Made by a program: the position numbers and the translations under genes. A DNA stretch of 64,000 nucleotides from Anaerolineales bacterium. Lineage in GTDB: Bacteria > Chloroflexota > Anaerolineae > Anaerolineales > UBA11579. Shown here in pieces: positions 1 to 64,000 of the stretch (positions are counted from its first letter, which is position 1; each line of letters begins with the position of its first letter). The notes under the pieces were generated by a model that did no database searches, was not told where the DNA came from, and saw only the letters and a list, made by a program, of their open reading frames with translations. The DNA lies in the NCBI GenBank assembly GCA_026129335.1, contig JAHCIH010000006.1, forward strand, positions 1-64,000. The letters are read 5' to 3'.

Positions 1-7
1 GCCACTA

Positions 8-30
8 AATCCCCGCAAGGCGGGGATTTT
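8..30. terminator. Intrinsic terminator hairpin at window start
   Basis: A 9-bp perfect stem (AATCCCCGC / GCGGGGATT, loop AAG) is followed by TT on the plus strand. It probably ends a gene lying outside the window to the left. It also insulates the toroid-protein gene that starts at 134. Confidence 0.7.
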
Positions 31-133
31 CGTTTAAGGCTTACGATTTTTGGATTCGGGTGCAACTCTCTTCAGGTAAAATCCTTTAAGTTGACTATCA
101 AGTAGCCTTCTCAGCTTTTATCAGGAAACGTAT

Positions 134-1150
134 ATGGAACCTAAAGAACCTAAGTTGCCAATCCAAAAGCCAACGGAGCCGGTCATAGACTGGCTGCTGG
201 ATGCGGATCCATCCATCCGTTGGCAGGTCATGCGCGACCTGACCGGAGAGTCCGACGCGGCTGTTGCCGCCGAGCGCGCCAAGGTGGCCAGCGAAGGCTG
301 GGGAGCCGCGATCCTGGCTGCTCAGGCGGAAGACGGCACCTGGGCTGGAGAGAAGCGTGTTCCTGAATACGCTACCTTGCGCACGCTGCTGCTCTTGCGC
401 GACATGGGGCTGGACCCGCAGAGCGAGCAAGCCCGCGACGCAATAGGGCGCGTGCGCGCAACTGTCAAATGGTTGATGAACATTACGAAAGAAGAACTGC
501 CAAAAGACGAAGACATCAGCTGGTGGCATAAACCCTTCTTTGCCGGCGAGGTGGAGCCCTGCATGAACGGCAGGGTTGTGCGCATCGGCGCGTACTTCGG
601 CGAGGATATGCAGCCTTTGGTCGAGCGCCTGCTGGGTGAGCAGATGGCCGATGGTGGCTGGAACTGCGAACAAGAGAACGGTTCGACGCGCGGGTCCTTC
701 CACTCCACGATTTGCGTGCTCGAAGGACTTCTGGAATACGAGAAGGCTACCGGCGGCTCGCCCGCGGTGACCGCCGCGCGGCAGCGGGGAGAGGAATACC
801 TGTTGGAGCGGCACATGCTGCGCTCCCTGTCCACCGGTGAGATGCCTGCGTTTGATAACGCGACCGAAGGGCCGCCAACGTGGACGCTTTTCTCTTATCC
901 GACCTCGTGGCACTACGATGTGCTGCGAGGATTGGACTACCTGCGCAGTGCAGGCGTTACGCCTGATGAGCGGGTTGCTGAAGCCATCGAATTGGTCGCA
1001 AAGAAGCAAAACGAAAACGGGCGCTGGGCGCGCGAAAACATTCACGATGATCCGGTAGCCCTCGAGATGGAAGGCCCCAGCGGCACGGATAGCTATTGGA
1101 ACACCCTGCGCGCCTTGCGGGTTTTGGATTGGTATTCATCACAAAACTGA
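134..1150 (+). CDS. Conserved protein of the squalene-cyclase/prenyltransferase alpha-alpha toroid type
   Basis: A soluble 338-residue protein with no signal peptide or membrane segment. It carries repeated aromatic/glycine motifs typical of alpha/alpha-toroid proteins: QAEDGTWAG (about 65-73), QMADGGWNCE (about 181-190) and KQNENGRWA (about 290-298). They resemble the QW-type repeats of terpene cyclases and related domains. It is about half the length of a true squalene-hopene cyclase and I see no DXDD protonation motif, so cyclase activity is unlikely and the substrate is unknown. The ATG at 134 has an AGGA about 7 bases upstream. The gene stands alone between two terminators. The fold call is fairly good; the function is unknown. 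Confidence 0.7.
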   Translation: MEPKEPKLPIQKPTEPVIDWLLDADPSIRWQVMRDLTGESDAAVAAERAKVASEGWGAAILAAQAEDGTWAGEKRVPEYATLRTLLLLRDMGLDPQSEQARDAIGRVRATVKWLMNITKEELPKDEDISWWHKPFFAGEVEPCMNGRVVRIGAYFGEDMQPLVERLLGEQMADGGWNCEQENGSTRGSFHSTICVLEGLLEYEKATGGSPAVTAARQRGEEYLLERHMLRSLSTGEMPAFDNATEGPPTWTLFSYPTSWHYDVLRGLDYLRSAGVTPDERVAEAIELVAKKQNENGRWARENIHDDPVALEMEGPSGTDSYWNTLRALRVLDWYSSQN

Positions 1151-1197
1151 CGGACGCAAAGACCTACAGTCCCTGGTTCGCCATTGCGATGCTCCAC

Positions 1198-1227
1198 AAA
1201 ATCCCCGAAGCTTCGGGGATTTTTTGT
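1198..1227 (+). terminator. Intrinsic terminator between convergent genes
   Basis: A self-complementary stem AATCCCCGAAG/CTTCGGGGATT is followed by a T-run (ATTTTTTG). It lies between the stop codon of the plus-strand toroid gene (1150) and the stop of the minus-strand uvrA-like gene (1235). The A-rich left flank lets it act in both directions. Confidence 0.85.
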
Positions 1228-1234
1228 TAACCCA

Positions 1235-3466
<2,232 letters not shown>

Positions 3467-3563
3467 ATCTTTGTCTGTCCTCGGTGGGTTTGACGAGTTA
3501 AAAATAGAGTCTACCCGCTTACCGCGGGTGGACTCAAAACTTTGGAGCTGGTTAAGTTGTCGC

Positions 3564-3956
3564 TCACCTGCTGGGCTTGGCGGCGTTCAGCTTGATCGCG
3601 GCCAGCACAAGATCCTGCAGCCCGGCCTTGTCGACCGGGTCCTCCGGGCCGAAGTCAATCGCGCGCACCGCGCGGCTGTCAAGCCGCGTGTTGAACAGCT
3701 TGTCGGGGTCTTTCAGCTGCACACCTTTGTGAAAGGTGATGCGCACTGCATTCTTCAGGATGTCCGCATGGCATAAGATGCCGTTGTGCTCCCACACTGC
3801 CACGCCCTCCGGCTTGGACGGCTTCTTCCACTTCACGGTCTCCACAATGCCTGCATCTGCCTGGCGAATGCCGCCGCGCAGTTCTGCCAGTTTCTTGCCC
3901 TTCCATGCCTCCGCAGCGCGGATGATGGCGTCAATCTCTTGCGAAGCCGTGGTCAT
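3564..3956 (-). CDS. DUF1801 (YdhG-like) protein
   Basis: A 130-residue cytosolic protein of the DUF1801/YdhG family, a YjbR/CyaY-like fold of uncertain biochemical role. Recognisable family features are the central WEHNGILCHADILK stretch, the basic ITFHKGVQL strand and the D(S)RAVRAIDF segment. The start is ATG at 3956: the reading frame extends further upstream, but only through residues that shadow the preceding gene. It lies 2 bp after the stop of the second DUF1801 gene and is the last gene of an ArsR-AHSA1-DUF1801-DUF1801 operon. It is probably co-expressed under ArsR control. Confidence 0.8.
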   Translation of the reverse strand: MTTASQEIDAIIRAAEAWKGKKLAELRGGIRQADAGIVETVKWKKPSKPEGVAVWEHNGILCHADILKNAVRITFHKGVQLKDPDKLFNTRLDSRAVRAIDFGPEDPVDKAGLQDLVLAAIKLNAAKPSR

Positions 3957-3958
3957 GC

Positions 3959-4405
3959 TTAGCTCAAGGCCTTCTTGAGCAGCGCCTTGATCTTTTTCTC
4001 TTCTGCCGGGCCGATCTTGGTGATGCCAAACGAGCTGGGCCACATGTTGCCGTCATCCAGTTTGGCCAGGTCGCTAAAGCCCAGGCTGGCGTGGCGCGTG
4101 TCAAACTTCTGCGCTGCCTGGAAGAACAGAATGTTCTTACCCTCACGATTGGCGTAGCCGGGCATGCCATACATAGTCTTGGGCAGCAGTTCAGGCGCGG
4201 TCTCGCTGACAATCTTGTGCAGCCGTTCGGCCATTTCGCGGTCCGGGCCACTCAGTTTGCCAATCGTCGCCAGCACTTCCTTCTCACCCTTGGCTTTGTC
4301 ATTGCCAAATTTCTCTTGCAGTTTCAGCTCGCGCGCGCGGGCCTTCATGGCTTCTTTTTCTGCCGCAGAGAACCCCGTATCTTTTGCTTTCTTGTCTACA
4401 CTCAT
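3959..4405 (-). CDS. DUF1801-family protein (YdhG/iron-chaperone-like annotation)
   Basis: A 148-residue soluble protein with a charged N-terminal helix (about 1-50) and a C-terminal DUF1801-type domain. The motif PKTMYGMPGYA (about 75-85) matches the usual family signature in which a conserved tyrosine-glycine-methionine turn precedes a beta strand. The end is rich in lysine (KKIKALLKKAL). It sits between the AHSA1 gene (15 bp gap) and the shorter DUF1801 gene (2 bp gap), so it is translated from the same transcript. The family is often found beside SRPBCC/ArsR pairs, but no reaction is established. Confidence 0.8.
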   Translation of the reverse strand: MSVDKKAKDTGFSAAEKEAMKARARELKLQEKFGNDKAKGEKEVLATIGKLSGPDREMAERLHKIVSETAPELLPKTMYGMPGYANREGKNILFFQAAQKFDTRHASLGFSDLAKLDDGNMWPSSFGITKIGPAEEKKIKALLKKALS

Positions 4406-4420
4406 TTTTCAGTTCCTTTC

Positions 4421-4861
4421 TTATGCCGCTTCAATGTATTCGGCCAGGCCTTCCAACGCCTGCATGGCGCCAACGATGGCGCCGTACTTGACGGCTTGTT
4501 CGCGGGCGGCGGCGGAGGCAAAGACCAACTGCAGGGTCACCTTGGTCTTGCCATCTTCCTCCTCGAAGGTCACATGGGTGCGCACTGGTTCCTCGGCCCC
4601 TTCAGCGTCGTTGCCATAGTCGTAGACCAGGCGGTTGGGCTTGTCGATCTCGATGAAAGTGATCTTGAATGCGTAGCTGGTGCCGCGCACCGGCATGCTG
4701 TAGCGCCAGTGGCCGCCCGGGGTGGGGTTCCATTCGTGGGTGGTGCCTTCGGTTACCCACCACTTTTCGACATGCTCTTGCTGGGTAAAGGCGTCAAAAA
4801 CCAGGTCGCGGGGGGCGTCCAGCACACGCGAGACGACAATTTCTTTATCCTGAGCTGCCAT
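4421..4861 (-). CDS. AHSA1/SRPBCC-domain protein
   Basis: A 146-residue single-domain protein of the activator-of-Hsp90-ATPase-1-like (SRPBCC/START-like) superfamily. It starts with the usual strand and helix (VVSRVLDAPRDLVFDAFT, about 9-26) followed by EHVEKWW. The middle has GGHWRYSM, and the end has a long amphipathic helix that lines the ligand pocket. These proteins bind small hydrophobic ligands; the ligand here is unknown. Its start overlaps the ArsR gene by 17 bp, which indicates translational coupling. The ArsR-AHSA1 pairing is a very common toxin/xenobiotic-type regulatory arrangement. Confidence 0.9.
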   Translation of the reverse strand: MAAQDKEIVVSRVLDAPRDLVFDAFTQQEHVEKWWVTEGTTHEWNPTPGGHWRYSMPVRGTSYAFKITFIEIDKPNRLVYDYGNDAEGAEEPVRTHVTFEEEDGKTKVTLQLVFASAAAREQAVKYGAIVGAMQALEGLAEYIEAA

Positions 4862-5198
4862 AGTGTTTCTCCTTTTGGATCTTGCGCAGGTAGTCTTCCA
4901 GACGATCGAAGTTCTCTTCCCAATTCTCGCGATAGCCCTCCAGCCAGTGAGAGGCGTCTTTGAGCGGCGCGGCTTGCAGCTGCGCCGGCCGCCATTGGGC
5001 CTCTCGCCCGCGCTCGATCAGGCCGGCGCGCTCCAGCACCTTGAGGTGCTTGGTGATTGCCGGCGGCGTGATCTTGAAGGGCTGGGCCAGCTCTTTCACT
5101 GTGGCGGGGCCTTGCGCCAGGCGCGCGAGCATGGCTCTGCGGGTGGGGTCGGCGAGGGCGCCGAAAGTAAGGCTGAGGGTGTCTCCGGGCATGGCCAT
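4845..5198 (-). CDS. ArsR-family winged-helix repressor
   Basis: A 117-residue regulator with one winged helix-turn-helix. LADPTRRAMLARLAQGPATV begins the DNA-binding region, and the recognition helix lies in FKITPPAITKHLKVL (about 42-56). No metal-binding cysteine pair (CXC) is visible, so it is unlikely to be a metal sensor. It belongs to the SdpR-like branch usually paired with AHSA1 proteins. It heads a four-gene operon and sits directly behind an inverted-repeat operator that overlaps its own -10 element, so autorepression is likely. ATG at 5198 is used; a second ATG at 5192 is also possible. Confidence 0.9.
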   Translation of the reverse strand: MAMPGDTLSLTFGALADPTRRAMLARLAQGPATVKELAQPFKITPPAITKHLKVLERAGLIERGREAQWRPAQLQAAPLKDASHWLEGYRENWEENFDRLEDYLRKIQKEKHYGSSG

Positions 5199-5201
5199 TG
5201 T

Positions 5202-5224
5202 ATTTAACCAAATGGTAAATTATA
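5202..5224 (-). promoter_or_regulatory. ArsR operator overlapping a TATAAT -10 element
   Basis: ATTTAACCAAATGGTAAAT (5202-5220) is a near-perfect inverted repeat (TTAACCA facing TGGTAAA). It matches the type of site used by ArsR regulators of AHSA1 operons. A minus-strand TATAAT lies at 5219-5224 and overlaps its edge, so the predicted start of transcription falls inside the operator. Bound repressor would then block the operon. The -35 element is weak; a TTGACA at 5235-5240 is too close to be its partner. Confidence 0.7.
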
Positions 5225-5287
5225 ATGCGATGAATGTCAATGCAGAAGACTTCTTAGGCCACCTCTACTTTAGTTAGTTGTTTGTCA

Positions 5288-6199
5288 CTAATTTTGTTCG
5301 TATGCCTGTGAAATAAAAGGCTCTGCTTTAGAAATGTCTTCTCTCGAAGATATGGTGATTTCCAGATCACCAGTTCCGTAATGACCAATGTTTGAAACAT
5401 CTCTGCTGAAGCCAGGCTCCATTGTGTAAGACAATGGATTTAGCTTCAGGAAGAGGACGACTTTTTTGGATTGTGGATGGACTTCGACACACAAGAAATT
5501 CTTGATTCTCGAAAATGCTGTGTAGAGCTTGAGCTGCTTTACCTTAACATCATCACCAAGGTTAGTTGTGAAAGTTTTAATTTCCTCGTACCAATTCGCT
5601 TGTTCAGGGGAGAGTTTCTCCAGCTTTGTTTGGAAGGTTGCAGTTGAGCGACTAGCCTTGTTTATTCCCTGACGACCTTCGTCTAACGCCTGCCCTGTTG
5701 TCGAATTGACTAATTCAAGCAAGAACAAGTCGTTGTTAAATTTTTTGTACTGAAACAGTTCAATATTGCGGCTAATTTGTTTGACCGCATACTCGTCATA
5801 TTTGAAAAATTGATTTGCTATACAAATTAATCTGGCAGTGGCCCATTCGATTTTGCTGGCTTCCTGGCTACCAAACATGTTTGAGACCAGCAATTGATAT
5901 TCCGCTTTATGGTCTAGCAGCCAGTCCAGATAATAAAGACCTTGATTAATCACATTTTCATTTGCGGCTCTTTTGTATTCTAAAATCACAGGGCTGTTGT
6001 TTTCATCCAAGCCAAGCGTATCAATCCTGCCGCCATGCGTTTTCCCAGTCGAATATTCGCTCGCGAGAAAACGAATCCCAAATAAGACCTCGAGGTTCTT
6101 TTCAATTATGGTCTGAAGCGACTTTTCAATTGGGTAAGATTCACTTTGCACCTCGATTAAAGATTGCCCAGACCGAGTGAATAATTTGATGTCTCCCAT
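5288..6199 (-). CDS. DUF5655 domain protein with nuclease-like N-terminal domain
   Basis: A 303-residue protein. The N-terminal part contains EYSTGKTHGGRIDTLG, ILEYKRA and NENVINQGLYYLDWL (about residues 45-90). This is an Asp...Glu-X-Lys core like NucS/DUF91-type nucleases. The C-terminal part (about 190-300) matches the DUF5655 pattern ending in a beta-rich region. Base composition is visibly A+T-rich against its neighbours, which suggests transfer. I chose ATG 6199 (MGDIKLF), which fits the family's usual start. ATG 6238 would add 13 residues. A TATAAT lies exactly six bases upstream of 6199. It probably acts on nucleic acid, perhaps in defence or repair; no partner gene confirms this. Confidence 0.75.
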   Translation of the reverse strand: MGDIKLFTRSGQSLIEVQSESYPIEKSLQTIIEKNLEVLFGIRFLASEYSTGKTHGGRIDTLGLDENNSPVILEYKRAANENVINQGLYYLDWLLDHKAEYQLLVSNMFGSQEASKIEWATARLICIANQFFKYDEYAVKQISRNIELFQYKKFNNDLFLLELVNSTTGQALDEGRQGINKASRSTATFQTKLEKLSPEQANWYEEIKTFTTNLGDDVKVKQLKLYTAFSRIKNFLCVEVHPQSKKVVLFLKLNPLSYTMEPGFSRDVSNIGHYGTGDLEITISSREDISKAEPFISQAYEQN

Positions 6200-6205
6200 T
6201 TGTTG

Positions 6206-6244
6206 ATTATAAATGCTCGCAACTGAAGTAAGAGCCATTACAAT
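6206..6244. promoter_or_regulatory. Divergent -10 elements each six bases from a start codon
   Basis: Minus strand: TATAAT at 6206-6211, then six bases, then ATG at 6199. Plus strand: TACAAT at 6239-6244, then six bases, then ATG at 6251. In both cases the expected transcription start coincides with the A of the ATG, as in leaderless messages. Neither has a good -35 hexamer or a Shine-Dalgarno sequence. Confidence 0.45.
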
Positions 6245-6250
6245 CTTTCT

Positions 6251-7504
6251 ATGCTGACCATCGATCTGCAGACCGCGCGGCGCTTCATCCTCGGCAAGCA
6301 GGGCCTGTGGCCCGGGCGCCGCTGGCAGGGCGCCAAGGGTACCGAGCAGGCGATGCGCGCCATGGAGTACCTGCAGCTGGACCCGCTGCAAATCATCGCC
6401 CGCAGCCAGGACATCAAGCTCTACAGCCGTGTGCTGGATTACAAGCCGGCCATGTGGGAGGAGGCGGCTTACAAGAAGCGCAAATTCTTCGACTGGGGCG
6501 GTTGGCTGGCCGTGCGCCCGATGGAGGAGCTGCCGTATTGGCGGGTGGTGATGCGCCGGGAGCGAGAGGGCGACGGCCGGATCAGCGCGCAGGGCGGCGA
6601 GCATGGCGATGCCATTGCGGAGATGCGCGCCATCCTTAAGCAGCGTGGCACGGTGAGCAACCGTGATTTCAAGATGGACGCCCGCAAGCGCACCCAGGAC
6701 TATCGCGGCCGCAAAGACAGCGCCGTGGCCCTGTATTACCTGTGGCGCACCGGCGAAGTGATGACCCATCACCGCGAGAACTTCGAGCGCGTGTATGCGC
6801 TGACCGAAGCCGTGGCGCCCGCCGAGCTTATCCGTGAGGCGGGCGAGGCCGAGACTGACTTGTTCTTGATTCGCAAAGAGGTCAGCCACAATGGGTTCAC
6901 CCGCCTGCAGCGCACCGCTGAGGCGTACTTCCGCGGCGTGCCTTTTGAGAGGGCAGCCCAGCTGCGCGAAACCTTGCTGAGCGATCTGGAAATCGTCGAG
7001 GTGCAGGTGGAAGGCTGGAAGCAGGTGCATTGCGCTTTGACCAGTGACACCAAACTGCTGAACGAGCTGGCCGCCGGCCGCGTGCCCAAGGCCTGGAAGC
7101 CCGCCGGCCCGGACACGACCGAAGAGGTCACCTTCCTGGCGCCGCTGGACCCGGTCAGCGCCCGGGGGCGGGCGACGCCGCTATTCGGCTTCGACTACGT
7201 CTGGGAGGTCTACAAGCCGGAGGACAAGCGCAAATACGGCTACTACGTGCTGCCAGTGTTGTGGGGCGACCGGCTTGTGGCTCGCTTCGACAGCAAGCTG
7301 GACCGGACGACCAACACCTTCGTCATCCTGGGCCTGTGGCTGGAGGATGAGAAGCTGGGCAAAGACGAAGCCTTCGCCGAGGCGCTGGCCCGCGGGTTCG
7401 CCCGCTTCGTGGCCTTCCTCGGCGCGGACAAGCTGGACGCCAGGGCGATCAGCCAGCCGCTGCTGCGCAAGCGGGTCTCGGCCATGAAGAGCGGGGCGGT
7501 GTAG
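6251..7504 (+). CDS. Winged-helix DNA glycosylase, YcaQ/AlkX family
   Basis: A 417-residue protein of the HTH_42 family, which comprises AlkZ/AlkX (YcaQ) DNA glycosylases that unhook bulky or interstrand-crosslinked alkylated bases. Residues Q42-L-D44 in EYLQLDPLQ form the catalytic QXD motif expected of the AlkX/YcaQ branch. The long winged-helix array continues through REREGDGRISAQ and MTHHREN, with a C-terminal beta domain (about 290-400) containing FGFDYVWE. Length is normal for the family. It diverges from the DUF5655 gene, leaving only 51 bp for two promoters. It is probably involved in DNA repair. Confidence 0.88.
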   Translation: MLTIDLQTARRFILGKQGLWPGRRWQGAKGTEQAMRAMEYLQLDPLQIIARSQDIKLYSRVLDYKPAMWEEAAYKKRKFFDWGGWLAVRPMEELPYWRVVMRREREGDGRISAQGGEHGDAIAEMRAILKQRGTVSNRDFKMDARKRTQDYRGRKDSAVALYYLWRTGEVMTHHRENFERVYALTEAVAPAELIREAGEAETDLFLIRKEVSHNGFTRLQRTAEAYFRGVPFERAAQLRETLLSDLEIVEVQVEGWKQVHCALTSDTKLLNELAAGRVPKAWKPAGPDTTEEVTFLAPLDPVSARGRATPLFGFDYVWEVYKPEDKRKYGYYVLPVLWGDRLVARFDSKLDRTTNTFVILGLWLEDEKLGKDEAFAEALARGFARFVAFLGADKLDARAISQPLLRKRVSAMKSGAV

Positions 7505-7510
7505 TTCGTG

Positions 7511-7532
7511 CCGAACCTGTCGATTGGTTCGG
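7511..7532. other. Hairpin after the YcaQ-type gene
   Basis: CCGAACC (7511-7517) faces GGTTCGG (7526-7532) with an 8-base loop, a few bases after the stop at 7504. No T-run follows, so it is at best a weak or factor-assisted terminator or an mRNA 3'-end stabiliser. I saw no gene in the rest of the gap to 7801. Confidence 0.45.
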
Positions 7533-7801
7533 AAATGTCTCCTGTGTAGCTTGTGTCGGTTGTGTCGCCGCCGGAGGCGTGCCAGGCTGCGACTGCCTTC
7601 TTCGGCGGCATGGCCTGGGGATGTTGTGGGCCTGATTATCGCGCCAGCAGAGACGGCGAGGGTGGATTGGGGCCTTTTGTCAAACCATTGCTCAGCCAGG
7701 TTGAAGTCCCCCTTCACTTGCAGCGAAACTTAGTCTCCACCGGTTGTATGGATTAAGCGCCCCTGCCGCACTATGCTTCTGGGCAAGGAGCGTAGTTTTC
7801 C

Positions 7802-8206
7802 ATGCATAAGATTGATGTTTCGCAAAAGCCTGTGTACATCCTCCACAGCATTGAGCCTTTGATGAAGGAAGATGCGCAGGCGATTATTGACATGGGCGAG
7901 GAATTGATCGCTGCTAATCAGCCCTTTGCCCTGGTGATCGTAAACGTGGGGGAACATGACGAAGGCCGTGAAAGAGGAGCAAATGCCATGATGACCCAGT
8001 GGGTCAAGAAGGCCAAACCGGGTCTGGAACGCCTCTGCGCCGGCGCAGCCTCTGTGGTGGCCAATAGTCATCTGCTGTCCATCTACCAGCCGATCATGAA
8101 GACGGTGGGTGCGCGCATGTATGGGTTCCCACTGGAACTATTCACAGACATAGAAGAAGCCACACAGTGGGCCAGAGGGCAATTGGAAAGGGCTAAAGCA
8201 GGGTAG
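7802..8206 (+). CDS. Small conserved protein of unknown function
   Basis: A 134-residue soluble protein starting at ATG 7802, with AAGGAG about 12 bases upstream. It has an alternating strand/helix pattern: a first beta-strand PVYILHS, a helix containing EDAQAIIDMGEELIA, a hydrophobic strand FALVIVNVG, and a final YGFPLELFTDIEEATQWA. The last segment resembles the C-terminal helix of SpoIIAA-like/STAS-type domains, where an acidic helix follows a short strand, but similarity to that family is only suggestive. It is followed by a strong terminator, so it is monocistronic. No function is assigned. Confidence 0.6.
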   Translation: MHKIDVSQKPVYILHSIEPLMKEDAQAIIDMGEELIAANQPFALVIVNVGEHDEGRERGANAMMTQWVKKAKPGLERLCAGAASVVANSHLLSIYQPIMKTVGARMYGFPLELFTDIEEATQWARGQLERAKAG

Positions 8207-8286
8207 GCGCTCAACGCTGACCCCAGGTTGGCTCATCTTTTTTTCAGGCGCGCCACCTAAATTTCCTGTATAGTGCCGCAAAACAG

Positions 8287-8319
8287 GGTTGTTCATTTTC
8301 AATGAACAACCTTTTTGTT
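8287..8319 (+). terminator. Strong intrinsic terminator upstream of the FIST gene
   Basis: An 11-bp perfect stem (GGTTGTTCATT / AATGAACAACC, loop TTC) is followed by TTTTTGTTT. It could simply end the small gene stopping at 8206. However, a -10-like TATAGT lies just before it (8269-8274) and the FIST start codon only 17 bases after it, so a leader attenuator is also possible. Confidence 0.8.
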
Positions 8320-8335
8320 TATCGCCGAGGTAACC

Positions 8336-9475
8336 ATGCGGCTTGAAACTTTCGCCTATTCCAAACAGGGCGGCTGGACTGCCCAGCCGTTCCCCGGCGC
8401 GGACTCTGAACAGACTCTGGTGATCGTCTTCGGAGCATCCGGCTTTTTGGATGACCCCCAACCCATCCACGACCTGCTCGCCGCTTACCCCAATTCGCGG
8501 GTGATGGGCTGCTCCACGGCGGGCGAGATCTACGAAACCCACATCAGCGACGATTCCCTGTCTGTGGCGGTTGTCCAGTTCGAGCATACTCGGGTGGCTT
8601 CCGCCTCCACCAAGGTCAGCTCGGCGCAAGATTCGTACCGTGCCGGCGAGTTCATCGCCAACCAGCTGGCCGCCCCCGACCTGGCGGCCGTCTTCGTGCT
8701 CTCCACCGGCACCAACATCAACGGCAGCGAGCTGGTGCGGGCGCTGAACGACCGCCTGCAGGGAGATGTGGCCGTCACCGGCGGGCTGGCGGGGGATGGC
8801 GACCGCTTCCATCGCACCTGGGTGCTGGACAACCGCGAGCTCGGCGAAAACTGCGTGGCCGCGGTGGGCCTGTATGGCGAGCGAGTGCGCGTGGGGCACG
8901 GCTCCAAGGGCGGCTGGGACGTCTTCGGGCCACAGCGGCTGGTGACCCGCTCCGAGGGCAACGTGCTCTACGAGCTGGATGGCAAGCCGGCTCTGGACCT
9001 GTACAAGGAATACCTCGGCGACCTGGCCTCCGGGCTGCCTTCCAGCGCGCTGCTGTTCCCGCTGGCGTTGAGTGAAGACCGCGAAGACACCAAGAACATC
9101 GTGCGCACGATTCTGAGTGTGGACGAGGAAGCCAACTCGTTGATCTTCGCCGGCGATATCCCGGCCGGCTATTACGCGCAGTTGATGAAAGCCAACTTCG
9201 ACCGGCTGATCAATGCCGCCGGCGAGGTGGCGCAGATGGCCGCGGCCGCGGAGCTGCCCGGCGGCGCGGTGCTCTCGCTGGCGATCAGCTGCGTGGGGCG
9301 CCGGCTGGTGCTGGGCGAGCGCACCGAGGAAGAACTGGAAGCCACGCTCGAGGTACTTCCCGAAGGCGTGAAGCAGATCGGTTTTTATTCCTACGGTGAG
9401 ATCTCGCCGTACAGCAACGGCACCTGCGACCTGCACAACCAGACGATGACCCTGACCACTCTGCAGGAAATTTAG
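8336..9475 (+). CDS. FIST-domain sensory protein
   Basis: A 379-residue protein with FIST_N (about 27-225, including GCSTAGEI at 58-65) followed by FIST_C (about 225-365, ending near EISPYSNGTCDLHNQT). FIST domains are predicted intracellular sensors of small ligands, possibly amino acids, and are typically linked to signalling enzymes. The start is ATG 8336 with GAGG 5-8 bases upstream; an in-frame ATG at 8315 lies in the terminator tail and is less likely. The gene ends 6 bp before a PAS-GGDEF-EAL gene. This suggests that the FIST protein is the input arm of a cyclic-di-GMP module. Confidence 0.92.
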   Translation: MRLETFAYSKQGGWTAQPFPGADSEQTLVIVFGASGFLDDPQPIHDLLAAYPNSRVMGCSTAGEIYETHISDDSLSVAVVQFEHTRVASASTKVSSAQDSYRAGEFIANQLAAPDLAAVFVLSTGTNINGSELVRALNDRLQGDVAVTGGLAGDGDRFHRTWVLDNRELGENCVAAVGLYGERVRVGHGSKGGWDVFGPQRLVTRSEGNVLYELDGKPALDLYKEYLGDLASGLPSSALLFPLALSEDREDTKNIVRTILSVDEEANSLIFAGDIPAGYYAQLMKANFDRLINAAGEVAQMAAAAELPGGAVLSLAISCVGRRLVLGERTEEELEATLEVLPEGVKQIGFYSYGEISPYSNGTCDLHNQTMTLTTLQEI

Positions 9476-9481
9476 GCGGCG

Positions 9482-11374
9482 ATGCACAGGATCTTGTGGC
9501 GCCAACTAAAGCGCCTGCAGCTCGACCCGACTTCGCCACCGCCAGACGGGGACTGGGAGCGCTTTCTGACCCACATCGACCAGACGTACAAGCAGGCCGA
9601 CCAGGACCGCTATTTGCTGGAACGCTCGCTGGCGATCTCCTCCAAGGAGACCCAGGAGCTATACGACCAGGAGCGCCGCCGGGTGCAGGAGGCGCTGCGG
9701 GTCAGCGAGGGTAAGTACCGCACCCTGTTTGAGCATGCGGTGGACTCCATCTTCATTATTGATGTGGAGACGCGCAAGATCCTGGATGTGAACCAGGTGG
9801 CCGCCGACCGTTTGGGCTACACCCGCGAGCAGCTACAGCACATGACCATCGACGACATTTACCCGCCCAACGAGCTGGCGCGCAACCCGGAGATCGTGCA
9901 AAAAATCCACGAAAGCGGCCACCTGACCTTCGAGCGCATCCACATCCGCAAAGATGGCAGCACGATGCCGGTGGAAGTGAGCTCCACGATCACCGAGCAG
10001 GATGGCCGCCGGGTGTACCAGAGCATCGCCCGCGACATCACCCAGCGCAAGCTGGCCGAGGAGGAGCTGCAGCGCCTGGCCAACTATGATTCGTTGACCG
10101 GGGTGGCCAACCGCTTCCTGTTCATCGACCGTGTGTCGCAGGCCATCCAGGCCGCCCGCCGCGAAGGCGCCATGCTGGCGGTGCTGTTCCTCGATCTGGA
10201 CGGCTTCAAGGCGATCAACGACGCGTTCGGGCACAAGCACGGTGACACACTGCTGCAGGTGATGGCCCGGCGGATCATCCAGAACGTGCGCAAAGGTGAC
10301 ACGGTGGCGCGCCTGGGCGGGGACGAATTCGCCATCCTGATGGAAGGCATCCACTCTGCTGCGGAAGTCGAACCCGTCGTGCAAAAGATCGTCGCTTCCG
10401 TGTCGCAGCCGTTTGTCTTTCAGGAGATCGAAGCCTTTATCACCTGCAGCGCGGGTGTGAGCATCTTCCCCGCAGACGGCGAAGACCCCGACACGCTGAT
10501 CCAGAACGCCGACCGGGCCATGTACGCCTCCAAGTCCGACGGCAAAAGCAACTATCGCTTCTTCGCGGCGACGATGAAGACGCAGGCTCTGGAGCGACTG
10601 GAACTGGGCAATTACCTGCGCAACGCGCTGGAGCAGCAGCAGTTCTTCGCGCTCTACCAGGTGCAGTTGAATTCCGAGACAGGCCAGGTGTTCGGGGTGG
10701 AAGCCTTGGCACGCTGGAACCACCCGCTGTTGGGGGTGCTGCCCGCGGACAACTTCATCGACGTGGCGGAGGAAATGGGCTTGATCCTCCCGCTCTCGGA
10801 TTGGATGCTGGAAACGGCCTGCTCGCAGGCCAGGCAGTGGCTGGAGCAGGGCGTTCGCCCGGTGCGCCTGGCGATCAACCTCTCGGCGCGCGATTTGAAC
10901 GACGCCAACCTGACGCAACGCATTGAAAGCCTGCTGGCACGCACCGGCTTCCCGGCGGAGCTGCTCGAGCTGGAGCTTTCCGAGAACACCGTATTCCGTG
11001 ATCTGGATGCTGCCGAGCAGACCCTGATCGCCCTGAAGAGCCTGGGCCTGCGCCTGGCGATCGATGATTTCGGCACCGGGTATTCCACGCTCAGCCAGCT
11101 GGCCCGCTTCCCGTTCGATACACTCAAGATCGACCGTCGTTTTGCGCCGCAGATCAGCACCTCCGTGGCGCACAAAGCGATCCTCAGCGGCATCGTCACC
11201 ATCGCGCGCAATCTGGAGATCGAGCTGGTCGCCGAAGGCGTGGAAAACAGGGAGCAGCTGGAGTTCTACAAAGATGCCGGCTGCTTCAACTTCCAGGGCA
11301 AATTCTTCAGCGACCCTGAGCCGCCTGATGGGGTGGTTGAACTGATCCGAAGCGGATTCCCGGCAAAGAGCTGA
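9482..11374 (+). CDS. PAS-GGDEF-EAL cyclic-di-GMP enzyme
   Basis: A 630-residue cytoplasmic signalling protein. A coiled N-terminal segment (about 30-75) precedes one PAS domain (about 76-190), a GGDEF domain (about 200-360) and an EAL domain (about 372-620). The GGDEF motif is intact at 279-283, with the RXXD inhibitory site (R270-D273) five residues before it. The EAL motif is intact (E407-A-L) in VEALARWNHP, with DDFGTGYS (528-535) and AEGVE (584-588) conserved. Both diguanylate cyclase and phosphodiesterase activity therefore look possible. There is no membrane segment, so the signal is probably cytosolic, from PAS or from the FIST protein encoded 6 bp upstream. Confidence 0.95.
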   Translation: MHRILWRQLKRLQLDPTSPPPDGDWERFLTHIDQTYKQADQDRYLLERSLAISSKETQELYDQERRRVQEALRVSEGKYRTLFEHAVDSIFIIDVETRKILDVNQVAADRLGYTREQLQHMTIDDIYPPNELARNPEIVQKIHESGHLTFERIHIRKDGSTMPVEVSSTITEQDGRRVYQSIARDITQRKLAEEELQRLANYDSLTGVANRFLFIDRVSQAIQAARREGAMLAVLFLDLDGFKAINDAFGHKHGDTLLQVMARRIIQNVRKGDTVARLGGDEFAILMEGIHSAAEVEPVVQKIVASVSQPFVFQEIEAFITCSAGVSIFPADGEDPDTLIQNADRAMYASKSDGKSNYRFFAATMKTQALERLELGNYLRNALEQQQFFALYQVQLNSETGQVFGVEALARWNHPLLGVLPADNFIDVAEEMGLILPLSDWMLETACSQARQWLEQGVRPVRLAINLSARDLNDANLTQRIESLLARTGFPAELLELELSENTVFRDLDAAEQTLIALKSLGLRLAIDDFGTGYSTLSQLARFPFDTLKIDRRFAPQISTSVAHKAILSGIVTIARNLEIELVAEGVENREQLEFYKDAGCFNFQGKFFSDPEPPDGVVELIRSGFPAKS

Positions 11375-11429
11375 GCCCAGGCGGGCACAAAAGCGGGGGC
11401 TGGTTCGTTAATAGCCAAAAGGAGCAAAC

Positions 11430-11837
11430 ATGCGAAAGACGATCATTGTTCTCACCGCCCTCGGGCTCACCCTGGCTGCCTGCGCCCAGGCGGCGCCGGC
11501 CGCCCGCATCAGCGGCCACGTTACCTATCTGCAGCGCATTGCCCTGCCGGACGATGCGGTGGTCACCGTGCAGCTGGTGGACGTTTCACTGGCGGATGCA
11601 CCGGCCGTGGTGCTCGGCGAGCAGGTTATCCATCCAGCCGGGCAGCAGGTGCCGATCCCCTTCACGATCCACTATGACCCCGCGGCTATCCAGAGCAACA
11701 TGAGCTACGCGCTACGAGCCACCATTCACACTGCTGAAGACGAGTTGTGGTTCATCAACACCAGCGCCCACCTGGTGCTGACCCGCGGATACCCCAGCGA
11801 CAACGTGGAACTGCTGCTGGAGATGGTACGCCAGTAG
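11430..11837 (+). CDS. YbaY-type lipoprotein
   Basis: A 135-residue exported lipoprotein. A lipobox LAAC with lipidated Cys18 follows a short signal peptide. The mature part has the YbaY/YscW-like pattern: ISGHVTYLQRIALPDDAVVTVQLVDVS, then the PIPFTIHYDPAAI strand and a C-terminal YPSDNVELLLEMV. YbaY-family proteins are envelope lipoproteins of poorly known role. An AAGGAG Shine-Dalgarno lies 7-12 bases before ATG 11430. It is separated from the GGDEF-EAL gene by 55 bp and is convergent with the EamA gene. Confidence 0.85.
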   Translation: MRKTIIVLTALGLTLAACAQAAPAARISGHVTYLQRIALPDDAVVTVQLVDVSLADAPAVVLGEQVIHPAGQQVPIPFTIHYDPAAIQSNMSYALRATIHTAEDELWFINTSAHLVLTRGYPSDNVELLLEMVRQ

Positions 11838-11858
11838 CTCTGGATGGTTGGCGTTGTG

Positions 11859-12284
11859 CTAGTGTATCGCCACCAGCACGCTTCCAGCAGCGACCAGCAG
11901 GATGCCTAGCCAGTTGAGGGGCGTTAGGTTCTCTCCCAGCAAGGCCACGCCAAACAGGGCGACCAGCACCAGACTGAGCTTGTCCACCGCAACTACTTGA
12001 GCTGCCTGGCCCAGGTTAAGGGCGCGGAAGAAGGCAAGCCAGGAGGCAGCCGTGGCCAGACCGGAAAAGACCAGCAACAACACATTCCTTAATGTCCACT
12101 CAGCAGGCTGACTGAATTGGCCGCTGGCCCACAACACCAGCGCCATGGCTGGCGCTGCCACCAGGGTGCGCACGAAGGCGCCGAAGTCGGAACTAATGCC
12201 GCTGATGCCGGCCTTGGCCAGCACGTTGGTGACGGCAGCGAACAATGCGGAAAGGAAGGCCCAGAACACCCAAGAGTTGCTCAT
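11859..12284 (-). CDS. Single-domain EamA/DMT-type transporter
   Basis: A 141-residue membrane protein with five hydrophobic helices and the EamA pattern: an N-terminal WVFWAFLSALFAAVTNVLAKAG, a middle LATAASWLAFFRALNLGQ and a C-terminal GENLTPLNWLGILLVAAGSVLV. Typical DMT exporters have two such repeats (about 300 residues). This half-size form would have to work as a dimer, as EmrE-like and some EamA proteins do. Substrate unknown. It is a lone gene, convergent with the YbaY gene and divergent from the iron-transport operon. Confidence 0.85.
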   Translation of the reverse strand: MSNSWVFWAFLSALFAAVTNVLAKAGISGISSDFGAFVRTLVAAPAMALVLWASGQFSQPAEWTLRNVLLLVFSGLATAASWLAFFRALNLGQAAQVVAVDKLSLVLVALFGVALLGENLTPLNWLGILLVAAGSVLVAIH

Positions 12285-12465
12285 TGCTTATTGTTCAATT
12301 CTAACTCCACGTGGTGAAGGGGTTAGTTCATGCAGCATGCGCCTTGACAAGCTACCCCCGGGGGATGTTCCAACTTTGTGAAGCTGATAAAACCTATCAC
12401 CGATTTCCCAACCAGGGTGAACATCCTTTTGTGGCGTATTCAAAACGGTTTCCTCACCGGTCTAT

Positions 12466-12493
12466 TTGATTCTCGGCCGCCCGCTCCTATACT
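12466..12493 (+). promoter_or_regulatory. Predicted promoter of the iron ABC operon
   Basis: A -35 element TTGATT (12466-12471) and a -10 element TATACT (12488-12493) are separated by 16 bp, about 55 bases before the ATG at 12549. I did not find a convincing Fur or DtxR box in the 264-bp gap between the EamA gene and this operon. Confidence 0.6.
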
Positions 12494-12548
12494 CGTAACC
12501 GGAGTGAGCCAGAACCAACCAAATCCAAATTTGGCTCAGAAGGAGAAC

Positions 12549-13637
12549 ATGTCCCGTACGTTTTCTGTCCTAAACCTTTTGCTGGTGGGCGGCTTGCTGC
12601 TGGCCGCTTGCGCAGCCCCGGCGGTCCCGACCGCTGAGCCTGAGGCCCCCGCGGCCCCGACCTCCCCCGAGGTCGTCGAAGTCGAAGTGGAAGTGCCGGC
12701 GGACCCCGGTTCGCTGGTGATCTACTCCGGCCGCAGTGAGAGCCTGGTGGCCCCCATCATCCAGCAGTTCGCGGATGTCACCGGCATCAACGTGGAAGTG
12801 CGCTACGGCAGCACGATGGAAATTGCCGCTGCACTGCTGGAAGAAGGCGCCAACTCCCCGGCGGACATCTTCTATGCGCAGGACCCCGGTGGTATCGGCG
12901 CGATTGAAGATGCCGGCTTGCTGGCCCCCATCCCGGCCGATACCTTGGCCAAGGTGGCTCCCGGCTTCTCGTCCCCGAATGGCGCCTGGGTGGGCATCAC
13001 CGCCCGCGCTCGCATCGTGGTCTATAACACGGACACGCTGAGCCCGGCGGACCTGCCGGCCGACATCCGCGGCTTCACCGACCCGGCTTGGAATGGTCGC
13101 GTCGGCCTGGCTCCGACCAACGCCTCGTTCGTCACCATGGTGACGGGCATGCGCCAGATCTGGGGCGAGGATGAAACCCGCGCCTGGCTGGAAGGCGTTG
13201 CAGCCAACAACCCGGTCTACTACTCCGGCAACGGAGGTGTGGTCACTGCGGTGGCCTCCGGTGAGGTGGAAGTGGGCTTTGTCAACCACTACTACCTATA
13301 CCAGTTCCTGGCCGAGCAAGGGGAAGGCTTTGCGGCTCGTAACCACTACCTGAACAACGGCGGTCCCGATTCCCTGGTGATGGTCTCCGGTGCGGGCATT
13401 CTGGCCAACGGCGCCAACCAGGCGAACGCGCAACGCTTCCTGGACTTCATGCTCTCCGCCGTGGCGCAGCAGTACTTCGCCAGCCGCACCTACGAGTACC
13501 CCCTGGTGGAAGGTGTAGCCACCTCCAGCCTGCTCGTCCCCCTGGCGGAACTGAACATCCCAGATATCTCCCTGGGCGCGCTCTCTGATATGGCGGGTAC
13601 TGCCGCGATCATCGAAGAAGTAGGCATGGTACCCTAG
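12549..13637 (+). CDS. Iron(III) ABC transporter substrate-binding lipoprotein
   Basis: A 362-residue lipoprotein: signal peptide with lipobox LAAC (Cys21), then a Pro/Glu-rich linker (about 22-55) and a periplasmic-binding-protein fold. The mature part begins GSLVIYSGRSESLVAPIIQQF and contains DIFYAQDPGGIGAIEDAGLLAP and a C-terminal YFASRTYEYPLVEGV, as in FbpA/FutA-type ferric-ion binding proteins. The ATG at 12549 is preceded by AGGAG; upstream in-frame residues are non-coding leader. It is followed 4 bp later by the permease and then the ATPase, so the three form a complete ferric-iron importer. Confidence 0.92.
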   Translation: MSRTFSVLNLLLVGGLLLAACAAPAVPTAEPEAPAAPTSPEVVEVEVEVPADPGSLVIYSGRSESLVAPIIQQFADVTGINVEVRYGSTMEIAAALLEEGANSPADIFYAQDPGGIGAIEDAGLLAPIPADTLAKVAPGFSSPNGAWVGITARARIVVYNTDTLSPADLPADIRGFTDPAWNGRVGLAPTNASFVTMVTGMRQIWGEDETRAWLEGVAANNPVYYSGNGGVVTAVASGEVEVGFVNHYYLYQFLAEQGEGFAARNHYLNNGGPDSLVMVSGAGILANGANQANAQRFLDFMLSAVAQQYFASRTYEYPLVEGVATSSLLVPLAELNIPDISLGALSDMAGTAAIIEEVGMVP

Positions 13638-13641
13638 CTGA

Positions 13642-15279
13642 GTGCAGATCACCGGTAGAACCCTGCTGGACGCCGGTAACCAAAAGGCACAGCGGGCCTG
13701 GGCAGCCATGCCCAGCCCGCGTGCCTTTTTGCTGTTGTGGCTGCCCGCCATCCTGGCCGCCGCCGCCGTGCTGCTGCCGGCGGTGTATTTGCTGATCCGC
13801 GCCGCGGATGGCGGCGACGCCGCCTGGATCACGCTGCAGCGCCCGCAGACCTTGGCCACCCTGGGGCGCACTGCCTGGCTGGCTTTTTCGGTCACGCTGG
13901 TCTGCCTGCTGCTGGCGCTGCCCATCGCCTGGCTGACGGTGCGCACCGACCTGCCGCTGCGCCGGTTGTGGGCGGTGCTCACTCCACTGCCGCTGGTGAT
14001 CCCCAGCTATGTGGGCGCTTTCCTGTACGCCACCGCGCTGGGGCCGCGCGGCCTGGTGCAGGGCTGGCTGGAGGAGCCCTTTGGCATCACGCGCCTGCCG
14101 GATATTTACGGCTTCCCTGGCGCATTGCTGGTGCTCAGCCTGCTGAATTACCCCTATATGCTCTTGGTGCTGCGCGTCGCTTTGCAGCGCATGGACGCCT
14201 CGCAGGAGGAGGCAGCCCGCAGCCTGGGGCACAACGCCTGGTCGGCCTTCTGGCGGGTGACCTTTGCGCAGCTGCGCCCGGCGATCGCTTCCGGCTCGTT
14301 GCTGGTTGCCCTGTATGTGCTGCGCGATTTCGGCGCGGTGGCGGTGATGCGCTATACCACTTTCACCCGGGCCATCTATATCCAATATCAAAGCGCGCTG
14401 GACCGTTCAGCGGCGGCCGTGCTGGCGCTGATGCTGATCTTGTTTTCATTGATTGTGCTCTTGCTGGAGAGCCGCGCCCGCGGCCGCATCCACCAGCTGG
14501 GCAGCGCCACCGGCGGGCGCAAGCCGGCCCGTGTCTCCCTGGGCCGCTGGCGCTGGCCGGCGGCGATCTTCTGTGGGCTGGTGGTGTTTTTGGCGCTGCT
14601 GCTGCCAGCCGGCGTGTTGGTCTACTGGCTGGTGCGCGGCTGGCTGGCCGGCCAGGTGGTCGGCGACCTGGGCCAGGTGACGTGGAACTCGGTGTGGGCC
14701 TCCGGCCTGGGCGCCGCGGCGGTGACGCTGGCGGCGCTGCCGGTGGCTTACCTGCTGGTGCGCCGCCCTGGGCGGGCCAGCGGCCTGATCGGCAGCGTGA
14801 CCAACCTGGCCTTCGCGCTGCCCGGCATCGTCATCGCCCTGGCGCTGGTCTTTTTCGGCGCCAATTATGCGCTGCCGCTGTACCAGACCCTGCCCATGCT
14901 GGTGCTGGCCTATTTGATCTTATTCCTGCCCCAGGCCGTGGTGACGCTGCGCAGTTCGTTCCTGCGCATCCCGCCGCAGCTCGAGGAAGCCGCCCGCGGC
15001 CTGGGCAAAGGCCCTCTAGCCGTATTGCGCCGGGTGACGCTGCCGCTGCTCGCCCCGGGGATCAGCGGGGCGGCGGCGCTGGTGTTCCTCACCGCCATGA
15101 AAGAACTGCCCACCACGCTGCTGCTGGCGCCGATCGGCTTCAAGACACTGGCCACCAACGTGTGGACGATGGTCAACGAGGCTTTCTTCGCCCGTGCGGC
15201 GGCGCCGGCCTTGCTGCTCATCCTGACTTCGTCGCTGCCGATGGCCTTGATGGTTTTGCGTGAAGAAAAAGAAAGTTAG
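13642..15279 (+). CDS. Iron(III) ABC transporter permease (fused two-half)
   Basis: A 545-residue polytopic inner-membrane protein with about 12 transmembrane helices, made of two homologous binding-protein-dependent permease halves. Each half carries the EAA loop that docks on the ATPase: EEAARSLGHNAWSAFWRVT (about 193-211) and EEAARGLGKGPLAVLRRVT (about 450-468). This is the FbpB/ThiP architecture. GTG 13642 lies 4 bases after the preceding stop and lacks a clear Shine-Dalgarno. ATG 13708 (MPSPRAFLLLW) is a reasonable alternative start. It works with the flanking binding protein and ATPase. Confidence 0.92.
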   Translation: MQITGRTLLDAGNQKAQRAWAAMPSPRAFLLLWLPAILAAAAVLLPAVYLLIRAADGGDAAWITLQRPQTLATLGRTAWLAFSVTLVCLLLALPIAWLTVRTDLPLRRLWAVLTPLPLVIPSYVGAFLYATALGPRGLVQGWLEEPFGITRLPDIYGFPGALLVLSLLNYPYMLLVLRVALQRMDASQEEAARSLGHNAWSAFWRVTFAQLRPAIASGSLLVALYVLRDFGAVAVMRYTTFTRAIYIQYQSALDRSAAAVLALMLILFSLIVLLLESRARGRIHQLGSATGGRKPARVSLGRWRWPAAIFCGLVVFLALLLPAGVLVYWLVRGWLAGQVVGDLGQVTWNSVWASGLGAAAVTLAALPVAYLLVRRPGRASGLIGSVTNLAFALPGIVIALALVFFGANYALPLYQTLPMLVLAYLILFLPQAVVTLRSSFLRIPPQLEEAARGLGKGPLAVLRRVTLPLLAPGISGAAALVFLTAMKELPTTLLLAPIGFKTLATNVWTMVNEAFFARAAAPALLLILTSSLPMALMVLREEKES

Positions 15280-15291
15280 AATCATCTGCTG

Positions 15292-16332
15292 ATGAAACCC
15301 GCCCTCGAATTCAAGAATGTGACCAAGCGTTACGGCGCGCACCCGGCGGTGCGCGGTGTGGACCTGGAACTGGCCCCCGGCGAAGTGCTCACCCTGGTCG
15401 GCCCCAGCGGCTGCGGCAAAACCACCGTGCTGCGCCTGATTGCCGGCTTCGAGCGCCCCGATGCAGGCAGTATCCTGCTGGCCGGCCGCAAGGTGGCCGG
15501 TGGCGCCAAGTTCGTGCCGCCCGAGGCGCGCGGCGTGGGCATGGTTTTCCAGGACTATGCGCTCTTCCCGCATCTCAGCGTGAGCGACAACGTGGCTTTT
15601 GGCCTGCCGCGCGAACAGCGCGACAAGCGCGAGGAGAAGGTTGAGTTCATGCTGCGCCTGGTGGGCCTGCAAGGGCGGGGGGACGCCTTCCCCAGCGAGC
15701 TCTCCGGAGGCGAGCGTCAACGGGTGGCGCTCGCCCGCGCCCTGCTGCCGCAGCCCGTGCTGCTGCTGCTGGACGAACCGCTGAGCAGCCTGGACGCCGA
15801 CCTGCGCCTGAAGATGCGCGAGGAGCTGCGCGTGCTGCTCAAAGCCAGCAAGCTTTCGGCCATCTTCGTGACCCACGATCAGGAGGAGGCGCTGTATCTG
15901 GGCGACCGGCTGGCGGTGATGAACCGCGGCCAGGTGGAGCAGGTGGGCACGCCGGAGGAGATCTTCAACGCGCCCACTACGGACTTTGTCGCCGAGTTCA
16001 TGGGCAAAGGCGATTTCCTGCCCGGCACGGCCACCGCCAAAGGCGTGGAGACCGAGATCGGGCTGATTGGCCCCGCCGTGGCCGCCCAGGCGGGCGCGGC
16101 GGTGGACCTGGTGCTGCGCGCCGACGATGTGCGCTTCGAGGCGGACCCTGAGGGCGCGTCGATCATCCTGGCACGGCACTTCCGCGGCACGCTGAACCTG
16201 TACCGCCTGCGGCTACCCTCGGGCCGGCTGCTGCACGCCTTTGCACCGCACACCGTGCGCCACCGGCCGGGCACGCGGGTGCGCGTTTGGGCTGAGCCGG
16301 GGCACGCACTGCCCTGGTTTGCGCGCAGCTAA
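15292..16332 (+). CDS. Iron(III) ABC transporter ATP-binding protein
   Basis: A 346-residue ABC ATPase of the FbpC/PotA type. Walker A GPSGCGKTT (38-46), Q-loop in MVFQDYALFPHL, signature LSGGERQR (about 137-144), Walker B LLLLDEP (about 155-161) and switch His in FVTHDQEEA are all intact. A C-terminal TOBE-like beta domain (about 250-340) is present. It starts 12 bp after the permease stop, completing the binding-protein/permease/ATPase operon for ferric iron. The closest family label is Fe(3+) importer; molybdate or sulfate use is less likely because the permease is the fused FbpB type. Confidence 0.92.
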   Translation: MKPALEFKNVTKRYGAHPAVRGVDLELAPGEVLTLVGPSGCGKTTVLRLIAGFERPDAGSILLAGRKVAGGAKFVPPEARGVGMVFQDYALFPHLSVSDNVAFGLPREQRDKREEKVEFMLRLVGLQGRGDAFPSELSGGERQRVALARALLPQPVLLLLDEPLSSLDADLRLKMREELRVLLKASKLSAIFVTHDQEEALYLGDRLAVMNRGQVEQVGTPEEIFNAPTTDFVAEFMGKGDFLPGTATAKGVETEIGLIGPAVAAQAGAAVDLVLRADDVRFEADPEGASIILARHFRGTLNLYRLRLPSGRLLHAFAPHTVRHRPGTRVRVWAEPGHALPWFARS

Positions 16333-16371
16333 GGATTTAACGGTTTTTAACATTTCTGTCGGTCAAAGCCC

Positions 16372-16399
16372 TTGACATTTTCTCCGAGGGCGCTATACT
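16372..16399 (+). promoter_or_regulatory. Near-consensus sigma-70 promoter for the E1 dehydrogenase gene
   Basis: A perfect TTGACA (16372-16377) is separated by 16 bp from TATACT (16394-16399). Transcription would start near 16406 and give a leader of about 110 bases before ATG 16517. Within the leader, CTGGGTG faces CACCTAG (one G-T pair) across a C-rich loop. Confidence 0.8.
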
Positions 16400-16516
16400 G
16401 TACAACGATGAACGTCTGGGTGCCCCCCTCACCTAGGCGTTTGTCATTTAAATGGCCAGTGGTGGGAAAATGGCCTGTGATACACTACCGCCGCCAACCC
16501 TTTCCAGGAAACCTCG

Positions 16517-18916
16517 ATGGCCGCGAAAACCAAAAAAGCTTCCCCTGCCAAACATTCCAAAGCTGAAATCCTGGCCGACTATCGCCTGGGTTGGATGAGC
16601 CGCCAGGCCAGCCTGGTGGGGCGCCGCGAAGTGCTCAGCGGCAAAGCCAAATTCGGCATCTTTGGCGATGGCAAAGAAGTGGCCCAGATCGCCATGGCCA
16701 AATCCTTCCGCAAGGGGGATTGGCGCTCCGGCTATTACCGCGACCAGTCTTTCATGTTCGCCATCGGCAGCCACACCATCGACGAATTCTTCGCCCAGCT
16801 GTATGCCAACACGGATCTGGCGGCCGAGCCGGCCACCGGCGGGCGGGCGATGAACGCGCACTTCGCCACCCGCGCGCTGGACGAGAATGGCAACTGGAAG
16901 ACGCTGGCCGAGGAGTTCAACTCCTCGGCGGATATTTCGCCCACCGGCGGGCAGATGCCGCGCATGGTCGGGCTGGCCTATGCTTCCAAGCTGTACCGCC
17001 ATTTGAAGGCCAACAAAGAATTCAAGAAATTCTCGAATAGCGGGAACGAGGTGACCTTCGGCACCATCGGCAATGCCAGCTGCGCCGAGGGCCTCTTTTG
17101 GGAGACGGTCAACGCCATCGGCGTGCTGCAGGCGCCGCTGGTGCTCTCGATTTGGGACGACGAATTCGGCATCTCGGTGTCCAACGAGCACCAGCTCACC
17201 GCCGACCTCTCGCGCCTGCTCAGCGGTTTCCAGCGCAGCCCGGGCGGCGACGACGGCTTCGATGTGTACACCGTGCCGGGTTGGGACTACCCGGCGCTGA
17301 TCGCAGCCTACGCCCAAGCCGCCGAGACGGCCCGCAAAGACCATGTGCCCGCGTTGATCCATGTGAACGAGCTCACTCAGCCGCAGGGGCACTCCACCTC
17401 CGGCAGCCATGAGCGCTACAAATCGGCCGAGCGGCTGAGGTGGGAACAGGAGCACGACTGCCTGCTCAAGTTCCGCGAGTGGATCCTGGCTGAGAAGCTG
17501 GCCAGCGCGGCGGAGCTGGACGCCATCGAAGAAGCCAGCCGCACTGAGGTGGAAACCATCCGCCAGCGGGCCTGGGAGGCCTACAAGGCGCCGATCCGCA
17601 AGGAGATCGAAGCCTTTGGCGACCTGCTGGCTGAGGTGGGCGGGCCTTCGCAGCACAAGGCTGAATTGGAGGCACTGGTCAAAGACCTGGGCGCCGCCGA
17701 AAACCCGCTGCGCCAGGACATGCTGGTGGCTTATCGCAAGGCGCTAACCCTGACCCGCGAGGAAGCGCTGCCCGGCAAGCCGCTGCTGCTGGAATGGAAG
17801 CAGCAGCAGGACGCGCAGGCTGCGGAACGCTACAACTCCAAACTGTATTCGGGCACGGCGCAGCAAGTCGCCGAGGTCAAGCCGGTCTTTAGTGATGATG
17901 CGCCGACGCTGAACGGCTTCGAAATCGTCAACAAGGGCTTCGACGCCATTTTGGCGCGTGACCCGCGGGTGGTGGCCTTCGGCGAAGACCTGGGCTACCT
18001 GGGCGACGTGAACCAGGGTTTCGCCGGCCTGCAGGAGAAGCACGGCGCGCTGCGGGTGAGCGACACCGGCATTCGTGAGGCGACGATCATGGGCCAGGCC
18101 ATCGGCCTGGCGCTGCGCGGCCTGCGCCCGATCGCCGAAATCCAATACCTGGACTATTTGCTCTACGGCTTACAGATCCTCTCCGACGACCTGGCCACGC
18201 TGAGCTGGCGCACCAAAGGCGGCCAGAAGGCGCCGGTGATCGTGCGCACCCGCGGCCACCGCCTGGAGGGCATCTGGCACTCCGGCTCGCTGATGGCCGG
18301 AGCGCTGCACCTGCTGCGCGGCATGCTGATCCTCACGCCGCGCGACATGCTGCAGGCGGTGGGCTTCTACAATACGCTGCTGGAGGCCGACGAGCCGGCC
18401 CTGGTGGTGGAGGTGCTCAACGGCTATCGCCTGAAAGAGCGCCTGCCGCAAAACCTGGCCGAATTCCGTGTGCCGGTGGGCGTGCCGGAAACGCTGCGCG
18501 AAGGCGGCGACGCCACCGTGGTGACCTACGGCCCGCTGTGTCGCATCGCCCTCGAGGCCGCTAGCGCGCTGGCTGAGCTTGGCGTGGAGACCGAGGTGGT
18601 CGACGTGCAGTCGCTGATGCCCTTCGACGTGAATGGGCACATCGTCGAGTCACTCAAGAAGACCGGCCGCGTCTTGTTCCTGGACGAGGATGTGCCCGGC
18701 GGGACGACGGCGTTCATGATGCAAGAAGTGCTAGAGGTGCAGGGCGGCTACCAGTGGCTGGACTCAGCGCCGCGCACGCTCTCCGGCCAGGCGCACCGCC
18801 CGGCCTACGGCACGGATGGCAATTACTGGTCCAAGCCAAATGCGGAAGACATCATCTATACGGTGTACGCGATGATGCACGAGGCCGCGCCGCAGCGCTA
18901 CCCGCTGTTCTTCTAA
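16517..18916 (+). CDS. Fused alpha/beta 2-oxoacid dehydrogenase E1 component
   Basis: A 799-residue single-chain thiamine-diphosphate enzyme that joins E1-alpha (about 1-400) and E1-beta (about 455-799). It would decarboxylate a 2-oxoacid (pyruvate or branched-chain type) for a lipoyl E2. In the alpha half the usual cofactor motif GDG...NN is altered to GNAS (N186) and WDDEFG (D214-D215), as in the fused E1 proteins of Bacteroidetes-like families. The beta half has VAFGEDLGYLGDVNQGFAGL, SDTGIREATIMG, and EVLNGYRL. No E2 or E3 gene is nearby. It has its own promoter. Substrate is unproven; an oxoisovalerate or pyruvate dehydrogenase role is most likely. Confidence 0.88.
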   Translation: MAAKTKKASPAKHSKAEILADYRLGWMSRQASLVGRREVLSGKAKFGIFGDGKEVAQIAMAKSFRKGDWRSGYYRDQSFMFAIGSHTIDEFFAQLYANTDLAAEPATGGRAMNAHFATRALDENGNWKTLAEEFNSSADISPTGGQMPRMVGLAYASKLYRHLKANKEFKKFSNSGNEVTFGTIGNASCAEGLFWETVNAIGVLQAPLVLSIWDDEFGISVSNEHQLTADLSRLLSGFQRSPGGDDGFDVYTVPGWDYPALIAAYAQAAETARKDHVPALIHVNELTQPQGHSTSGSHERYKSAERLRWEQEHDCLLKFREWILAEKLASAAELDAIEEASRTEVETIRQRAWEAYKAPIRKEIEAFGDLLAEVGGPSQHKAELEALVKDLGAAENPLRQDMLVAYRKALTLTREEALPGKPLLLEWKQQQDAQAAERYNSKLYSGTAQQVAEVKPVFSDDAPTLNGFEIVNKGFDAILARDPRVVAFGEDLGYLGDVNQGFAGLQEKHGALRVSDTGIREATIMGQAIGLALRGLRPIAEIQYLDYLLYGLQILSDDLATLSWRTKGGQKAPVIVRTRGHRLEGIWHSGSLMAGALHLLRGMLILTPRDMLQAVGFYNTLLEADEPALVVEVLNGYRLKERLPQNLAEFRVPVGVPETLREGGDATVVTYGPLCRIALEAASALAELGVETEVVDVQSLMPFDVNGHIVESLKKTGRVLFLDEDVPGGTTAFMMQEVLEVQGGYQWLDSAPRTLSGQAHRPAYGTDGNYWSKPNAEDIIYTVYAMMHEAAPQRYPLFF

Positions 18917-18923
18917 AAGCCCT

Positions 18924-18940
18924 CGCCTCATTTTGAGGCG
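18924..18940 (+). terminator. Weak hairpin after the E1 gene
   Basis: CGCCTCA (18924-18930) pairs with TGAGGCG (18934-18940) just after the stop at 18916, but the following bases are GCGCTTTAG with only three Ts. It is a modest terminator. Confidence 0.5.
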
Positions 18941-19161
18941 GCGCTTTAGATCTTTATCAAGCCGCCGAGCCAGAACCCGAAGAATTTTCGTAATGCAGGC
19001 TGGCAGGCTGCGTCTTCACCCACTAAGGGCCGAAGCATTGAAGGTTGGCGTTTTGAGGTTATTCCGAAGAGACGTGTGTAAAAATTCTTCGCTCACCTAG
19101 GTCCGGCGGTCAGGTGATCGACTATTAACCCGCTCAGAACGACACAGGGGGTTTGGGCTTT

Positions 19162-19187
19162 CTTTGTGTTCTTTGTGTCTTTGTGGT
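19162..19187 (+). repeat. CTTTGTG dispersed intergenic repeat, copy A
   Basis: This is three imperfect tandem CTTTGTG units ending in TTTGTGGT, nine bases before the 3' end of the sigma-54 regulator gene. The reverse complement of 36032-36058 matches it at all but two positions. A 15-base motif CGCTCAGAACGACAC (19131-19145) just upstream recurs at 36222-36236 with one change. Confidence 0.7.
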
Positions 19188-19196
19188 GAGAGGTGG

Positions 19197-20371
<1,175 letters not shown>

Positions 20372-20375
<4 letters not shown>

Positions 20376-22357
20376 TCTGGGAGCATCCCTTCATACGCGT
20401 TGCGCGGGGCAACCGGCAGGCGGATTTTGAACAGTGTACCGCCGGGCACGCTTTCGAGCAGGATTTCGCCCTTGTGCATCAGCAGGATACGCCGGGTGAT
20501 CGCCAGGCCGAGGCCGGTGCCCTCGGTGCGCTTGGTGGTGAAGAAAGGCTCGAAGACGCGCTCCTGCAGTTCCTTGGCGATGCCGGGGCCATTGTCCGAG
20601 AGCTGGATTTCGACCTGATTGGAGTCTTCGGCGTGCGGGCCGACCTTGATGGCGAGCATGCCGTCTTCCTGGCCTTCCAGGGCGTGGATGGCGTTGGTGA
20701 TCAGGTTGGTGAAGACCTGGTCCAGGGCGCGACTGTCGCCCATCACGGGTGGGGTGCCCTCAGCGACCTGCAGGAATTCCTTGATGTTCTTGCGCGCCAT
20801 GCGCGGCCGCCAGCGTTCCAGCTGCAGGCGGCAGAATTCGCCGATGTCCAGCGGGGCGGGGCGGTGCTCCATGTTGCGCGAGAGGTTGAGGATGGACTTC
20901 ATGCGATGGTCGAGGCGGTCGCAGTCCTCCTCCATGCGGCGCAGCAGTTCCTGCATGGGGTCTTCGGCGGGCAGGCCGCGGCGCATGCGCTGCAGGCCGG
21001 TGCTGATGTTGTTGATCGGGTTGCCCACTTCGTGGGCGAAATAGGCGGTCATCTCGCCAAGGAAGGCGCGCTGCTGCAATTGCTGGCTTTCCAGGTGGAA
21101 GGCTTCGTGGGCGCTGAGGTCGCTGAAGAGCACGGCCAGCGCGGCGGCCTGGCCTTCGCCGCCGGGGATGGCAGCCACGCGCAGGGCGGCGAGGAACTCG
21201 CTGCCGTCGCGGCGGTGCAGTTTGCGCTCGCCGAGTTCGATGGCCTTGCCCTCGGCGAGGGCCAGCTCCATTGCCGGCGTGAGCGATTGGCTGCTGACCA
21301 GCACATCGTTGGCCGGGCGGCCGCGCACTTCAGCGGTGGCGTAGCCCAGCATGTTCTCGGCGGCAGGGTTGATCTCCAGCACGCGCAGTTCGCCATCGGC
21401 GAAGAGGATGCCATCTTGCGTCTGCGCCTGCAGCAAGCTGCTCACTGCTTCGCTTTGGGCGAAGCGGTCGAGTTGGCCGCGCAGTTCCTGTTGGGCTTGG
21501 TAGCCCAGCAGGGCAGTGGCCGCGCTGGCGGCGACGATCTGCAGTTGGGCCAATAATTCCTCACCGGGCGGCGCCTGCGGGTCGCCTTCGCTGGTGCAAG
21601 CCAGCAGGCCGCTTTCGGGGTTGCTCAGGTCCAGCGGGGTGCTGGCCAGATAGGCCAGCTTGGCGGCGTGAGCGGCTTTATGCAGCGCGGAGTCCAGCGG
21701 GCGGCCGGGCTGCCAGATTTTGGGAATGCGCAAATGGCCCAGGTCACCGGCGGCCAGGGCCACCGGGAAGCCGGCGGGGCTGCCCGAGGCGCTGTGCAAC
21801 TGCAGATTGCCCTCTTCGCCCGGCAGGTAGAGCGCCAGGCCGGCGGCGCCGGTGAGCAGCGCGCCAGCCTGCAGGGTCTGGCGCAGGCAGCCGGCCAGGT
21901 CTCCCTGCTGCTGGGCCAGGCTCAGCATGTGCAAGGCTTCCCAGCGTTGCTGCTGGACGGCCTGCGGGTCTTGCTCGGATTTTTGCGGGGGCAGCAGGCT
22001 GATCGCCACCCAATGGTCGGGGCCGCCCAGGCTGTCCACCTTGACGCTGACCTGGGTTTCGCGGCTGCTGCGGGTGACCAGCTTTTGCGGCCGCGGGCGG
22101 GCGCCGTCCGCGGGCTGCAGGTCGGCGGCAGTCAGTTCAGGCAGCAGGGTGGGCAGCTCCAGCTCGGCCAGCTCGCGGCGGGTGTACGCGCTGATCTGGG
22201 TGACCGGCGCATTGGCGAAGAGCACCCGCCCGCTGCGCGCTTCGGCGATCAGGGTCGGGTGAGGCAGCAGGTCGAGCAGGGCTTCAAGCTCCTCGATGGA
22301 GGAGCTGTTGCTGCGCCGCTTGAACAGCGGCAGTTCACCGATGCCGGAAATTGTCAT
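20372..22357 (-). CDS. NtrB-like sensor histidine kinase (PAS-GAF-PAS-HisKA-HATPase)
   Basis: A 661-residue cytoplasmic kinase. Domains in order are PAS (about 22-125), GAF-like (about 137-288), a second PAS (about 302-418), a HisKA dimerisation domain with phospho-acceptor H442 in FAHEVGNPINN, and a HATPase domain (about 540-650) with NLITNAIHAL, DNGPGI and GTGLGLAI. There are no membrane helices, so it senses an internal signal. It starts 2 bp after the rpoN stop and overlaps the response-regulator gene by 4 bp, which makes it the obvious partner of that regulator. Confidence 0.93.
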
Positions 22358-22359
22358 GG

Positions 22360-23769
22360 TCAGGCAGCCTGCGCCTTGCGCATGTGCGCGGGCAGGATGC
22401 CTTCCATCATACGATATTTGGCCACGGTACGCCGGGCAATGGCGAAACCTTGTTGTTCCAGCAGGCGGGCCAGCTTGGTATCACTGAGCGGTTTGGCTTC
22501 GTCGCGGATGATCTTTTTCAGTGCGGTGCGTACATGCAAGCTGCGGTCGAAGAACTGCGCCAGGGGCACGATCTTGCCCGAGGGCAGCTGTACCGCCTTG
22601 CCGGCCACGGCGCGGGAGATGGTCGACTCGTGCACACCGAGCTCCTCGGCGATGGCAGCGCGGGTGAGCGGCTTGAGGTGCGCGTCGCCACCGGTGATGA
22701 ACTGGCGCTGCAGCACGGCCAGGATCTGCATCAGACGCACGATGGTGTGGTTGCGCTGGGCCAGGCACTTGATCAGCAGGTTGGCCTGTTCCATATCCAG
22801 CTTCCACTGCTCGGCCTTGTCTTCCGGCGCCTCGCGTAGCGCCTGCTGGAAGAGAGGGTTGACGCGCAGCAGCCCGCGCAGCGGCCACATCACTTCGACG
22901 ACCAGGCGGCCGTCCTCTTGCAGACGGATGGCGATGTCGGGCTGCGAATAGGTGCTCGGACTCTCGGCGTTGGGCGTGCGCAGGCTACCCCAGTGCGCCC
23001 GGGCCGGGTAAGGGCTGAGGTTGTGGGTGATGAAATCGGCGATCTGCTCGGCCTTGGCCTTGCTCACGCCGAGCAGGCTGCCCAGTTCGGCGTATTGGCG
23101 CTTGCCCAGCATGCCCATGCCTTCGCGGATGGCCTTGGCGCATAGCTCGGCGTTGGGCGCCTGGTTCTCCAGGGCGACCAGCTGCACCAACAGCGCCTCG
23201 CTGGGGCTGCTCGACCCCACACCCAGCGGGTCGGCCTGCTGGATGCGCTGGGCGACTTCTTCGACCACGACCAGCGGCACGTGGTGGAAGCGAGCCACCT
23301 CCAACAGGGGCACGGTGAGCAGGCCGTCTTCGTCCAGGCTGGTGAGGATATGGGCGGCGATCTCCTGCTCGGAAGCGTCGAGGTCAGTGGCGATCTGGCG
23401 CATCACGTAGCTGGCCAGCGTTTCGGGCTGGGCGCCGCTGTAATCTTCGGGCAGTTCCTCGCCGCTGCGGCCGTTCAGGCCGTAGCCGGTGTCCGTGGGG
23501 GCGACGAAGACCAGCGGCTGGTCACCTTCGGCGGCCAGCTTGGCGCTGCAGGGGCCGCAGCTGGCACCGGAGCGCAGCTTGCGCCCACAGTTGGGGCAGT
23601 GGCGGCCTTCGAGTAGTTCCAGCGCCGGGTTGGCGGCCAGTGCAGCCTCGATTTGGGCGTTGAGCTCCTGGGAATTCAAGCCCAGCAGGCTCATCGTCTG
23701 GGCCAGGTGCGCGGTGGTCTGCGGTCGTTGGCGAGCGCCTTGGTAGAGGAATTGAGAGGGCAGGGCCAT
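22360..23769 (-). CDS. rpoN: RNA polymerase sigma-54 factor with an inserted zinc ribbon
   Basis: A 469-residue sigma-54. The N-terminal activator-interacting region I (about 1-54) ends in NPALELLE. The core-binding domain (about 120-300), the HTH with ELGVHESTISRAV and the RpoN box (ARRTVAKYR, near the C-terminus) are all present, so it should recognise -24/-12 promoters. Unusually, a CPNC...CGPC four-cysteine ribbon (C58, C61, C71, C74) follows region I directly. ATG 23769 has AGGAG about 8-12 bases upstream; the longer in-frame start is less likely. It heads a three-gene operon with its own kinase and activator. Confidence 0.93.
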   Translation of the reverse strand: MALPSQFLYQGARQRPQTTAHLAQTMSLLGLNSQELNAQIEAALAANPALELLEGRHCPNCGRKLRSGASCGPCSAKLAAEGDQPLVFVAPTDTGYGLNGRSGEELPEDYSGAQPETLASYVMRQIATDLDASEQEIAAHILTSLDEDGLLTVPLLEVARFHHVPLVVVEEVAQRIQQADPLGVGSSSPSEALLVQLVALENQAPNAELCAKAIREGMGMLGKRQYAELGSLLGVSKAKAEQIADFITHNLSPYPARAHWGSLRTPNAESPSTYSQPDIAIRLQEDGRLVVEVMWPLRGLLRVNPLFQQALREAPEDKAEQWKLDMEQANLLIKCLAQRNHTIVRLMQILAVLQRQFITGGDAHLKPLTRAAIAEELGVHESTISRAVAGKAVQLPSGKIVPLAQFFDRSLHVRTALKKIIRDEAKPLSDTKLARLLEQQGFAIARRTVAKYRMMEGILPAHMRKAQAA

Positions 23770-23856
23770 GTGGTTCGCTCCTGAAGTGCGGATTATAGGG
23801 AAGTACTCCCTTAGATGCAAGTTCTGTGCCAAAGCAATTTGATAGAATCAGCATTA

Positions 23857-25227
23857 ATGTCCAAGAAACGTGCCGATTTAATCGTGGTGGGCGGCGGCCT
23901 GGCGGGCAGCGAAGCCGCCTGGCAGGCCGCCGAGCAGGGGTTGAGCGTAGAGCTCTACGAGATGCGCCCGGCGCAGCCCACCGACGCGCACGTCTCCGAC
24001 TGGCTGGCCGAGCTGGTTTGCTCCAACTCGCTGGGCTCCGATCTGCCCGACCGGGCTTCCGGTCTGCTGAAGAACGAGCTGCGCCGCCTGGGTTCGATGC
24101 TGATGGAAGCCGCGGCGGCCACGGCGCTGCCCGCCGGCGGTGCGCTGGCGGTGGATCGCGAGGGTTTCGCCGCCGAGGTCACCCGGCGCATCGAGGCGCA
24201 TCCCCGCATCCAGCTGCGCCGCGAAGAGATGCCGGAAGTGCCAGATGGCCCGACCGTCATCGCCTCTGGGCCGCTGACTTCTTCGCGGCTTTCGCAGTCC
24301 ATCGCGGGGTTGAGCGGCGAAGGCCATCTGTATTTCTACGACGCCATCTCACCCATCGTCAGCCTGGATTCGATCAACTTCGACATCGCCTTCCGCGCCT
24401 CGCGCTACGACCGCGGTCAGGTCGAGGAGGGCGATTACATCAATTGTCCCTTCAGCAAAGAGGAATACGAGGCCTTTGTGGCCGCGCTGGCCGGTGCCGA
24501 GCGTATCGAGCTGCGTGACTTCGAGCAGGACATCCAGCAGGGCGTGCGCGCCGGGATGCACGAATATTTCGAGGGCTGCCTGCCGGTGGAAGTCATCGCC
24601 GGGCGCGGCGAGCGCGCCCTGGCCTTCGGCCCGATGCGCCCCGTGGGCCTGGATGACCCGCGCACCGGCCGCCGGCCGTACGCCGTGCTGCAGCTACGCC
24701 AGGACAACCTGGCGGGCACGCTGTACAACCTGGTCGGCTTCCAAACCAACCTGACTTTCCCCGAGCAGCGCCGCGTCTTTCGTATGGTGCCTGGGCTGGA
24801 GAACGCCCGCTTCGAGCGTTACGGGCAGATGCACCGCAACACCTTCATCAATTCGCCGGAACTACTGCGGCCCAGCCTGCAGTTCCACAGCCGCGAGGAT
24901 TTGTTTTTCGCCGGGCAGATCACCGGCGTGGAAGGCTACGTGGGCAACATCGCCACTGGCCTGCTGGCCGGGCTGAACGCCGCCCGCCAGGCCAGCGGCG
25001 AGACGCCGCTTGTGTTGCCGCCCACAACGATGCTGGGCGCGCTGTGCCACTACGTGACCCACGCCAGCCCGGCCGACTTCCAGCCGATGAAGGCCAACTT
25101 CGGCATTCTGCCGCCGCTGACCCTGGAGGGCAAGAGCGGCCGCCGGCAGCGCGCCGCGGCTTACGCCGAGCGCGCCCTGGCGGATTTGGATGCCTACCTG
25201 GCCGGCGCGGAGCTGGCCGCGGCCTGA
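23857..25227 (+). CDS. trmFO: Methylenetetrahydrofolate-tRNA-(uracil-5-)-methyltransferase TrmFO
   Basis: A 456-residue folate- and FAD-dependent enzyme that makes ribothymidine at position 54 of tRNA. The FAD-binding GXGXXG motif is [12 protein letters not shown] (about 9-20). Family signatures are [16 protein letters not shown], the FDAISPI-like [11 protein letters not shown], and [18 protein letters not shown] near residue 365. The ATG at 23857 gives the normal family length; earlier in-frame residues are in the intergenic region. It diverges from rpoN. The next gene starts at the last base of its stop codon (TGATG), so the two are coupled. Confidence 0.96.
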
Positions 25228-26114
25228 TGCGTAGGCAAGTCGCCTTCGCTGTTGGGCTGGTCGCCTTGGCGCTGGTTGCCCAGAGCCTGTTCGCCATGCT
25301 GCAACCCCGTCCGCAGCCCGCCTTCGACGGACGCCGCGCCCTGGCCGACATTGAAACCCAGCTGGCCCTGGGGCCGCGCACGCCTGGCTCGGCGGCGCAC
25401 GCCGCGGCGGTGGACTGGATGCTGGAGACCTTGCGGGCTGCCGGCTGGCACGCCGAAGTACAGGAGGCCGAGCGCCTGGGCCAGCCCGTGCGCAACGTGG
25501 TGGCCAAGCGCGGCGCGGGCGCGCCCTGGCTGCTATTAGGGGCGCACTACGATAGCCGCCTGCACGCCGATATGGATTCTGACTCCGCTGCGCATAGCCA
25601 ACCGGTGCCCGGCGCCAACGACGGCGCCTCCGGCGTAGCGGTGCTGCTGGAGTTGGCCCGGGTCTTGCCGCAGGACTTGCCTGGCGAGGTGTGGCTGGTC
25701 TTCTTCGACGCCGAAGACAGTGGGCGCATTGAGGGCTGGGACTGGATCATGGGCTCGCGCGCCTTCGCTGAGTCGCTGGATGCGCATCCGGACGCTGTGG
25801 TGATCGTGGACATGATCGGCGATGCGGATTTGCAAATCTACTACGAAGCCAATTCAGACTCGACGTTGCGCGAGGAAATCTGGACCCAGGCCGCCGAGCT
25901 GGGCTACGGCGATGTCTTTATCCCCACGGTGCGGCACAGCATGCTCGACGACCATACGCCGTTCATCGAACTGGGCATCCCAGCCGTGCTGCTGATCGAC
26001 TTCAATTATCCCTATTGGCACACGCTAGAAGACACGCTGGACAAGGTTTCGGCGGGCAGCTTACAGGCCGTGGGGGATACGCTGCTGGCCTGGCTGCTGG
26101 GGCAAAGCGATTAG
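25227..26114 (+). CDS. M28-family peptidase / glutaminyl-peptide cyclotransferase-like protein
   Basis: A 295-residue protein with an N-terminal signal anchor (hydrophobic residues 5-22) and an M28 zinc hydrolase domain. Metal-site residues expected of the family are visible: H107 and D109 in GAHYDSR, D132 in GANDGASG, E163 in DAEDSG, and H265 in YWHTLEDT. The DDHTPF motif (241-246) is characteristic of the glutaminyl-cyclase branch, so N-terminal pyroglutamate formation outside the membrane is a good possibility alongside aminopeptidase activity. It is translationally coupled to trmFO by a 1-base overlap. Confidence 0.88.
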   Translation: MRRQVAFAVGLVALALVAQSLFAMLQPRPQPAFDGRRALADIETQLALGPRTPGSAAHAAAVDWMLETLRAAGWHAEVQEAERLGQPVRNVVAKRGAGAPWLLLGAHYDSRLHADMDSDSAAHSQPVPGANDGASGVAVLLELARVLPQDLPGEVWLVFFDAEDSGRIEGWDWIMGSRAFAESLDAHPDAVVIVDMIGDADLQIYYEANSDSTLREEIWTQAAELGYGDVFIPTVRHSMLDDHTPFIELGIPAVLLIDFNYPYWHTLEDTLDKVSAGSLQAVGDTLLAWLLGQSD

Positions 26115-26116
26115 CC

Positions 26117-26500
26117 GTGCAAGTCTTTGTTAGCGCCAAAGCGGCGTACACTGAGCAAGTTGACCTGCTGGACCTGATTGAAGCCCGACTCGAGGCCGCT
26201 GGTAGGCCATGTTTCATTGCCACGCGTGAATTGGAACGCCGCGGATTAGCGCCAGGCTTCATGGACGCGATCCGCGTCGAATTACAGCGCAGCGACCTGT
26301 TGATTGTGCTCTATGCCCCCGAATTGCGCGGCGGCCTGGTAGAACTGGGCATAGCCTACGCTCTGGATATCCCTATTTGGCTGCTCTGCCAGGCGGGCGA
26401 AAAAGTCTCTCGGACTGCTTTGGAGTGCGCTTCGAAAGTAATTAGTTATGGCGATCTCGAAGATTTGCGCACTAAATTACAGATCGAAAGTACGGACTAG
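26117..26500 (+). CDS. Nucleoside 2-deoxyribosyltransferase-like protein
   Basis: A 127-residue Rossmann-like protein starting at GTG 26117, 2 bp after the M28 stop. It opens with a strand VQVFVSAKAAYTEQ, then a helix pair containing IEARLEAAGR, a RSDLLIVLYAPELRG strand-turn, and VELGIAYALDIPIWLL. The E-X-G-X-A arrangement after a small-residue turn is typical of nucleoside 2-deoxyribosyltransferase-fold proteins, which also resemble TIR-like nucleotide hydrolases. I cannot decide between these from sequence alone. It is the third gene of the trmFO transcript. A base-salvage or nucleotide-cleaving role is inferred. Confidence 0.65.
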   Translation: MQVFVSAKAAYTEQVDLLDLIEARLEAAGRPCFIATRELERRGLAPGFMDAIRVELQRSDLLIVLYAPELRGGLVELGIAYALDIPIWLLCQAGEKVSRTALECASKVISYGDLEDLRTKLQIESTD

Positions 26501-26547
26501 ATTCCTGCAAACAGTATCAGCAGATTAACCAAACCCTTGTACTGTGC

Positions 26548-26841
26548 TTAATCGCTCCGCTCCCTTGGCTTGCGGCCCACCAGCGCGATGACCAAGGCGA
26601 TTATCGCCAGGAAGAGCGCCACAATAATAGCAAGCACAATGGCAAAGTCTGTTCCCAGGCCCCTGTTCGAACCGCCGTCTTGCTGCTCTTCACCGCCGAC
26701 GCCGATGATGTCAATCGTGCCCTGACCGGTTTCCGGATCGATATCTACATCCACCCGTGCGCCTCCGGCGCAACCGGCCAGCAATGAGCTGCCCAATAGC
26801 AAGCCGATTAGTGCAATTGCGATTAATTTCTTACTAAGCAT
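26548..26841 (-). CDS. Small lipoprotein with C-terminal membrane helix
   Basis: A 97-residue protein. The lipobox LLAGC (Cys24) follows a signal peptide, then a short acidic part VDVDIDPETGQGTIDIIGVGG and a linker rich in Q, D and G. It ends with a strong hydrophobic helix (about 65-88) and a basic GRKPRERSD tail. The combination of lipid anchor and transmembrane helix would tether both ends to the membrane. An AGGAGG Shine-Dalgarno lies 6-11 bases before ATG 26841. No family is recognised, though similar small lipoproteins are frequent in Chloroflexota. Confidence 0.7.
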   Translation of the reverse strand: MLSKKLIAIALIGLLLGSSLLAGCAGGARVDVDIDPETGQGTIDIIGVGGEEQQDGGSNRGLGTDFAIVLAIIVALFLAIIALVIALVGRKPRERSD

Positions 26842-26950
26842 GTTGAACCTCCTGGTCAGTGTTAGGAAGGTGCAACAAGGGCGAACGGGGTGGTGTGCCT
26901 GGCGTTATTGGGTTGATCTCAGGCTAATCTATGTCTAAGCTGCCACCCTA

Positions 26951-27033
26951 TCATTGTGAGCTTCGCTTGACAAATTGGTTTGCAGACCGAGATTGCTTCG
27001 TCGCACTTGCTATGCAAGTACTCCTCGCAATGA
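26951..27033. repeat. ATTGCTTCG...CTCGCAATGA inverted element, copy 1
   Basis: The ends TCATTGTGAG and CTCGCAATGA are inverted repeats with one mismatch. Inside is GATTGCTTCG followed by a small hairpin ACTTGC-TAT-GCAAGT (27005-27019) and then ACTCCTCGCAATGACG. The copy at 50906-50961 has the same frame around a different hairpin. Confidence 0.7.
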
Positions 27034-27057
27034 CGGGTGCTTCGGTGGTCTGGCGGC

Positions 27058-27083
27058 GTAGGGCGCACGGCCGTGCGCCCTAC
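27058..27083. repeat. Perfect 26-bp palindrome, GTAGGG...CCCTAC family, copy 1
   Basis: GTAGGGCGCACGG is followed immediately by its exact reverse complement. The same core GGGCGCACGGCCGTGCGCCC occurs at 50970-50995. A relative with different inner bases is at 33665-33694. Confidence 0.85.
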
Positions 27084-27090
27084 GGGTGTT

Positions 27091-27123
27091 ATTGCTTCGT
27101 CAGGCTTGGCGAGGTCAAGCAAT
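27091..27123. repeat. ATTGCTT...AAGCAAT inverted repeat
   Basis: Seven-base inverted arms ATTGCTT (27091-27097) and AAGCAAT (27117-27123) enclose 19 bases. The left part ATTGCTTCGTC is identical to the start of the two larger elements, so it is probably a degenerate relative. Confidence 0.55.
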
Positions 27124-27196
27124 ACTCCCGATTCGGAGGTGAGGTGGCGCAGTACGTTGGTCAGCTTAGAGCTTACGGCTTATGGCTTAAAGCTAT

Positions 27197-27216
27197 CTTT
27201 TGTCTTTTGTGGTTAA
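27197..27216 (+). repeat. CTTTGTG dispersed intergenic repeat, copy B
   Basis: CTTTTGTCTTTTGTGGTTAA ends inside the TAA stop codon (read on the minus strand at 27213-27215) of the FAD/Fe-S oxidoreductase gene. It is a degenerate member of the family also found at 19162, 36032, 49390 and 51007. Confidence 0.6.
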
Positions 27217-30152
27217 TTTTCCAGCTGCTCCGCAATCAGCTGCAGCGGATGCGCAGCATCCACGCCGGCGCCGCCGGCGATTTGGGCCCGGCAGGAGAGG
27301 CCGGCGGCGGCCACCTGGCGGCCACTAGCAGCGCGCACGGCGGGGAACAGGGCCAGCTCGCCGATCTGCATTGACAGGTCATAGTGCTCGGCTTCGTAGC
27401 CGAAGGAGCCCGCCATCCCGCAGCAACCGGACTCGATCAGCTCCACCTGGTAGCCCAGGGCGCCCAGCAGCGCCGCGGTGGCGGCCTGCCCGCTGGGCAA
27501 GCCGTCGTCTGCTGGCGGCTGGGTTTTTTGGTAGCAGTGGCCGTGCAGCAGCACGGCCTCACCCTCTGTGGGGCGCAGCGCGGCCCGCAGGGTCTCCAGC
27601 GGAGCGGGGCCGTAGTCCGGCCGGCGCAGCAGGAACTCGTCCAGCATGAATGCCCGCTTCGCCAAAGCGCTCACGCCCTGCTCGGCGGGCAGCAAGTCCA
27701 GGTATTCGTCGCGCAGCGTGTAGATCTCTGAAGGCTCGAAGCCGACCACCGGCAGGCGGCCCGCCGGGTCAGCCTTGCGCACGGCGGCCAGCACCTTCTG
27801 CGCGTGGCGGCGCGCCTGCGGCAGGAAGCCTTTGGAGATCAGCGGCCGCCCGGCGCCGGAGACCGGCAGCAGGTGAGGCCGCAAGCCAGCGGCGCGCAGC
27901 ACGCGCATCGCCGCATCCGTGATTTCGGGATGAAACAAATCGCAGAAAGGGTCGCTGAGCAGCAGCGCGTCCGCTTCGGCGGCCGGGGTGGAAGCTGCCC
28001 GGCTCCGCCGCCAGGTGAAGGCGGGCAGGCTGCGCCCGGCGGCCAGGCCCAGCAGGCTCTCGGCCAGCGCCTTGCCCACCTCGCTTTGCGTGACCAGGTT
28101 GGCCAGCGGAGCGAAAGGCCGCGCCAGGCGGCCCAGCTCGGCGATGTAGGCGAAGAGGTAATCGCGCAGCGGGCGGTGGTGGCTCTGGTAATAGTCGTGC
28201 AAAAAGTCGTACTTCAGCTTGGCCATGTCCACGCCCGAAGGGCATTCGGCCTTGCAGCCCTTGCACTCCAGGCAGAGGTCCAGCGCGGCGTGCACGGCGC
28301 GCGCCGCGTCGGCGTTCTCCGGCAGGCCGGTGCTGATCAGGGCGCGCAGCAGGTTGCCGCGGCCGCGGGTGCTGTGCATCTCCTCGCGGGTCGCCTGGAA
28401 GGAAGGGCACATCACGCCGCCGTCTTTGCGGCACACGCCGGCCCCGTTGCACATCTCGATGGCCCCGGCCAGCCCGCCCTGGGCGCCAAAGTCCAGCACC
28501 GGCAGCCAGGGGTCGGCCTGGTAGCCCGGCCCCATGCGCAGGTTCTCGTGCATCGGCTGGGGGTTGATCGCCTTACCGGGGTTCAGACGGCCCTCGGGGT
28601 CGGCGGCCATTTTCAAGTCGTCGAACAGGCGGATGATTTCCGGCTCGAAAGTGTCCTTGAGCCATTCGCCGTGCGAGAGGCCGTCGCCGTGCTCGCCGCT
28701 CATCGCCCCGCCGTAGCGCTTGGCCGCGGCCATCACCGCCTGGGTGATGGCGCGCATCTGCTCGAGCCCTTGCAATGTCTTGACGTTGATCAGCGGGCGG
28801 ACGTGCAGGCAGCCCGCCGAGGCGTGGGCGTAGAAGTCGCCGCCGGTGCCGTTGGCGGCCAGCACCGCCTGGAACTCGCGCACGAACTCGCCGAGGTGCT
28901 CCACGGGCACGGCCACGTCTTCGATGAAAGGCAGCGGCTTGGCGTCGCCGGGTCGCGACATGAGCAGGCCCAGGCCCACCTTGCGCACCGCCCAGACCTG
29001 CTCCTGCTCGGCCGGGGTCAGGGCGCGCACTGCGTCCGCTCCCAGCCGGTCCAGCTTGGCTTCGGCCTCGGCTTGGGTGTCGCCGGAGAATTCGATGATC
29101 AATATCGCTTCGGGGTCGCCTTTGACGAAGGAGAGCCGCTTGGCGTAGGCCGGCACGGAGCGCGCCAGGCGGATCATCGCCTGCGGGATGAGCTCGATGG
29201 CCGAGGGCTCCAGCGCCAGCAGGCCGGGCGCAGCGTCGCAGGCCTCGGCGATGCCGGGATAGGAAACCACGCCCAGCACGGTGAAGGCCGGCTTGGGTAC
29301 CAGTCGGACCTGGATGCGCTTGAAGACCGCCAGCGTGCCCTCGGAGCCAACCAGCAGCGGGGCCAGGTTGAGCTGGCCTTCAGGGATGGGCGGATAGGCG
29401 TCGCCGGCCCCGGCGCGTTTCCACAGCGGCGGCTGGCTGGCCGACCAGGGCAGTAGATAATTCAGGCTGTAGCCTGAGGCGCGCCGCCAGGTGCGCGGCC
29501 AGCCTTGGCGGATGGCTTCGGCGCCCTCGTCGCGGATGTGCAGCGCCTGGCGGTACAGGGCCGCTTCCAGCGTGTCGCCGCCAGCGCGGGCCAGCGCATC
29601 GGCCAGAGGCAGGCTCTCCAGCCGGGCGCCGCTACTGTCGGCTAGCAAGGCATCCACCGCCAGGGCGTTGTCGGCGGTCATGCCATAGCTGATCGAGTGC
29701 GCCCCGGTGGAGTTGTTGCCCAGCATGCCGCCGAAGGTGGCCCGGTCGGCCGAGGCCGGGTCGGGACCGAACATCAGCCCGTGGCGAGCGGCGGCCCGGT
29801 TAAAAGTATTGAGCACTAGGCCAGGTTGCACCCAGGCGCTGCGCGCTTCAGGGTTGATTTCCAAGATCTGGTTGAGGTGGCGGGTGAAGTCAATCACCAG
29901 CGCCGGGCCAATGCTCTGCCCGGCCAGGCTGGTGCCGGAGCCGCGCGGCAGCACCGGCACGCCCTGGCCCGCGGCCAGCTCCAGCAGGCCGGAGAGCTCA
30001 TCTTCGTGGCGAGGGAAAGCGACACCCAGCGGGCTGAGCTGGTAGATGGACGCGTCGGTGCTGTACAGTTGGCGCGTGGCCGCGTCCAGCCGCAGCTCGC
30101 CCAGGCTTTGCTGGCGCGCCAGCGCAGCAAACTGGGCCAGCTGCTCGGACAT
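27213..30152 (-). CDS. YdiJ-like FAD-linked and Fe-S-binding oxidoreductase
   Basis: A 979-residue fusion of a GlcD-type FAD dehydrogenase and an iron-sulfur half. The FAD_binding_4 domain (about 35-215) has VLPRGSGTSLAGQSIG. The FAD-oxidase_C domain (about 240-530) ends with MSGEHGDGLSHGEW. Next comes a 4Fe-4S ferredoxin-like region with CLECKGCKAECP near residue 630. Two CCG-type cysteine-rich motifs close the protein, the last ESGCCGMAG near residue 912. This is the architecture of D-2-hydroxyacid (D-lactate or D-2-hydroxyglutarate) dehydrogenases such as YdiJ. It feeds electrons to quinone or an electron carrier. Its ATG overlaps the hflX stop by one base (TAATG). Confidence 0.9.
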   Translation of the reverse strand: MSEQLAQFAALARQQSLGELRLDAATRQLYSTDASIYQLSPLGVAFPRHEDELSGLLELAAGQGVPVLPRGSGTSLAGQSIGPALVIDFTRHLNQILEINPEARSAWVQPGLVLNTFNRAAARHGLMFGPDPASADRATFGGMLGNNSTGAHSISYGMTADNALAVDALLADSSGARLESLPLADALARAGGDTLEAALYRQALHIRDEGAEAIRQGWPRTWRRASGYSLNYLLPWSASQPPLWKRAGAGDAYPPIPEGQLNLAPLLVGSEGTLAVFKRIQVRLVPKPAFTVLGVVSYPGIAEACDAAPGLLALEPSAIELIPQAMIRLARSVPAYAKRLSFVKGDPEAILIIEFSGDTQAEAEAKLDRLGADAVRALTPAEQEQVWAVRKVGLGLLMSRPGDAKPLPFIEDVAVPVEHLGEFVREFQAVLAANGTGGDFYAHASAGCLHVRPLINVKTLQGLEQMRAITQAVMAAAKRYGGAMSGEHGDGLSHGEWLKDTFEPEIIRLFDDLKMAADPEGRLNPGKAINPQPMHENLRMGPGYQADPWLPVLDFGAQGGLAGAIEMCNGAGVCRKDGGVMCPSFQATREEMHSTRGRGNLLRALISTGLPENADAARAVHAALDLCLECKGCKAECPSGVDMAKLKYDFLHDYYQSHHRPLRDYLFAYIAELGRLARPFAPLANLVTQSEVGKALAESLLGLAAGRSLPAFTWRRSRAASTPAAEADALLLSDPFCDLFHPEITDAAMRVLRAAGLRPHLLPVSGAGRPLISKGFLPQARRHAQKVLAAVRKADPAGRLPVVGFEPSEIYTLRDEYLDLLPAEQGVSALAKRAFMLDEFLLRRPDYGPAPLETLRAALRPTEGEAVLLHGHCYQKTQPPADDGLPSGQAATAALLGALGYQVELIESGCCGMAGSFGYEAEHYDLSMQIGELALFPAVRAASGRQVAAAGLSCRAQIAGGAGVDAAHPLQLIAEQLEN

Positions 30153-31489
30153 TATTCGGCCTCGGCAGGGATGCCGGACGCGGCGAAGGGGCTGTAGCGG
30201 GCCAGCAGGCGGCCGGGGATGCGGCCCTGGATGTGCACTCCGTGGCGGGTGTGCTCGATGCGGTCCACCTTGCCCTGCTCGTGGAACAGGGCGATCAGCG
30301 CGCCTTCCTGGTAGGGCAGCAATACCTCGACGGGGGTCAGCGTTTCGTACAGCTTGCGGTTGACCGCGTCGAGCAGTTCATCCAGGCCCTGACTACGCAG
30401 CGCAGAGACGGCCACGGCGCCCTCGAAATCCTGCAAAGCTTCCTGCGCCGCGGCGGGGTTATCCAGCCGGTCGATCTTGTTCAGCACGGTAAGCACGGGA
30501 ATGTGGTCGGCGTCGATGTCTTCCAGTGTGGTCAGCACCGCCTCGGCCTGCTCGTGCACGTTGGGGTGGGTGACGTCGACCACGTGGAGCAGCAGGTCGG
30601 CTTCCTGGATCTCTTCCAGCGTGGCCTTGAACGCCTCGATCAGCGTGGTGGGCAGCTTTTGGATGAAGCCGACGGTGTCGGTGAAGAGCGCCTCGCGCCC
30701 GCCGGGCAGGTCGACCTTGCGCGTGGTGGGGTCCAGCGTGGCGAAGAGTTGGTCGGCCACGTAGACCTCCGCGCCGGCCAGGGCGTTGAGCAGCGTGGAC
30801 TTGCCCGCATTGGTGTAGCCCACCAAGGCGATGATGGGGATACGGGCGCGCTTGCGCTGGGCGCGGTAGCGCCCGCGGCGGGCGCTGACCTTGCCGAGCT
30901 CGTCCTTCAGCTTGGTGATCTTGCGGCCGATCTCGCGGCGGTCGACCTCCAGCTGCGTTTCGCCGGGGCCGCGCAGGCCCACGCCGCCGGAGCCGCTGCG
31001 CCCGCCGCCACCGCCCGCCTGGCGAGCCAGGTGGGTCCAGGCGCGGGTCAACCGCGGCAGGCGATACTCGTACTGCGCCAGCTCCACCTGCAGCGCGCCT
31101 TCGTGCGTGCTGGCATGCTGGGCGAAGATGTCCAGGATCAGCGCGGTGCGGTCCACCACGCGGCGCTTCTCCCCGAAGACCTTCTCCAGCTCGCGCTGGT
31201 GGCGCGGCGAAAGCTCATCATCGAAAAGGATGACGCTGACGTCCAGTTCATCGGCCAGGGCTTTGACTTCTTCGACCTTGCCTTTGCCGATCAGCGTTTT
31301 CGGATTTGGGCTGGCCAACTGCTGTGAGGTGCCGCCGACCACCTCTAGGCCGGCGGTGCGCGCCAAAACGGACAACTCCTCGAGCGAGTCGTCCAGCGAG
31401 AGCAGCGCGGGCTGGCCGGCGATCTGCACGCCGACGATCAGGGTGCGCTCCAACTCAGGAAGGTTGGACTGGGTACGTCCTTTGGGCAT
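30152..31489 (-). CDS. hflX: GTPase HflX
   Basis: A 445-residue ribosome-associated GTPase of the OBG-HflX family, which splits or rescues stalled ribosomes under stress. The N-terminal HflX domain (about 12-215) contains SPNPKTLIGKGKVEEV and a glycine linker GGGGGRSGSGGVGLRGPGE (about 160-177). The G domain (about 216-380) has G1 GYTNAGKS (224-231), DTVGF, and NKID. Length is usual for the family. It starts 9 bp after the aminotransferase stop and is coupled to the FAD oxidoreductase gene downstream, so all belong to one minus-strand transcript. Confidence 0.96.
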   Translation of the reverse strand: MPKGRTQSNLPELERTLIVGVQIAGQPALLSLDDSLEELSVLARTAGLEVVGGTSQQLASPNPKTLIGKGKVEEVKALADELDVSVILFDDELSPRHQRELEKVFGEKRRVVDRTALILDIFAQHASTHEGALQVELAQYEYRLPRLTRAWTHLARQAGGGGGRSGSGGVGLRGPGETQLEVDRREIGRKITKLKDELGKVSARRGRYRAQRKRARIPIIALVGYTNAGKSTLLNALAGAEVYVADQLFATLDPTTRKVDLPGGREALFTDTVGFIQKLPTTLIEAFKATLEEIQEADLLLHVVDVTHPNVHEQAEAVLTTLEDIDADHIPVLTVLNKIDRLDNPAAAQEALQDFEGAVAVSALRSQGLDELLDAVNRKLYETLTPVEVLLPYQEGALIALFHEQGKVDRIEHTRHGVHIQGRIPGRLLARYSPFAASGIPAEAE

Positions 31490-31498
31490 GGCTCTATT

Positions 31499-32665
31499 CT
31501 ACTTGTGCAGCCAACCGGCGATGCGCTGCGCGCCCTCGCGGATTCGCTCGATGTCGGTGACCAGCGAAATACGGAAGTAGCCCTCGCCGTGCTCGCCGAA
31601 GACCGCGCCGGGCGTGGCGCTGACGCCGGTCTGTTCCAGCATGCGGGCGCAGAAGTCCATGCTCGGCTCGCCACCCGGCACCGGCGCCCAAACGTACAGG
31701 GCGGCTTGGGGCGGGGCGACCTGGATGCCGGCGCGGTGCAGGCCGTCGACCACGGCGTCGCGGCGCTCCTGGTAGATGCGGTTGCGCTCGGCCAGCCAAC
31801 CCTGGTCGCCCAGCATGGCCACCTCACCGGCGGCCATCAGCGGGGCGAACATGGCCGAGTCTTGCTGGCTCTTGTAGGTCTCGATGAACTTGAGCGCATC
31901 GGGCTGGCCCACCGCCATCCCCACCCGCCAGCCAGCCATGTTGTAGGTCTTGGAGAGCGAGTTGAACTCCACGACCACGTCTTTGGCGCCGGGCACCTGC
32001 AGCAGGCTGGGGGCACGGTAGCCGTCGTAGCCCACGTCGCAATAAGGGTTGTCGTGCGCCACCACCAGGTCGTGCTGGCGGGCGAAGGCGACAGTGCGCT
32101 CAAAGAAGGCAATATCGGCGATGGCGCCGGTGGGGTTGTTGGGATAGTTCAGCCAGAGGATTTTGGCTTTCTTGAGCATCTCGGCGGGGATGGCGGCGTA
32201 GTCGGGCAGAAACGCGTTTTCGGCCAGCAGCGGCAGCTTATGCACCTCGCCACCGGCGATCTTCGTGCTCATCGCATAGACCGCATAGGCCGGGTCCGGC
32301 ACCAGCGAAACATCGCCGGGGTTGAGCAGCGCCTGACTGAGGATGAACAGGCCCTCTTTGGAGCCGATCAGGTCGATGACTTCGGTTTTCGGGTCGAGAT
32401 CGACGTCGAAGCGCTTTTTGTAATAGTCCGCCACCGCGCTGCGGAAGGGCGCGGTAAGTCCCAGCGTGTAGCCGTGCGTGTTGGCCTTGCTGGCGGCATC
32501 GAACATCGCTTCGAGGATGAAGCCGGGTGGAGGCAGATCGGGGCTGCCAATGTCCAAGCGCACCACGTCCACACCCTGGGCGCGCATGGCGGTGATGCGC
32601 TTGCCCAGGTCGGCGAAGAAGTACGGCTTGATGTGTGCGATGCGATGGGCGGGTCGTAGGGGCAT
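31499..32665 (-). CDS. Class I/II aminotransferase, LL-diaminopimelate aminotransferase-like
   Basis: A 388-residue PLP enzyme. K239 in SLSKTYNMAGWRVG is the Schiff-base lysine, NYPNNPTG (173-180) holds the cofactor, and a C-terminal arginine lies in GEGYFRISLV. The N-terminal IKPYFFADLGKRI and the DIGSPDLPPP strand resemble DapL-type LL-diaminopimelate aminotransferases, which make lysine and cell-wall precursor in many Chloroflexota. An aspartate or alanine aminotransferase cannot be ruled out. A 27-base sequence directly before its ATG is duplicated before the neighbouring sulfotransferase gene. It is upstream of hflX in the same operon. Confidence 0.85.
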   Translation of the reverse strand: MPLRPAHRIAHIKPYFFADLGKRITAMRAQGVDVVRLDIGSPDLPPPGFILEAMFDAASKANTHGYTLGLTAPFRSAVADYYKKRFDVDLDPKTEVIDLIGSKEGLFILSQALLNPGDVSLVPDPAYAVYAMSTKIAGGEVHKLPLLAENAFLPDYAAIPAEMLKKAKILWLNYPNNPTGAIADIAFFERTVAFARQHDLVVAHDNPYCDVGYDGYRAPSLLQVPGAKDVVVEFNSLSKTYNMAGWRVGMAVGQPDALKFIETYKSQQDSAMFAPLMAAGEVAMLGDQGWLAERNRIYQERRDAVVDGLHRAGIQVAPPQAALYVWAPVPGGEPSMDFCARMLEQTGVSATPGAVFGEHGEGYFRISLVTDIERIREGAQRIAGWLHK

Positions 32666-32666
32666 G

Positions 32667-32693
32667 GGGCAGAGTGTACCAAAGGAAGGGATG
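32667..32693 (-). repeat. 27-bp direct repeat, copy 1 (aminotransferase leader)
   Basis: GGGCAGAGTGTACCAAAGG...GGGATG, identical to 33620-33646. It lies one base from the start codon (32665) of the aminotransferase. Between it and the next gene is low-complexity G/A-rich DNA (32691-32720). Confidence 0.85.
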
Positions 32694-32728
32694 GGGGATG
32701 AGGGCGGAGGGATGAATCCCAGTCAGGG

Positions 32729-33619
32729 CTATGCAATGGAGGCCATGGTTGACCGTTGTCTGAGGTCTTCATACTGTGCCCACAAGCAGCTGTGGATTTC
32801 TTGCGCTTCCTGAGGGTCCAGTCTGGCCAAGGCGGATGCATCGGCCTGGGGGTCAATGCGTATCTCGCCGGCAACCACATTGCGCAGCCCCTTGCCTGGC
32901 TGGTTCGGCGTATCCTGATAGGTTTGCCATTCGCGGCGGGGGTTCAGGCCAGCCAGATCCGCCAAGCGCGCGATCACCTCATTGGGGTTGGCGATCAGTT
33001 CATCAAATGTGAGGATGGTTAGTCGCCCGGCAAAGGCCGGGCTGTCCTCAATAAATTTGGCGTGCACATTTGCCCAAAAATCACAATTTTCAGGGAGGCT
33101 GGCTTCTCTGTATAAGGACCATTTTCGACGCAGCCCCTCAATGCTGGTTATTGGGTTGCGTACGATCAGGAGAAAATACGCCGAAGGAAAAGCCTGCGCC
33201 AGCAGCCCCGCTCGCACTAAATGCGTATTAGGTGCCTTATCCAGCACTGTTTTGCCGCGTTTGGGCGGCTGCACCGCGTCGCGGTATAGCCGCAAACTAT
33301 CCATGCGCACACGGTCTGAGGTGATATCGGGACCAAAAAACATGGCCTGCCAATATGCCGCCAAGGTGGAGTAGTGACCGGTTGGTTCAATGCGCAAACA
33401 GGATGTGGCATCGGCAGCCAATGCGCTCTCTGGCAGGTACGCTGCAATTTGGTAGCGCTGGTTCAGTAGAGCAGTAACCAGTGTGGTACCACTGCCAGCT
33501 ACACCACAAATGAACAAGGGCTTGAAGGAGCTATCCCAAGGTTTGACGAGCCGGTATAACGCAGTGCTGCTTAGACGTTCCAGACGGGCAAATGCACGAG
33601 CAGGTAGTGAGGCGCGCAT
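32729..33619 (-). CDS. Sulfotransferase-family protein
   Basis: A 296-residue protein with the two PAPS-binding elements of sulfotransferases. The 5'-phosphosulfate loop is PLFICGVAGSGTTLVTALL (about 34-52, a P-loop-like GVAGSGTT). The 3'-phosphate element is FLLIVRNPITSIEGLRRKW (about 148-166). It would transfer sulfate from PAPS to an unknown acceptor such as a glycan or lipid. No signal peptide is clear. It lies 63 bp upstream of the aminotransferase and is flanked by an exact 27-bp direct repeat, which suggests insertion or local duplication into this operon. Confidence 0.85.
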   Translation of the reverse strand: MRASLPARAFARLERLSSTALYRLVKPWDSSFKPLFICGVAGSGTTLVTALLNQRYQIAAYLPESALAADATSCLRIEPTGHYSTLAAYWQAMFFGPDITSDRVRMDSLRLYRDAVQPPKRGKTVLDKAPNTHLVRAGLLAQAFPSAYFLLIVRNPITSIEGLRRKWSLYREASLPENCDFWANVHAKFIEDSPAFAGRLTILTFDELIANPNEVIARLADLAGLNPRREWQTYQDTPNQPGKGLRNVVAGEIRIDPQADASALARLDPQEAQEIHSCLWAQYEDLRQRSTMASIA

Positions 33620-33646
33620 GGGCAGAGTGTACCAAAGGAAGGGATG
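33620..33646 (-). repeat. 27-bp direct repeat, copy 2 (sulfotransferase leader)
   Basis: Identical over 27 bases to 32667-32693 and placed immediately before the sulfotransferase ATG (33619). On the coding strand it reads from CATCCC to CTGCCC. Confidence 0.85.
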
Positions 33647-33664
33647 ACGGCGTGTTCTTATCGT

Positions 33665-33694
33665 GTAGGGGGCGAAGCATGCTTCGCCCCCTAC
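33665..33694. repeat. Perfect 30-bp palindrome, GTAGGGG...CCCCTAC family, copy 2
   Basis: GTAGGGGGCGAAGCA is followed directly by its exact reverse complement. It shares the outer arms with the palindromes at 27058 and 50970, but its centre is GAAGCATGCTTC instead of CACGGCCGTG. It lies between rpiA and the sulfotransferase gene. Confidence 0.85.
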
Positions 33695-33723
33695 AAAGTA
33701 TGTGCGGTCTTAGACTTTTGTGG

Positions 33724-34416
33724 CTATTTCTTTGGCTGCAAATGCCGCAGCCCGCCGGCTCCGGCGACGAAGACGTCCGTGGCCAAGCCGAGGAACAGGC
33801 CATGTTCCAGGATGCCGCTGCGGGCTTCGAGCGCGGCGGCCAAGGCCGCCGGGTCGGCGATGGGGCCGAAGTCGCAGTCCAGCAAATAACTGCCCTGGTC
33901 GCTGAGCGCCGGTTCGCCGCCGGCGGCGAGCCGCAGGGTCGCTTGCCCGCCCAGGTTAGCGATGAAGTCGGCCTGGCGCGCCCAGCCGAAGGGCAGTACC
34001 TCAACTGGCAGCCGGAAGCGGCCCCCGACGCGTTCGGAGAGCTTGCCCTCGTCGACGATGATGGACAGGCGGCGGCTGTTCTGCGCCAGGATCTTCTCGC
34101 GCAGCAGCGCGCCGCCGCCGCCCTTGATCAGGTTGAACTGCGCATCCACCTCGTCGGCGCCGTCAATGGTCAGGTCGAGATGGGCGTGCTCGTTTAGCTC
34201 GGCCAGGGGGATGCCCAGGCGCTGGCACTCGGCCTGCGTGGCCCGCGAGGCGGGCACGGCGACGACCTCGGCCAGCTCGCCGGCCGCCAGGCGGGCAGCC
34301 AGCGACACCAAGGCAAACTGTACTGTGCTGCCGTGGCCCAGGCCCAGCGCCATGCCGGGCTGAACCAGCGCCACGGCCGCCTCGGCGGCTTGTTGTTTGT
34401 AGGCGTCAGTGCTCAT
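33724..34416 (-). CDS. rpiA: Ribose-5-phosphate isomerase A
   Basis: A 230-residue RpiA that interconverts ribose 5-phosphate and ribulose 5-phosphate in the pentose-phosphate pathway. Key motifs are GLGHGSTVQFAL (phosphate loop, about 24-35), the catalytic-region DGADEVDAQ (about 86-94) and KGGGGALLREK (about 99-109). Length is normal. It overlaps the end of pgi by 4 bp, giving a two-gene sugar-phosphate unit at the head of this minus-strand operon. Confidence 0.96.
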   Translation of the reverse strand: MSTDAYKQQAAEAAVALVQPGMALGLGHGSTVQFALVSLAARLAAGELAEVVAVPASRATQAECQRLGIPLAELNEHAHLDLTIDGADEVDAQFNLIKGGGGALLREKILAQNSRRLSIIVDEGKLSERVGGRFRLPVEVLPFGWARQADFIANLGGQATLRLAAGGEPALSDQGSYLLDCDFGPIADPAALAAALEARSGILEHGLFLGLATDVFVAGAGGLRHLQPKK

Positions 34417-36020
34417 GGCAGCAGGCTCTTCAAGGCGGTGTCTATCTCGCCTTCGATATGGAAGGATAGCACGCGGCGGCCGGCGGCGCGCAATGCCGCC
34501 GCATCGCCTGCTGCCTGCGCCGTCAGTAGCGTCCCGAAGCCGAGGCCGCTGCCTGGTTTGCCTGCCTCGTCGGGGATGGCCAGGTCAGGCTGGGGCGCGG
34601 CGTTGAGCAGTTGCACGAATAAGCCGTTGCCGGCGTCGCCCTTGTGCAGTTGCCCGGTGGAGTGTAGGAAGCGCGGCCCATAGCCCAGCGTGGTTGCTAA
34701 GCCGGTTTCCTCGCTCAATTGGCGGCGCAGCGCAGCCAGCGCTCCGTCCGCCCCAGGGGTCTGCGCCAGGTAGGCCTGAATAGCGATGTAGTCGCCGGGC
34801 TTGGCTCGGGCGAGGAAATCTTGTAAAGCCGCCTGGCTTGGAGGGGCACTTTCGCCCTGGGGCAGCGCGCCGGTTTGTTCATACTCGCGCAGAAATTCGC
34901 GTGCCCCCACTTTGGCGGCTTCTACATCCGGTTGGTCGAAGGGGTTGACGCCCAACAGCCAGCCGGCGACGGCGGTGGCGAACTGCCAGACGAAGAATTG
35001 TGCGCCCAGGTCGGCGTTGCTACCCCAGTCGAGATGAAGGCCGACATGTTCTCCATTCGAGGTCCCGTCGCCGAAATAGACGAAAGCACGGTCCGCGCCG
35101 TAGCGCTCGGCGGGCAGGGCGGCTTCGCGTACTACGGGCAATATGCCGTGCCCAGCCTTGCCGGTGCTCTCGGCGATGAGCTGTTCGGCCCAGTCGGCGA
35201 AGCCGCCGCGCCGCTCGTCGAGGCTGATGGTCAGCTTGTCGCGTCCGGCCAGGGCCAGCGCGCCCATCGCCAGCCCCAGCTGCGTGCCGGGGTTGTCCGC
35301 CGGGTCGGCGGCCTTGCAGCGTTCGGCCATCGCCGCCGCCGAGGCCAACAGGGCGGGCAGGTCCGCGCCGAGCAGCGCCGCCGGGACCAGGCCGAAGTGA
35401 GACAGCGCCGAGTAGCGCCCGCCGATGTCGGGGTCGGCCAGGAAGGCCCGCCGGAAGCCGTAGCGCTCGGCGGTCCCCGCCAAGCCGCTGCCCGGGTCGG
35501 TGATGGCGATGAAGTGCCCGCCGACCCGCCCCGGCCCCAGGGCGTCCAGCGCCCCGTTGTAGAAATACTTGAAGAAGGAGAGCGTCTCCACTGTGCCGCC
35601 GGACTTGCTCGAGATGATGTACAGCGTCTCCTCCGGCGGGTGGGCGACGGCTGCCGCCAGCACGGCCGTCGGGTCGGTGCTATCCAGGATGCTCAAGGCC
35701 AAGCCGTCGTCGCTGCCGAACAGCGCGGCGTACAGTTCGGGCGCCAGGCTGGAGCCACCCATGCCCAGCAGCAGCGCTTTGCGGAAGCCGGCCGCGCGCG
35801 CTTCGGCAGCGAAAGTCTCCAGCGCTGGGATTTCGGCCTGCATGCGCTCGGCAATGTCTAGCCAGCCCAGCCGGTTGCTGATCTCGGCGGCCAGCGGCGC
35901 CCAGAGGGTGTGGTCACGGGCCCAAATACGTTCAATGACGCGTTCAGCGCGGGCTTTTTCGAGCGCTTGCTCGTAGGCGGCCTGGTATTTGTTGAGGTGC
36001 AGACTGATGTTGACCGTCAT
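34413..36020 (-). CDS. pgi: Glucose-6-phosphate isomerase
   Basis: A 535-residue member of the PGI/SIS family. Signatures are LLLGMGGSSLAPEL (about 84-97), the phosphate-binding SSKSGGTVETLSFF (about 137-150), and a C-terminal region with FGDGTSNGEHVGLH. It has two SIS domains and catalyses glucose 6-phosphate to fructose 6-phosphate. The sequence is of the divergent type found in Chloroflexota and actinobacteria, often annotated beside or fused with transaldolase. No transaldolase is fused here. It is the first gene of the operon; a CTTTGTG repeat lies 12 bp upstream of its ATG. Confidence 0.93.
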   Translation of the reverse strand: MTVNISLHLNKYQAAYEQALEKARAERVIERIWARDHTLWAPLAAEISNRLGWLDIAERMQAEIPALETFAAEARAAGFRKALLLGMGGSSLAPELYAALFGSDDGLALSILDSTDPTAVLAAAVAHPPEETLYIISSKSGGTVETLSFFKYFYNGALDALGPGRVGGHFIAITDPGSGLAGTAERYGFRRAFLADPDIGGRYSALSHFGLVPAALLGADLPALLASAAAMAERCKAADPADNPGTQLGLAMGALALAGRDKLTISLDERRGGFADWAEQLIAESTGKAGHGILPVVREAALPAERYGADRAFVYFGDGTSNGEHVGLHLDWGSNADLGAQFFVWQFATAVAGWLLGVNPFDQPDVEAAKVGAREFLREYEQTGALPQGESAPPSQAALQDFLARAKPGDYIAIQAYLAQTPGADGALAALRRQLSEETGLATTLGYGPRFLHSTGQLHKGDAGNGLFVQLLNAAPQPDLAIPDEAGKPGSGLGFGTLLTAQAAGDAAALRAAGRRVLSFHIEGEIDTALKSLLP

Positions 36021-36031
36021 CGGTCAGAGTA

Positions 36032-36080
36032 AACCACAAAGACACAAAGAGCACAAAGCAAATAACTATAAGGCACAAAG
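36032..36080 (-). repeat. CTTTGTG dispersed intergenic repeat, copy C
   Basis: On the minus strand, 36032-36058 reads CTTTGTGCTCTTTGTGTC then TTTGTGGTT; 36072-36080 adds another unit. It is 25/27 identical to copy A. It sits in the pgi upstream region. CGCTCAGAGCGACAC (36222-36236) in the same gap matches 19131-19145 at 14 of 15 bases. Confidence 0.7.
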
Positions 36081-36273
36081 GATATCGAGGGACAGTTGCA
36101 GTTGTTCCTCACAATGGTTAGAAGGAGGACGCAAAAAGCAATTGCACTCCTTGCGCACTGACGCAAAGATCTTGTCAGCCAGCATACTCTTTTGCAACCA
36201 GGTATTGGAAGCTCTTCACTTCGCTCAGAGCGACACGCTGGTTTAAGGTGGGAGCTCCTGCGATCCGTTGGTT

Positions 36274-36966
36274 CTATTCGTCCTTGTGAGCGCTGGTCGC
36301 TAAAAGCAGTTCCCGGCCCTGCCAGCCGCATTCTTCCAGCAGGCCCATCTTGCGCAGGCAGTAGCTGATGCGCGTGCTTTGGCGTACCGTGGCGCCCAGC
36401 GCTTCGGCCAGCTGCTTGTGGGTGAAAGGCGTGCCCAGCCCAGGCGGCAACAGGCGCAGGTAATCGCCCACATCGGTGAAATCATGTTCGGCGACCACCT
36501 CGAGCAGGCGGCGCTCGGTGATGCTCCAGTGCTTGCGCCGCCAGGAGCCGGCGCCGTCGTCGCGCCAGACCTCCTCCTGCTCGGTCAGCACGGCCTTGAA
36601 GGCGAAGTTGGGGTGCGCGGTGATGGCGGGGATGTAGAGCAACTGCTCGAAGATGTCTTCCACGCGGCCGCGCTTGGGCGATTTGCGCCGGGCCACCTGG
36701 CGGCCATCGTTGTCCTGCCGCAAAATCCACTTGCTTTGCGCGATGGGGTAGACCAGCAGCACGTGGTGCTCTTCCAGCAGGGCGGCCAGCTTGCGGCGCA
36801 GCGCTGAAAAATTGCCAGTCTGGATCTCGATGAGCAGGTCGCCGCGCAGAATATCCACCTGGTAGCCATCCACTTCCTGCTCGAAGCGGTCGCCGGCCTG
36901 CGCCAGGTGCTGCTTGAGCGCGGCGTGCAGCCCCTGCTCGCGCAGCGTGCCAATGTGGTTGCTCAC
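36274..36966 (-). CDS. Putative PD-(D/E)XK nuclease-like protein with winged-helix C-terminus
   Basis: A 230-residue soluble protein starting at GTG 36966, which overlaps the dinB stop by 4 bp (GTGA). The N-terminal half has the order expected of a PD-(D/E)XK fold: a helix LHAALKQHLAQ, E31 in FEQEVDGYQVDIL with D38, then LIEIQTGNF with E47 and Q49 in place of the usual Glu-X-Lys, then helix SALRRKLAALL. The C-terminal part (about 178-212, FTHKQLAEALGATVRQSTRI) looks like a winged helix-turn-helix. I recognise no named family. Coupling to dinB suggests a DNA-damage role. The nuclease call is inference. Confidence 0.6.
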   Translation of the reverse strand: MSNHIGTLREQGLHAALKQHLAQAGDRFEQEVDGYQVDILRGDLLIEIQTGNFSALRRKLAALLEEHHVLLVYPIAQSKWILRQDNDGRQVARRKSPKRGRVEDIFEQLLYIPAITAHPNFAFKAVLTEQEEVWRDDGAGSWRRKHWSITERRLLEVVAEHDFTDVGDYLRLLPPGLGTPFTHKQLAEALGATVRQSTRISYCLRKMGLLEECGWQGRELLLATSAHKDE

Positions 36967-38180
36967 CCTTCGGCCTTGAGCTCGCCGGCCCGGCGGATGG
37001 CGCTCTCGCCGTACTCGGCCTGCAGGGCGCGCACGGCCTTGTCCAGGCGTTCTTGTTTGTCGGCGGCCTGGGGGTTCCAGTCCCACAGATTGAGCTGCTT
37101 GCTGGGCAGTCCCAGCTTGCTGACGCCCACGCCCAGCAGGCGCAGCTTGCGGCCCGGCTTCCAGTTCTGGTGGAAGAGCTGCAACGCGGCGGCCTCGATC
37201 TTGACGGCGTCGTCGCTGGGCTCCGCCAGAGTGCTCTGGCGAGTGATGGTGCTGAAGTCCGGCCAGCGCAGCTTGATCTTCACCGTCCCCCCGTACAGCT
37301 CCAGCCGGCGCAGCCGGTTGGCGATGCTCTCGGATTGCGACCGGATCAGGCTTTCCAGCAGGCGCTGGTCATCGGTGTCGCGGGCGAAGGTTTCCTCCTG
37401 GCTGATCGATTTCGTCTCGCCCGAGGCGTGCACCGGGCTGTTGTCGATGCCTTGGGCGCGGCGCTGCAGGTCGATGCCGCCCTGCGGGCCGAATTGGCGC
37501 TGCAGCTCGCGCAGCGGGTGCGCAGCGATCTGGCCAATGGTGTGCAGGCCCAGCTCGGCCAGGCGTTCTGCCGTCTTCGGTCCCACGCCCCACAGCGCAT
37601 CGCAGGGCAGCGGCGCCAGGAAGGCGGCTTCCTCGCCCGGCGGGACGCGCTGGATGGCGTTGGGGTACTCGCCGGTGCGCACAGAGCCTTTGCCCACCTC
37701 GGTGGCGATCTTGGCCACTAGCTTGTTGCTGGCGATGCCCAGCGAGGCGTAGAGCTGCAGGTGGTCGCGGATTTCCGTCTGGATGCTGCGGCCGATTTCC
37801 ACCGAGTCGCCGGGCAGCTTGCTGATGTCGATAAAGGCTTCGTCAATCGAAATCGGCTGGATGCTTTCCGAATAGCGCTGGATAAGCTCCATCACTTTGT
37901 GCGACATCTCCACATAGTCGCGGAAGTGATGGCGGACGATGATCAGCTCGGGGCAAAGGCGCAGGGCGCGAGCCATGGGCATCGCCGAACGGATGCCGGA
38001 CTTGCGGGCGGGGTAGGAGCAGGAAGCGACCACGCCGCGACCCTCGGGGCTGCCGCCCACGGCGAAGGGCTTGCCGCGCAGCGAGGCGTCGCGCAGTTCC
38101 TCCACAGCGCAGAAGAAGGCATCCAGGTCCAGGTGGATGATGGAGCGCTGTTCAGGGCTGCTGCCGGCTTGTTCGTTCAC
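36963..38180 (-). CDS. dinB: DNA polymerase IV
   Basis: A 405-residue Y-family polymerase for translesion synthesis. Catalytic residues are D18 in HLDLDAFF and D113-E114 in SIDEAFID. The helix-hairpin-helix region has WGVGPKTAERL, followed by the little-finger domain (about 250-355). The end has QLNLWDW, a plausible beta-clamp-binding motif. It starts with GTG (38180) without a strong Shine-Dalgarno and is coupled by a 4-bp overlap to the nuclease-like gene. No LexA box was recognised in the 22-bp gap upstream. Confidence 0.95.
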   Translation of the reverse strand: MNEQAGSSPEQRSIIHLDLDAFFCAVEELRDASLRGKPFAVGGSPEGRGVVASCSYPARKSGIRSAMPMARALRLCPELIIVRHHFRDYVEMSHKVMELIQRYSESIQPISIDEAFIDISKLPGDSVEIGRSIQTEIRDHLQLYASLGIASNKLVAKIATEVGKGSVRTGEYPNAIQRVPPGEEAAFLAPLPCDALWGVGPKTAERLAELGLHTIGQIAAHPLRELQRQFGPQGGIDLQRRAQGIDNSPVHASGETKSISQEETFARDTDDQRLLESLIRSQSESIANRLRRLELYGGTVKIKLRWPDFSTITRQSTLAEPSDDAVKIEAAALQLFHQNWKPGRKLRLLGVGVSKLGLPSKQLNLWDWNPQAADKQERLDKAVRALQAEYGESAIRRAGELKAEG

Positions 38181-38202
38181 TGCGCATAGCCAATAGGTGT
38201 AG

Positions 38203-39405
38203 TTAAATGATGTTCTCGAATTTCAGCGCGGCGATTTCATCTTCGCCTTTGCCGAGCAGCTCCGCGAGCACGTCTTCGCTGTGCTGGCCCAGCAGCGGCG
38301 GGGGCAGGCGCACCTGCGCTGGCTGAGTGGGGATTTGCAGCGGCGAGCCCAGCATTTGGATGGTTTCGCCGTCTGCCAGGGTCGCCTGGGTCAGCATGCC
38401 GCGGGCCGCCACCTGCTCGTGGGCCAGCGCCTGGTCCACGCCCAGGATCGGTGCCGCGGGCACGGTAGCCCGCTCGCAGACCGCCAGCCAGTGGGCTATG
38501 GGCTGCGCGGCGAACAGCTCGTCCAGCAGGGCGATGAGCGCCTCGCGGTGCGCCGCCCGCTGCGGATTGCTGGCGAAGCGCTGGTCCTGCGTCCACTCTT
38601 CACGGCCGATTTCCTTGCAGAAGCGGCTCCACTGCAAATCATTGCCCGCGGCGAAAGCGAAATAGCCATCTTTGGCTTTGAAAGCCTGGTAGGGCACTAT
38701 GTTGGGATGGGCGTTGCCGTAGCGCTTGGGCGGCTGGCCGGAGATGAGGTAGTTGCTGGCCACATAGGACAGCGTGGCGATCTGCGAGTCCAGCAGCGAA
38801 ATGTCGATGCGCTGGCCGGTTTTTTGGCGCTCGCGGGCGAAAAGCGCGGCCATGATGGCGTTGCTGGCATGGATACCGGCCAGCAGGTCCACAATGGCCA
38901 CGCCGACCCGAATCGGCTCGCCTTCCACCTCACCGGTGATGCTCATCATGCCGCCCATGGCCTGGCTGATGAAATCGTAACCGGGGCGGTCTTTCAGCGG
39001 GCCGCTGTAGCCAAAGCCGGTGATGGTGCAGTAAATGATGTCTGGGCGCAGCTTTTTGAGCTCTTCATAGCCCAGGCCCATCTTCTGCAGCGTGCCGGTT
39101 TTGAAGTTCTCGGCCAGCACATCGCTTTGGGTGATGAGCTGGCGCAGGATTTGGCGGCCCGCTTCGCTGCGCAGGTTCAGTGTCAGGCTGCGTTTGTTGC
39201 GGTTGGCGGAGATGAAATAGGCGGAAAGCCCGCTTTGCGTGTAGGGTGGCCCCCATTGGCGGGTATCGTCGCCTTTGCCGGGTTGCTCGACCTTGATCAC
39301 TTCGGCGCCCAGGTCGCCCAGCAGCATGGTGCAGTAGGGGCCGGCGAGGATACGGGTGAGATCCAGCACGCGCACGCCATCCAGCAGGCCTTTCGATTCG
39401 GTCAT
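38203..39405 (-). CDS. Family III CoA-transferase (CaiB/BaiF type)
   Basis: A 400-residue CoA-transferase related to formyl-CoA transferase and carnitine CaiB. The N-terminus LLDGVRVLDLTRILAGPYC and LGDLGAEVIKVEQP are family signatures. FGYSGPLKDRPGYDFISQA follows. The catalytic aspartate is expected in VAIVDLLAG (D173). The acyl substrate is unknown. I chose ATG 39405, with GGAGAGG 8-14 bases upstream, over GTG three codons earlier. A TATAAT at 39425-39430 on the minus strand may be its -10 element. Confidence 0.92.
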   Translation of the reverse strand: MTESKGLLDGVRVLDLTRILAGPYCTMLLGDLGAEVIKVEQPGKGDDTRQWGPPYTQSGLSAYFISANRNKRSLTLNLRSEAGRQILRQLITQSDVLAENFKTGTLQKMGLGYEELKKLRPDIIYCTITGFGYSGPLKDRPGYDFISQAMGGMMSITGEVEGEPIRVGVAIVDLLAGIHASNAIMAALFARERQKTGQRIDISLLDSQIATLSYVASNYLISGQPPKRYGNAHPNIVPYQAFKAKDGYFAFAAGNDLQWSRFCKEIGREEWTQDQRFASNPQRAAHREALIALLDELFAAQPIAHWLAVCERATVPAAPILGVDQALAHEQVAARGMLTQATLADGETIQMLGSPLQIPTQPAQVRLPPPLLGQHSEDVLAELLGKGEDEIAALKFENII

Positions 39406-39441
39406 GTATGACACCTCTCCTCGGATTATAGCTCAAATATT

Positions 39442-40311
39442 CTATACGCCCAGGCGACTGAGGAACTGGCCAAAAGTGCCCGGTGTGCGGGTGAGCACAG
39501 CCTGCAAATCCGCGCTGTGTCCGCCGAAGCCGTGCCGGTCGTAGTAGGTGAACATCTTCTGCAGGGCATCCAGCGCGTAGCTTTCCAGGCCGTTCTGGCG
39601 GGCCGCTGCCTCCCAGTCCGCCAAAGCCTGGACCTCGGCGCGCACCGGCCGGCCCAGATGTGCGGCCATCTCGGCGGCCATTTGGGCGGAGGTCAGCGCT
39701 TCCGGGCCGCAGAGCTGCAGCGTCCGGCCCGCATGGGCTGCCGGGTCGGCGAGCACAATGGCGGCCGCTTCGGCGACATCGTCCAGGTCCACCGGGGTGA
39801 AGGCCGCCTGGATGGAGTAGGGCACGCGATAAACACCGTTTTTGATCGCCGGCCAATACGGCAGCACGTTTTGCATATAGCTGGCGGGCTGCAGGATGGT
39901 GTAGCTCAGCCCGCACGCCGCCAGGGCTTGCTCGACGAGATGCTTTTGCCAGTGGTGTGGCATGGCCGGCTCGGCGGGCAGTAGAACGGAGTGGTAGACG
40001 AAATGTCCCACGCCGGCCGCTTGCGCGGCCAGGATGGCCGCCTGGCCCATCTCGGTTTCCTGCGGGTGCATGTTGGGGCAGATGAGGTAGACCGCACCAG
40101 CGCCCTGCATGGCGGCGTAGAGCGCCCCCGGGTCCAGCAGGTCGCCGGCAGTGACCTGCTCCGCGCCCGCTGCGCGAACAGCGTCCGCCTGTTCGGCGCG
40201 GCGCACCAAGGCGCGGGCGGCCAGGCCGCGGTGGGCGAGGGCGCGCAGGGCGGCCTGGCCGGTTTTGCCCGCGGCGCCGGTCACCAACACGTCGACGGAG
40301 TGGTTGGGCAT
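39442..40311 (-). CDS. NmrA-like NAD(P)-binding protein
   Basis: A 289-residue atypical short-chain dehydrogenase of the NmrA/azoreductase-like group. The dinucleotide loop is VTGAAGKTGQAALR (10-23, GXXGXXG). AGAVYLICPNM and VGHFVYHSVL (strands 4 and 5) and a LSYTILQPASYMQNV motif follow. The C-terminal half (about 190-289) is the substrate-variable domain. It may act as a reductase or as a redox-sensing regulator. The start is ATG 40311; the longer reading frame is antisense to the membrane-protein gene. It diverges from that gene with a 97-bp gap. Confidence 0.85.
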   Translation of the reverse strand: MPNHSVDVLVTGAAGKTGQAALRALAHRGLAARALVRRAEQADAVRAAGAEQVTAGDLLDPGALYAAMQGAGAVYLICPNMHPQETEMGQAAILAAQAAGVGHFVYHSVLLPAEPAMPHHWQKHLVEQALAACGLSYTILQPASYMQNVLPYWPAIKNGVYRVPYSIQAAFTPVDLDDVAEAAAIVLADPAAHAGRTLQLCGPEALTSAQMAAEMAAHLGRPVRAEVQALADWEAAARQNGLESYALDALQKMFTYYDRHGFGGHSADLQAVLTRTPGTFGQFLSRLGV

Positions 40312-40408
40312 GGCGCTATTGTATTCAGGGCCGATACTCTGGCTGCCCGGCTGGCGGCTCAAATCCTCCTGGAAGCGTCGGTGTATACTGCCGCCTGGGA
40401 CAGGTACG

Positions 40409-42205
40409 ATGTGGCTCTCTTTGTTTGGCGAACAACCCAAGTGGCACCTCCAGCGCCTGGCTGCTGTGCTCAGCCTGCTTCTGGCTTTCATCCTGCGGCT
40501 GTGGGGCACTGAACGCTGGGTGGACTTGTTCCCGGTCGGCCTGATCGGCTTGCTGGTGGCCGTTTGGCTGAAGCCGCTGGTCTATTCCCGACTGGAAGGC
40601 TTTGTACAAAAACAAACTCGGCAGACCGCAGGCTGGTTCGCCGCAGTCGCCGGCACGGCGTTGCTCGCCACCTTGCTTTCTGTTCTCGTTACGCTGCTGG
40701 TCAGCCAGGTGACGTATAGCGAAGACCTGCCACTTTCCATCTGGCTGATGGACGCGCTTTTCAGTACCGCTTTGGTCGGCCTGGTCTATTACTTTCTCCC
40801 CAACAAGGAAACCAGGCGCCCGTCCACCTGGCAGCCCTGGTTGGCCTTTAGCATTTTCTTCCTGGCAGGGATGGGCCTGGTGTGGAAAGCGCTCGCTTAT
40901 CCAATGACCTGGGATGACCTGCACCTCATCCGCTTCTTCTACGCCGAGCATTTGCTCGAGGCTTTTCGCGGGAACTGGGAACCGGACCAAATCGAGACTC
41001 CCGGCTATCGCCCCCTGACGATGGCCTTCAACCATTTCCGTTATGTGCTCTTCCGGGAGGATGTGGTTGCGCACCGCGTCTTCCTCGTGGGCCTGTACGC
41101 CGCTTTCCTGACCCGGGTGGCGGGGATTGCCCAGCGCTTTGGCCTCGCCTGGTCGTTCGCCGTGTTTGGCGGTCTGCTGGCTTTGGCCGCGCGGCACAGC
41201 GTTTACCACTACGTCTGGCTGGCGGATGGCATCCATCTCTTTCAAGGTCTGCTCGCCGTGGCAACCTTGCATCTCATGCTGCGCGGCATTGAGTCGCGGC
41301 AGATCGCCTTCTTCCTCTATGCGCTTTTCTTTGGAATGGCTTCGTTGCTGGTTCGCGAAGACAACCTGGTGCTGATTCCCCTGGCGGTACTGCTTACGGT
41401 GGTTTACATGCGTGGCACTGGTGCATCGCCCGCCACGCGCCGAATGGCCTATGCTTTCACTGCGGCGCTGGCTTTGATGGGAGCGTTCATCCTTGTTGTG
41501 CGCGGGCAGTGGGTGGAAAGCGACCCAATCATCCTTGATCTCAATGGGTTGGTGAAGGCAATCGATCTTTCGATGTTCGGCTTTGTGGGCCGCCTCGGAT
41601 TTGATGCGATCTCCAGCTTTTTGATCAGCGGCTGGTCGCTGGTCTTGGTGCTCTGCGTGCTGCTGCTGGTGAAGCTGCGCTCGAGGCAGGAGGTGCTGCT
41701 GTGGCTGGCTGCTGCCGGGGCGGCCTGTCTGGTGGGCCTGAAGAATGACCGCGTCAATCTGCTTTTGTTGACTGTCACCTTCTTTTCTTTTGCGCTGGCG
41801 GCTTTGTTCGCCGCGTATGCCGCAATCAGCCGGCCCTGGCGCGCGGCTGTGACGTTGCTGGCAGCCACGTTGCTATTGGGCGCGGCTTATGTGAGCCACA
41901 CCGCGATGGAAGCTTTCCACCCCTCAGCTTCCAACGTGGTGTATTGGAATACCGAGTTCATCTACGGCCGCTTCGCGCACAAAGCGACCATCCCCGAAGA
42001 GCGCGCCCAGGCCACCATCGGCCGGCTGGCTGTGTTTGGCATCCACCAGGACGATATCCCGGATGTGTACCAGTCTTCCTATCTCGATGCGGATGCGGCG
42101 GATCTCTTCTCGCAGATGGTGCGCGAAGCCCTGGCGCGCTTTGAGCGGCGCCCAAATGCCGATGGCCGCTTTTTTGTGCCGCTCGTGGAACCGTTCACTC
42201 CTTAA
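40409..42205 (+). CDS. Polytopic membrane protein, GT-C glycosyltransferase-like
   Basis: A 598-residue inner-membrane protein with about 11-13 hydrophobic helices. After the first helices an extracytoplasmic loop has WDDLHLIRFFYAEHL (about 167-181); such an acidic pair in the first large loop is a mark of GT-C glycosyltransferases that use lipid-linked sugars. The C-terminal soluble segment (about 505-598) is periplasmic or external. The start is ATG 40409 with AGG 5 bases upstream and TATACT at 40384-40389. It is 18 bp from the next membrane-protein gene. The glycosyltransferase call is tentative. Confidence 0.7.
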   Translation: MWLSLFGEQPKWHLQRLAAVLSLLLAFILRLWGTERWVDLFPVGLIGLLVAVWLKPLVYSRLEGFVQKQTRQTAGWFAAVAGTALLATLLSVLVTLLVSQVTYSEDLPLSIWLMDALFSTALVGLVYYFLPNKETRRPSTWQPWLAFSIFFLAGMGLVWKALAYPMTWDDLHLIRFFYAEHLLEAFRGNWEPDQIETPGYRPLTMAFNHFRYVLFREDVVAHRVFLVGLYAAFLTRVAGIAQRFGLAWSFAVFGGLLALAARHSVYHYVWLADGIHLFQGLLAVATLHLMLRGIESRQIAFFLYALFFGMASLLVREDNLVLIPLAVLLTVVYMRGTGASPATRRMAYAFTAALALMGAFILVVRGQWVESDPIILDLNGLVKAIDLSMFGFVGRLGFDAISSFLISGWSLVLVLCVLLLVKLRSRQEVLLWLAAAGAACLVGLKNDRVNLLLLTVTFFSFALAALFAAYAAISRPWRAAVTLLAATLLLGAAYVSHTAMEAFHPSASNVVYWNTEFIYGRFAHKATIPEERAQATIGRLAVFGIHQDDIPDVYQSSYLDADAADLFSQMVREALARFERRPNADGRFFVPLVEPFTP

Positions 42206-42223
42206 AGGGAGCAGAGGCGAGCC

Positions 42224-43786
42224 GTGAAAGCGCAGGAGTTGCTGCAAAGATTTTCCGGCCAGGGGGACAGGTTGGTGATCGGCTCAACCTTGCTGTATTT
42301 TGCCATTCCATTGGCGATCTTCTGCCTGGCTTGGTTGCGAAGCGTTTGGGCAATCGCCTGCCTGGCACTGCTTTTGTTCGGCCTGGTTTTGGTGTTACGC
42401 GGTTTCAGCTACCGGCATGCCGATTACTTGACAAGCAGGTTCCTGCTGCTGGCCCTGTTGGCTGCGCTGGCCTGGGTGGCCCTTTCGGGAATAGGTGGGT
42501 TTGGGCACCAGAACTATGATTTCCATGCCCGCAGTGCCCTGTTCCACGACCTGATCGAACGCTCGTGGCCGGTGCGCTACGATTACTCCGCGGATGCGCA
42601 AATGCAGGGGTTGGTGGGGGACCAGGGCATCCTGGTGTATTACTTTGCTTTCTGGCTTCCAGCGGCCGCGGTTGGCAAGTTCTTGGGTTGGGAATGGGCC
42701 AACCGGGCGCTTTTCTTGTGGAGCGTTGCCGGGGTGTTCTTGACCTTTGTGTTGACCGCGCGCTATCTGCGGCGCGGCGCCTGGTTGATTGTCCCCGCCC
42801 TGGTTCTGGCCAGCGGCATGGATGCGGTGGGAGAAGTATTTGTGCGTTTGCTGGGGGATGGCGGCTTTGCCAGACTCGGCGAGCACCTGCAAACCGCCGT
42901 GGGGGGCACGCACCACCTGGAGGCCTGGCCGGGTTTTCTGCTGCAGTATTCCTCGTTCACTACGCAGCTCTTCTACGTATTCAACCAGGCGATCCCCGCC
43001 TGGCTGGCGACTTTGCTGATACTGGATGCCGGCGGGCGCAAGCACCTGCTCTTCGTTTGGGCGCTGGCGCTGCCCTTCGCCCCGTTGCCGGCGCTCGGCC
43101 TGCTGCCGCTTGTGGCCTATCGTCTCTTTGTCTCCGAGGATGGGAGGGTGAGCGTGCTTGCCGGATTACGCGGAGCCGTTTCCATCCAGAACCTGGTTTG
43201 CGCAGGCGGCTTGGCGTTAATCACAGCAGCGTTTTTTGCGACCACCACCGGGCAGCATGCGCACGGCTGGCTGTGGCAGGCAACTCATCTGCCGGCTGGC
43301 TGGCTCTGGATATTGGGCGCGTTCTATCTGTTGGAGTTCCTGCTGCTGGGCGCGATAGTAGCGGCCAACCACCGCGAGCCGCGCGGATTGCTGATCATCG
43401 TGCTCATGGTTTTGGCCGCCCTCCCGCTGTACACCTATGGCCGTTCGAACGACTTTGTGATGCGGGCCAGTATCCCGGCCTTGCTGGTGCTTTTCCTCTT
43501 GACTTTGCAAACCTATATGAATTTGGCTGATACAGCAGCCTTGAAGGGGTGGTTTGGGCGCGCCTTGCTGCTGGTGCTGTTTCTGGTTGGCAGCCTCACA
43601 CCATGGCACGAGATGCGGCGTTCGCTGGATGAAATCGCCCAGGCCGGTGGCGCGCCTGGCATGAAAGACAAATGGCGCACGTTTGGCTCCGTGGAAGATG
43701 ACGAGGTTATTCCCTACCTTGAGAATTTTGTGGTGGGTGACCCTGAAGAAGGGTTTTTCTACCGCTTTTTGATGCGCCAGCGGTAA
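42224..43786 (+). CDS. Polytopic membrane protein of unknown function
   Basis: A 520-residue membrane protein starting at GTG 42224, with about 11 transmembrane helices. A long loop GGFGHQNYDFHARSALFHDL (about 90-109) and a second, SADAQMQGLVGDQ, precede an aromatic membrane segment. These are reminiscent of GT-C-type or DUF-type envelope enzymes, but no signature is convincing. It follows the previous GT-C-like gene by 18 bp, so they are co-transcribed and may act together in envelope glycosylation. No Shine-Dalgarno closer than GGGAGCAGAGG is visible. Confidence 0.65.
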   Translation: MKAQELLQRFSGQGDRLVIGSTLLYFAIPLAIFCLAWLRSVWAIACLALLLFGLVLVLRGFSYRHADYLTSRFLLLALLAALAWVALSGIGGFGHQNYDFHARSALFHDLIERSWPVRYDYSADAQMQGLVGDQGILVYYFAFWLPAAAVGKFLGWEWANRALFLWSVAGVFLTFVLTARYLRRGAWLIVPALVLASGMDAVGEVFVRLLGDGGFARLGEHLQTAVGGTHHLEAWPGFLLQYSSFTTQLFYVFNQAIPAWLATLLILDAGGRKHLLFVWALALPFAPLPALGLLPLVAYRLFVSEDGRVSVLAGLRGAVSIQNLVCAGGLALITAAFFATTTGQHAHGWLWQATHLPAGWLWILGAFYLLEFLLLGAIVAANHREPRGLLIIVLMVLAALPLYTYGRSNDFVMRASIPALLVLFLLTLQTYMNLADTAALKGWFGRALLLVLFLVGSLTPWHEMRRSLDEIAQAGGAPGMKDKWRTFGSVEDDEVIPYLENFVVGDPEEGFFYRFLMRQR

Positions 43787-43808
43787 CTCGCTGGCATCAT
43801 TTCACCGT

Positions 43809-43836
43809 TTGGCGAAATCAGCATCTCTGCTATACT
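43809..43836 (+). promoter_or_regulatory. Predicted promoter of the Q-rich lipoprotein gene
   Basis: TTGGCG (43809-43814), 16-bp spacer, TATACT (43831-43836), about 50 bases before ATG 43888. The lipoprotein also has its own AGGAGG site, so it is probably transcribed separately from the membrane-protein pair. Confidence 0.6.
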
Positions 43837-43887
43837 GTGCCATCGTTCGGAAACCAACCCGGGCGATGCATATCGTGAGGAGGAACC

Positions 43888-44709
43888 ATGTTTAAGCAGC
43901 GACGCTCTTTGTTGGTGGTATCCATTTTGCTGGCTATCCTCGTTTCGGCCTGTGGAGGCGCTGGTGCGAGCACCCAGTCTCAGGACCTGGCGGCGACCCA
44001 GCAGGCGCTGGAGGCCACCCAGCAAGCCATCGAGCAGCAGCAACAACAGCAGCAACCGCAGCGGGGCCAACCTCAGCGGGAGCAGCCAGAGGAAGAAGAG
44101 GACGAGGATATTGATCCCGGCAGAGGCCCCGGCCAGGAGGCCAGCCTGGAAGGTGAGCCTTACTACGTGGAAGAGTTCAGCGAGGCTCCGCAAAGCTGGA
44201 GCTATTTCTTGCTGAGCGGTGATGAACGGGACTTTGACCTATACACCCGCAGCGACCGCCTGGTGTTCGACATCACCGGTGACTACGTTTGGGCGTACAT
44301 GACCTACGACAGCTACTACTACACCGATGTGCGTGTCGATTTCCGCGCGGAGAATCTGGGCAACAATAACAACAACGTCAGTCTGATCTGTCGTTACAAC
44401 GAGCGCGGTTGGTACGAGTTCAATGTATCCAACAACGGCTTGTATTGGATTTACCGCTACACGATTTCGAACGACACCTTCCATCAGCTCTACAATGGCG
44501 GTGTTTCCAACCTGCGCACCGGCAAGGACACGAACACCTACACGGTGATCTGCGACGGCAACCGGCTGACCCTGGGCGTCAACGGTGTGGAAGTGCGCAC
44601 CGTCCAGGACAACATGTTTGACGAAGGTCTGGTGGGTATTGGCGTCTCTTCGTTCGATCTGACCCCCGTATTGGTTGAAGTGGACTACGTGGAGATATCC
44701 CAGCCTTAG
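43888..44709 (+). CDS. Lipoprotein with Q-rich linker and DUF1080/LamG-like domain
   Basis: A 273-residue lipoprotein: lipobox VSAC (Cys22), then a helical region rich in Gln (about 30-70, several ATQQA units and a run of glutamines), an acidic stretch EEEEDEDID, and a beta-rich C-terminal domain (about 90-273). The latter has FDLYTRSDRLVFDITG, YNERGWYEFNVSNNG and VICDGNRLTLGVNG. This is the pattern of 3-keto-disaccharide hydrolase/concanavalin-like (DUF1080) sugar-binding folds. It probably sits outside the membrane and binds carbohydrate. AGGAGG lies 6-11 bases before the ATG. Confidence 0.75.
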   Translation: MFKQRRSLLVVSILLAILVSACGGAGASTQSQDLAATQQALEATQQAIEQQQQQQQPQRGQPQREQPEEEEDEDIDPGRGPGQEASLEGEPYYVEEFSEAPQSWSYFLLSGDERDFDLYTRSDRLVFDITGDYVWAYMTYDSYYYTDVRVDFRAENLGNNNNNVSLICRYNERGWYEFNVSNNGLYWIYRYTISNDTFHQLYNGGVSNLRTGKDTNTYTVICDGNRLTLGVNGVEVRTVQDNMFDEGLVGIGVSSFDLTPVLVEVDYVEISQP

Positions 44710-44729
44710 CTCTGCTACACCTCGCATAA

Positions 44730-44759
44730 AAAGGACGGGCCTGCGCCCGTCCTTTTTTT
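44730..44759. terminator. Bidirectional intrinsic terminator
   Basis: AAGGACGGGC and GCCCGTCCTT enclose the loop CTGC (44741-44744). A T-run (44753-44759) follows and an A-run precedes. It ends the lipoprotein gene and the convergent pyr operon (pyrD stop at 44768). Confidence 0.9.
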
Positions 44760-44767
44760 GTTGGCGG

Positions 44768-45766
44768 TCAGCCTGCCAGGCCGCCGGCCAGTTCGCCGGC
44801 CAGCCCGGGGCCGCGGTAGACCAGGCCGGTGTAGACCTGCACCAGACCGGCACCGGCGTCCAACGCGGCCCGGGCATCACTCGGGTTGAAGATGCCGCCG
44901 CAAGCGATGATGGGCAGCCGCCCCTGCGTACGGGCGGCGATACGCGTCACCATGTGCAGGGCGGCGGACGCCAACGGGCGGCCGCTAAGGCCGCCCGCTT
45001 CGCCAGCCGACGCGGCGCGCAGCCCGGCTGGGCGAGCCAGCGTGGTGTTGGCGGCGATCACGCCGTCTATGTTGTTGTCCATGATGGCGGCCAGGGCGTC
45101 GTCCAGCTGGGCTGCGTCCAGGTCTGGGGAGAGCTTGACCAGCAGCGGCTTTGCCCGCAGTGGGGCCAGCGCTTTGAGCAGCCCGTTCAGGTACTCGCGG
45201 CCTTGCAGCTGGCGCAGGCCCGGGGTGTTGGGCGAGCTGATGTTAATGGTCAGGTAATCAGCCAGGGGATTGAAAATGGCCATCAGGCGCTGATAATCGG
45301 CCGCGGCTTGCTCCAATGGCGTGTCTTTGTTAATGCCCAGGTTGACGCCCAACACCAGCCCCGGCGGCCGCGGCCCGGCCAGCCGCCGCGCCAAAAAGGC
45401 GGCACCGCGGCCGGGGAAGCCCAGGCGGTTGACCAGCGCTTCATCTTCCGGCAGGCGAAACAGCCGCGGCCGCGGGTTGCCCAGCTGCGGGCGCGGCGTG
45501 ACCGTGCCCAGCTCGATGTGCCCGAAGCCCAGGCAAGCCAGGCCGCGCCAGGCCAGGCCGTCTTTGTCGTAGCCGGCGGCGAGACCGACGCGGTTGGCGA
45601 ACTGCAGGCCTAAAAGCTCCACGGGCTGCGCCGGGGCGGCGTAGCGGCGGCGCAGCCAGGCCGCGGCGGGCGATAGCCCGCCGGCCAGCTGCAGCAGGCG
45701 CAAGCTGGCGGAGTGAGCCAACTCGGGGTCGAGGCGGAAAAGCCAGGGACGCAGGCGGGCGTACAT
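44768..45766 (-). CDS. pyrD: Dihydroorotate dehydrogenase (quinone type, class 2)
   Basis: A 332-residue FMN enzyme that oxidises dihydroorotate to orotate at the membrane, passing electrons to quinone. The N-terminal helical segment MYARLRPWLFRLDPELAHSA is the membrane-contacting part typical of class 2. FMN/substrate motifs are NRVGLAAGYDKDG, NISSPNTPGLRQLQ (the catalytic serine region) and GGIFNPSDARAALDAGAGLVQVYT near the end. The start is ATG 45766, whose A is the last base of the pyrFE stop codon (TGATG), so they are coupled. It is the last gene of the pyr operon. Confidence 0.95.
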   Translation of the reverse strand: MYARLRPWLFRLDPELAHSASLRLLQLAGGLSPAAAWLRRRYAAPAQPVELLGLQFANRVGLAAGYDKDGLAWRGLACLGFGHIELGTVTPRPQLGNPRPRLFRLPEDEALVNRLGFPGRGAAFLARRLAGPRPPGLVLGVNLGINKDTPLEQAAADYQRLMAIFNPLADYLTINISSPNTPGLRQLQGREYLNGLLKALAPLRAKPLLVKLSPDLDAAQLDDALAAIMDNNIDGVIAANTTLARPAGLRAASAGEAGGLSGRPLASAALHMVTRIAARTQGRLPIIACGGIFNPSDARAALDAGAGLVQVYTGLVYRGPGLAGELAGGLAG

Positions 45767-47160
45767 CAGCCCGCCTGCAGGTAGGCGATGGTCTCTTGGT
45801 ACTGCGCGGCGCTCAACGCGCCGGAATCCCGCCAATAGGCCAGCAAATCCGGCAGATGGAGCACAGAATGCAACGTTAAACCGCGCCCGCTGAAGGCATC
45901 CTGGCCTTTCGCCTGTCGGTCTACCAGCACGACAATGTCCCGCACCTTCAGGCCGGCGGCTTGCAATTTCTCGATGCCTTCGAATTTGCTCTCGCCGGTG
46001 GTCACAAGGTCGTCGATGACCACGACGGTTTCACCGGCTTCGTAGGGCCCTTCCACCGCGGAGCGCGTGCCGTAATCCTTGACCTCTTTGCGCGGGTAGA
46101 CCAGCGACCAGCCGCCCTGCACGGCGATTGCCGCGCCGATGGGTAGCGCCGCATAGGGCAGGGCGGCCAGGCGGTCGAAGCGCAGGCCGCGCAGCCGCGC
46201 GACGTAAGCCGCCGCGGCGCGGGCCAGGGCGGCCGGGTCGCCGACCAGGCGGCGCAGGTCGAGGTAAATGGGCGAGAGTTGCCCGGATTTGAGCTTGAAC
46301 TCGCCGAATTGCACGCAGCCCAGGCGCAGCAGGTCGTCGGCCAGCTGGGCATGATCGAAGCGCGGCGCTGCCGCCGGTTGGCCCTGCCACGCGGCGTTCA
46401 GCGCGGCCTGCAATTCGGCGGCCGCCGCCGCCGGGGACGCCGCCTGGCTGATGGCTCGCGAAGCGGGCACCAGCAGGCCCAAGCCGTCAGTGCGCAGGCC
46501 GGCGAGCACCGCGGCGCCCGGGTCGGCGCCTTGTGCGCCAACACCGGGCGCCAATATCCACAATTCCGGCGCGGCGGCACGTACTGCAGCCAGTTCAGCA
46601 GGATAGGTAGCGCCGACCACCAGGCCGACATTGCCGCCCTGGTTCCATTCACGGGCCAGGCGAGCCACCTGGAGATACAACGGCGCGCCGCCGGCTTCCA
46701 GGTCTTGCAGGTCGCCGGCGCCGGGGTTGGATGTCTTGCACAGCAGGAAGACGCCTTTGGCGGGGTCTTCCAGGAAGGGCGCGACCGCGTCGTGGCCCAA
46801 ATAGGGATTGACGGTCAACGCGCCGGCGCCCAGTTCGCCGAAGGCGGCGCGGGCGTAGGCCGCCGAGGTGCTGCCGATGTCACCGCGCTTGGCGTCCAGC
46901 AGAACGGGGATGCCGGCGGGGACCGCGGCGATAACGTCTTTGAGCGCCTGTATCCCCTCGGGGCCGAAGGCTTCGAAGAACGCCGAGTTGGGCTTGAAAG
47001 CCGCGGCGTACGGCGCGGTGGCTTCGATGAGCCGCAGGCAAAAATCCCTGGCCGCCGCAGCGCTGGGCGCGGGCAGATCGTCTGGATGCGGGTCCAGACC
47101 CACGCAGAGCAGGCTGTCAATCTGGCGACAGCGCGCTTCCAGTTGCGCGAAGAAGCTCAT
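45766..47160 (-). CDS. pyrFE: Bifunctional orotidine-5'-phosphate decarboxylase / orotate phosphoribosyltransferase
   Basis: A 464-residue fusion. Residues 1-258 are an OMP decarboxylase with the catalytic D89-X-K91...D94 in LLDAKRGDIGST. Residues about 268-464 are an orotate phosphoribosyltransferase with its PRPP loop VVVIDDLVTTGES (379-391). The two catalyse the last steps to UMP. The decarboxylase comes first, the reverse of animal and plant UMP synthase, as also reported for kinetoplastids and cyanobacteria. An Ala/Gln-rich linker (about 240-268) joins them. It starts 3 bp after the pyrB stop and is coupled to pyrD. Confidence 0.95.
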   Translation of the reverse strand: MSFFAQLEARCRQIDSLLCVGLDPHPDDLPAPSAAAARDFCLRLIEATAPYAAAFKPNSAFFEAFGPEGIQALKDVIAAVPAGIPVLLDAKRGDIGSTSAAYARAAFGELGAGALTVNPYLGHDAVAPFLEDPAKGVFLLCKTSNPGAGDLQDLEAGGAPLYLQVARLAREWNQGGNVGLVVGATYPAELAAVRAAAPELWILAPGVGAQGADPGAAVLAGLRTDGLGLLVPASRAISQAASPAAAAAELQAALNAAWQGQPAAAPRFDHAQLADDLLRLGCVQFGEFKLKSGQLSPIYLDLRRLVGDPAALARAAAAYVARLRGLRFDRLAALPYAALPIGAAIAVQGGWSLVYPRKEVKDYGTRSAVEGPYEAGETVVVIDDLVTTGESKFEGIEKLQAAGLKVRDIVVLVDRQAKGQDAFSGRGLTLHSVLHLPDLLAYWRDSGALSAAQYQETIAYLQAG

Positions 47161-47163
47161 TGG

Positions 47164-48150
47164 CTAAGCCTTGCCCAGCACCATGGCCAGCAGGGCCATG
47201 CGCGTGTACAGGCCGTACTCCATCTGGCGGAAGTAGGCCGCCCGCGGGTCGGCGTCCACCTCCATGCTGATCTCGCCGACGCGCGGCAGTGGGTGCATCA
47301 CGATCATCTTCTCCTTGGCCTGCTTCATGGTGTCAGGAGTGATGACATACAAGTCTTTGACCGCATCGTAGGCCTCCTGGCTTTCAAAGCGCTCCTTCTG
47401 GATGCGGGTGACGTAAAGCACGTCGGTCTCGGGCAGGATGGGGTCGAGCTCCGTGAAGGCTTGCTGACTGATGCCTTTGCCGTTTAGCTCGGCGACGATC
47501 TCATCCGGCATCTTCAGCACGTCCGGCGAGACGTAATTGAGCTTGACATTGAAGAGAGCCAGCAAGCGAGCCAGCGAGTGCACCGTGCGCCCGTTCCACA
47601 GGTCGCCCAGCATGGTCACGCTCAGCCCGTCGGAGGTGCCTAGTTCCTCGAAGATGGTGAAGAGGTCCAGCAGCGCCTGGGTGGGGTGCTCGCCGATGCC
47701 GTCGCCGGCGTTGATCACTGGCTTGCTGGCGTATTGCGCCGCCAGGGCGCAGGAGCCCACCTCCGGGTGGCGCAATACGATCACATCGGCGTAGCACTCC
47801 AATGTCCGCACGGTGTCTGGCAGCGATTCGCCCTTGGAGACCGAGGAGTACTGCACATTGTTGATCGGGATCACCGAGCCACCCAGGCGCTCCATGGCAG
47901 CGGTGAACGAGGCCGACGTGCGCGTGGAAGGTTCGTAGAACAGGTTGGCCAGAATTTTGCCTTTGAGCAAGTCAAAAGTGCCGATGCGCGCCACCATGCC
48001 GCGCATTTCGTGCGCTACTGTGTAGATGTGGGTTAGATCCTCGCGGCTGAACTGGTGCACCGAGAGGATGTCTTTGCCGTAGAGCGGCCCATTGCGCTGC
48101 TCGCCGAAAGGCAGGCTGAAGGAATTGGCGGTTGGGGTTTCAAGCGTCAT
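47164..48150 (-). CDS. pyrB: Aspartate carbamoyltransferase catalytic chain
   Basis: A 328-residue ATCase that condenses carbamoyl phosphate and aspartate. Carbamoyl-phosphate loop [12 protein letters not shown] (about 71-82), [12 protein letters not shown] (about 154-165) and [11 protein letters not shown] (about 283-293) are intact. No regulatory chain gene (pyrI) follows, so the enzyme may be unregulated or assembled with dihydroorotase. Its N-terminus overlaps the end of pyrC by 11 bp. Order and overlap mimic the DHOase-ATCase arrangement of eukaryotic CAD. Confidence 0.95.
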
Positions 48151-49222
48151 TTTGTCCTCCGGTGTGATTGCGAATGTTGCGCCCGCTCCCCGGCGCGGCC
48201 AGCAGGCGGCCGTCCCGGTAGGCGGGCTGGCCGCGCAACACCACGTTGATCACGCGGCCGCGCACTTGCCAGCCCTCGAAAGGCGTCCAGCCGCAGCGGG
48301 TCTGCCCTTCGGCGGCGCGGATTTCGTATTTGGCGTTTAGGTCCACTTCGGTGTAGGTCTCCGACTGCGGCGGCAGGCGAAAGATGCGCGTTGGGTTGGT
48401 GTGCAGGCGGGCAATGATGTCGTCCAGCATGAGGCGGCCTTCGGCCGCGGCGGTGAGCAGCAGCGGCAGCATGGTCTCCAGCCCCGGGTAGCCGGGCGGC
48501 GGGTTTTGGCCGTCTTTCTCCTCCAGCGTATGAGGCGCGTGGTCGCTGGCGAAGCAGTCGATGATGTCCAGGTTGTCCCACAGCGCTTGCTGGTCTGCCT
48601 TGCTGGCCAGGCGCGGGCGCACTTCGGCGCGGCCGGCCCCTAGGCTGGGGATGTCGTCCTCGCAGAGGAAGAGATGATGCGGGCAAACCTCGCAGGTGAT
48701 CTTGAGGCCGCGTTCCTTGGCCGCCCGGATCAGGGCGATCTCCTCGGCGGTGGAGACGTGGCAGATGTGCAGCGGGCGGTCGTGTAGTGCGGACAGAAGG
48801 ATGGCCGCCGCCATGGTCTTGCCCTCGGCGTGGGCGCACAGCGGCCATGCATGCGGCCAGGCGGCGAAGTGGGGTTGCCAGTCGCGCATATCGTCCAGCT
48901 TCAGGTCGCCGTAGGTCTGGTCGAGGTAGAGCTTGAGCCCGGCCGCGTCCTGGGCAGCTGCCGCCGCGCCGGCGGCATTGGCGGCTCCGCCGCCGAGGAA
49001 GAGCGCGTAGTCGCAGCGCGACTTGGCTGCGGCCAGCGCCAGGCCCTCGGTCAGGGCGGCAGAGCTGTTGATGGCCGGGTTGGTGTTGGGCATCGCCAGC
49101 ACGGTGGTGATGCCGCCGGCCAGGGCGGCGGCGGTGCCGCTGCCCCAGTCCTCCTTGTGCGTGGCCCCTGGCTCGCGCAGATGCACGTGCACGTCGGTCA
49201 GCGCGGGCAGGCGGGTCAGCAT
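48140..49222 (-). CDS. pyrC: Dihydroorotase (CAD-like type)
   Basis: A 360-residue zinc amidohydrolase that cyclises carbamoyl-aspartate. Zinc ligands H12 and H14 lie in [10 protein letters not shown], later ones in ICHVST and CPHHLF, and the catalytic Asp in [19 protein letters not shown] probably holds the carboxylated lysine. The opening [18 protein letters not shown] resembles the dihydroorotase domain of eukaryotic CAD. ATG 49222 has GGAG 5-8 bases upstream, just after the T-run of an intrinsic terminator. It is the first structural gene of the pyr operon. Confidence 0.94.
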
Positions 49223-49308
49223 GGCACTCCAGACACAAAAAAAGCGCCCAAGAGAGCGTTCTCTTGGGCGCTGGCGGGTCTTTGGATACAGTGAGGCGTC
49301 GCTTGCAT
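49216..49308 (-). CDS. Candidate 30-codon leader peptide of the pyr operon
   Basis: ATG at 49308 opens a 30-codon frame (MQATPHCIQRPASAQENALL..., ending PC) that runs through both arms and the T-run of the terminator at 49236-49272. It stops at TGA 49216-49218, overlapping the pyrC start (ATGCTGA). Its ATG lies only about 3 bases after the predicted transcription start. There is no good Shine-Dalgarno, so translation would be near-leaderless. The layout is like the E. coli pyrBI leader. It is seen only as an open frame; expression is not shown. Confidence 0.5.
   Translation of the reverse strand: MQATPHCIQRPASAQENALLGAFFVSGVPC
49236..49272 (-). terminator. Intrinsic terminator in the pyr leader (candidate attenuator)
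   Basis: On the minus strand AGCGCCCAAGAGA and TCTCTTGGGCGCT form a perfect 13-bp stem (loop ACGC), followed at once by a T-run (49236-49242). It lies 14 bases before the pyrC ATG and about 39 bases after the predicted transcription start. On the plus strand no T-run follows, so it works only towards pyrC. No minus-strand gene lies upstream for it to terminate. Confidence 0.85.
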
Positions 49309-49317
49309 ACTCAGCCT

Positions 49318-49345
49318 ATTGTACAAAATTCGGGCTTGGCGTCAA
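49318..49345 (-). promoter_or_regulatory. Predicted pyr operon promoter
   Basis: On the minus strand TTGACG (49340-49345), 16-bp spacer, TACAAT (49318-49323). Transcription is expected near 49311, giving a leader of about 90 bases that contains the leader ORF and attenuator. It faces away from the permease promoter 77 bp away. Confidence 0.75.
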
Positions 49346-49389
49346 GCGGGAGAGTAAGCAGCGGTTTTGCTGTTCAGGGTGACACTGGT

Positions 49390-49407
49390 CTTTGTGCCTT
49401 TGTGGTT
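49390..49407 (+). repeat. CTTTGTG dispersed intergenic repeat, copy D
   Basis: CTTTGTGCCTTTGTGGTT, two units of the family, in the uraA/pyrC intergenic space. Its TTGTGG overlaps the place where the -35 element of the permease promoter would lie. Confidence 0.6.
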
Positions 49408-49427
49408 ACCTGACTCAACTGTATACT
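49400..49427 (+). promoter_or_regulatory. Predicted permease promoter
   Basis: TATACT (49422-49427) with a weak TTGTGG (49400-49405) 16 bp before it. The gene start at 49466 is about 33 bases after the predicted transcription start, with GAGGAGG between. Confidence 0.5.
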
Positions 49428-49465
49428 GTCAACTGTAGACCATCTATCAGTCTGAGGAGGATACG

Positions 49466-50827
49466 ATGAGTGCACAGGTCAGTGGGTATTTACCTAACGA
49501 AAGACCGCCATTGGGCCAAATGGTGTTGTTGGGCTTTCAACATGTGCTGGCCATGTTCCCTGCGGCCGTGTTCGTGGCCGCTTTTTGCGGCTTTCATGTC
49601 GGCACCGTCTTGCTGGCTTCGGGCGTCTCCAGCATTGTCGCCTTGCTGCTTTCCCGGCGGTCTATAGGAACCTACATCCCGCTATTCTACGGCTCGAGCT
49701 TCAGCTACATCGCTGCCTATCTGGCGATCATCACCCAGATGACCGGCAGCCTGCCTGAGTTCGGCGTGCCCGTGGCCGACGAAGTGCTCAGCACCTTGCA
49801 AGGCGGTATCGTGGTTACCGGTATCCTGAACATCCTGGTGGGTTTGCTCATCCGTCGCATGGGCAAAGACCTGCTGGATAGGATCCTGCCGCCGGTGGTC
49901 ACCGGCTCCGTGGCGGCGACGATCGGTTTTGGCCTCGCTTTTGCCGCCCTGGGCCTGGCTGCCAACAACTGGGCGGTGGCTTTCGTCACGTTGCTGCTCA
50001 CCATTCTGTTCTCGGTTTATCTGCAGAACCGCGGTTTCATCGGCATGCTGCCGGTGCTGCTTGGCGCGCTGGGCGGCGTGTTCTTTTCAGGTATTGCCTA
50101 CCCCGGTTCGGTGGACTTGTCCGGAGCGGCGGCGGCCAACTTGTTCGTGATGCCCCATTTCACTTTTCCGTCATTCAGCGGAGCCTTTGCCAGCGCGGCG
50201 ATTTTTAGCATCGCCATCATGGCCATCGCCACCATCCCGGAATCCACCGCGCATCTGTATCAGATGAGCCTGTACATTGACCGCTATGCGGCCAAACGCA
50301 AAACCAAACCCTATCAGCTGGACAGGCACGTGGGTTTCAACCTGATCCTCGATGGGATTGGCGACTTTCTGGGCGGTTTGGTGGGTTCCACTGCCGGCAC
50401 CAACTATGGCGAGAACAATTCGCTGATGGCGATTACGCGCAACTACTCCGGCCCGGTGCTGATCGCTGCCGGGGCGATATCCATCCTGCTGGGCTTCTTT
50501 GGGCCGCTGCAGTCTTTGGTTGCCGCGGTGCCTGCCGCAGTCACCGGCGGGCTGGCCGTTTATCTGTTCGGCGTGGTGGGCATGCAAGGCATCGCGCTGA
50601 TGCAAGAGCACAAGGTGGATATGTTTACCCCGCGCAACCTGGCGATTGGCGCGGTGATCATCGTGATCGGCATTGGCGGCAACATTGGCTATGACGGGTC
50701 TTTGCCCATTCCATTATTCGGCTCCGTGTTCCCCTTTGGACTGCCCGCCATCGCCACCGCCTCAGTGGTGGGTATTTTGCTGAACCTGATCTTTGTGCTC
50801 TTTGAGCCGCAGACCACGAAGGAGTAG
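49466..50827 (+). CDS. uraA: NCS2 uracil/xanthine permease
   Basis: A 453-residue transporter with about 14 membrane helices. Family marks are QHVLAMFPAAVFVA (about 25-38), the substrate-site IPESTAHLYQ (Glu in TM8, about 254-263) and GTNYGENNSLMAITR (about 311-325). It imports uracil (or a related base) with protons. The ATG has GAGGAGG upstream. It is divergent from the pyr operon, so uptake and de novo synthesis of pyrimidines share one regulatory interval. I call uracil rather than xanthine because of that context. Confidence 0.9.
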   Translation: MSAQVSGYLPNERPPLGQMVLLGFQHVLAMFPAAVFVAAFCGFHVGTVLLASGVSSIVALLLSRRSIGTYIPLFYGSSFSYIAAYLAIITQMTGSLPEFGVPVADEVLSTLQGGIVVTGILNILVGLLIRRMGKDLLDRILPPVVTGSVAATIGFGLAFAALGLAANNWAVAFVTLLLTILFSVYLQNRGFIGMLPVLLGALGGVFFSGIAYPGSVDLSGAAAANLFVMPHFTFPSFSGAFASAAIFSIAIMAIATIPESTAHLYQMSLYIDRYAAKRKTKPYQLDRHVGFNLILDGIGDFLGGLVGSTAGTNYGENNSLMAITRNYSGPVLIAAGAISILLGFFGPLQSLVAAVPAAVTGGLAVYLFGVVGMQGIALMQEHKVDMFTPRNLAIGAVIIVIGIGGNIGYDGSLPIPLFGSVFPFGLPAIATASVVGILLNLIFVLFEPQTTKE

Positions 50828-50835
50828 CCTCAGCG

Positions 50836-50893
50836 CCCTCACCCGCTCGCTACGCTCGACGCGCGATGAGGACGCAAGCCCAACGAGTGAGGG
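50836..50893. repeat. Imperfect inverted repeat after uraA
   Basis: CCCTCAC (50836-50842, continuing CCGCTCG) faces GTGAGGG (50887-50893). It follows the uraA stop by 9 bp and begins a 200-bp block of repeats. It may serve as transcription terminator. Confidence 0.5.
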
Positions 50894-50905
50894 TGGTTGA
50901 GGGCG

Positions 50906-50961
50906 GAGATTGCTTCGTCCGTTTCCAGCGCTGGCGCGCTGGAATACTCCTCGCAATGACG
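50906..50961. repeat. ATTGCTTCG...CTCGCAATGA inverted element, copy 2
   Basis: GAGATTGCTTCGTC at the left and ACTCCTCGCAATGACG at the right enclose a perfect 8-bp hairpin TCCAGCGC-TGGC-GCGCTGGA (50924-50943). Copy 1 has the same flanks but a different hairpin. Confidence 0.75.
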
Positions 50962-50969
50962 AATCAAAA

Positions 50970-50995
50970 TAGGGGCGCACGGCCGTGCGCCCCTA
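50970..50995. repeat. Perfect 26-bp palindrome, copy 3
   Basis: TAGGGGCGCACGG followed by its exact reverse complement. The inner 20 bp match the palindrome at 27058-27083. Confidence 0.85.
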
Positions 50996-51006
50996 ACAAG
51001 ATACAT

Positions 51007-51033
51007 CTTCGTGTCTTCGTGCTCTTTGTGGTT
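51007..51033 (+). repeat. CTTTGTG dispersed intergenic repeat, copy E
   Basis: CTTCGTGTCTTCGTGCTC followed by TTTGTGGTT, ending six bases before the stop codon (51039) of the inositol-phosphate synthase gene. Same 27-base length as copies A and C. Confidence 0.7.
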
Positions 51034-51038
51034 GGGTT

Positions 51039-52136
51039 TTACTCCGTACGCACTGCCTCGCCTTGAATGAACTCCTCGATGGCTTTGCGGGCCAGATCGT
51101 CGGGGATTTGCTGCGGCGGTGTCTTCATCAGGTAGGCGGAGGGGGCGATCAGCGGGCCGCCGATGCCGCGGTCCAACGCTAATTTGACACAGCGCACCGC
51201 ATCAATGACCACGCCGGCAGAGTTGGGCGAATCCCACACTTCCAGCTTGAGCTCGATGTTCAGCGGCACGTCGCCAAACGAGCGGCCCTCCAGGCGCATG
51301 TGCGCCCATTTGCGGTCGGTGAGCCAAGGCACATAGTCGCTGGGGCCGACGTGAACGTCGCCGGCGTCCATCTCGTAGGGGAGCATGCTGGTCACCGCGC
51401 CGGTCTTGGAGATCTTCTTCGACTCGAGGCGCTCGCGCTCGAGCATGTTGTAGAAGTCCATGTTGCCGCCGAAGTTCAGCTGGTAAGTGCGGTCCAGGTG
51501 CACGCCGCGCTCCACGAACAGGCGGGCGAGCTCGCGGTGGGTGATGGTGGCGCCCACCTGGCTCTTGATGTCGTCGCCGATGATCGGCAGGCCGCGCTCG
51601 GCGAAGCGCTGCGCCCAATAGTCCTGGCTGGCGATGAACACGGGGATGCAGTTGATGAAGCCGACGCCGGCTTCGAGGATCTGCTCCACGTACCACTTGG
51701 TGGCCATCTCGGAACCCACCGGCAGGTAGCTGACCACCACGTCGGTGCCGGTCTCTTTGAGGATCTGGGCAATGTCCGCGGTGGGGCCCGGGGCTTTCTC
51801 CACCACTTCGCGCAGGTACTTGCCCAGGCCGTCGTGGGTCATGCCGCGCTGCACCTCCACGCCCAAGTGGGGCACATCGGCGAACTTGATCGTGTTGTTG
51901 GGGTAGGCCCAGATGGCCTCGCTGAGGTCTTTGCCCACCTTGGTGGAGACCACGTCGAACGCGGCGCTGAACTCGATATCGCGAATGTGATAGCCGCCCA
52001 GGCTCACATGCATCAGGCCGGGGACGTCGTCTGTCTCTGAAGCGTTCTTGTAATACTCCACGCCCTGGACAAGCGAATTGGCACAATTGCCGACGCCGAT
52101 GATGGCGACGCGTACTTTTGAAGAATTGTTGGTCAT
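51039..52136 (-). CDS. ino1: myo-Inositol-1-phosphate synthase
   Basis: A 365-residue NAD-dependent enzyme that converts glucose 6-phosphate to inositol 3-phosphate, of the short bacterial/actinobacterial type. Rossmann entry [18 protein letters not shown] (about 8-25), [31 protein letters not shown] (about 195-211) and the substrate loop [15 protein letters not shown] (about 226-240) are characteristic. AAGGAGA precedes ATG 52136. A TATAAT at 52163-52168 on the minus strand is the likely -10. The product would feed phosphatidylinositol or an inositol-linked thiol or osmolyte. Confidence 0.94.
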
Positions 52137-52221
52137 GGGTCTCCTTTGTCGTAAACCCCGTGATTATAAACCTTTGAACAATGGCTTGCTGGCTTCTCGT
52201 TGGATGGTTATGATTACCCCT

Positions 52222-52779
52222 ATGCAACCCTATTTGCTGGCCGAAATTCAGACGGAGATGCAGCGCGTGAACCGCCTGGTGGGCGAGTACTTCGCTGCCA
52301 TTCCCGTTGATGTCTTCTTCGCCGTGCAGCCCGGCGTCTGGTCGCCGGGAGAGAACCTGGCCCACCTGTGCAAGACGGTGCGACCAGTCACCTTGGTGCT
52401 GCGTGCGCCACGCCGCCTTCCGACCCTGATTTGGGGCGGGGCGGACAGCAGCCGGCGCTTCGCCGAGCTGGTGGCGGACTACAAGGCGGCGCTGGCTGCC
52501 GGCGGCGAGTCTCCCGCGCAGTTCGTCAATGAGCTGGAAGCGCCGGAGAACCCCGCGGCGGCTCGCGAGGAATGGCTGGGCCGCTGGAGCGGGGAGGCCG
52601 CCAAGCTGGAAGCCGCGCTGGCCGGCTGGAAAGATGAAGACCTGGACAAGGCCAATGTGCCGCACCCGCTGCTGGGCAAGCTGACCCTGCGCGAACTGCT
52701 CTTGTTCACCCTCTACCATAATTTGCACCATGTCAATGATGTGCGCGCCTTGCTGGGCCAACCCGCGCTGGAGGTTTGA
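52222..52779 (+). CDS. DinB-fold (YfiT/DinB_2) protein
   Basis: A 185-residue four-helix-bundle protein of the DinB superfamily, which includes bacillithiol/mycothiol S-transferases and related metal enzymes. Metal-ligand candidates are His in NLAHLCKT (about 48-55) and in YHNLHHVNDV near the end. Starts considered: ATG 52222 (MQPYLLAE) and ATG 52210. TATGAT at 52209-52214 lies just upstream of 52222, so the message may be nearly leaderless. It diverges from the inositol-phosphate synthase gene, and two DUF1801 genes follow. Confidence 0.75.
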   Translation: MQPYLLAEIQTEMQRVNRLVGEYFAAIPVDVFFAVQPGVWSPGENLAHLCKTVRPVTLVLRAPRRLPTLIWGGADSSRRFAELVADYKAALAAGGESPAQFVNELEAPENPAAAREEWLGRWSGEAAKLEAALAGWKDEDLDKANVPHPLLGKLTLRELLLFTLYHNLHHVNDVRALLGQPALEV

Positions 52780-52786
52780 CCCCGGG

Positions 52787-53131
52787 ATGAACGTCCGCAA
52801 AACCATCTCCGAAGAGTTGGAGGATCTCCTCTCTAGTTGCACGCCCGAGGTGCGCTACATGGCGTTGGCGCTGCGCGATCTGATCTTTGAGATAGAGCCG
52901 CGCGCCAAGGAGCAAATTGAAATTAAAGCTGGTGTGTTAGGTTACGGCATAGACGTAACTTACACTAACATCATCTGTGTGGTTGTTTTACACGCCGACC
53001 ACGTCAACTTGAGTTTCCCGCGCGGGGTGGACTCTCGGCAAGTGAAAATCCGCGAGCGATCCCAGGTTCACTCGGCTGAGATTGCCGCGCTTTTGAAAGA
53101 TGCGGTGGAGTTGACGCACCGACTCCGCTGA
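52787..53131 (+). CDS. DUF1801-like protein, shortened paralogue
   Basis: A 114-residue protein starting at ATG 52787, 7 bp after the DinB-fold gene. It closely resembles the downstream paralogue for the first 80 residues (KTISEELEDLLS, ALALRDLIFEIEPRAKEQI, IICVVVLHADHVNLSFPRGVD) but lacks the 17-residue conserved tail segment (LADPEGLLEGTGKYARH in its neighbour), where it has SRQ. The loss probably removes part of the ligand surface, so the protein may be degenerate. The tandem arrangement indicates a local duplication. Confidence 0.75.
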   Translation: MNVRKTISEELEDLLSSCTPEVRYMALALRDLIFEIEPRAKEQIEIKAGVLGYGIDVTYTNIICVVVLHADHVNLSFPRGVDSRQVKIRERSQVHSAEIAALLKDAVELTHRLR

Positions 53132-53146
53132 TAGCGCCAACAAAGG

Positions 53147-53167
53147 CAGCCCGCCCTGGAGGTCTAA
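53147..53167 (+). pseudogene. Remnant of the DinB-fold gene 3' end
   Basis: Codons CAG CCC GCC CTG GAG GTC TAA read Q-P-A-L-E-V-stop, the same as the last six residues and stop of the DinB-fold gene (52759-52779). It is a trace of the tandem duplication that gave the second DUF1801 gene. Confidence 0.6.
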
Positions 53168-53172
53168 TTCGC

Positions 53173-53571
53173 ATGAACATCCGCAAAACCATCTCCGAAG
53201 AGCTAGAGGACTTCCTCTCCAATTACACGCCGGAGGTGCGCAACCTGGCGCTGGCGTTGCGCGACCTGGTTTTCGAGATCGAACCGCGGGTCAAAGAGCA
53301 GATCGATTTCAAAGCCAGCCTGCTCGGCTATGGTTATCGTGAGACCTACAAGCACATCATCTGCGTCATCATCCTGTACAGCGAGTATGTCAACCTGGGC
53401 TTCCCGCGCGGCGTGGACCTGGCCGACCCGGAGGGCCTGCTGGAGGGAACGGGCAAATACGCTCGCCATGTGAAGATGCGTGAGCTGGCACAGATCGAGT
53501 CCGCAGAAGTGGCCGCGCTGCTGCAAGGCGCCGTGGAGATCACGCCATACCCCGGCGACGAGGGCGAATAA
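53173..53571 (+). CDS. DUF1801 protein, complete paralogue
   Basis: A 132-residue DUF1801 protein with the full family pattern, including FPRGVDLADPEGLLEGTG and KYARHVKM (about 77-102). Function of the family is unknown; it is a small YjbR/CyaY-like fold. It is the second of two tandem copies. The 41-bp gap before it keeps the remnant of the last codons of the DinB-fold gene (QPALEV and stop at 53147-53167), which shows the extent of the duplicated piece. A bidirectional terminator follows. Confidence 0.82.
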   Translation: MNIRKTISEELEDFLSNYTPEVRNLALALRDLVFEIEPRVKEQIDFKASLLGYGYRETYKHIICVIILYSEYVNLGFPRGVDLADPEGLLEGTGKYARHVKMRELAQIESAEVAALLQGAVEITPYPGDEGE

Positions 53572-53608
53572 AAAAAAGAGGCCAGCTACAAGCTGGCCTC
53601 TTTTTTTT
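53571..53608. terminator. Bidirectional intrinsic terminator
   Basis: AGAGGCCAGCT / AGCTGGCCTCT, loop ACA, flanked by seven As on the left and eight Ts on the right. It separates the convergent DUF1801 and NBR1-Ig lipoprotein genes. Confidence 0.92.
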
Positions 53609-53620
53609 GTGGCATTGTTT

Positions 53621-54223
53621 TTACGGTACTTTGATCACAACCGAGAGGTAACCGAAACCCTGACCGGAGGCGTTGGCGATGACCCACCAGCCGGTGTAAT
53701 CGCCCGCGGTCGCCGGGGCGGTGAGCGCAATGGAGACCTCGGTGGTGCCGCCCACCGGCACCGCGGCAGCCAGCGGCTGGCCGCTGGCGCCGCCCATCTG
53801 CTCGCCGCTGCTGTAGATCAGCGTATACGCCGTGCTCCACTCACAACTGCCGTCGTTGCGCACGCGCCAGGTCTTGGTGAATGGCGTGTTGGCGGTGATT
53901 TCCTCGCCGTCGGACACGGTCACATCGGCGACGAAACCCATCACATCACAACCGCTGCCCCCGCCCGTTCCGGCGCCACCGCCAAAAGAGATGGTGGCGG
54001 TGACCTCAGGGGTCGCCGTGGCATCCGGTGTGCTGGTGGGCGGCTCGGTGTTGGTGGGGCTGGGAGTGAGCAGGGCGATCTCGGTGTATTGGGCGTGGAC
54101 TGCGTTCACCGCGTCGCCCACTGCGTAGGTGACGGTGGCTTCCACGTCGGCCTGCGACAGGCCGCAGGCGCTGAGCAGCAGGGCGCTGAGGGATAATAGC
54201 GTGAGGAGCAAGGTTCGTTTCAT
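53621..54223 (-). CDS. Lipoprotein with NBR1-type Ig-like domain
   Basis: A 200-residue exported lipoprotein: lipobox LLSAC (Cys20), a helical part (about 22-52), a Pro/Thr-rich linker (about 53-78), and a beta-sandwich domain (about 92-200). TPFTKTWRVRNDGSCEWSTAYTLIY is the hallmark of the NBR1 Ig-like (next-to-BRCA1) domain, which is abundant in Chloroflexota secreted proteins. Two Cys (in SGCDVMG and GSCEW) may form a disulfide. Its role is probably surface protein-protein interaction. No neighbour gene shares its transcript. Confidence 0.88.
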   Translation of the reverse strand: MKRTLLLTLLSLSALLLSACGLSQADVEATVTYAVGDAVNAVHAQYTEIALLTPSPTNTEPPTSTPDATATPEVTATISFGGGAGTGGGSGCDVMGFVADVTVSDGEEITANTPFTKTWRVRNDGSCEWSTAYTLIYSSGEQMGGASGQPLAAAVPVGGTTEVSIALTAPATAGDYTGWWVIANASGQGFGYLSVVIKVP

Positions 54224-54334
54224 CGGGCCTCCTTGACGGTTGGGAACGGGCGCATTGTACCCACCTAAACCCGAATGGTGACTTCGTTAATTTGGCACTT
54301 AAGAAACTGATCGGCAGCCGGAGATGGGAAGCGA

Positions 54335-54363
54335 ACAGGGCGAGGCATTGCGCCTCGCCCTGT
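54335..54363. terminator. Hairpin downstream of the M32 peptidase gene
   Basis: ACAGGGCGAGGC (54335-54346) and GCCTCGCCCTGT (54352-54363) form a perfect 12-bp stem with loop ATTGC. No long T-run follows on the minus strand, so it is a less typical terminator. Confidence 0.55.
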
Positions 54364-54385
54364 ATTTAGAGGGATCTGGTTTGGG

Positions 54386-55891
54386 TTAAAGCTTGTACAG
54401 TTCCCCGTATTTGGTCTTGAGATAGCCGATATACGGTTCGATGCGCAGCGGCCCCCCGGTGATGCGCTCGATGAGCTCGTTGGGCGTGAACTTCGACCCG
54501 TGGCGGTAGAGGTTCTCTTTCAGCCAGCCGTGCAGCGCAACGAACTTACCCTGGCTGGTCTGCTGCGGGATATCGGGGTGGGCTTTGAGCGCCGCCTCAT
54601 AGAACAGCGCGCTGATGATGTTGCCCAGGGTATAGCCCTGGAAGGCGCCGCCGATGAGCCCGGCGTACCAGTGCACATCTTGCAGCACACCGTCCACGTC
54701 GCTGGGGGCGCGGATGCCCAGGTCGGCTTCGTAGCGGGCATGCCAGGCTTCGGGCAGGTCTTTGATTTCCAGCTTGCCCTCCAGCATCTCCAGCTCCAAC
54801 TCGAAGCGCAGCATCACGTGCAGGTTGTAAGTCACCTCGTCGGCGTCGGTGCGGATCAGCGAACGCGAGACCTTGTTGATGGCGCGGTAGAAATCATCCA
54901 GCGAGACTGCCGCGAGCTGCCCCGGGAACTGCTTTTGCAGGCTAGGGTAATAATGCTCCCAGAACCCGCGGCTGCGGCCGACGATGTTCTCCCAGGTGCG
55001 CGATTGGCTCTCGTGTATGCCGGAGGAAGTGCCCCCGGCCAGCGGAGTGCCCTCCAGCGCCGGGTCGATGCCCAGCTCGTAGAGCGCGTGGCCGACTTCG
55101 TGCAAGGTGCTGAACAGCGCGTCGGAAAGGTCGCCCTCCTGTACGCGGGTGGTGATACGCACATCGTCGATGGCGAAGCTGGTCATGAACGGGTGCGGGC
55201 TCTTGTCCTGGCGGCCGCGGTTGAAATCGAAGCCGTAGTCTTTGGCGATGGTCATGCCGAAGGCGAGCTGCTCATCTTCCGGATAGCCGGCGCGCAGCGG
55301 TGAGTCGTCCGCCGGATCCTGCTCGGTGATGGTCTTGACGATGGGCACCAGCTGCTCGCGCAGTTCGCCGAAGACACGGCGGATGTCGGAGGCTTTCATG
55401 CCCGGGTCGGGGCCGTCGATCAGCGGGTCGGCGATGTGCTCGTAGCCCGGGAAGAAGTCGGCGTACTCGCGGCTGAGGTCCAGAGTGGTCTTGAGCAGGT
55501 CGGCCACCGACTTGAAGTCGTTGGCCGGGCGGGCTTGCGCCCAGGCTTGGTAGCTGACCGTGCTGTGCGCGCTGTATTTGGCCACCCAGGCCGGCGGCAC
55601 TTTGACGGCTTTGGCGTAGTCCTTGCGCGTCTTGCGGATCAGCGCCGCATCGTCTGAGTCGTAGGGCAGGCTTTCGCCATAAGGCTGCAGCTCATCCAGC
55701 AGCTTGCCCACCGCCGGGTCGGTGAATTTTTGCTGGCTCAGCGTGGCCAGGGTGGCCAACTGGCGGCCGCGGCTGGCCGCGCTGCCCGGCGGCATGTAGG
55801 TGGCCTGGTCCCAGCCCAGCAGGGCGGCGGCGGAGTTGAGGTTGTAGACTTCTTGCAGGCGGGTCTTCAGTTCGGCGAGTTTGTTTTCCAT
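54386..55891 (-). CDS. Carboxypeptidase Taq (M32 metallopeptidase)
   Basis: A 501-residue cytosolic zinc carboxypeptidase that trims C-terminal residues from peptides. The zinc motif HEVGH (H264, E265, H268) is followed by GIHESQSR (H293, E294), the third-ligand and family motif. N-terminal helical cap LNSAAALLGWDQATYMPPGSA (about 18-38) is typical. The start is ATG 55891; a longer in-frame reading is shadow of the TetR gene. It lies 16 bp behind a TetR regulator, so the two form an operon. That pairing is unusual. Confidence 0.94.
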   Translation of the reverse strand: MENKLAELKTRLQEVYNLNSAAALLGWDQATYMPPGSAASRGRQLATLATLSQQKFTDPAVGKLLDELQPYGESLPYDSDDAALIRKTRKDYAKAVKVPPAWVAKYSAHSTVSYQAWAQARPANDFKSVADLLKTTLDLSREYADFFPGYEHIADPLIDGPDPGMKASDIRRVFGELREQLVPIVKTITEQDPADDSPLRAGYPEDEQLAFGMTIAKDYGFDFNRGRQDKSPHPFMTSFAIDDVRITTRVQEGDLSDALFSTLHEVGHALYELGIDPALEGTPLAGGTSSGIHESQSRTWENIVGRSRGFWEHYYPSLQKQFPGQLAAVSLDDFYRAINKVSRSLIRTDADEVTYNLHVMLRFELELEMLEGKLEIKDLPEAWHARYEADLGIRAPSDVDGVLQDVHWYAGLIGGAFQGYTLGNIISALFYEAALKAHPDIPQQTSQGKFVALHGWLKENLYRHGSKFTPNELIERITGGPLRIEPYIGYLKTKYGELYKL

Positions 55892-55907
55892 GAGTTCCTG
55901 GGTTCCT

Positions 55908-56588
55908 TTACGCAAAGTGGTGATGCAGGCGGAGGTGGTGATGGAAGAGGGCTGATGGTGTGCGCCCGGCCACGGCGCGGCGGGCATCGGCCTGGCTGGG
56001 CAGGTAGGCCTGGAGATTGGCGGTGAGCAGCGGCAACACCTGGCGCACCAGCTCATCCAGCGACTGGCGCTTGCCTTGCTGGCTCCACTGGAAGGCAGCG
56101 CCGTAGATCGCCCAGGCGGTGACCATGGCGGTTTGCTGGGCGCTGGCCGCCTGCCGTCGGCTGCCCCCGGCGCTCTCGAGCCGCTGGAGCAGCACGGTGT
56201 AGATCTCGTCCTTGATCTGTTTCTCGGCCAGGGCTTGCATCTGCCCGCGCGGTGGGGGGCAGTGCTTTTCGTTGCCTTCCACCATCTCGCAGACCACGCG
56301 CAGCAGTGTTTCGATCATCTCGGCCAGGCTGGAGTTGGCGCCCAATTCGGCGTGCAAACGGCTGCGCACCAGGTTGCGCATGGAGTATTCCAGCAAAGCG
56401 AACTTGTCCTGGAAGTGCGCGTAGAAAGTGGCCCGGTTCAGGGTGGCGCGTTCGGCGATTTCACTGACGGTGATGGCTTCGAAGCTCTTTTCGCCCATGA
56501 GCTCATTAAGCGCATCAATCAAGAGTTTGCGAGTGCGCGTAATGCGCGGGTCCTCTCGTTCGGAAAGCGGGGATTCTTTAATCAACAT
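55908..56588 (-). CDS. TetR-family regulator
   Basis: A 226-residue repressor. The N-terminal HTH (about 15-62) has ITVSEIAERATLNRATFYAHF, the usual TetR recognition helix. The C-terminal ligand-binding helices (about 75-200) include a Cys/Pro-rich stretch HCPPPRGQ. It ends with a His-rich tail (FHHHLRLHHHFA). It is divergent from two DoxX genes, whose promoter contains palindromes suited to TetR binding. It probably controls them and, through its own operon, the M32 peptidase. Confidence 0.9.
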   Translation of the reverse strand: MLIKESPLSEREDPRITRTRKLLIDALNELMGEKSFEAITVSEIAERATLNRATFYAHFQDKFALLEYSMRNLVRSRLHAELGANSSLAEMIETLLRVVCEMVEGNEKHCPPPRGQMQALAEKQIKDEIYTVLLQRLESAGGSRRQAASAQQTAMVTAWAIYGAAFQWSQQGKRQSLDELVRQVLPLLTANLQAYLPSQADARRAVAGRTPSALFHHHLRLHHHFA

Positions 56589-56633
56589 TTTCGGCCTTTT
56601 GTTGTTTAGCGCACAAATCTACTTAATTGTGGG

Positions 56634-56661
56634 TTGACGCATCTCGTGAGATAGCTATCAT
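56634..56661 (+). promoter_or_regulatory. DoxX promoter with overlapping palindromes
   Basis: TTGACG (56634-56639), 16-bp spacer, TATCAT (56656-56661). The spacer holds ATCTC-GT-GAGAT (56641-56652), and GATAGCTATC (56650-56659) overlaps the -10. CACAA...TTGTG (56612-56631) lies upstream. One or more of these may be the operator for the divergently encoded TetR protein. Confidence 0.6.
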
Positions 56662-56702
56662 CTGTAGGATACACTACATCTGTTGTTTAGACAAGGACTG
56701 TT

Positions 56703-57080
56703 ATGAATATTGCTTTGTGGATCGTTCAGGTGCTTTTGGGGATTGTTTTTGCCGGAGCCGGTTACGGCAAGGTCTTTCGTCAGGAGCAGGCCGCAGCCCA
56801 GAGTCCCATGATGGCCTGGGTGGGTGACGTGCCAAAGCAACTACTCACTTTCATCGGCTTGTCTGAAATGGCAGGGGCTTTGGGCTTGATCGTACCCGCG
56901 CTCAGTGGCGTGCTGCCCTGGCTGACGCCCCTGGCGGCGGCTTTGCTGGCTCTGGTCATGATCCTGGCGTTCGGCTTTCATCTCGTACGCAAGGAATATC
57001 AAAACCTGGTCGCTAATCTGTTCCTGTTTTTATTGGCCGCTTTCGTAGCTTGGGGGCGCTGGGGGCTTTTTGGCGGCTGA
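56703..57080 (+). CDS. DoxX-family membrane protein 1
   Basis: A 125-residue protein with four transmembrane helices: ALWIVQVLLGIVFAGAGYGKV (about 4-24), TFIGLSEMAGALGLIVPAL, LTPLAAALLALVMILAFGFHL and NLFLFLLAAFVAWGRWGLF. The GYGKV and LSEMAGALGLI motifs identify the DoxX family, associated with thiosulfate:quinone or redox functions and with stress. Function in this organism is unknown. It diverges from the TetR gene and precedes a second DoxX gene by 63 bp. Confidence 0.88.
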   Translation: MNIALWIVQVLLGIVFAGAGYGKVFRQEQAAAQSPMMAWVGDVPKQLLTFIGLSEMAGALGLIVPALSGVLPWLTPLAAALLALVMILAFGFHLVRKEYQNLVANLFLFLLAAFVAWGRWGLFGG

Positions 57081-57143
57081 TCCAATGTAAGTGGATGGCG
57101 ATTGCCATTGCTAAAAATCTTTCTTTTTTTCCAAGGAGCAAAC

Positions 57144-57548
57144 ATGTTCGATTTCTTAACACCATATGCTGATTGGGGGCTTTTGATTCTGCGGCTGGGC
57201 GTGGCCTGGGTGTTCCTGGCGCACGGCCTGCCGAAGATCAAGGATGTGGGTAAGTTTGCCGGTTTCCTGCAGCAGCTCAAGGTGCCGGCGGCCAGCCTGA
57301 TGGGCTGGGTGGTTTCTTTGTGGGAAACCCTCGGAGCCGTTCTGTTGGCTTTGGGTATCTTTACTCCTCTAGTGGCCCTTGGTTTTGTTGCCGTCATGCT
57401 GGTGGCGATCCGCGGTGTCAAGATCGGCATGGCAAAAGCGGACTTCGTCGGTGGGTGGGAGTTGGAATTCAGCCTGCTGGTGGCTGCCCTGGCGCTGGTC
57501 TTCACCGGGGCCGGCGCGCTCTCGCTGGACGCCTTCCTGGGCTTGTAG
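57144..57548 (+). CDS. DoxX-family membrane protein 2
   Basis: A 134-residue DoxX/DoxD-like protein with four helices. GLLILRLGVAWVFLAHGLPKI (about 12-32) and MGWVVSLWETLGAVLLALGIF (about 53-73) are the family signatures. ATG 57144 has AAGGAG 6-11 bases upstream. It is not a duplicate of the first DoxX protein, since they share only the family motifs. Both may form one membrane complex under TetR control. Confidence 0.88.
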   Translation: MFDFLTPYADWGLLILRLGVAWVFLAHGLPKIKDVGKFAGFLQQLKVPAASLMGWVVSLWETLGAVLLALGIFTPLVALGFVAVMLVAIRGVKIGMAKADFVGGWELEFSLLVAALALVFTGAGALSLDAFLGL

Positions 57549-57562
57549 CCCGAAGCTGCTAA

Positions 57563-57601
57563 CAACAAAAGCGCGGCCCGCAAGGCCGCGCTTTTGTTTG
57601 T
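57563..57601. terminator. Bidirectional intrinsic terminator
   Basis: AAAAGCGCGGCC / GGCCGCGCTTTT, loop CGCAA, embedded in AACAACAAAA and TTTTGTTTGTTG. It separates the convergent DoxX and membrane-protein genes. Confidence 0.92.
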
Positions 57602-57616
57602 TGTGGCGGTTCGGGT

Positions 57617-58060
57617 TTAGCGGGTAAACCAACCAACCACGTTGCGGGCGACGATGCCGATGACCGCGAAGCCCAGGAAGAAGCTCAACGCGTTGGCCAT
57701 GCCGGCGAGGTAGTTGCCCAGTTGGGGCACGCTGCCCAGCGCGCTGCTGGAGAACGCCAGGCCGACGGCCAGTAGGATGAACGAGTTCTCTTCCGACTTG
57801 GTGATGAAGAGCACGCCGCCCACCAGGCCGAGCAGCATCAGCAGGTAGACCACCCACTGGGTCACCTCGGAGTTGAGCACGCCAGGCGGGATGATACCCA
57901 AGAGGATGGCCAGGCCAACGCCCACCAAAAAGCTCCACTTGCCCACTGCGGCGATATCAATGCTTTGTTCGCTCTTTTTGGCCGTCTTGCGCGGGGTGGT
58001 CGCCCTTTTGGTGGCGGCTTTGGCGGACGGTTTTCTGCTGCTTGTCTTCTGAATGGTCAT
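57617..58060 (-). CDS. Small membrane protein with basic N-terminal tail
   Basis: A 147-residue protein: a Lys/Arg/Ala/Thr-rich cytosolic tail (1-45, e.g. KAATKRATTPRKTAKKSE) followed by four hydrophobic helices. The tail resembles nucleic-acid- or membrane-binding basic tails. No family is recognised. The start is ATG 58060 with AAGGAG upstream. It is a single gene, downstream of the NERD-like gene by 78 bp and ending at a terminator. Confidence 0.7.
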   Translation of the reverse strand: MTIQKTSSRKPSAKAATKRATTPRKTAKKSEQSIDIAAVGKWSFLVGVGLAILLGIIPPGVLNSEVTQWVVYLLMLLGLVGGVLFITKSEENSFILLAVGLAFSSSALGSVPQLGNYLAGMANALSFFLGFAVIGIVARNVVGWFTR

Positions 58061-58138
58061 GATGACTCCTTTGTCGTCCGAGGCGTTCGGCCTCGGCGTA
58101 TGGACCACTATACTCCAGCTTGAGAGGCTGCGCTGGGA

Positions 58139-58828
58139 TTAGGCGGCAGGGTAATGTTCGGTGAGCAGGGCGTTCAGCTTTTCGCGCTGCGCGGCATCCA
58201 AACGGGATTGACTGTCGCCTTTTTGCAGGGCCTGCTTGAGCTTTTTGATCGACGCAGTGGGGATGGGCGCAGCGGAAACCCCCTCGACCTCGGCGCTCTC
58301 GTCCATGAAGACCAGCGCGGCCTGGATGCGCAGTTGCGCATCGGGCCAGTGCTTTTGCAGGAAACGATCGATGGCTTCGGCTTCCAGGGAGGCCTCGACC
58401 ACCGGGCGGCCAACGGGCTCCTGGCCGAAGCGGGCCAGCAAGCCGGGGGGCTTCACCGCCCAGCGCTTGCGGCGGACATCGTAGCGCACCTGCCCGCGGG
58501 TGTGGCGCGGCATCAGTATCCAGGCGCCAGTCGGCCCAACCAGCAGGTGGGCGACCGGCGAGCGGTGGTGGTACAGGCTGTAGTTGTTGTCCAGCGAGCT
58601 GAGCGCCTTGGTCAGCGCCAAGTCGGCGCGGCGGCTCCAGCGGCTGAACCAGGAACCCACTTGGACGAGCACGATACCCAGTATCAGGAAAAGCAGGTAG
58701 AGGCCGAACTGGCCCTCGCCGAAGAGTACGTACACCGAGCCCACCAGCGTGAACATCCCCAGCAAGCTGGCGATGAACGAAAGGCGAATATTGCGCTTGT
58801 ACAGCTTTTCGTTGGCGTGGACGCGCAT
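58139..58828 (-). CDS. NERD-like membrane-anchored protein
   Basis: A 229-residue protein with two N-terminal membrane helices (about 14-60) and a cytosolic part. The part beginning RADLALTKALSSLDNNYSLY, followed by HLLVGPTGAWILMP (about 93-106) and QVRYDVRRKRWAVK, resembles the NERD (nuclease-related) domain, where a variable loop follows a conserved strand. The usual NERD Asp/Lys residues are not clear, so activity is doubtful. It lies 3 bp after plsX and is co-transcribed with it. Confidence 0.65.
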   Translation of the reverse strand: MRVHANEKLYKRNIRLSFIASLLGMFTLVGSVYVLFGEGQFGLYLLFLILGIVLVQVGSWFSRWSRRADLALTKALSSLDNNYSLYHHRSPVAHLLVGPTGAWILMPRHTRGQVRYDVRRKRWAVKPPGLLARFGQEPVGRPVVEASLEAEAIDRFLQKHWPDAQLRIQAALVFMDESAEVEGVSAAPIPTASIKKLKQALQKGDSQSRLDAAQREKLNALLTEHYPAA

Positions 58829-58831
58829 GGG

Positions 58832-59842
58832 CTATCCGGTGGCGGGGGACTTGATTTGACTGAGGCCCTGTTCGATGCGCGTGCGCAGCGAAGCGAGCAA
58901 GCCTACATCCACCGAGCGCTGGGCCAGTTTGACCGCGCTGATGATCGCGCGGGCATCTGAGCGGCCGTGGCCGATGAAGACCAGCCCGTTCACGCCCAAC
59001 AGCGTGGCCGCGCCGACTTCAGCCGGGTCCAGGTCTTTGCGCAGGCTGCGGAAAGCAGGCCGCGAGAGCAGGCCGCCCAGCTTGGTCAGCGGCGAAGCCA
59101 TCAGTTCCTCGCGCAGGCGGTCGGTGATCAGCTTGGCCACCGCTTCGGCGGTCTTCATCAGCACGTTGCCGGTGAAGCCGTCGGTCACGGCCACGTCGGC
59201 ATGGCCGCCGAAGAGCTCCTTGCTCTCCATGTTGCCCACAAAGTTCAGCCCACTGGCGGCCAGCAGCGGGTACGCCGCCTTGACCAGGTCGCTGCCTTTG
59301 CCTTCTTCCTCGCCGTTGGAGATCAGCCCAACGCGCGGGGTGCCCACGCCGAGGATCTGCTCGGCGTACACCGCGCCCATCAGGCCGAACTGGAGCAGGT
59401 ACTCGGGTTTGCACTCGGCGTTGGCGCCGATGTCCAGCGCCACGCACTTGCCACCCCTGACCGGGTACATCACCGTGAGGGCGGGACGCAGCACGCCCTG
59501 CAGGCGGCCCAGCCGGGCCAGGGCGATGGCCAGCGCGCCGGCGGTGTTGCCAGCGGTGACGAACGCGCCGGCTTCGCCGCTCTTCACCAGGTCCAGGCCG
59601 ATGCCCATGGAGTTCTGTGAACGCCGCAGGGCGCCTGGCCCGATGTGGTCGCTCATTTCGAAGACGTCCGGCGCATTGACCACTTCCACCTTGGGCGCGC
59701 GTGAGCCCAGCATGTCTTTGAGGCGGGCGGCATCGCCGACCAGGATGAGGTTCTCGCCCATGCTGCCGGCCAGTTCTATGGCGGCTTCAACTTCGGGGCC
59801 GGGATGGTTGTCGCTGCCCATCGCGTCCAGCACTATGCGCAT
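58832..59842 (-). CDS. plsX: Phosphate acyltransferase PlsX
   Basis: A 336-residue enzyme that converts acyl-ACP to acyl-phosphate for phospholipid synthesis. Motifs are IVLDAMGSDNHPGPEV (about 3-18), VTAGNTAGALAIALA (about 95-109), ALDIGANAECKPEYLLQFG (about 134-152) and SNGEEEGKGSDLVK. GGAGG precedes ATG 59842. It is normally paired with fabH/plsY or rpmF; here it precedes a NERD-like gene instead. Length is normal. Confidence 0.96.
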   Translation of the reverse strand: MRIVLDAMGSDNHPGPEVEAAIELAGSMGENLILVGDAARLKDMLGSRAPKVEVVNAPDVFEMSDHIGPGALRRSQNSMGIGLDLVKSGEAGAFVTAGNTAGALAIALARLGRLQGVLRPALTVMYPVRGGKCVALDIGANAECKPEYLLQFGLMGAVYAEQILGVGTPRVGLISNGEEEGKGSDLVKAAYPLLAASGLNFVGNMESKELFGGHADVAVTDGFTGNVLMKTAEAVAKLITDRLREELMASPLTKLGGLLSRPAFRSLRKDLDPAEVGAATLLGVNGLVFIGHGRSDARAIISAVKLAQRSVDVGLLASLRTRIEQGLSQIKSPATG

Positions 59843-59887
59843 CTATCCTCCGAATGGGGCCAGCGGGCCGCGAAATGGCGCCGCTGC

Positions 59888-59915
59888 TTGACACTAAGAA
59901 TGCGGGCATTATAAT
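59888..59915 (+). promoter_or_regulatory. Consensus promoter of tRNA-Leu
   Basis: TTGACA (59888-59893), 16-bp spacer, TATAAT (59910-59915). Both hexamers match the sigma-70 consensus exactly. Transcription would begin near 59922, four bases before the tRNA. Confidence 0.85.
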
Positions 59916-59925
59916 GCTTCTGTTC

Positions 59926-60010
59926 GCGCTGGTGCTGGAACTGGTAGACAGGCATGGTTGAGGGCCATGTGCCGCAAGGCGTGTGGGTTCGATTCCCACC
60001 CAGCGCACCA
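59926..60010 (+). tRNA. tRNA-Leu (anticodon GAG)
   Basis: An 85-nt class II tRNA. Acceptor stem GCGCTGG (59926-59932) pairs with CCAGCGC (60000-60006). The anticodon stem CATGG/CCATG surrounds the loop TTGAGGG, so the anticodon is GAG (59960-59962), reading CUC/CUU. The long variable arm (about 59970-59984) marks it as Leu, and GTGGG-TTCGATT-CCCAC forms the T arm. CCA (60008-60010) is encoded. A strong terminator follows. Confidence 0.96.
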
Positions 60011-60026
60011 AAACCGATAACCAACC

Positions 60027-60065
60027 TAAAATCAAAAGCGGCTCACAGAGCCGCTTTTGATTTTA
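60027..60065. terminator. Strong terminator after tRNA-Leu
   Basis: An 18-bp perfect stem (TAAAATCAAAAGCGGCTC against its reverse complement, loop ACA) with T-rich right end. It ends the tRNA transcript and probably blocks leftward transcription too. Confidence 0.92.
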
Positions 60066-60123
60066 AACCCTCATGCAGGCTGCCGCTTTGCAGCCTGCAG
60101 CGCTTTAAGCCTATAATCATCGC

Positions 60124-61656
60124 ATGGCCAAGTTGGTCACTGTCAGCGAAATGGTTGCCATCGAGCAGGCCGCGGATGCCGCCGGCTGGTCCTACGCGCA
60201 TATGATGGAAGCCGCCGGCGCCTCGCTGGCGGAATCTGTAACTGCGCATAGCCACTCGCCTGAAAAGAGCGTGGTTGCCCTGGTGGGGCCGGGGAACAAC
60301 GGTGGCGATGCACTGGTGGCCTTGCGCTTGTTGGCCGCAGAGGGCTGCAAAGCGCAAGCCTTGCTGGTGGGCGAGCGGCCGGCGGGCGACAAGCTGGCGC
60401 AACAGGCTAAGAAGGCAGGCGTGACAGTGAAGCCGTTCACGCTGCGCTCGGCGCGGGCTGCTTTGGCTCGCAGCACGGTGGTGCTGGATGCGCTGCTGGG
60501 CACCGGGGCGCGGCTGCCGCTGCGCGAGCCTTTCGCTCAGGCCCTGGAACTGGCTGCACAAGTTTTGGCTGCCCGGGAGCAGCCCCCCTTGTTGGTGGCG
60601 GTGGATTGCCCCTCGGGTATGGATTGCCAGAACGGGGAAGTTGCCCCGCAAACCCTGGCGGCTGACCTGACCGTGTGCATGGCCGCCATCAAACAGGGCA
60701 TGCTCACGGTGAGCGCTTTCCCTTATTTGGGGCAACTGGAAGTCGGCGATATTGGCCTGCCGGCAGACTTGCCCGCGTGGGGCGCCATCCGCCGAGAAGT
60801 CATCGACAGTTCCATGGCGCAGGCGGCGCTGCCGCGGCGCCCGTTGGATGCTCACAAGGGCACATTCGGCACGGCGATGATCGTGGCCGGCTCGCAGAAG
60901 TTCCCCGGCGCGGCGCTGCTGGCCGCCGAAGCAGCCTACCGCAGCGGCGCTGGCCTGGTCAGCGTCGCCGCGTCCGCAGGCGTGCAAGCCGCCCTTGCTG
61001 GGCACTTGCCTGAGGCCACCTGGCAGCTGCTGCCCCAGGCAGATGGTGGTATCGCCGCCGAAGCGGCGCCCCAGTTGGCCGAAGCCTTGTCGCGCAGCAC
61101 CGCAATGCTGCTCGGCCCCGGCCTGGGGCGGGCGGCCGCCACAGGCGCATTCGTGCGCGCCGCGCTGGATTTGACTTTGCCGCCGCTGGTGGTGGATGCT
61201 GACGGGCTGCGCTGGCTGGTTGAGATTGAAGACTGGCCGCAGCACCTGCCGCCCGGCACGGTGCTCACGCCGCATCCGGGCGAGATGGAAGCCCTCAGCG
61301 GGCTGAGCAGCGACCAGATCCAAGCCAACCGGCTTGAATTGGCCGAGCAATACGCCCAGATGTGGGGCCATGTGCTGGTGCTCAAAGGCGCCTTCACCGT
61401 CGTGGCGGCTTCCGACGGACGCAGCGCGCTGCTCCCGTTGGCTACGCCCGCGTTGGCGCGGGCGGGCAGCGGCGACGTGCTGGCAGGCATCATCACCGGG
61501 CTGCGCGCCCAGGGCGTGCCGGCCTACGAGGCGGCCTGCGCGGGAGCATGGCTGCACGGCCAGGCTGCGCTGCGGGCGGCCGCCCGCCTGGGCGGGATCG
61601 GCGGCGTGCTGGCCGGCGACCTGGCTGCCGAGCTGCCGGCTTTGATGGGCGGGTAA
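60124..61656 (+). CDS. nnr: Bifunctional NAD(P)H-hydrate epimerase / ADP-dependent NAD(P)H-hydrate dehydratase
   Basis: A 510-residue NAD(P)HX repair enzyme. The N-terminal YjeF_N epimerase (about 1-215) has VGPGNNGGDALVALRLL (54-70) and the VDCPSGMDCQNGEV strand. The C-terminal YjeF_C (carbohydrate-kinase-like) dehydratase (about 230-505) has HKGTFGTAMIVAGS, LTPHPGEMEAL and the ATP/ADP site ARAGSGDVLAGIITG (about 441-455). It restores hydrated NAD(P)H. The start is ATG 60124. It is followed by a methyltransferase gene 3 bp later. Confidence 0.95.
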   Translation: MAKLVTVSEMVAIEQAADAAGWSYAHMMEAAGASLAESVTAHSHSPEKSVVALVGPGNNGGDALVALRLLAAEGCKAQALLVGERPAGDKLAQQAKKAGVTVKPFTLRSARAALARSTVVLDALLGTGARLPLREPFAQALELAAQVLAAREQPPLLVAVDCPSGMDCQNGEVAPQTLAADLTVCMAAIKQGMLTVSAFPYLGQLEVGDIGLPADLPAWGAIRREVIDSSMAQAALPRRPLDAHKGTFGTAMIVAGSQKFPGAALLAAEAAYRSGAGLVSVAASAGVQAALAGHLPEATWQLLPQADGGIAAEAAPQLAEALSRSTAMLLGPGLGRAAATGAFVRAALDLTLPPLVVDADGLRWLVEIEDWPQHLPPGTVLTPHPGEMEALSGLSSDQIQANRLELAEQYAQMWGHVLVLKGAFTVVAASDGRSALLPLATPALARAGSGDVLAGIITGLRAQGVPAYEAACAGAWLHGQAALRAAARLGGIGGVLAGDLAAELPALMGG

Positions 61657-61659
61657 GCC

Positions 61660-62259
61660 ATGTTGCCTGAGGGGTTCATTCGCCCTTCGGCTTTGCTGCT
61701 CGTCCTGGCGGCGATATTCATTATGGGCCACTATCGCCGCCGGGCGGATAGGGCGGACAAAGTGGTTGCCGGCCACTCGGAGAGTGGATGGGCGCAATCC
61801 CTGCGCAGTCTCAGCGGCGCCATCTTCTATTTGGGGCTATTGACCTATTTGGTCCACCCGCCTGCGCTCAATTGGAGTGCGATCGCGGATTGGCCAGTTT
61901 CCGCTCGTTGGGCCGGTGTGGTCTTGATGGCCGCTAACCTGCCGCTGGTCGTGTGGACGTTGCGCAGTCTGGGGCACAACTTCACATCGACTGTGGAGAC
62001 CCGCGACAATCACACTCTGGTCACTTCCGGCCCGTATGCTCATATCCGCCACCCGTTCTATACGTTTGGCGCCGTTTTCTTTCTAGGCGCAGTGCTGGTG
62101 GCTGGCAACTGGTTTCTGCTGATCTGCGCGATCGTGGGCCTCTGGGGGCTGTTCAGCCGCACGCCGCTCGAGGAGCAAATGCTGCTCAAGCGCTTCGGCA
62201 GCCAATACGAAGCCTACATGCACAGCACCGGGCGTTATCTGCCGCGCCTGCTGAAATAG
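61660..62259 (+). CDS. Isoprenylcysteine carboxyl methyltransferase-family membrane protein
   Basis: A 199-residue integral membrane methyltransferase of the ICMT/PEMT type with about five helices. GHNFTSTVETRDNHTLVTSGPYAHIRHPFY (about 106-135) is the family motif where the cofactor site begins; the C-terminal EEQMLLKRFGSQYEAYMHSTGRYLPRL is also typical. The bacterial substrate is usually a lipid or small molecule, not a prenylated protein. It starts 3 bp after the nnr stop, so the two are co-translated. Confidence 0.88.
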   Translation: MLPEGFIRPSALLLVLAAIFIMGHYRRRADRADKVVAGHSESGWAQSLRSLSGAIFYLGLLTYLVHPPALNWSAIADWPVSARWAGVVLMAANLPLVVWTLRSLGHNFTSTVETRDNHTLVTSGPYAHIRHPFYTFGAVFFLGAVLVAGNWFLLICAIVGLWGLFSRTPLEEQMLLKRFGSQYEAYMHSTGRYLPRLLK

Positions 62260-62273
62260 CCCCGATTAAGCAG

Positions 62274-62300
62274 AAAGGACTGGCACCAGCCAGTCCTTTT
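62274..62300 (+). terminator. Intrinsic terminator
   Basis: AAAGGACTGGC / GCCAGTCCTTT, loop ACCA, then TTTTGCGTTTG. It ends the nnr-methyltransferase transcript. The convergent YtxH gene stops at 62324. Confidence 0.85.
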
Positions 62301-62323
62301 GCGTTTGAGGGGAAAAAAGGGCT

Positions 62324-62683
62324 TTAGCCCTTCTTGCCGCCGCGCGGGCTCTTGGCGGCCTCAACGGCAGCCTCGCCACGCAGGCGGATGTCCTCGATGG
62401 CCGCTTCGCCGCGGTGGCGCACTTCACCGGCGCGCTCGCGCAGCTCTCCGGCCTGCTCGCGTGCCAGGCGGGTGAGCTCGTCGGCGCGCTGGCGGGCCTC
62501 GGCGGCGGCGCGCTCCAGCGCATCGCTGCTCATGTCGCGCAGCTCAATGCCGCGCTCGCGCAGCAGCTTGCGGGTCTCCTCACCGGACTGGGGGGCCATC
62601 AGCAGGGCGCTGACCGCCCCGATAATGCTGCCCATCAGCAGGCCGGAGAAGAAAGAAGCAAAATCACCGTTTCTGTCAGACAT
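62324..62683 (-). CDS. YtxH-domain protein
   Basis: A 119-residue protein: a glycine-rich membrane helix GLLMGSIIGAVSALLMAP (about 14-31) with PQSGEETRKLL directly after it (the YtxH signature), then a long charged coiled coil (about 45-110, many RA/E/R heptads). The family is associated with general stress and the envelope. Two genes, this and an upstream membrane protein, are separated by 33 bp and probably form a pair. Confidence 0.92.
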   Translation of the reverse strand: MSDRNGDFASFFSGLLMGSIIGAVSALLMAPQSGEETRKLLRERGIELRDMSSDALERAAAEARQRADELTRLAREQAGELRERAGEVRHRGEAAIEDIRLRGEAAVEAAKSPRGGKKG

Positions 62684-62716
62684 TACATACTCCTTTTTAT
62701 GTATGGGTAACCCTTT

Positions 62717-63157
62717 TTATTTGTTGACCCAAAGTCTCAGCAAATCCAGCGCCCGGCGCAGCGCGGCGGCGCTACTATTCACCTTAACGATGGGGGCGAC
62801 CAGTTTATCACTTATGAATCGGGTTGTGCCGCGCATGGTTTCCGCGGCTTCAGTGGCCGATTCCAAAATGGGCCGCACTTCGTTGTTCAGCAGGTTCACC
62901 AGGCGGGCCAGCTGCACGACCAGCAGCAGCATGGCAAACCCGATGATGAGGAACTCGAAAGCGACCAGGATGATCAGGATGTCGCGCAGCGATTCGGTGG
63001 GCGCGCCGGGCTGCATCAGGAAGTACACCGCGGCGATCAGGCCAGCCAGCAACAGCACAGCCAGCACCACCAGACCGATGGTCAGGTTGCGGGTAGTGCT
63101 ATCTGCGGATGTGTCTTCTGGGTGAACGGGCAGTTCCGGATACGAGTCGTAGCTCAC
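62717..63157 (-). CDS. DUF948-like membrane protein, YtxH partner
   Basis: A 146-residue protein with two membrane helices (about 24-48 and 60-82) and a C-terminal amphipathic helix (about 88-140). LIILVAFEFLIIGFAMLLLVVQLARLVNLL resembles the DUF948 pattern; these proteins often accompany YtxH genes. Function unknown. It lies 33 bp upstream of the YtxH gene on the same strand. Confidence 0.8.
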   Translation of the reverse strand: MSYDSYPELPVHPEDTSADSTTRNLTIGLVVLAVLLLAGLIAAVYFLMQPGAPTESLRDILIILVAFEFLIIGFAMLLLVVQLARLVNLLNNEVRPILESATEAAETMRGTTRFISDKLVAPIVKVNSSAAALRRALDLLRLWVNK

Positions 63158-63215
63158 GAATGAATCCCTTTCAACTGATTATACCAATCGGGACATGCAA
63201 TTGGTTATCGCCCGG

Positions 63216-64000
63216 TTATCGTTCCCAGGCGTCCAGCTGGTCTTGTATCTGCTGCAGCGTGCTTTGGTTGCCTTGCACGGTGCGGGTGCCGGCGCCGACG
63301 ATGGTGCAGGCCGCGTCGAGGCAATAGCGATATTCCAGAGGCTGGGCGAAATTGGTGGGGCTGTTGAGCCGGTAGGCCCAGTGCCCTTCACCGAGCGGCC
63401 ACATGGGCAGCGGTGTGGACCAGTCGCCCAGCTTGAATTGGATGTAAGCCAGCAGGTCTTCGGGCGGGGCGTTCAGTTCGAACCAAATCGGCGCGCTGGA
63501 GCCCGCCGACCAGGAGACCACCTGGTCGTGGATTTCCAGCTCGGTCGTGCCGGGCTGGATGACCAACTGGCGCAAGTGGAAGTTGCCATCCGCCAGGTGC
63601 TCGGCATTCCACAGACCGTCGCCTAGGGTGTATTTGTAGCGGATGTCCACGCCTGTGGGCAGCTCCAGGATGAGGCCGTAGCGCCCATCGGCTTGGGCCA
63701 GCATTAACGGGCGGCTGGCCAAGGCCTGTAGATTGCCGGTCAGGAAGACGGGTATGCCGGCGGTGTGCTCCGCCGGCGGGGTGAGCCAGAAGGTGACCGC
63801 CGCCGTGCCGCTGGGCGTCAGGCGGATATTCGCCGGGGTGTCGTTGTTGGCGGCCACCAGGGCGCCCTGTTGGAAGGTGTGGATGCTTCCATCTGGCGCG
63901 TAGATGAGCACATTGTGCAGGCCCTGCGGCAGGCCGGGGATGACGAAGCGCCCCGCATCGTCCGAGCGGGTTTGCAGGCCGGCGGCGGCCACGGCCAGGC
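63216..64000 (-). CDS. Truncated secreted protein with carboxypeptidase-regulatory-like and CBM20-like domains (5' end missing)
   Basis: An open frame of 258 residues from a possible internal GTG (63992) to the stop at 63216, with the frame still open at the window edge, so the real start is outside. SDDAGRFVIPGLPQGLHNVLIY is typical of carboxypeptidase regulatory-like (CNA_B/transthyretin-type) repeats. The next part (about 68-150), with GIPVFLTGNLQALASRPLML and IRYKYTLGDGLWNAE, resembles a CBM20 starch-binding fold. The remainder (about 155-258) is another beta domain. It probably acts at the cell surface. Its N-terminus and anchoring cannot be judged. Confidence 0.75.
   Translation of the reverse strand, partial: LAVAAAGLQTRSDDAGRFVIPGLPQGLHNVLIYAPDGSIHTFQQGALVAANNDTPANIRLTPSGTAAVTFWLTPPAEHTAGIPVFLTGNLQALASRPLMLAQADGRYGLILELPTGVDIRYKYTLGDGLWNAEHLADGNFHLRQLVIQPGTTELEIHDQVVSWSAGSSAPIWFELNAPPEDLLAYIQFKLGDWSTPLPMWPLGEGHWAYRLNSPTNFAQPLEYRYCLDAACTIVGAGTRTVQGNQSTLQQIQDQLDAWER

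Follow-up and report, generated by a model that had tools for sequence, protein, structure and literature searches.

Organization of the locus

The window analyzed in this work is the whole stretch of 64,000 nucleotides taken from the genome of an Anaerolineales bacterium (assembly GCA_026129335.1, contig JAHCIH010000006.1). On its reverse strand, dinB is directly followed by a gene for a 230-residue protein, which we describe here as a predicted nuclease (Table 1). The product of dinB matches the Pfam models IMS (E=1.2e-46) and IMS_C (E=6.5e-28) and the NCBIfam model NF002677 for DNA polymerase IV (312.5 bits, with a cut-off of 256). It keeps the HLDLDAFF and SIDEAF motifs, which we take to be the catalytic acidic motifs of the polymerase, and none of the 11 genomes of the window's genus has an IMS match other than dinB.

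Table 1. Features of the dinB locus and of the protein encoded downstream of dinB (positions in the window)
Feature	Position	Strand	Basis
CoA-transferase family III gene, ending 22 bp before dinB	38203..39414	-	PF02515, E=1.6e-135
dinB, Y-family DNA polymerase IV, 405 aa, GTG start	36963..38180	-	Pfam and NCBIfam matches
GTGA overlap, nuclease-gene start codon (GTG 36966-36964) within the dinB stop	36963..36966	-
Gene for the 230-aa predicted PD-(D/E)XQ nuclease, winged helix at the C terminus, GTG start	36274..36966	-
N-terminal nuclease-like domain, residues 1-164	36475..36966	-	AlphaFold2 model, PDB comparison
E10 to K18 codons, helix 1, with E10, H14 and K18	36913..36939	-	74/74 relatives each
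E29 codon, strand 1	36880..36882	-	74/74 relatives
D38 codon, predicted metal ligand, strand 2	36853..36855	-	74/74 relatives
E47-I48-Q49 codons, E-x-Q half-motif, strand 3	36820..36828	-	E47 and Q49, 74/74 relatives
K59 codon, helix after strand 3	36790..36792	-	74/74 relatives
C-terminal winged-helix domain, residues 165-230	36277..36474	-	AlphaFold2 model, structural matches
Phosphoglucose isomerase gene, downstream of the nuclease gene, 253 bp gap	34413..36020	-	PF00342
Ribose-5-phosphate isomerase A gene	33724..34416	-	PF06026

A preliminary description of this DNA had placed the start of the second gene in a GTGA overlap with the dinB stop. This overlap was borne out at 36966-36963, with the earlier coordinates correct. 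Start/stop overlaps of this type are common in operons, and they therefore suggest that dinB and the nuclease gene are co-translated without implying any special mechanism. A start codon giving the 4-nt overlap is available in 11 of the 16 distinct dinB-adjacent nuclease genes of the window's family, the spacing in the other five being −14, −11, 0, +2, and +41 nt. The nuclease gene is a real gene, given that open frames are found at the 80 homologous loci that were kept of the 82 retrieved by a pattern scan of genome contigs. A homologue of the CoA-transferase III gene is also present at three other loci (L002, L003, and L005), and the phosphoglucose isomerase gene lies 3′ of the nuclease gene in most of the members of the window's family that were examined.

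Fold of the 230-residue protein

The structure of the protein was modeled with AlphaFold2 using 75 aligned sequences, with a mean pLDDT of 94.5 for the whole 230-residue protein and 92.9 for residues 1-164 alone. The N-terminal domain was modeled separately because the structure comparison of the whole protein was swamped by winged-helix matches. In both models, the elements of this domain follow the same order, alpha-beta-beta-beta-alpha-beta (helix 8-21, strands 27-32, 35-41, and 44-48, helix 53-63, and strand 68-84).

Comparison of the N-terminal domain with solved structures using Foldseek gave SfsA, YaeQ, the homing endonuclease I-Bth0305I, and BglII as the first matches, with a best E value of 0.023 and zero matches below 0.001. 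With VIA-align, the top match was SfsA (Z 7.7, 3.4 Å over 112 residues), and YaeQ (Z 6.3), XisH (5.7), NucS (5.5, 2.7 Å over 84 residues), EndoMS (5.3), BglII (5.2, 3.8 Å over 106 residues), BamHI (5.0), and AF2093 also ranked high. None of the solved structures reaches Z 8, and values below 8 may reflect a common arrangement. Two of the first 25 VIA-align matches (5jnm and 5uyy) are plainly non-nucleases by title; of the others, we take nearly all of the top-ranked ones to be members of the PD-(D/E)XK superfamily. No one match is strong; the case for a PD-(D/E)XK fold in this domain is made jointly by the topology, the sequence motif, and the agreement among the listed neighbors. The strand order of PD-(D/E)XK nucleases that the preliminary description had read from the sequence is thus supported by the model and by its nuclease-rich structural neighbors. 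A resemblance to PD-(D/E)XK proteins, weak in each single match, was seen by fold comparison, where the top neighbors nearly all belong to this superfamily, but not by profile-profile comparison, which against 23 SfsA sequences returned a probability of 0.2, i.e., nothing.

The C-terminal winged helix proposed from the sequence is present in the AlphaFold2 model, at approximately residues 165-230. It resembles the winged helices of CadC/SmtB type (CadC, Z 8.1, 2.3 Å over 64 residues) and regulators of the ArsR/MarR type. Searched with the family profile (positions ∼137-225), the PDB gave chains of the ribosomal protein eS25 as the best sequence matches (best E value, 0.0023), and the domain has an eS25/TFE flavor. 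Comparison with a viral fold library gave long alignments without structural agreement, the remaining matches being short and mostly of the helix-turn-helix type.

Invariant residues and predicted active site

Profile searches of whole genomes, with no selection for the motif, yielded 74 relatives in which nine residues (E10, H14, K18, E29, D38, E47, Q49, K59, and P74) never vary. This set has 76 rows, 74 of which have a residue at every listed position, and some of its loci come from genomes also represented in set A1. Sets A1 and A2 omit six of the 80 genome-contig loci, which are cut short (L013, L055, and L064), carry an inserted stretch (L044), or give a partial match only (L067 and L081). 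The motif-selected set has 12 invariant columns. I46 is invariant in that set and varies in the 74 rows collected without the motif. G51 and N52 were rejected as catalytic residues given that they too vary in the latter rows, their invariance having come from the motif used to fetch the sequences.

D38, E47, and Q49, which the preliminary description had singled out, are found at these positions of the protein, and all three are invariant in the 74 relatives chosen without the motif. D38 provides the acidic residue in strand 2 and E47-x-Q49 the half-motif in strand 3 that define the PD-(D/E)XK superfamily, E-x-Q being a described variant. PMC1189080 reports this PD-EXQ variant for BglII and predicts it for CoiA, with an arginine taking the position of a migrated lysine. 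In the protein of the window, K59 may be a stand-in for the usual catalytic lysine. In the model, E10, H14, and K18 are spaced one helical turn apart in helix 1.

The replacement of the lysine by glutamine could mean that cutting is weak or lost, which counts against a functional nuclease. The protein might instead be a regulator of transcription or DNA structure, with an active winged helix and a nuclease fold that merely binds DNA or metal. This would agree with the replaced lysine, with the resemblance of the winged helix to ArsR/MarR-type regulators, and with the nuclease-like domains that PMC1189080 describes in predicted archaeal transcription regulators. Nevertheless, without catalysis it would be difficult to account for eight polar residues in and around the predicted site that vary in none of the 74 relatives, and we regard a purely regulatory role as very unlikely.

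Distribution and annotation of the family

Relatives of the protein occur in Chloroflexota, in Bacillota, including Lachnospiraceae, and in Spirochaetota, as well as in archaeal, acidobacterial, and other metagenome-assembled genomes. Of 301 genomes drawn from the whole phylum, 11 carry the nuclease by profile search, as do 64 of 301 genomes of the order and 50 of 200 sampled Lachnospiraceae. Every one of the 11 genomes of the window's genus has it, as do 22 of 24 genomes of its family, which suggests vertical descent; the two genomes that lack it are 70 to 73% complete. Most genomes have one copy of the gene, and one genome (G410) has four.

When the 75 members were scanned, no Pfam or NCBIfam model covered the N-terminal domain. 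The weak matches to these collections are few, isolated, and mostly to helix-turn-helix or transcription-factor models, so that annotation based on them would leave the members of the family as hypothetical proteins. The PADLOC models gave just sporadic weak matches to the same 75 members (five families; best E value, 0.0004). Literature searches, which also covered reviews of the superfamily, listed no description of a dinB-linked family of winged-helix nucleases. The family is a widespread, unnamed, and uncatalogued group of predicted PD-EXQ nucleases.

The patchiness of this distribution, in the phylum and the order as in Lachnospiraceae, is also what would be expected of an endonuclease of mobile elements that serves in defense, restriction, or homing, and restriction enzymes and one homing nuclease are found among the fold neighbors. 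Such a role is highly improbable, since searches of plasmids, phages, and IMG/VR gave no match to the family, the PADLOC matches are so sporadic and weak, and the gene has housekeeping neighbors in the window's family, in which nearly every genome carries it.

Comparison with known nucleases

BglII shares with the protein of the window the E-x-Q variant and a similar fold, the likeness being one of fold and motif. BglII is a restriction enzyme and is not known to have a winged helix of this type. NucS/EndoMS is likewise similar in fold to the N-terminal domain; it is a mismatch endonuclease with a different second domain. The NucS_C model (PF01939) has no match among the 75 members, and both NucS_C matches of genome G000 sit elsewhere. 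A role as a NucS-like substitute for MutS was rejected, since each of the 11 genus members has MutS_V matches (two in each of 10 genomes; the weaker one alone in the incomplete genome of the window).

SfsA is the closest structural neighbor of the N-terminal domain, and both proteins have the D and E-x-K/Q half-motifs. In the description of SfsA in PMC1189080, however, the motif is ID-EVK and an OB fold stands at the N terminus, in contrast with the E-x-Q and the C-terminal winged helix found here. The SfsA model (PF03749) matches none of the 75 members, and no SfsA was found in the genome to which the window belongs. COG5482, as outlined in the same source, comprises proteins of ∼230 residues, mainly from Proteobacteria, in which a predicted PD-(D/E)XK domain with the motif E-CD-ELK precedes a winged helix at the C terminus. 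By this description, COG5482 has the same size and domain order as the protein of the window; its ELK half-motif is not found in our family, where Q49 is conserved in 74 of 74 members. CoiA, also compared by description, shares the predicted PD-EXQ signature and is a competence protein with another C-terminal domain.

Genomic linkage to dinB

Conservation of gene order was followed in the window's family (f1) and in another family from its order (f92). Of the 22 nuclease-bearing genomes of f1, 16 have dinB immediately upstream in the same orientation. These are the 11 genomes of the genus plus five more, and they include G464, whose dinB is truncated at the end of a contig. In the remaining six genomes, dinB is found within ∼5 kb in three and is not so placed in three others of a single genus. 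Counted by domain coordinates, 18 of the 21 f1 genomes with both genes, to which G464 is extra, have them within 6 kb and on one strand. In f92, the genes are linked in four of the nine genomes with both, side by side in two of them and 1.5 and 3.4 kb apart in the other two, and there the nuclease gene comes first. All 22 pairs within 6 kb in the two families are on the same strand.

Linkage is absent elsewhere. The remaining 39 nuclease-bearing Chloroflexota have an IMS match in 33 cases and linkage in 0 of these 33, and of the 50 nuclease-bearing Lachnospiraceae, 46 have an IMS match, in no case within 5 kb as judged by eye. Three nuclease-bearing genomes (G308, G320, and G283) that are ≥90% complete and ≤5% contaminated have no IMS match. 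Moreover, the phosphoglucose isomerase gene stays beside the nuclease gene in most f1 genomes without dinB there (L174, L175, and L177 to L179), which indicates that the adjacency of the nuclease gene and dinB may be plain synteny. In the tree of the 230-residue protein, deep support is low, and a single origin of the f1 and f92 linkages is not distinguished from separate ones. In f1 and f92, linkage to dinB greatly exceeds chance, but the nuclease family as a whole does not share it. The conserved neighborhood expected in the preliminary description is thus kept in the genus and the family and recurs in reverse order in f92, but it does not extend to other lineages.

The preliminary description had likened the pair to ImuB/DnaE2 systems. 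ImuB is not known to keep the catalytic acidic motifs of polymerases, and the cassette places it next to dnaE2. An ImuA/ImuB/DnaE2 cassette was rejected for this locus, where DinB keeps both of its motifs and the neighboring genes encode a CoA transferase and sugar isomerases, so that the parallel is a poor fit. MmcB from Caulobacter appears to be a better parallel and probably the nearest working model. PMC9578287 describes MmcB as an SOS-regulated PD-(D/E)XK endonuclease and gives the hypothesis that it removes crosslinks together with translesion polymerases. By description, it is like the protein of the window in joining the PD-(D/E)XK fold to a translesion-polymerase theme and differs in its SOS control, which was not seen at this locus. 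Matches resembling GAAC-N4-GTTC, a LexA-type box, occur near dinB and the nuclease gene at chance level, the lone local one being intragenic, and this consensus may not be that of the lineage. A promoter scan of the locus gave no result.

Following the hypothesis made for MmcB in PMC9578287, DinB and the nuclease could form a dedicated module of this lineage, in which the nuclease would cut a lesion such as an interstrand crosslink and Pol IV would fill or bypass it. The adjacency in the genus and family, the shared strand of all linked pairs, the recurrence of the linkage in f92, and the presence of DinB as the sole Y-family polymerase found in each genome of the genus all argue for such a module. 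Nonetheless, it is rather unlikely given that the isomerase gene keeps its place where dinB has moved, that the two genes are unlinked in the other Chloroflexota and in Lachnospiraceae, and that three good-quality genomes have the nuclease without a Y-family polymerase being found. Gene order in f1, and in the linked f92 genomes, agrees with the damage-tolerance module of the preliminary description, and that of the other lineages does not.

Proposed function

The protein is probably a metal-dependent, stand-alone nuclease with a PD-(D/E)XK fold of the E-x-Q subtype that is co-expressed with Pol IV in one clade. The 195 nuclease loci fall into 83 distinct neighborhood clusters, which indicates a stand-alone enzyme. 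We infer that the winged helix would hold the DNA, while D38, E47, and Q49, aided by H14, E29, and K59, would cut the phosphodiester bond. Such an enzyme, encoded on the chromosome, would process DNA and would need no fixed partner. In the Anaerolineales of f1, where the nuclease would be co-translated with the sole Pol IV, the cutting of damaged or stalled DNA and the filling of short gaps would be made available together, and the nuclease may in this way cooperate with DinB.

A narrower reading makes the pair a new bacterial module for processing lesions and gives the nuclease a specificity for DNA structures or lesions. This uncatalogued nuclease, sharing one message with Pol IV, would incise damage for Pol IV to fill or bypass, and the family would serve other repair routes elsewhere. 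Such routes are envisaged for other lineages from single cases in which the gene has as neighbors recO and a PolX-like gene, uvrA, or miaB and mutS. We consider this reading unlikely.

The protein adds a widespread and uncatalogued family of predicted DNA nucleases with clear invariant residues to mutate. Moreover, its position in an operon with the only Y-family polymerase of the genus makes a nuclease-polymerase partnership directly testable.

Other neighboring genes

The neighborhoods were compared with a set of 32 repair proteins (31 from Escherichia coli K-12 plus DinB), PolX and LigD being left out. A repair gene was found within three genes of the nuclease gene in 9 of the 83 clusters, corresponding to 7.4 of 386 weighted genes (∼1.9%), with ∼0.9% expected by a rough estimate. 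Farther out, repair genes were 0 of 137. A general association with repair genes was rejected, since the difference between ∼1.9% and this roughly estimated ∼0.9% is not significant and is suggestive at most.

Several individual arrangements were observed. At L194 (also L103), in genome G462, the last 4 nt of recO are shared with the nuclease gene, and at L194 a gene for a PolX-like polymerase, assigned by eye, follows 57 bp after the nuclease gene. At L010, uvrA (5824-8838) lies directly 3′ of the nuclease gene, at 136 bp and on the same strand. At five loci from Lachnospiraceae (L063, L068, L069, L071, and L075), the nuclease gene is upstream of a miaB-like gene, assigned by eye, and of mutS. 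Also by eye, a YedK gene was seen near the nuclease gene at L004, L171, and L183, and a gene resembling the LigD-type 3′-phosphoesterase was seen upstream on the opposite strand in two archaeal metagenome-assembled genomes (L053, 4489-4944; L059, 2626-3081).

Elsewhere in the window, a gene for an AlkZ-like DNA glycosylase (6251-7504, forward strand; PF06224, E=2.2e-41) is back to back with a gene (5288-6157, reverse strand) for a protein with matches to NucS_C (E=2.5e-6) and to DUF5655 (E=6.8e-11), which places another nuclease-like protein beside a repair glycosylase.
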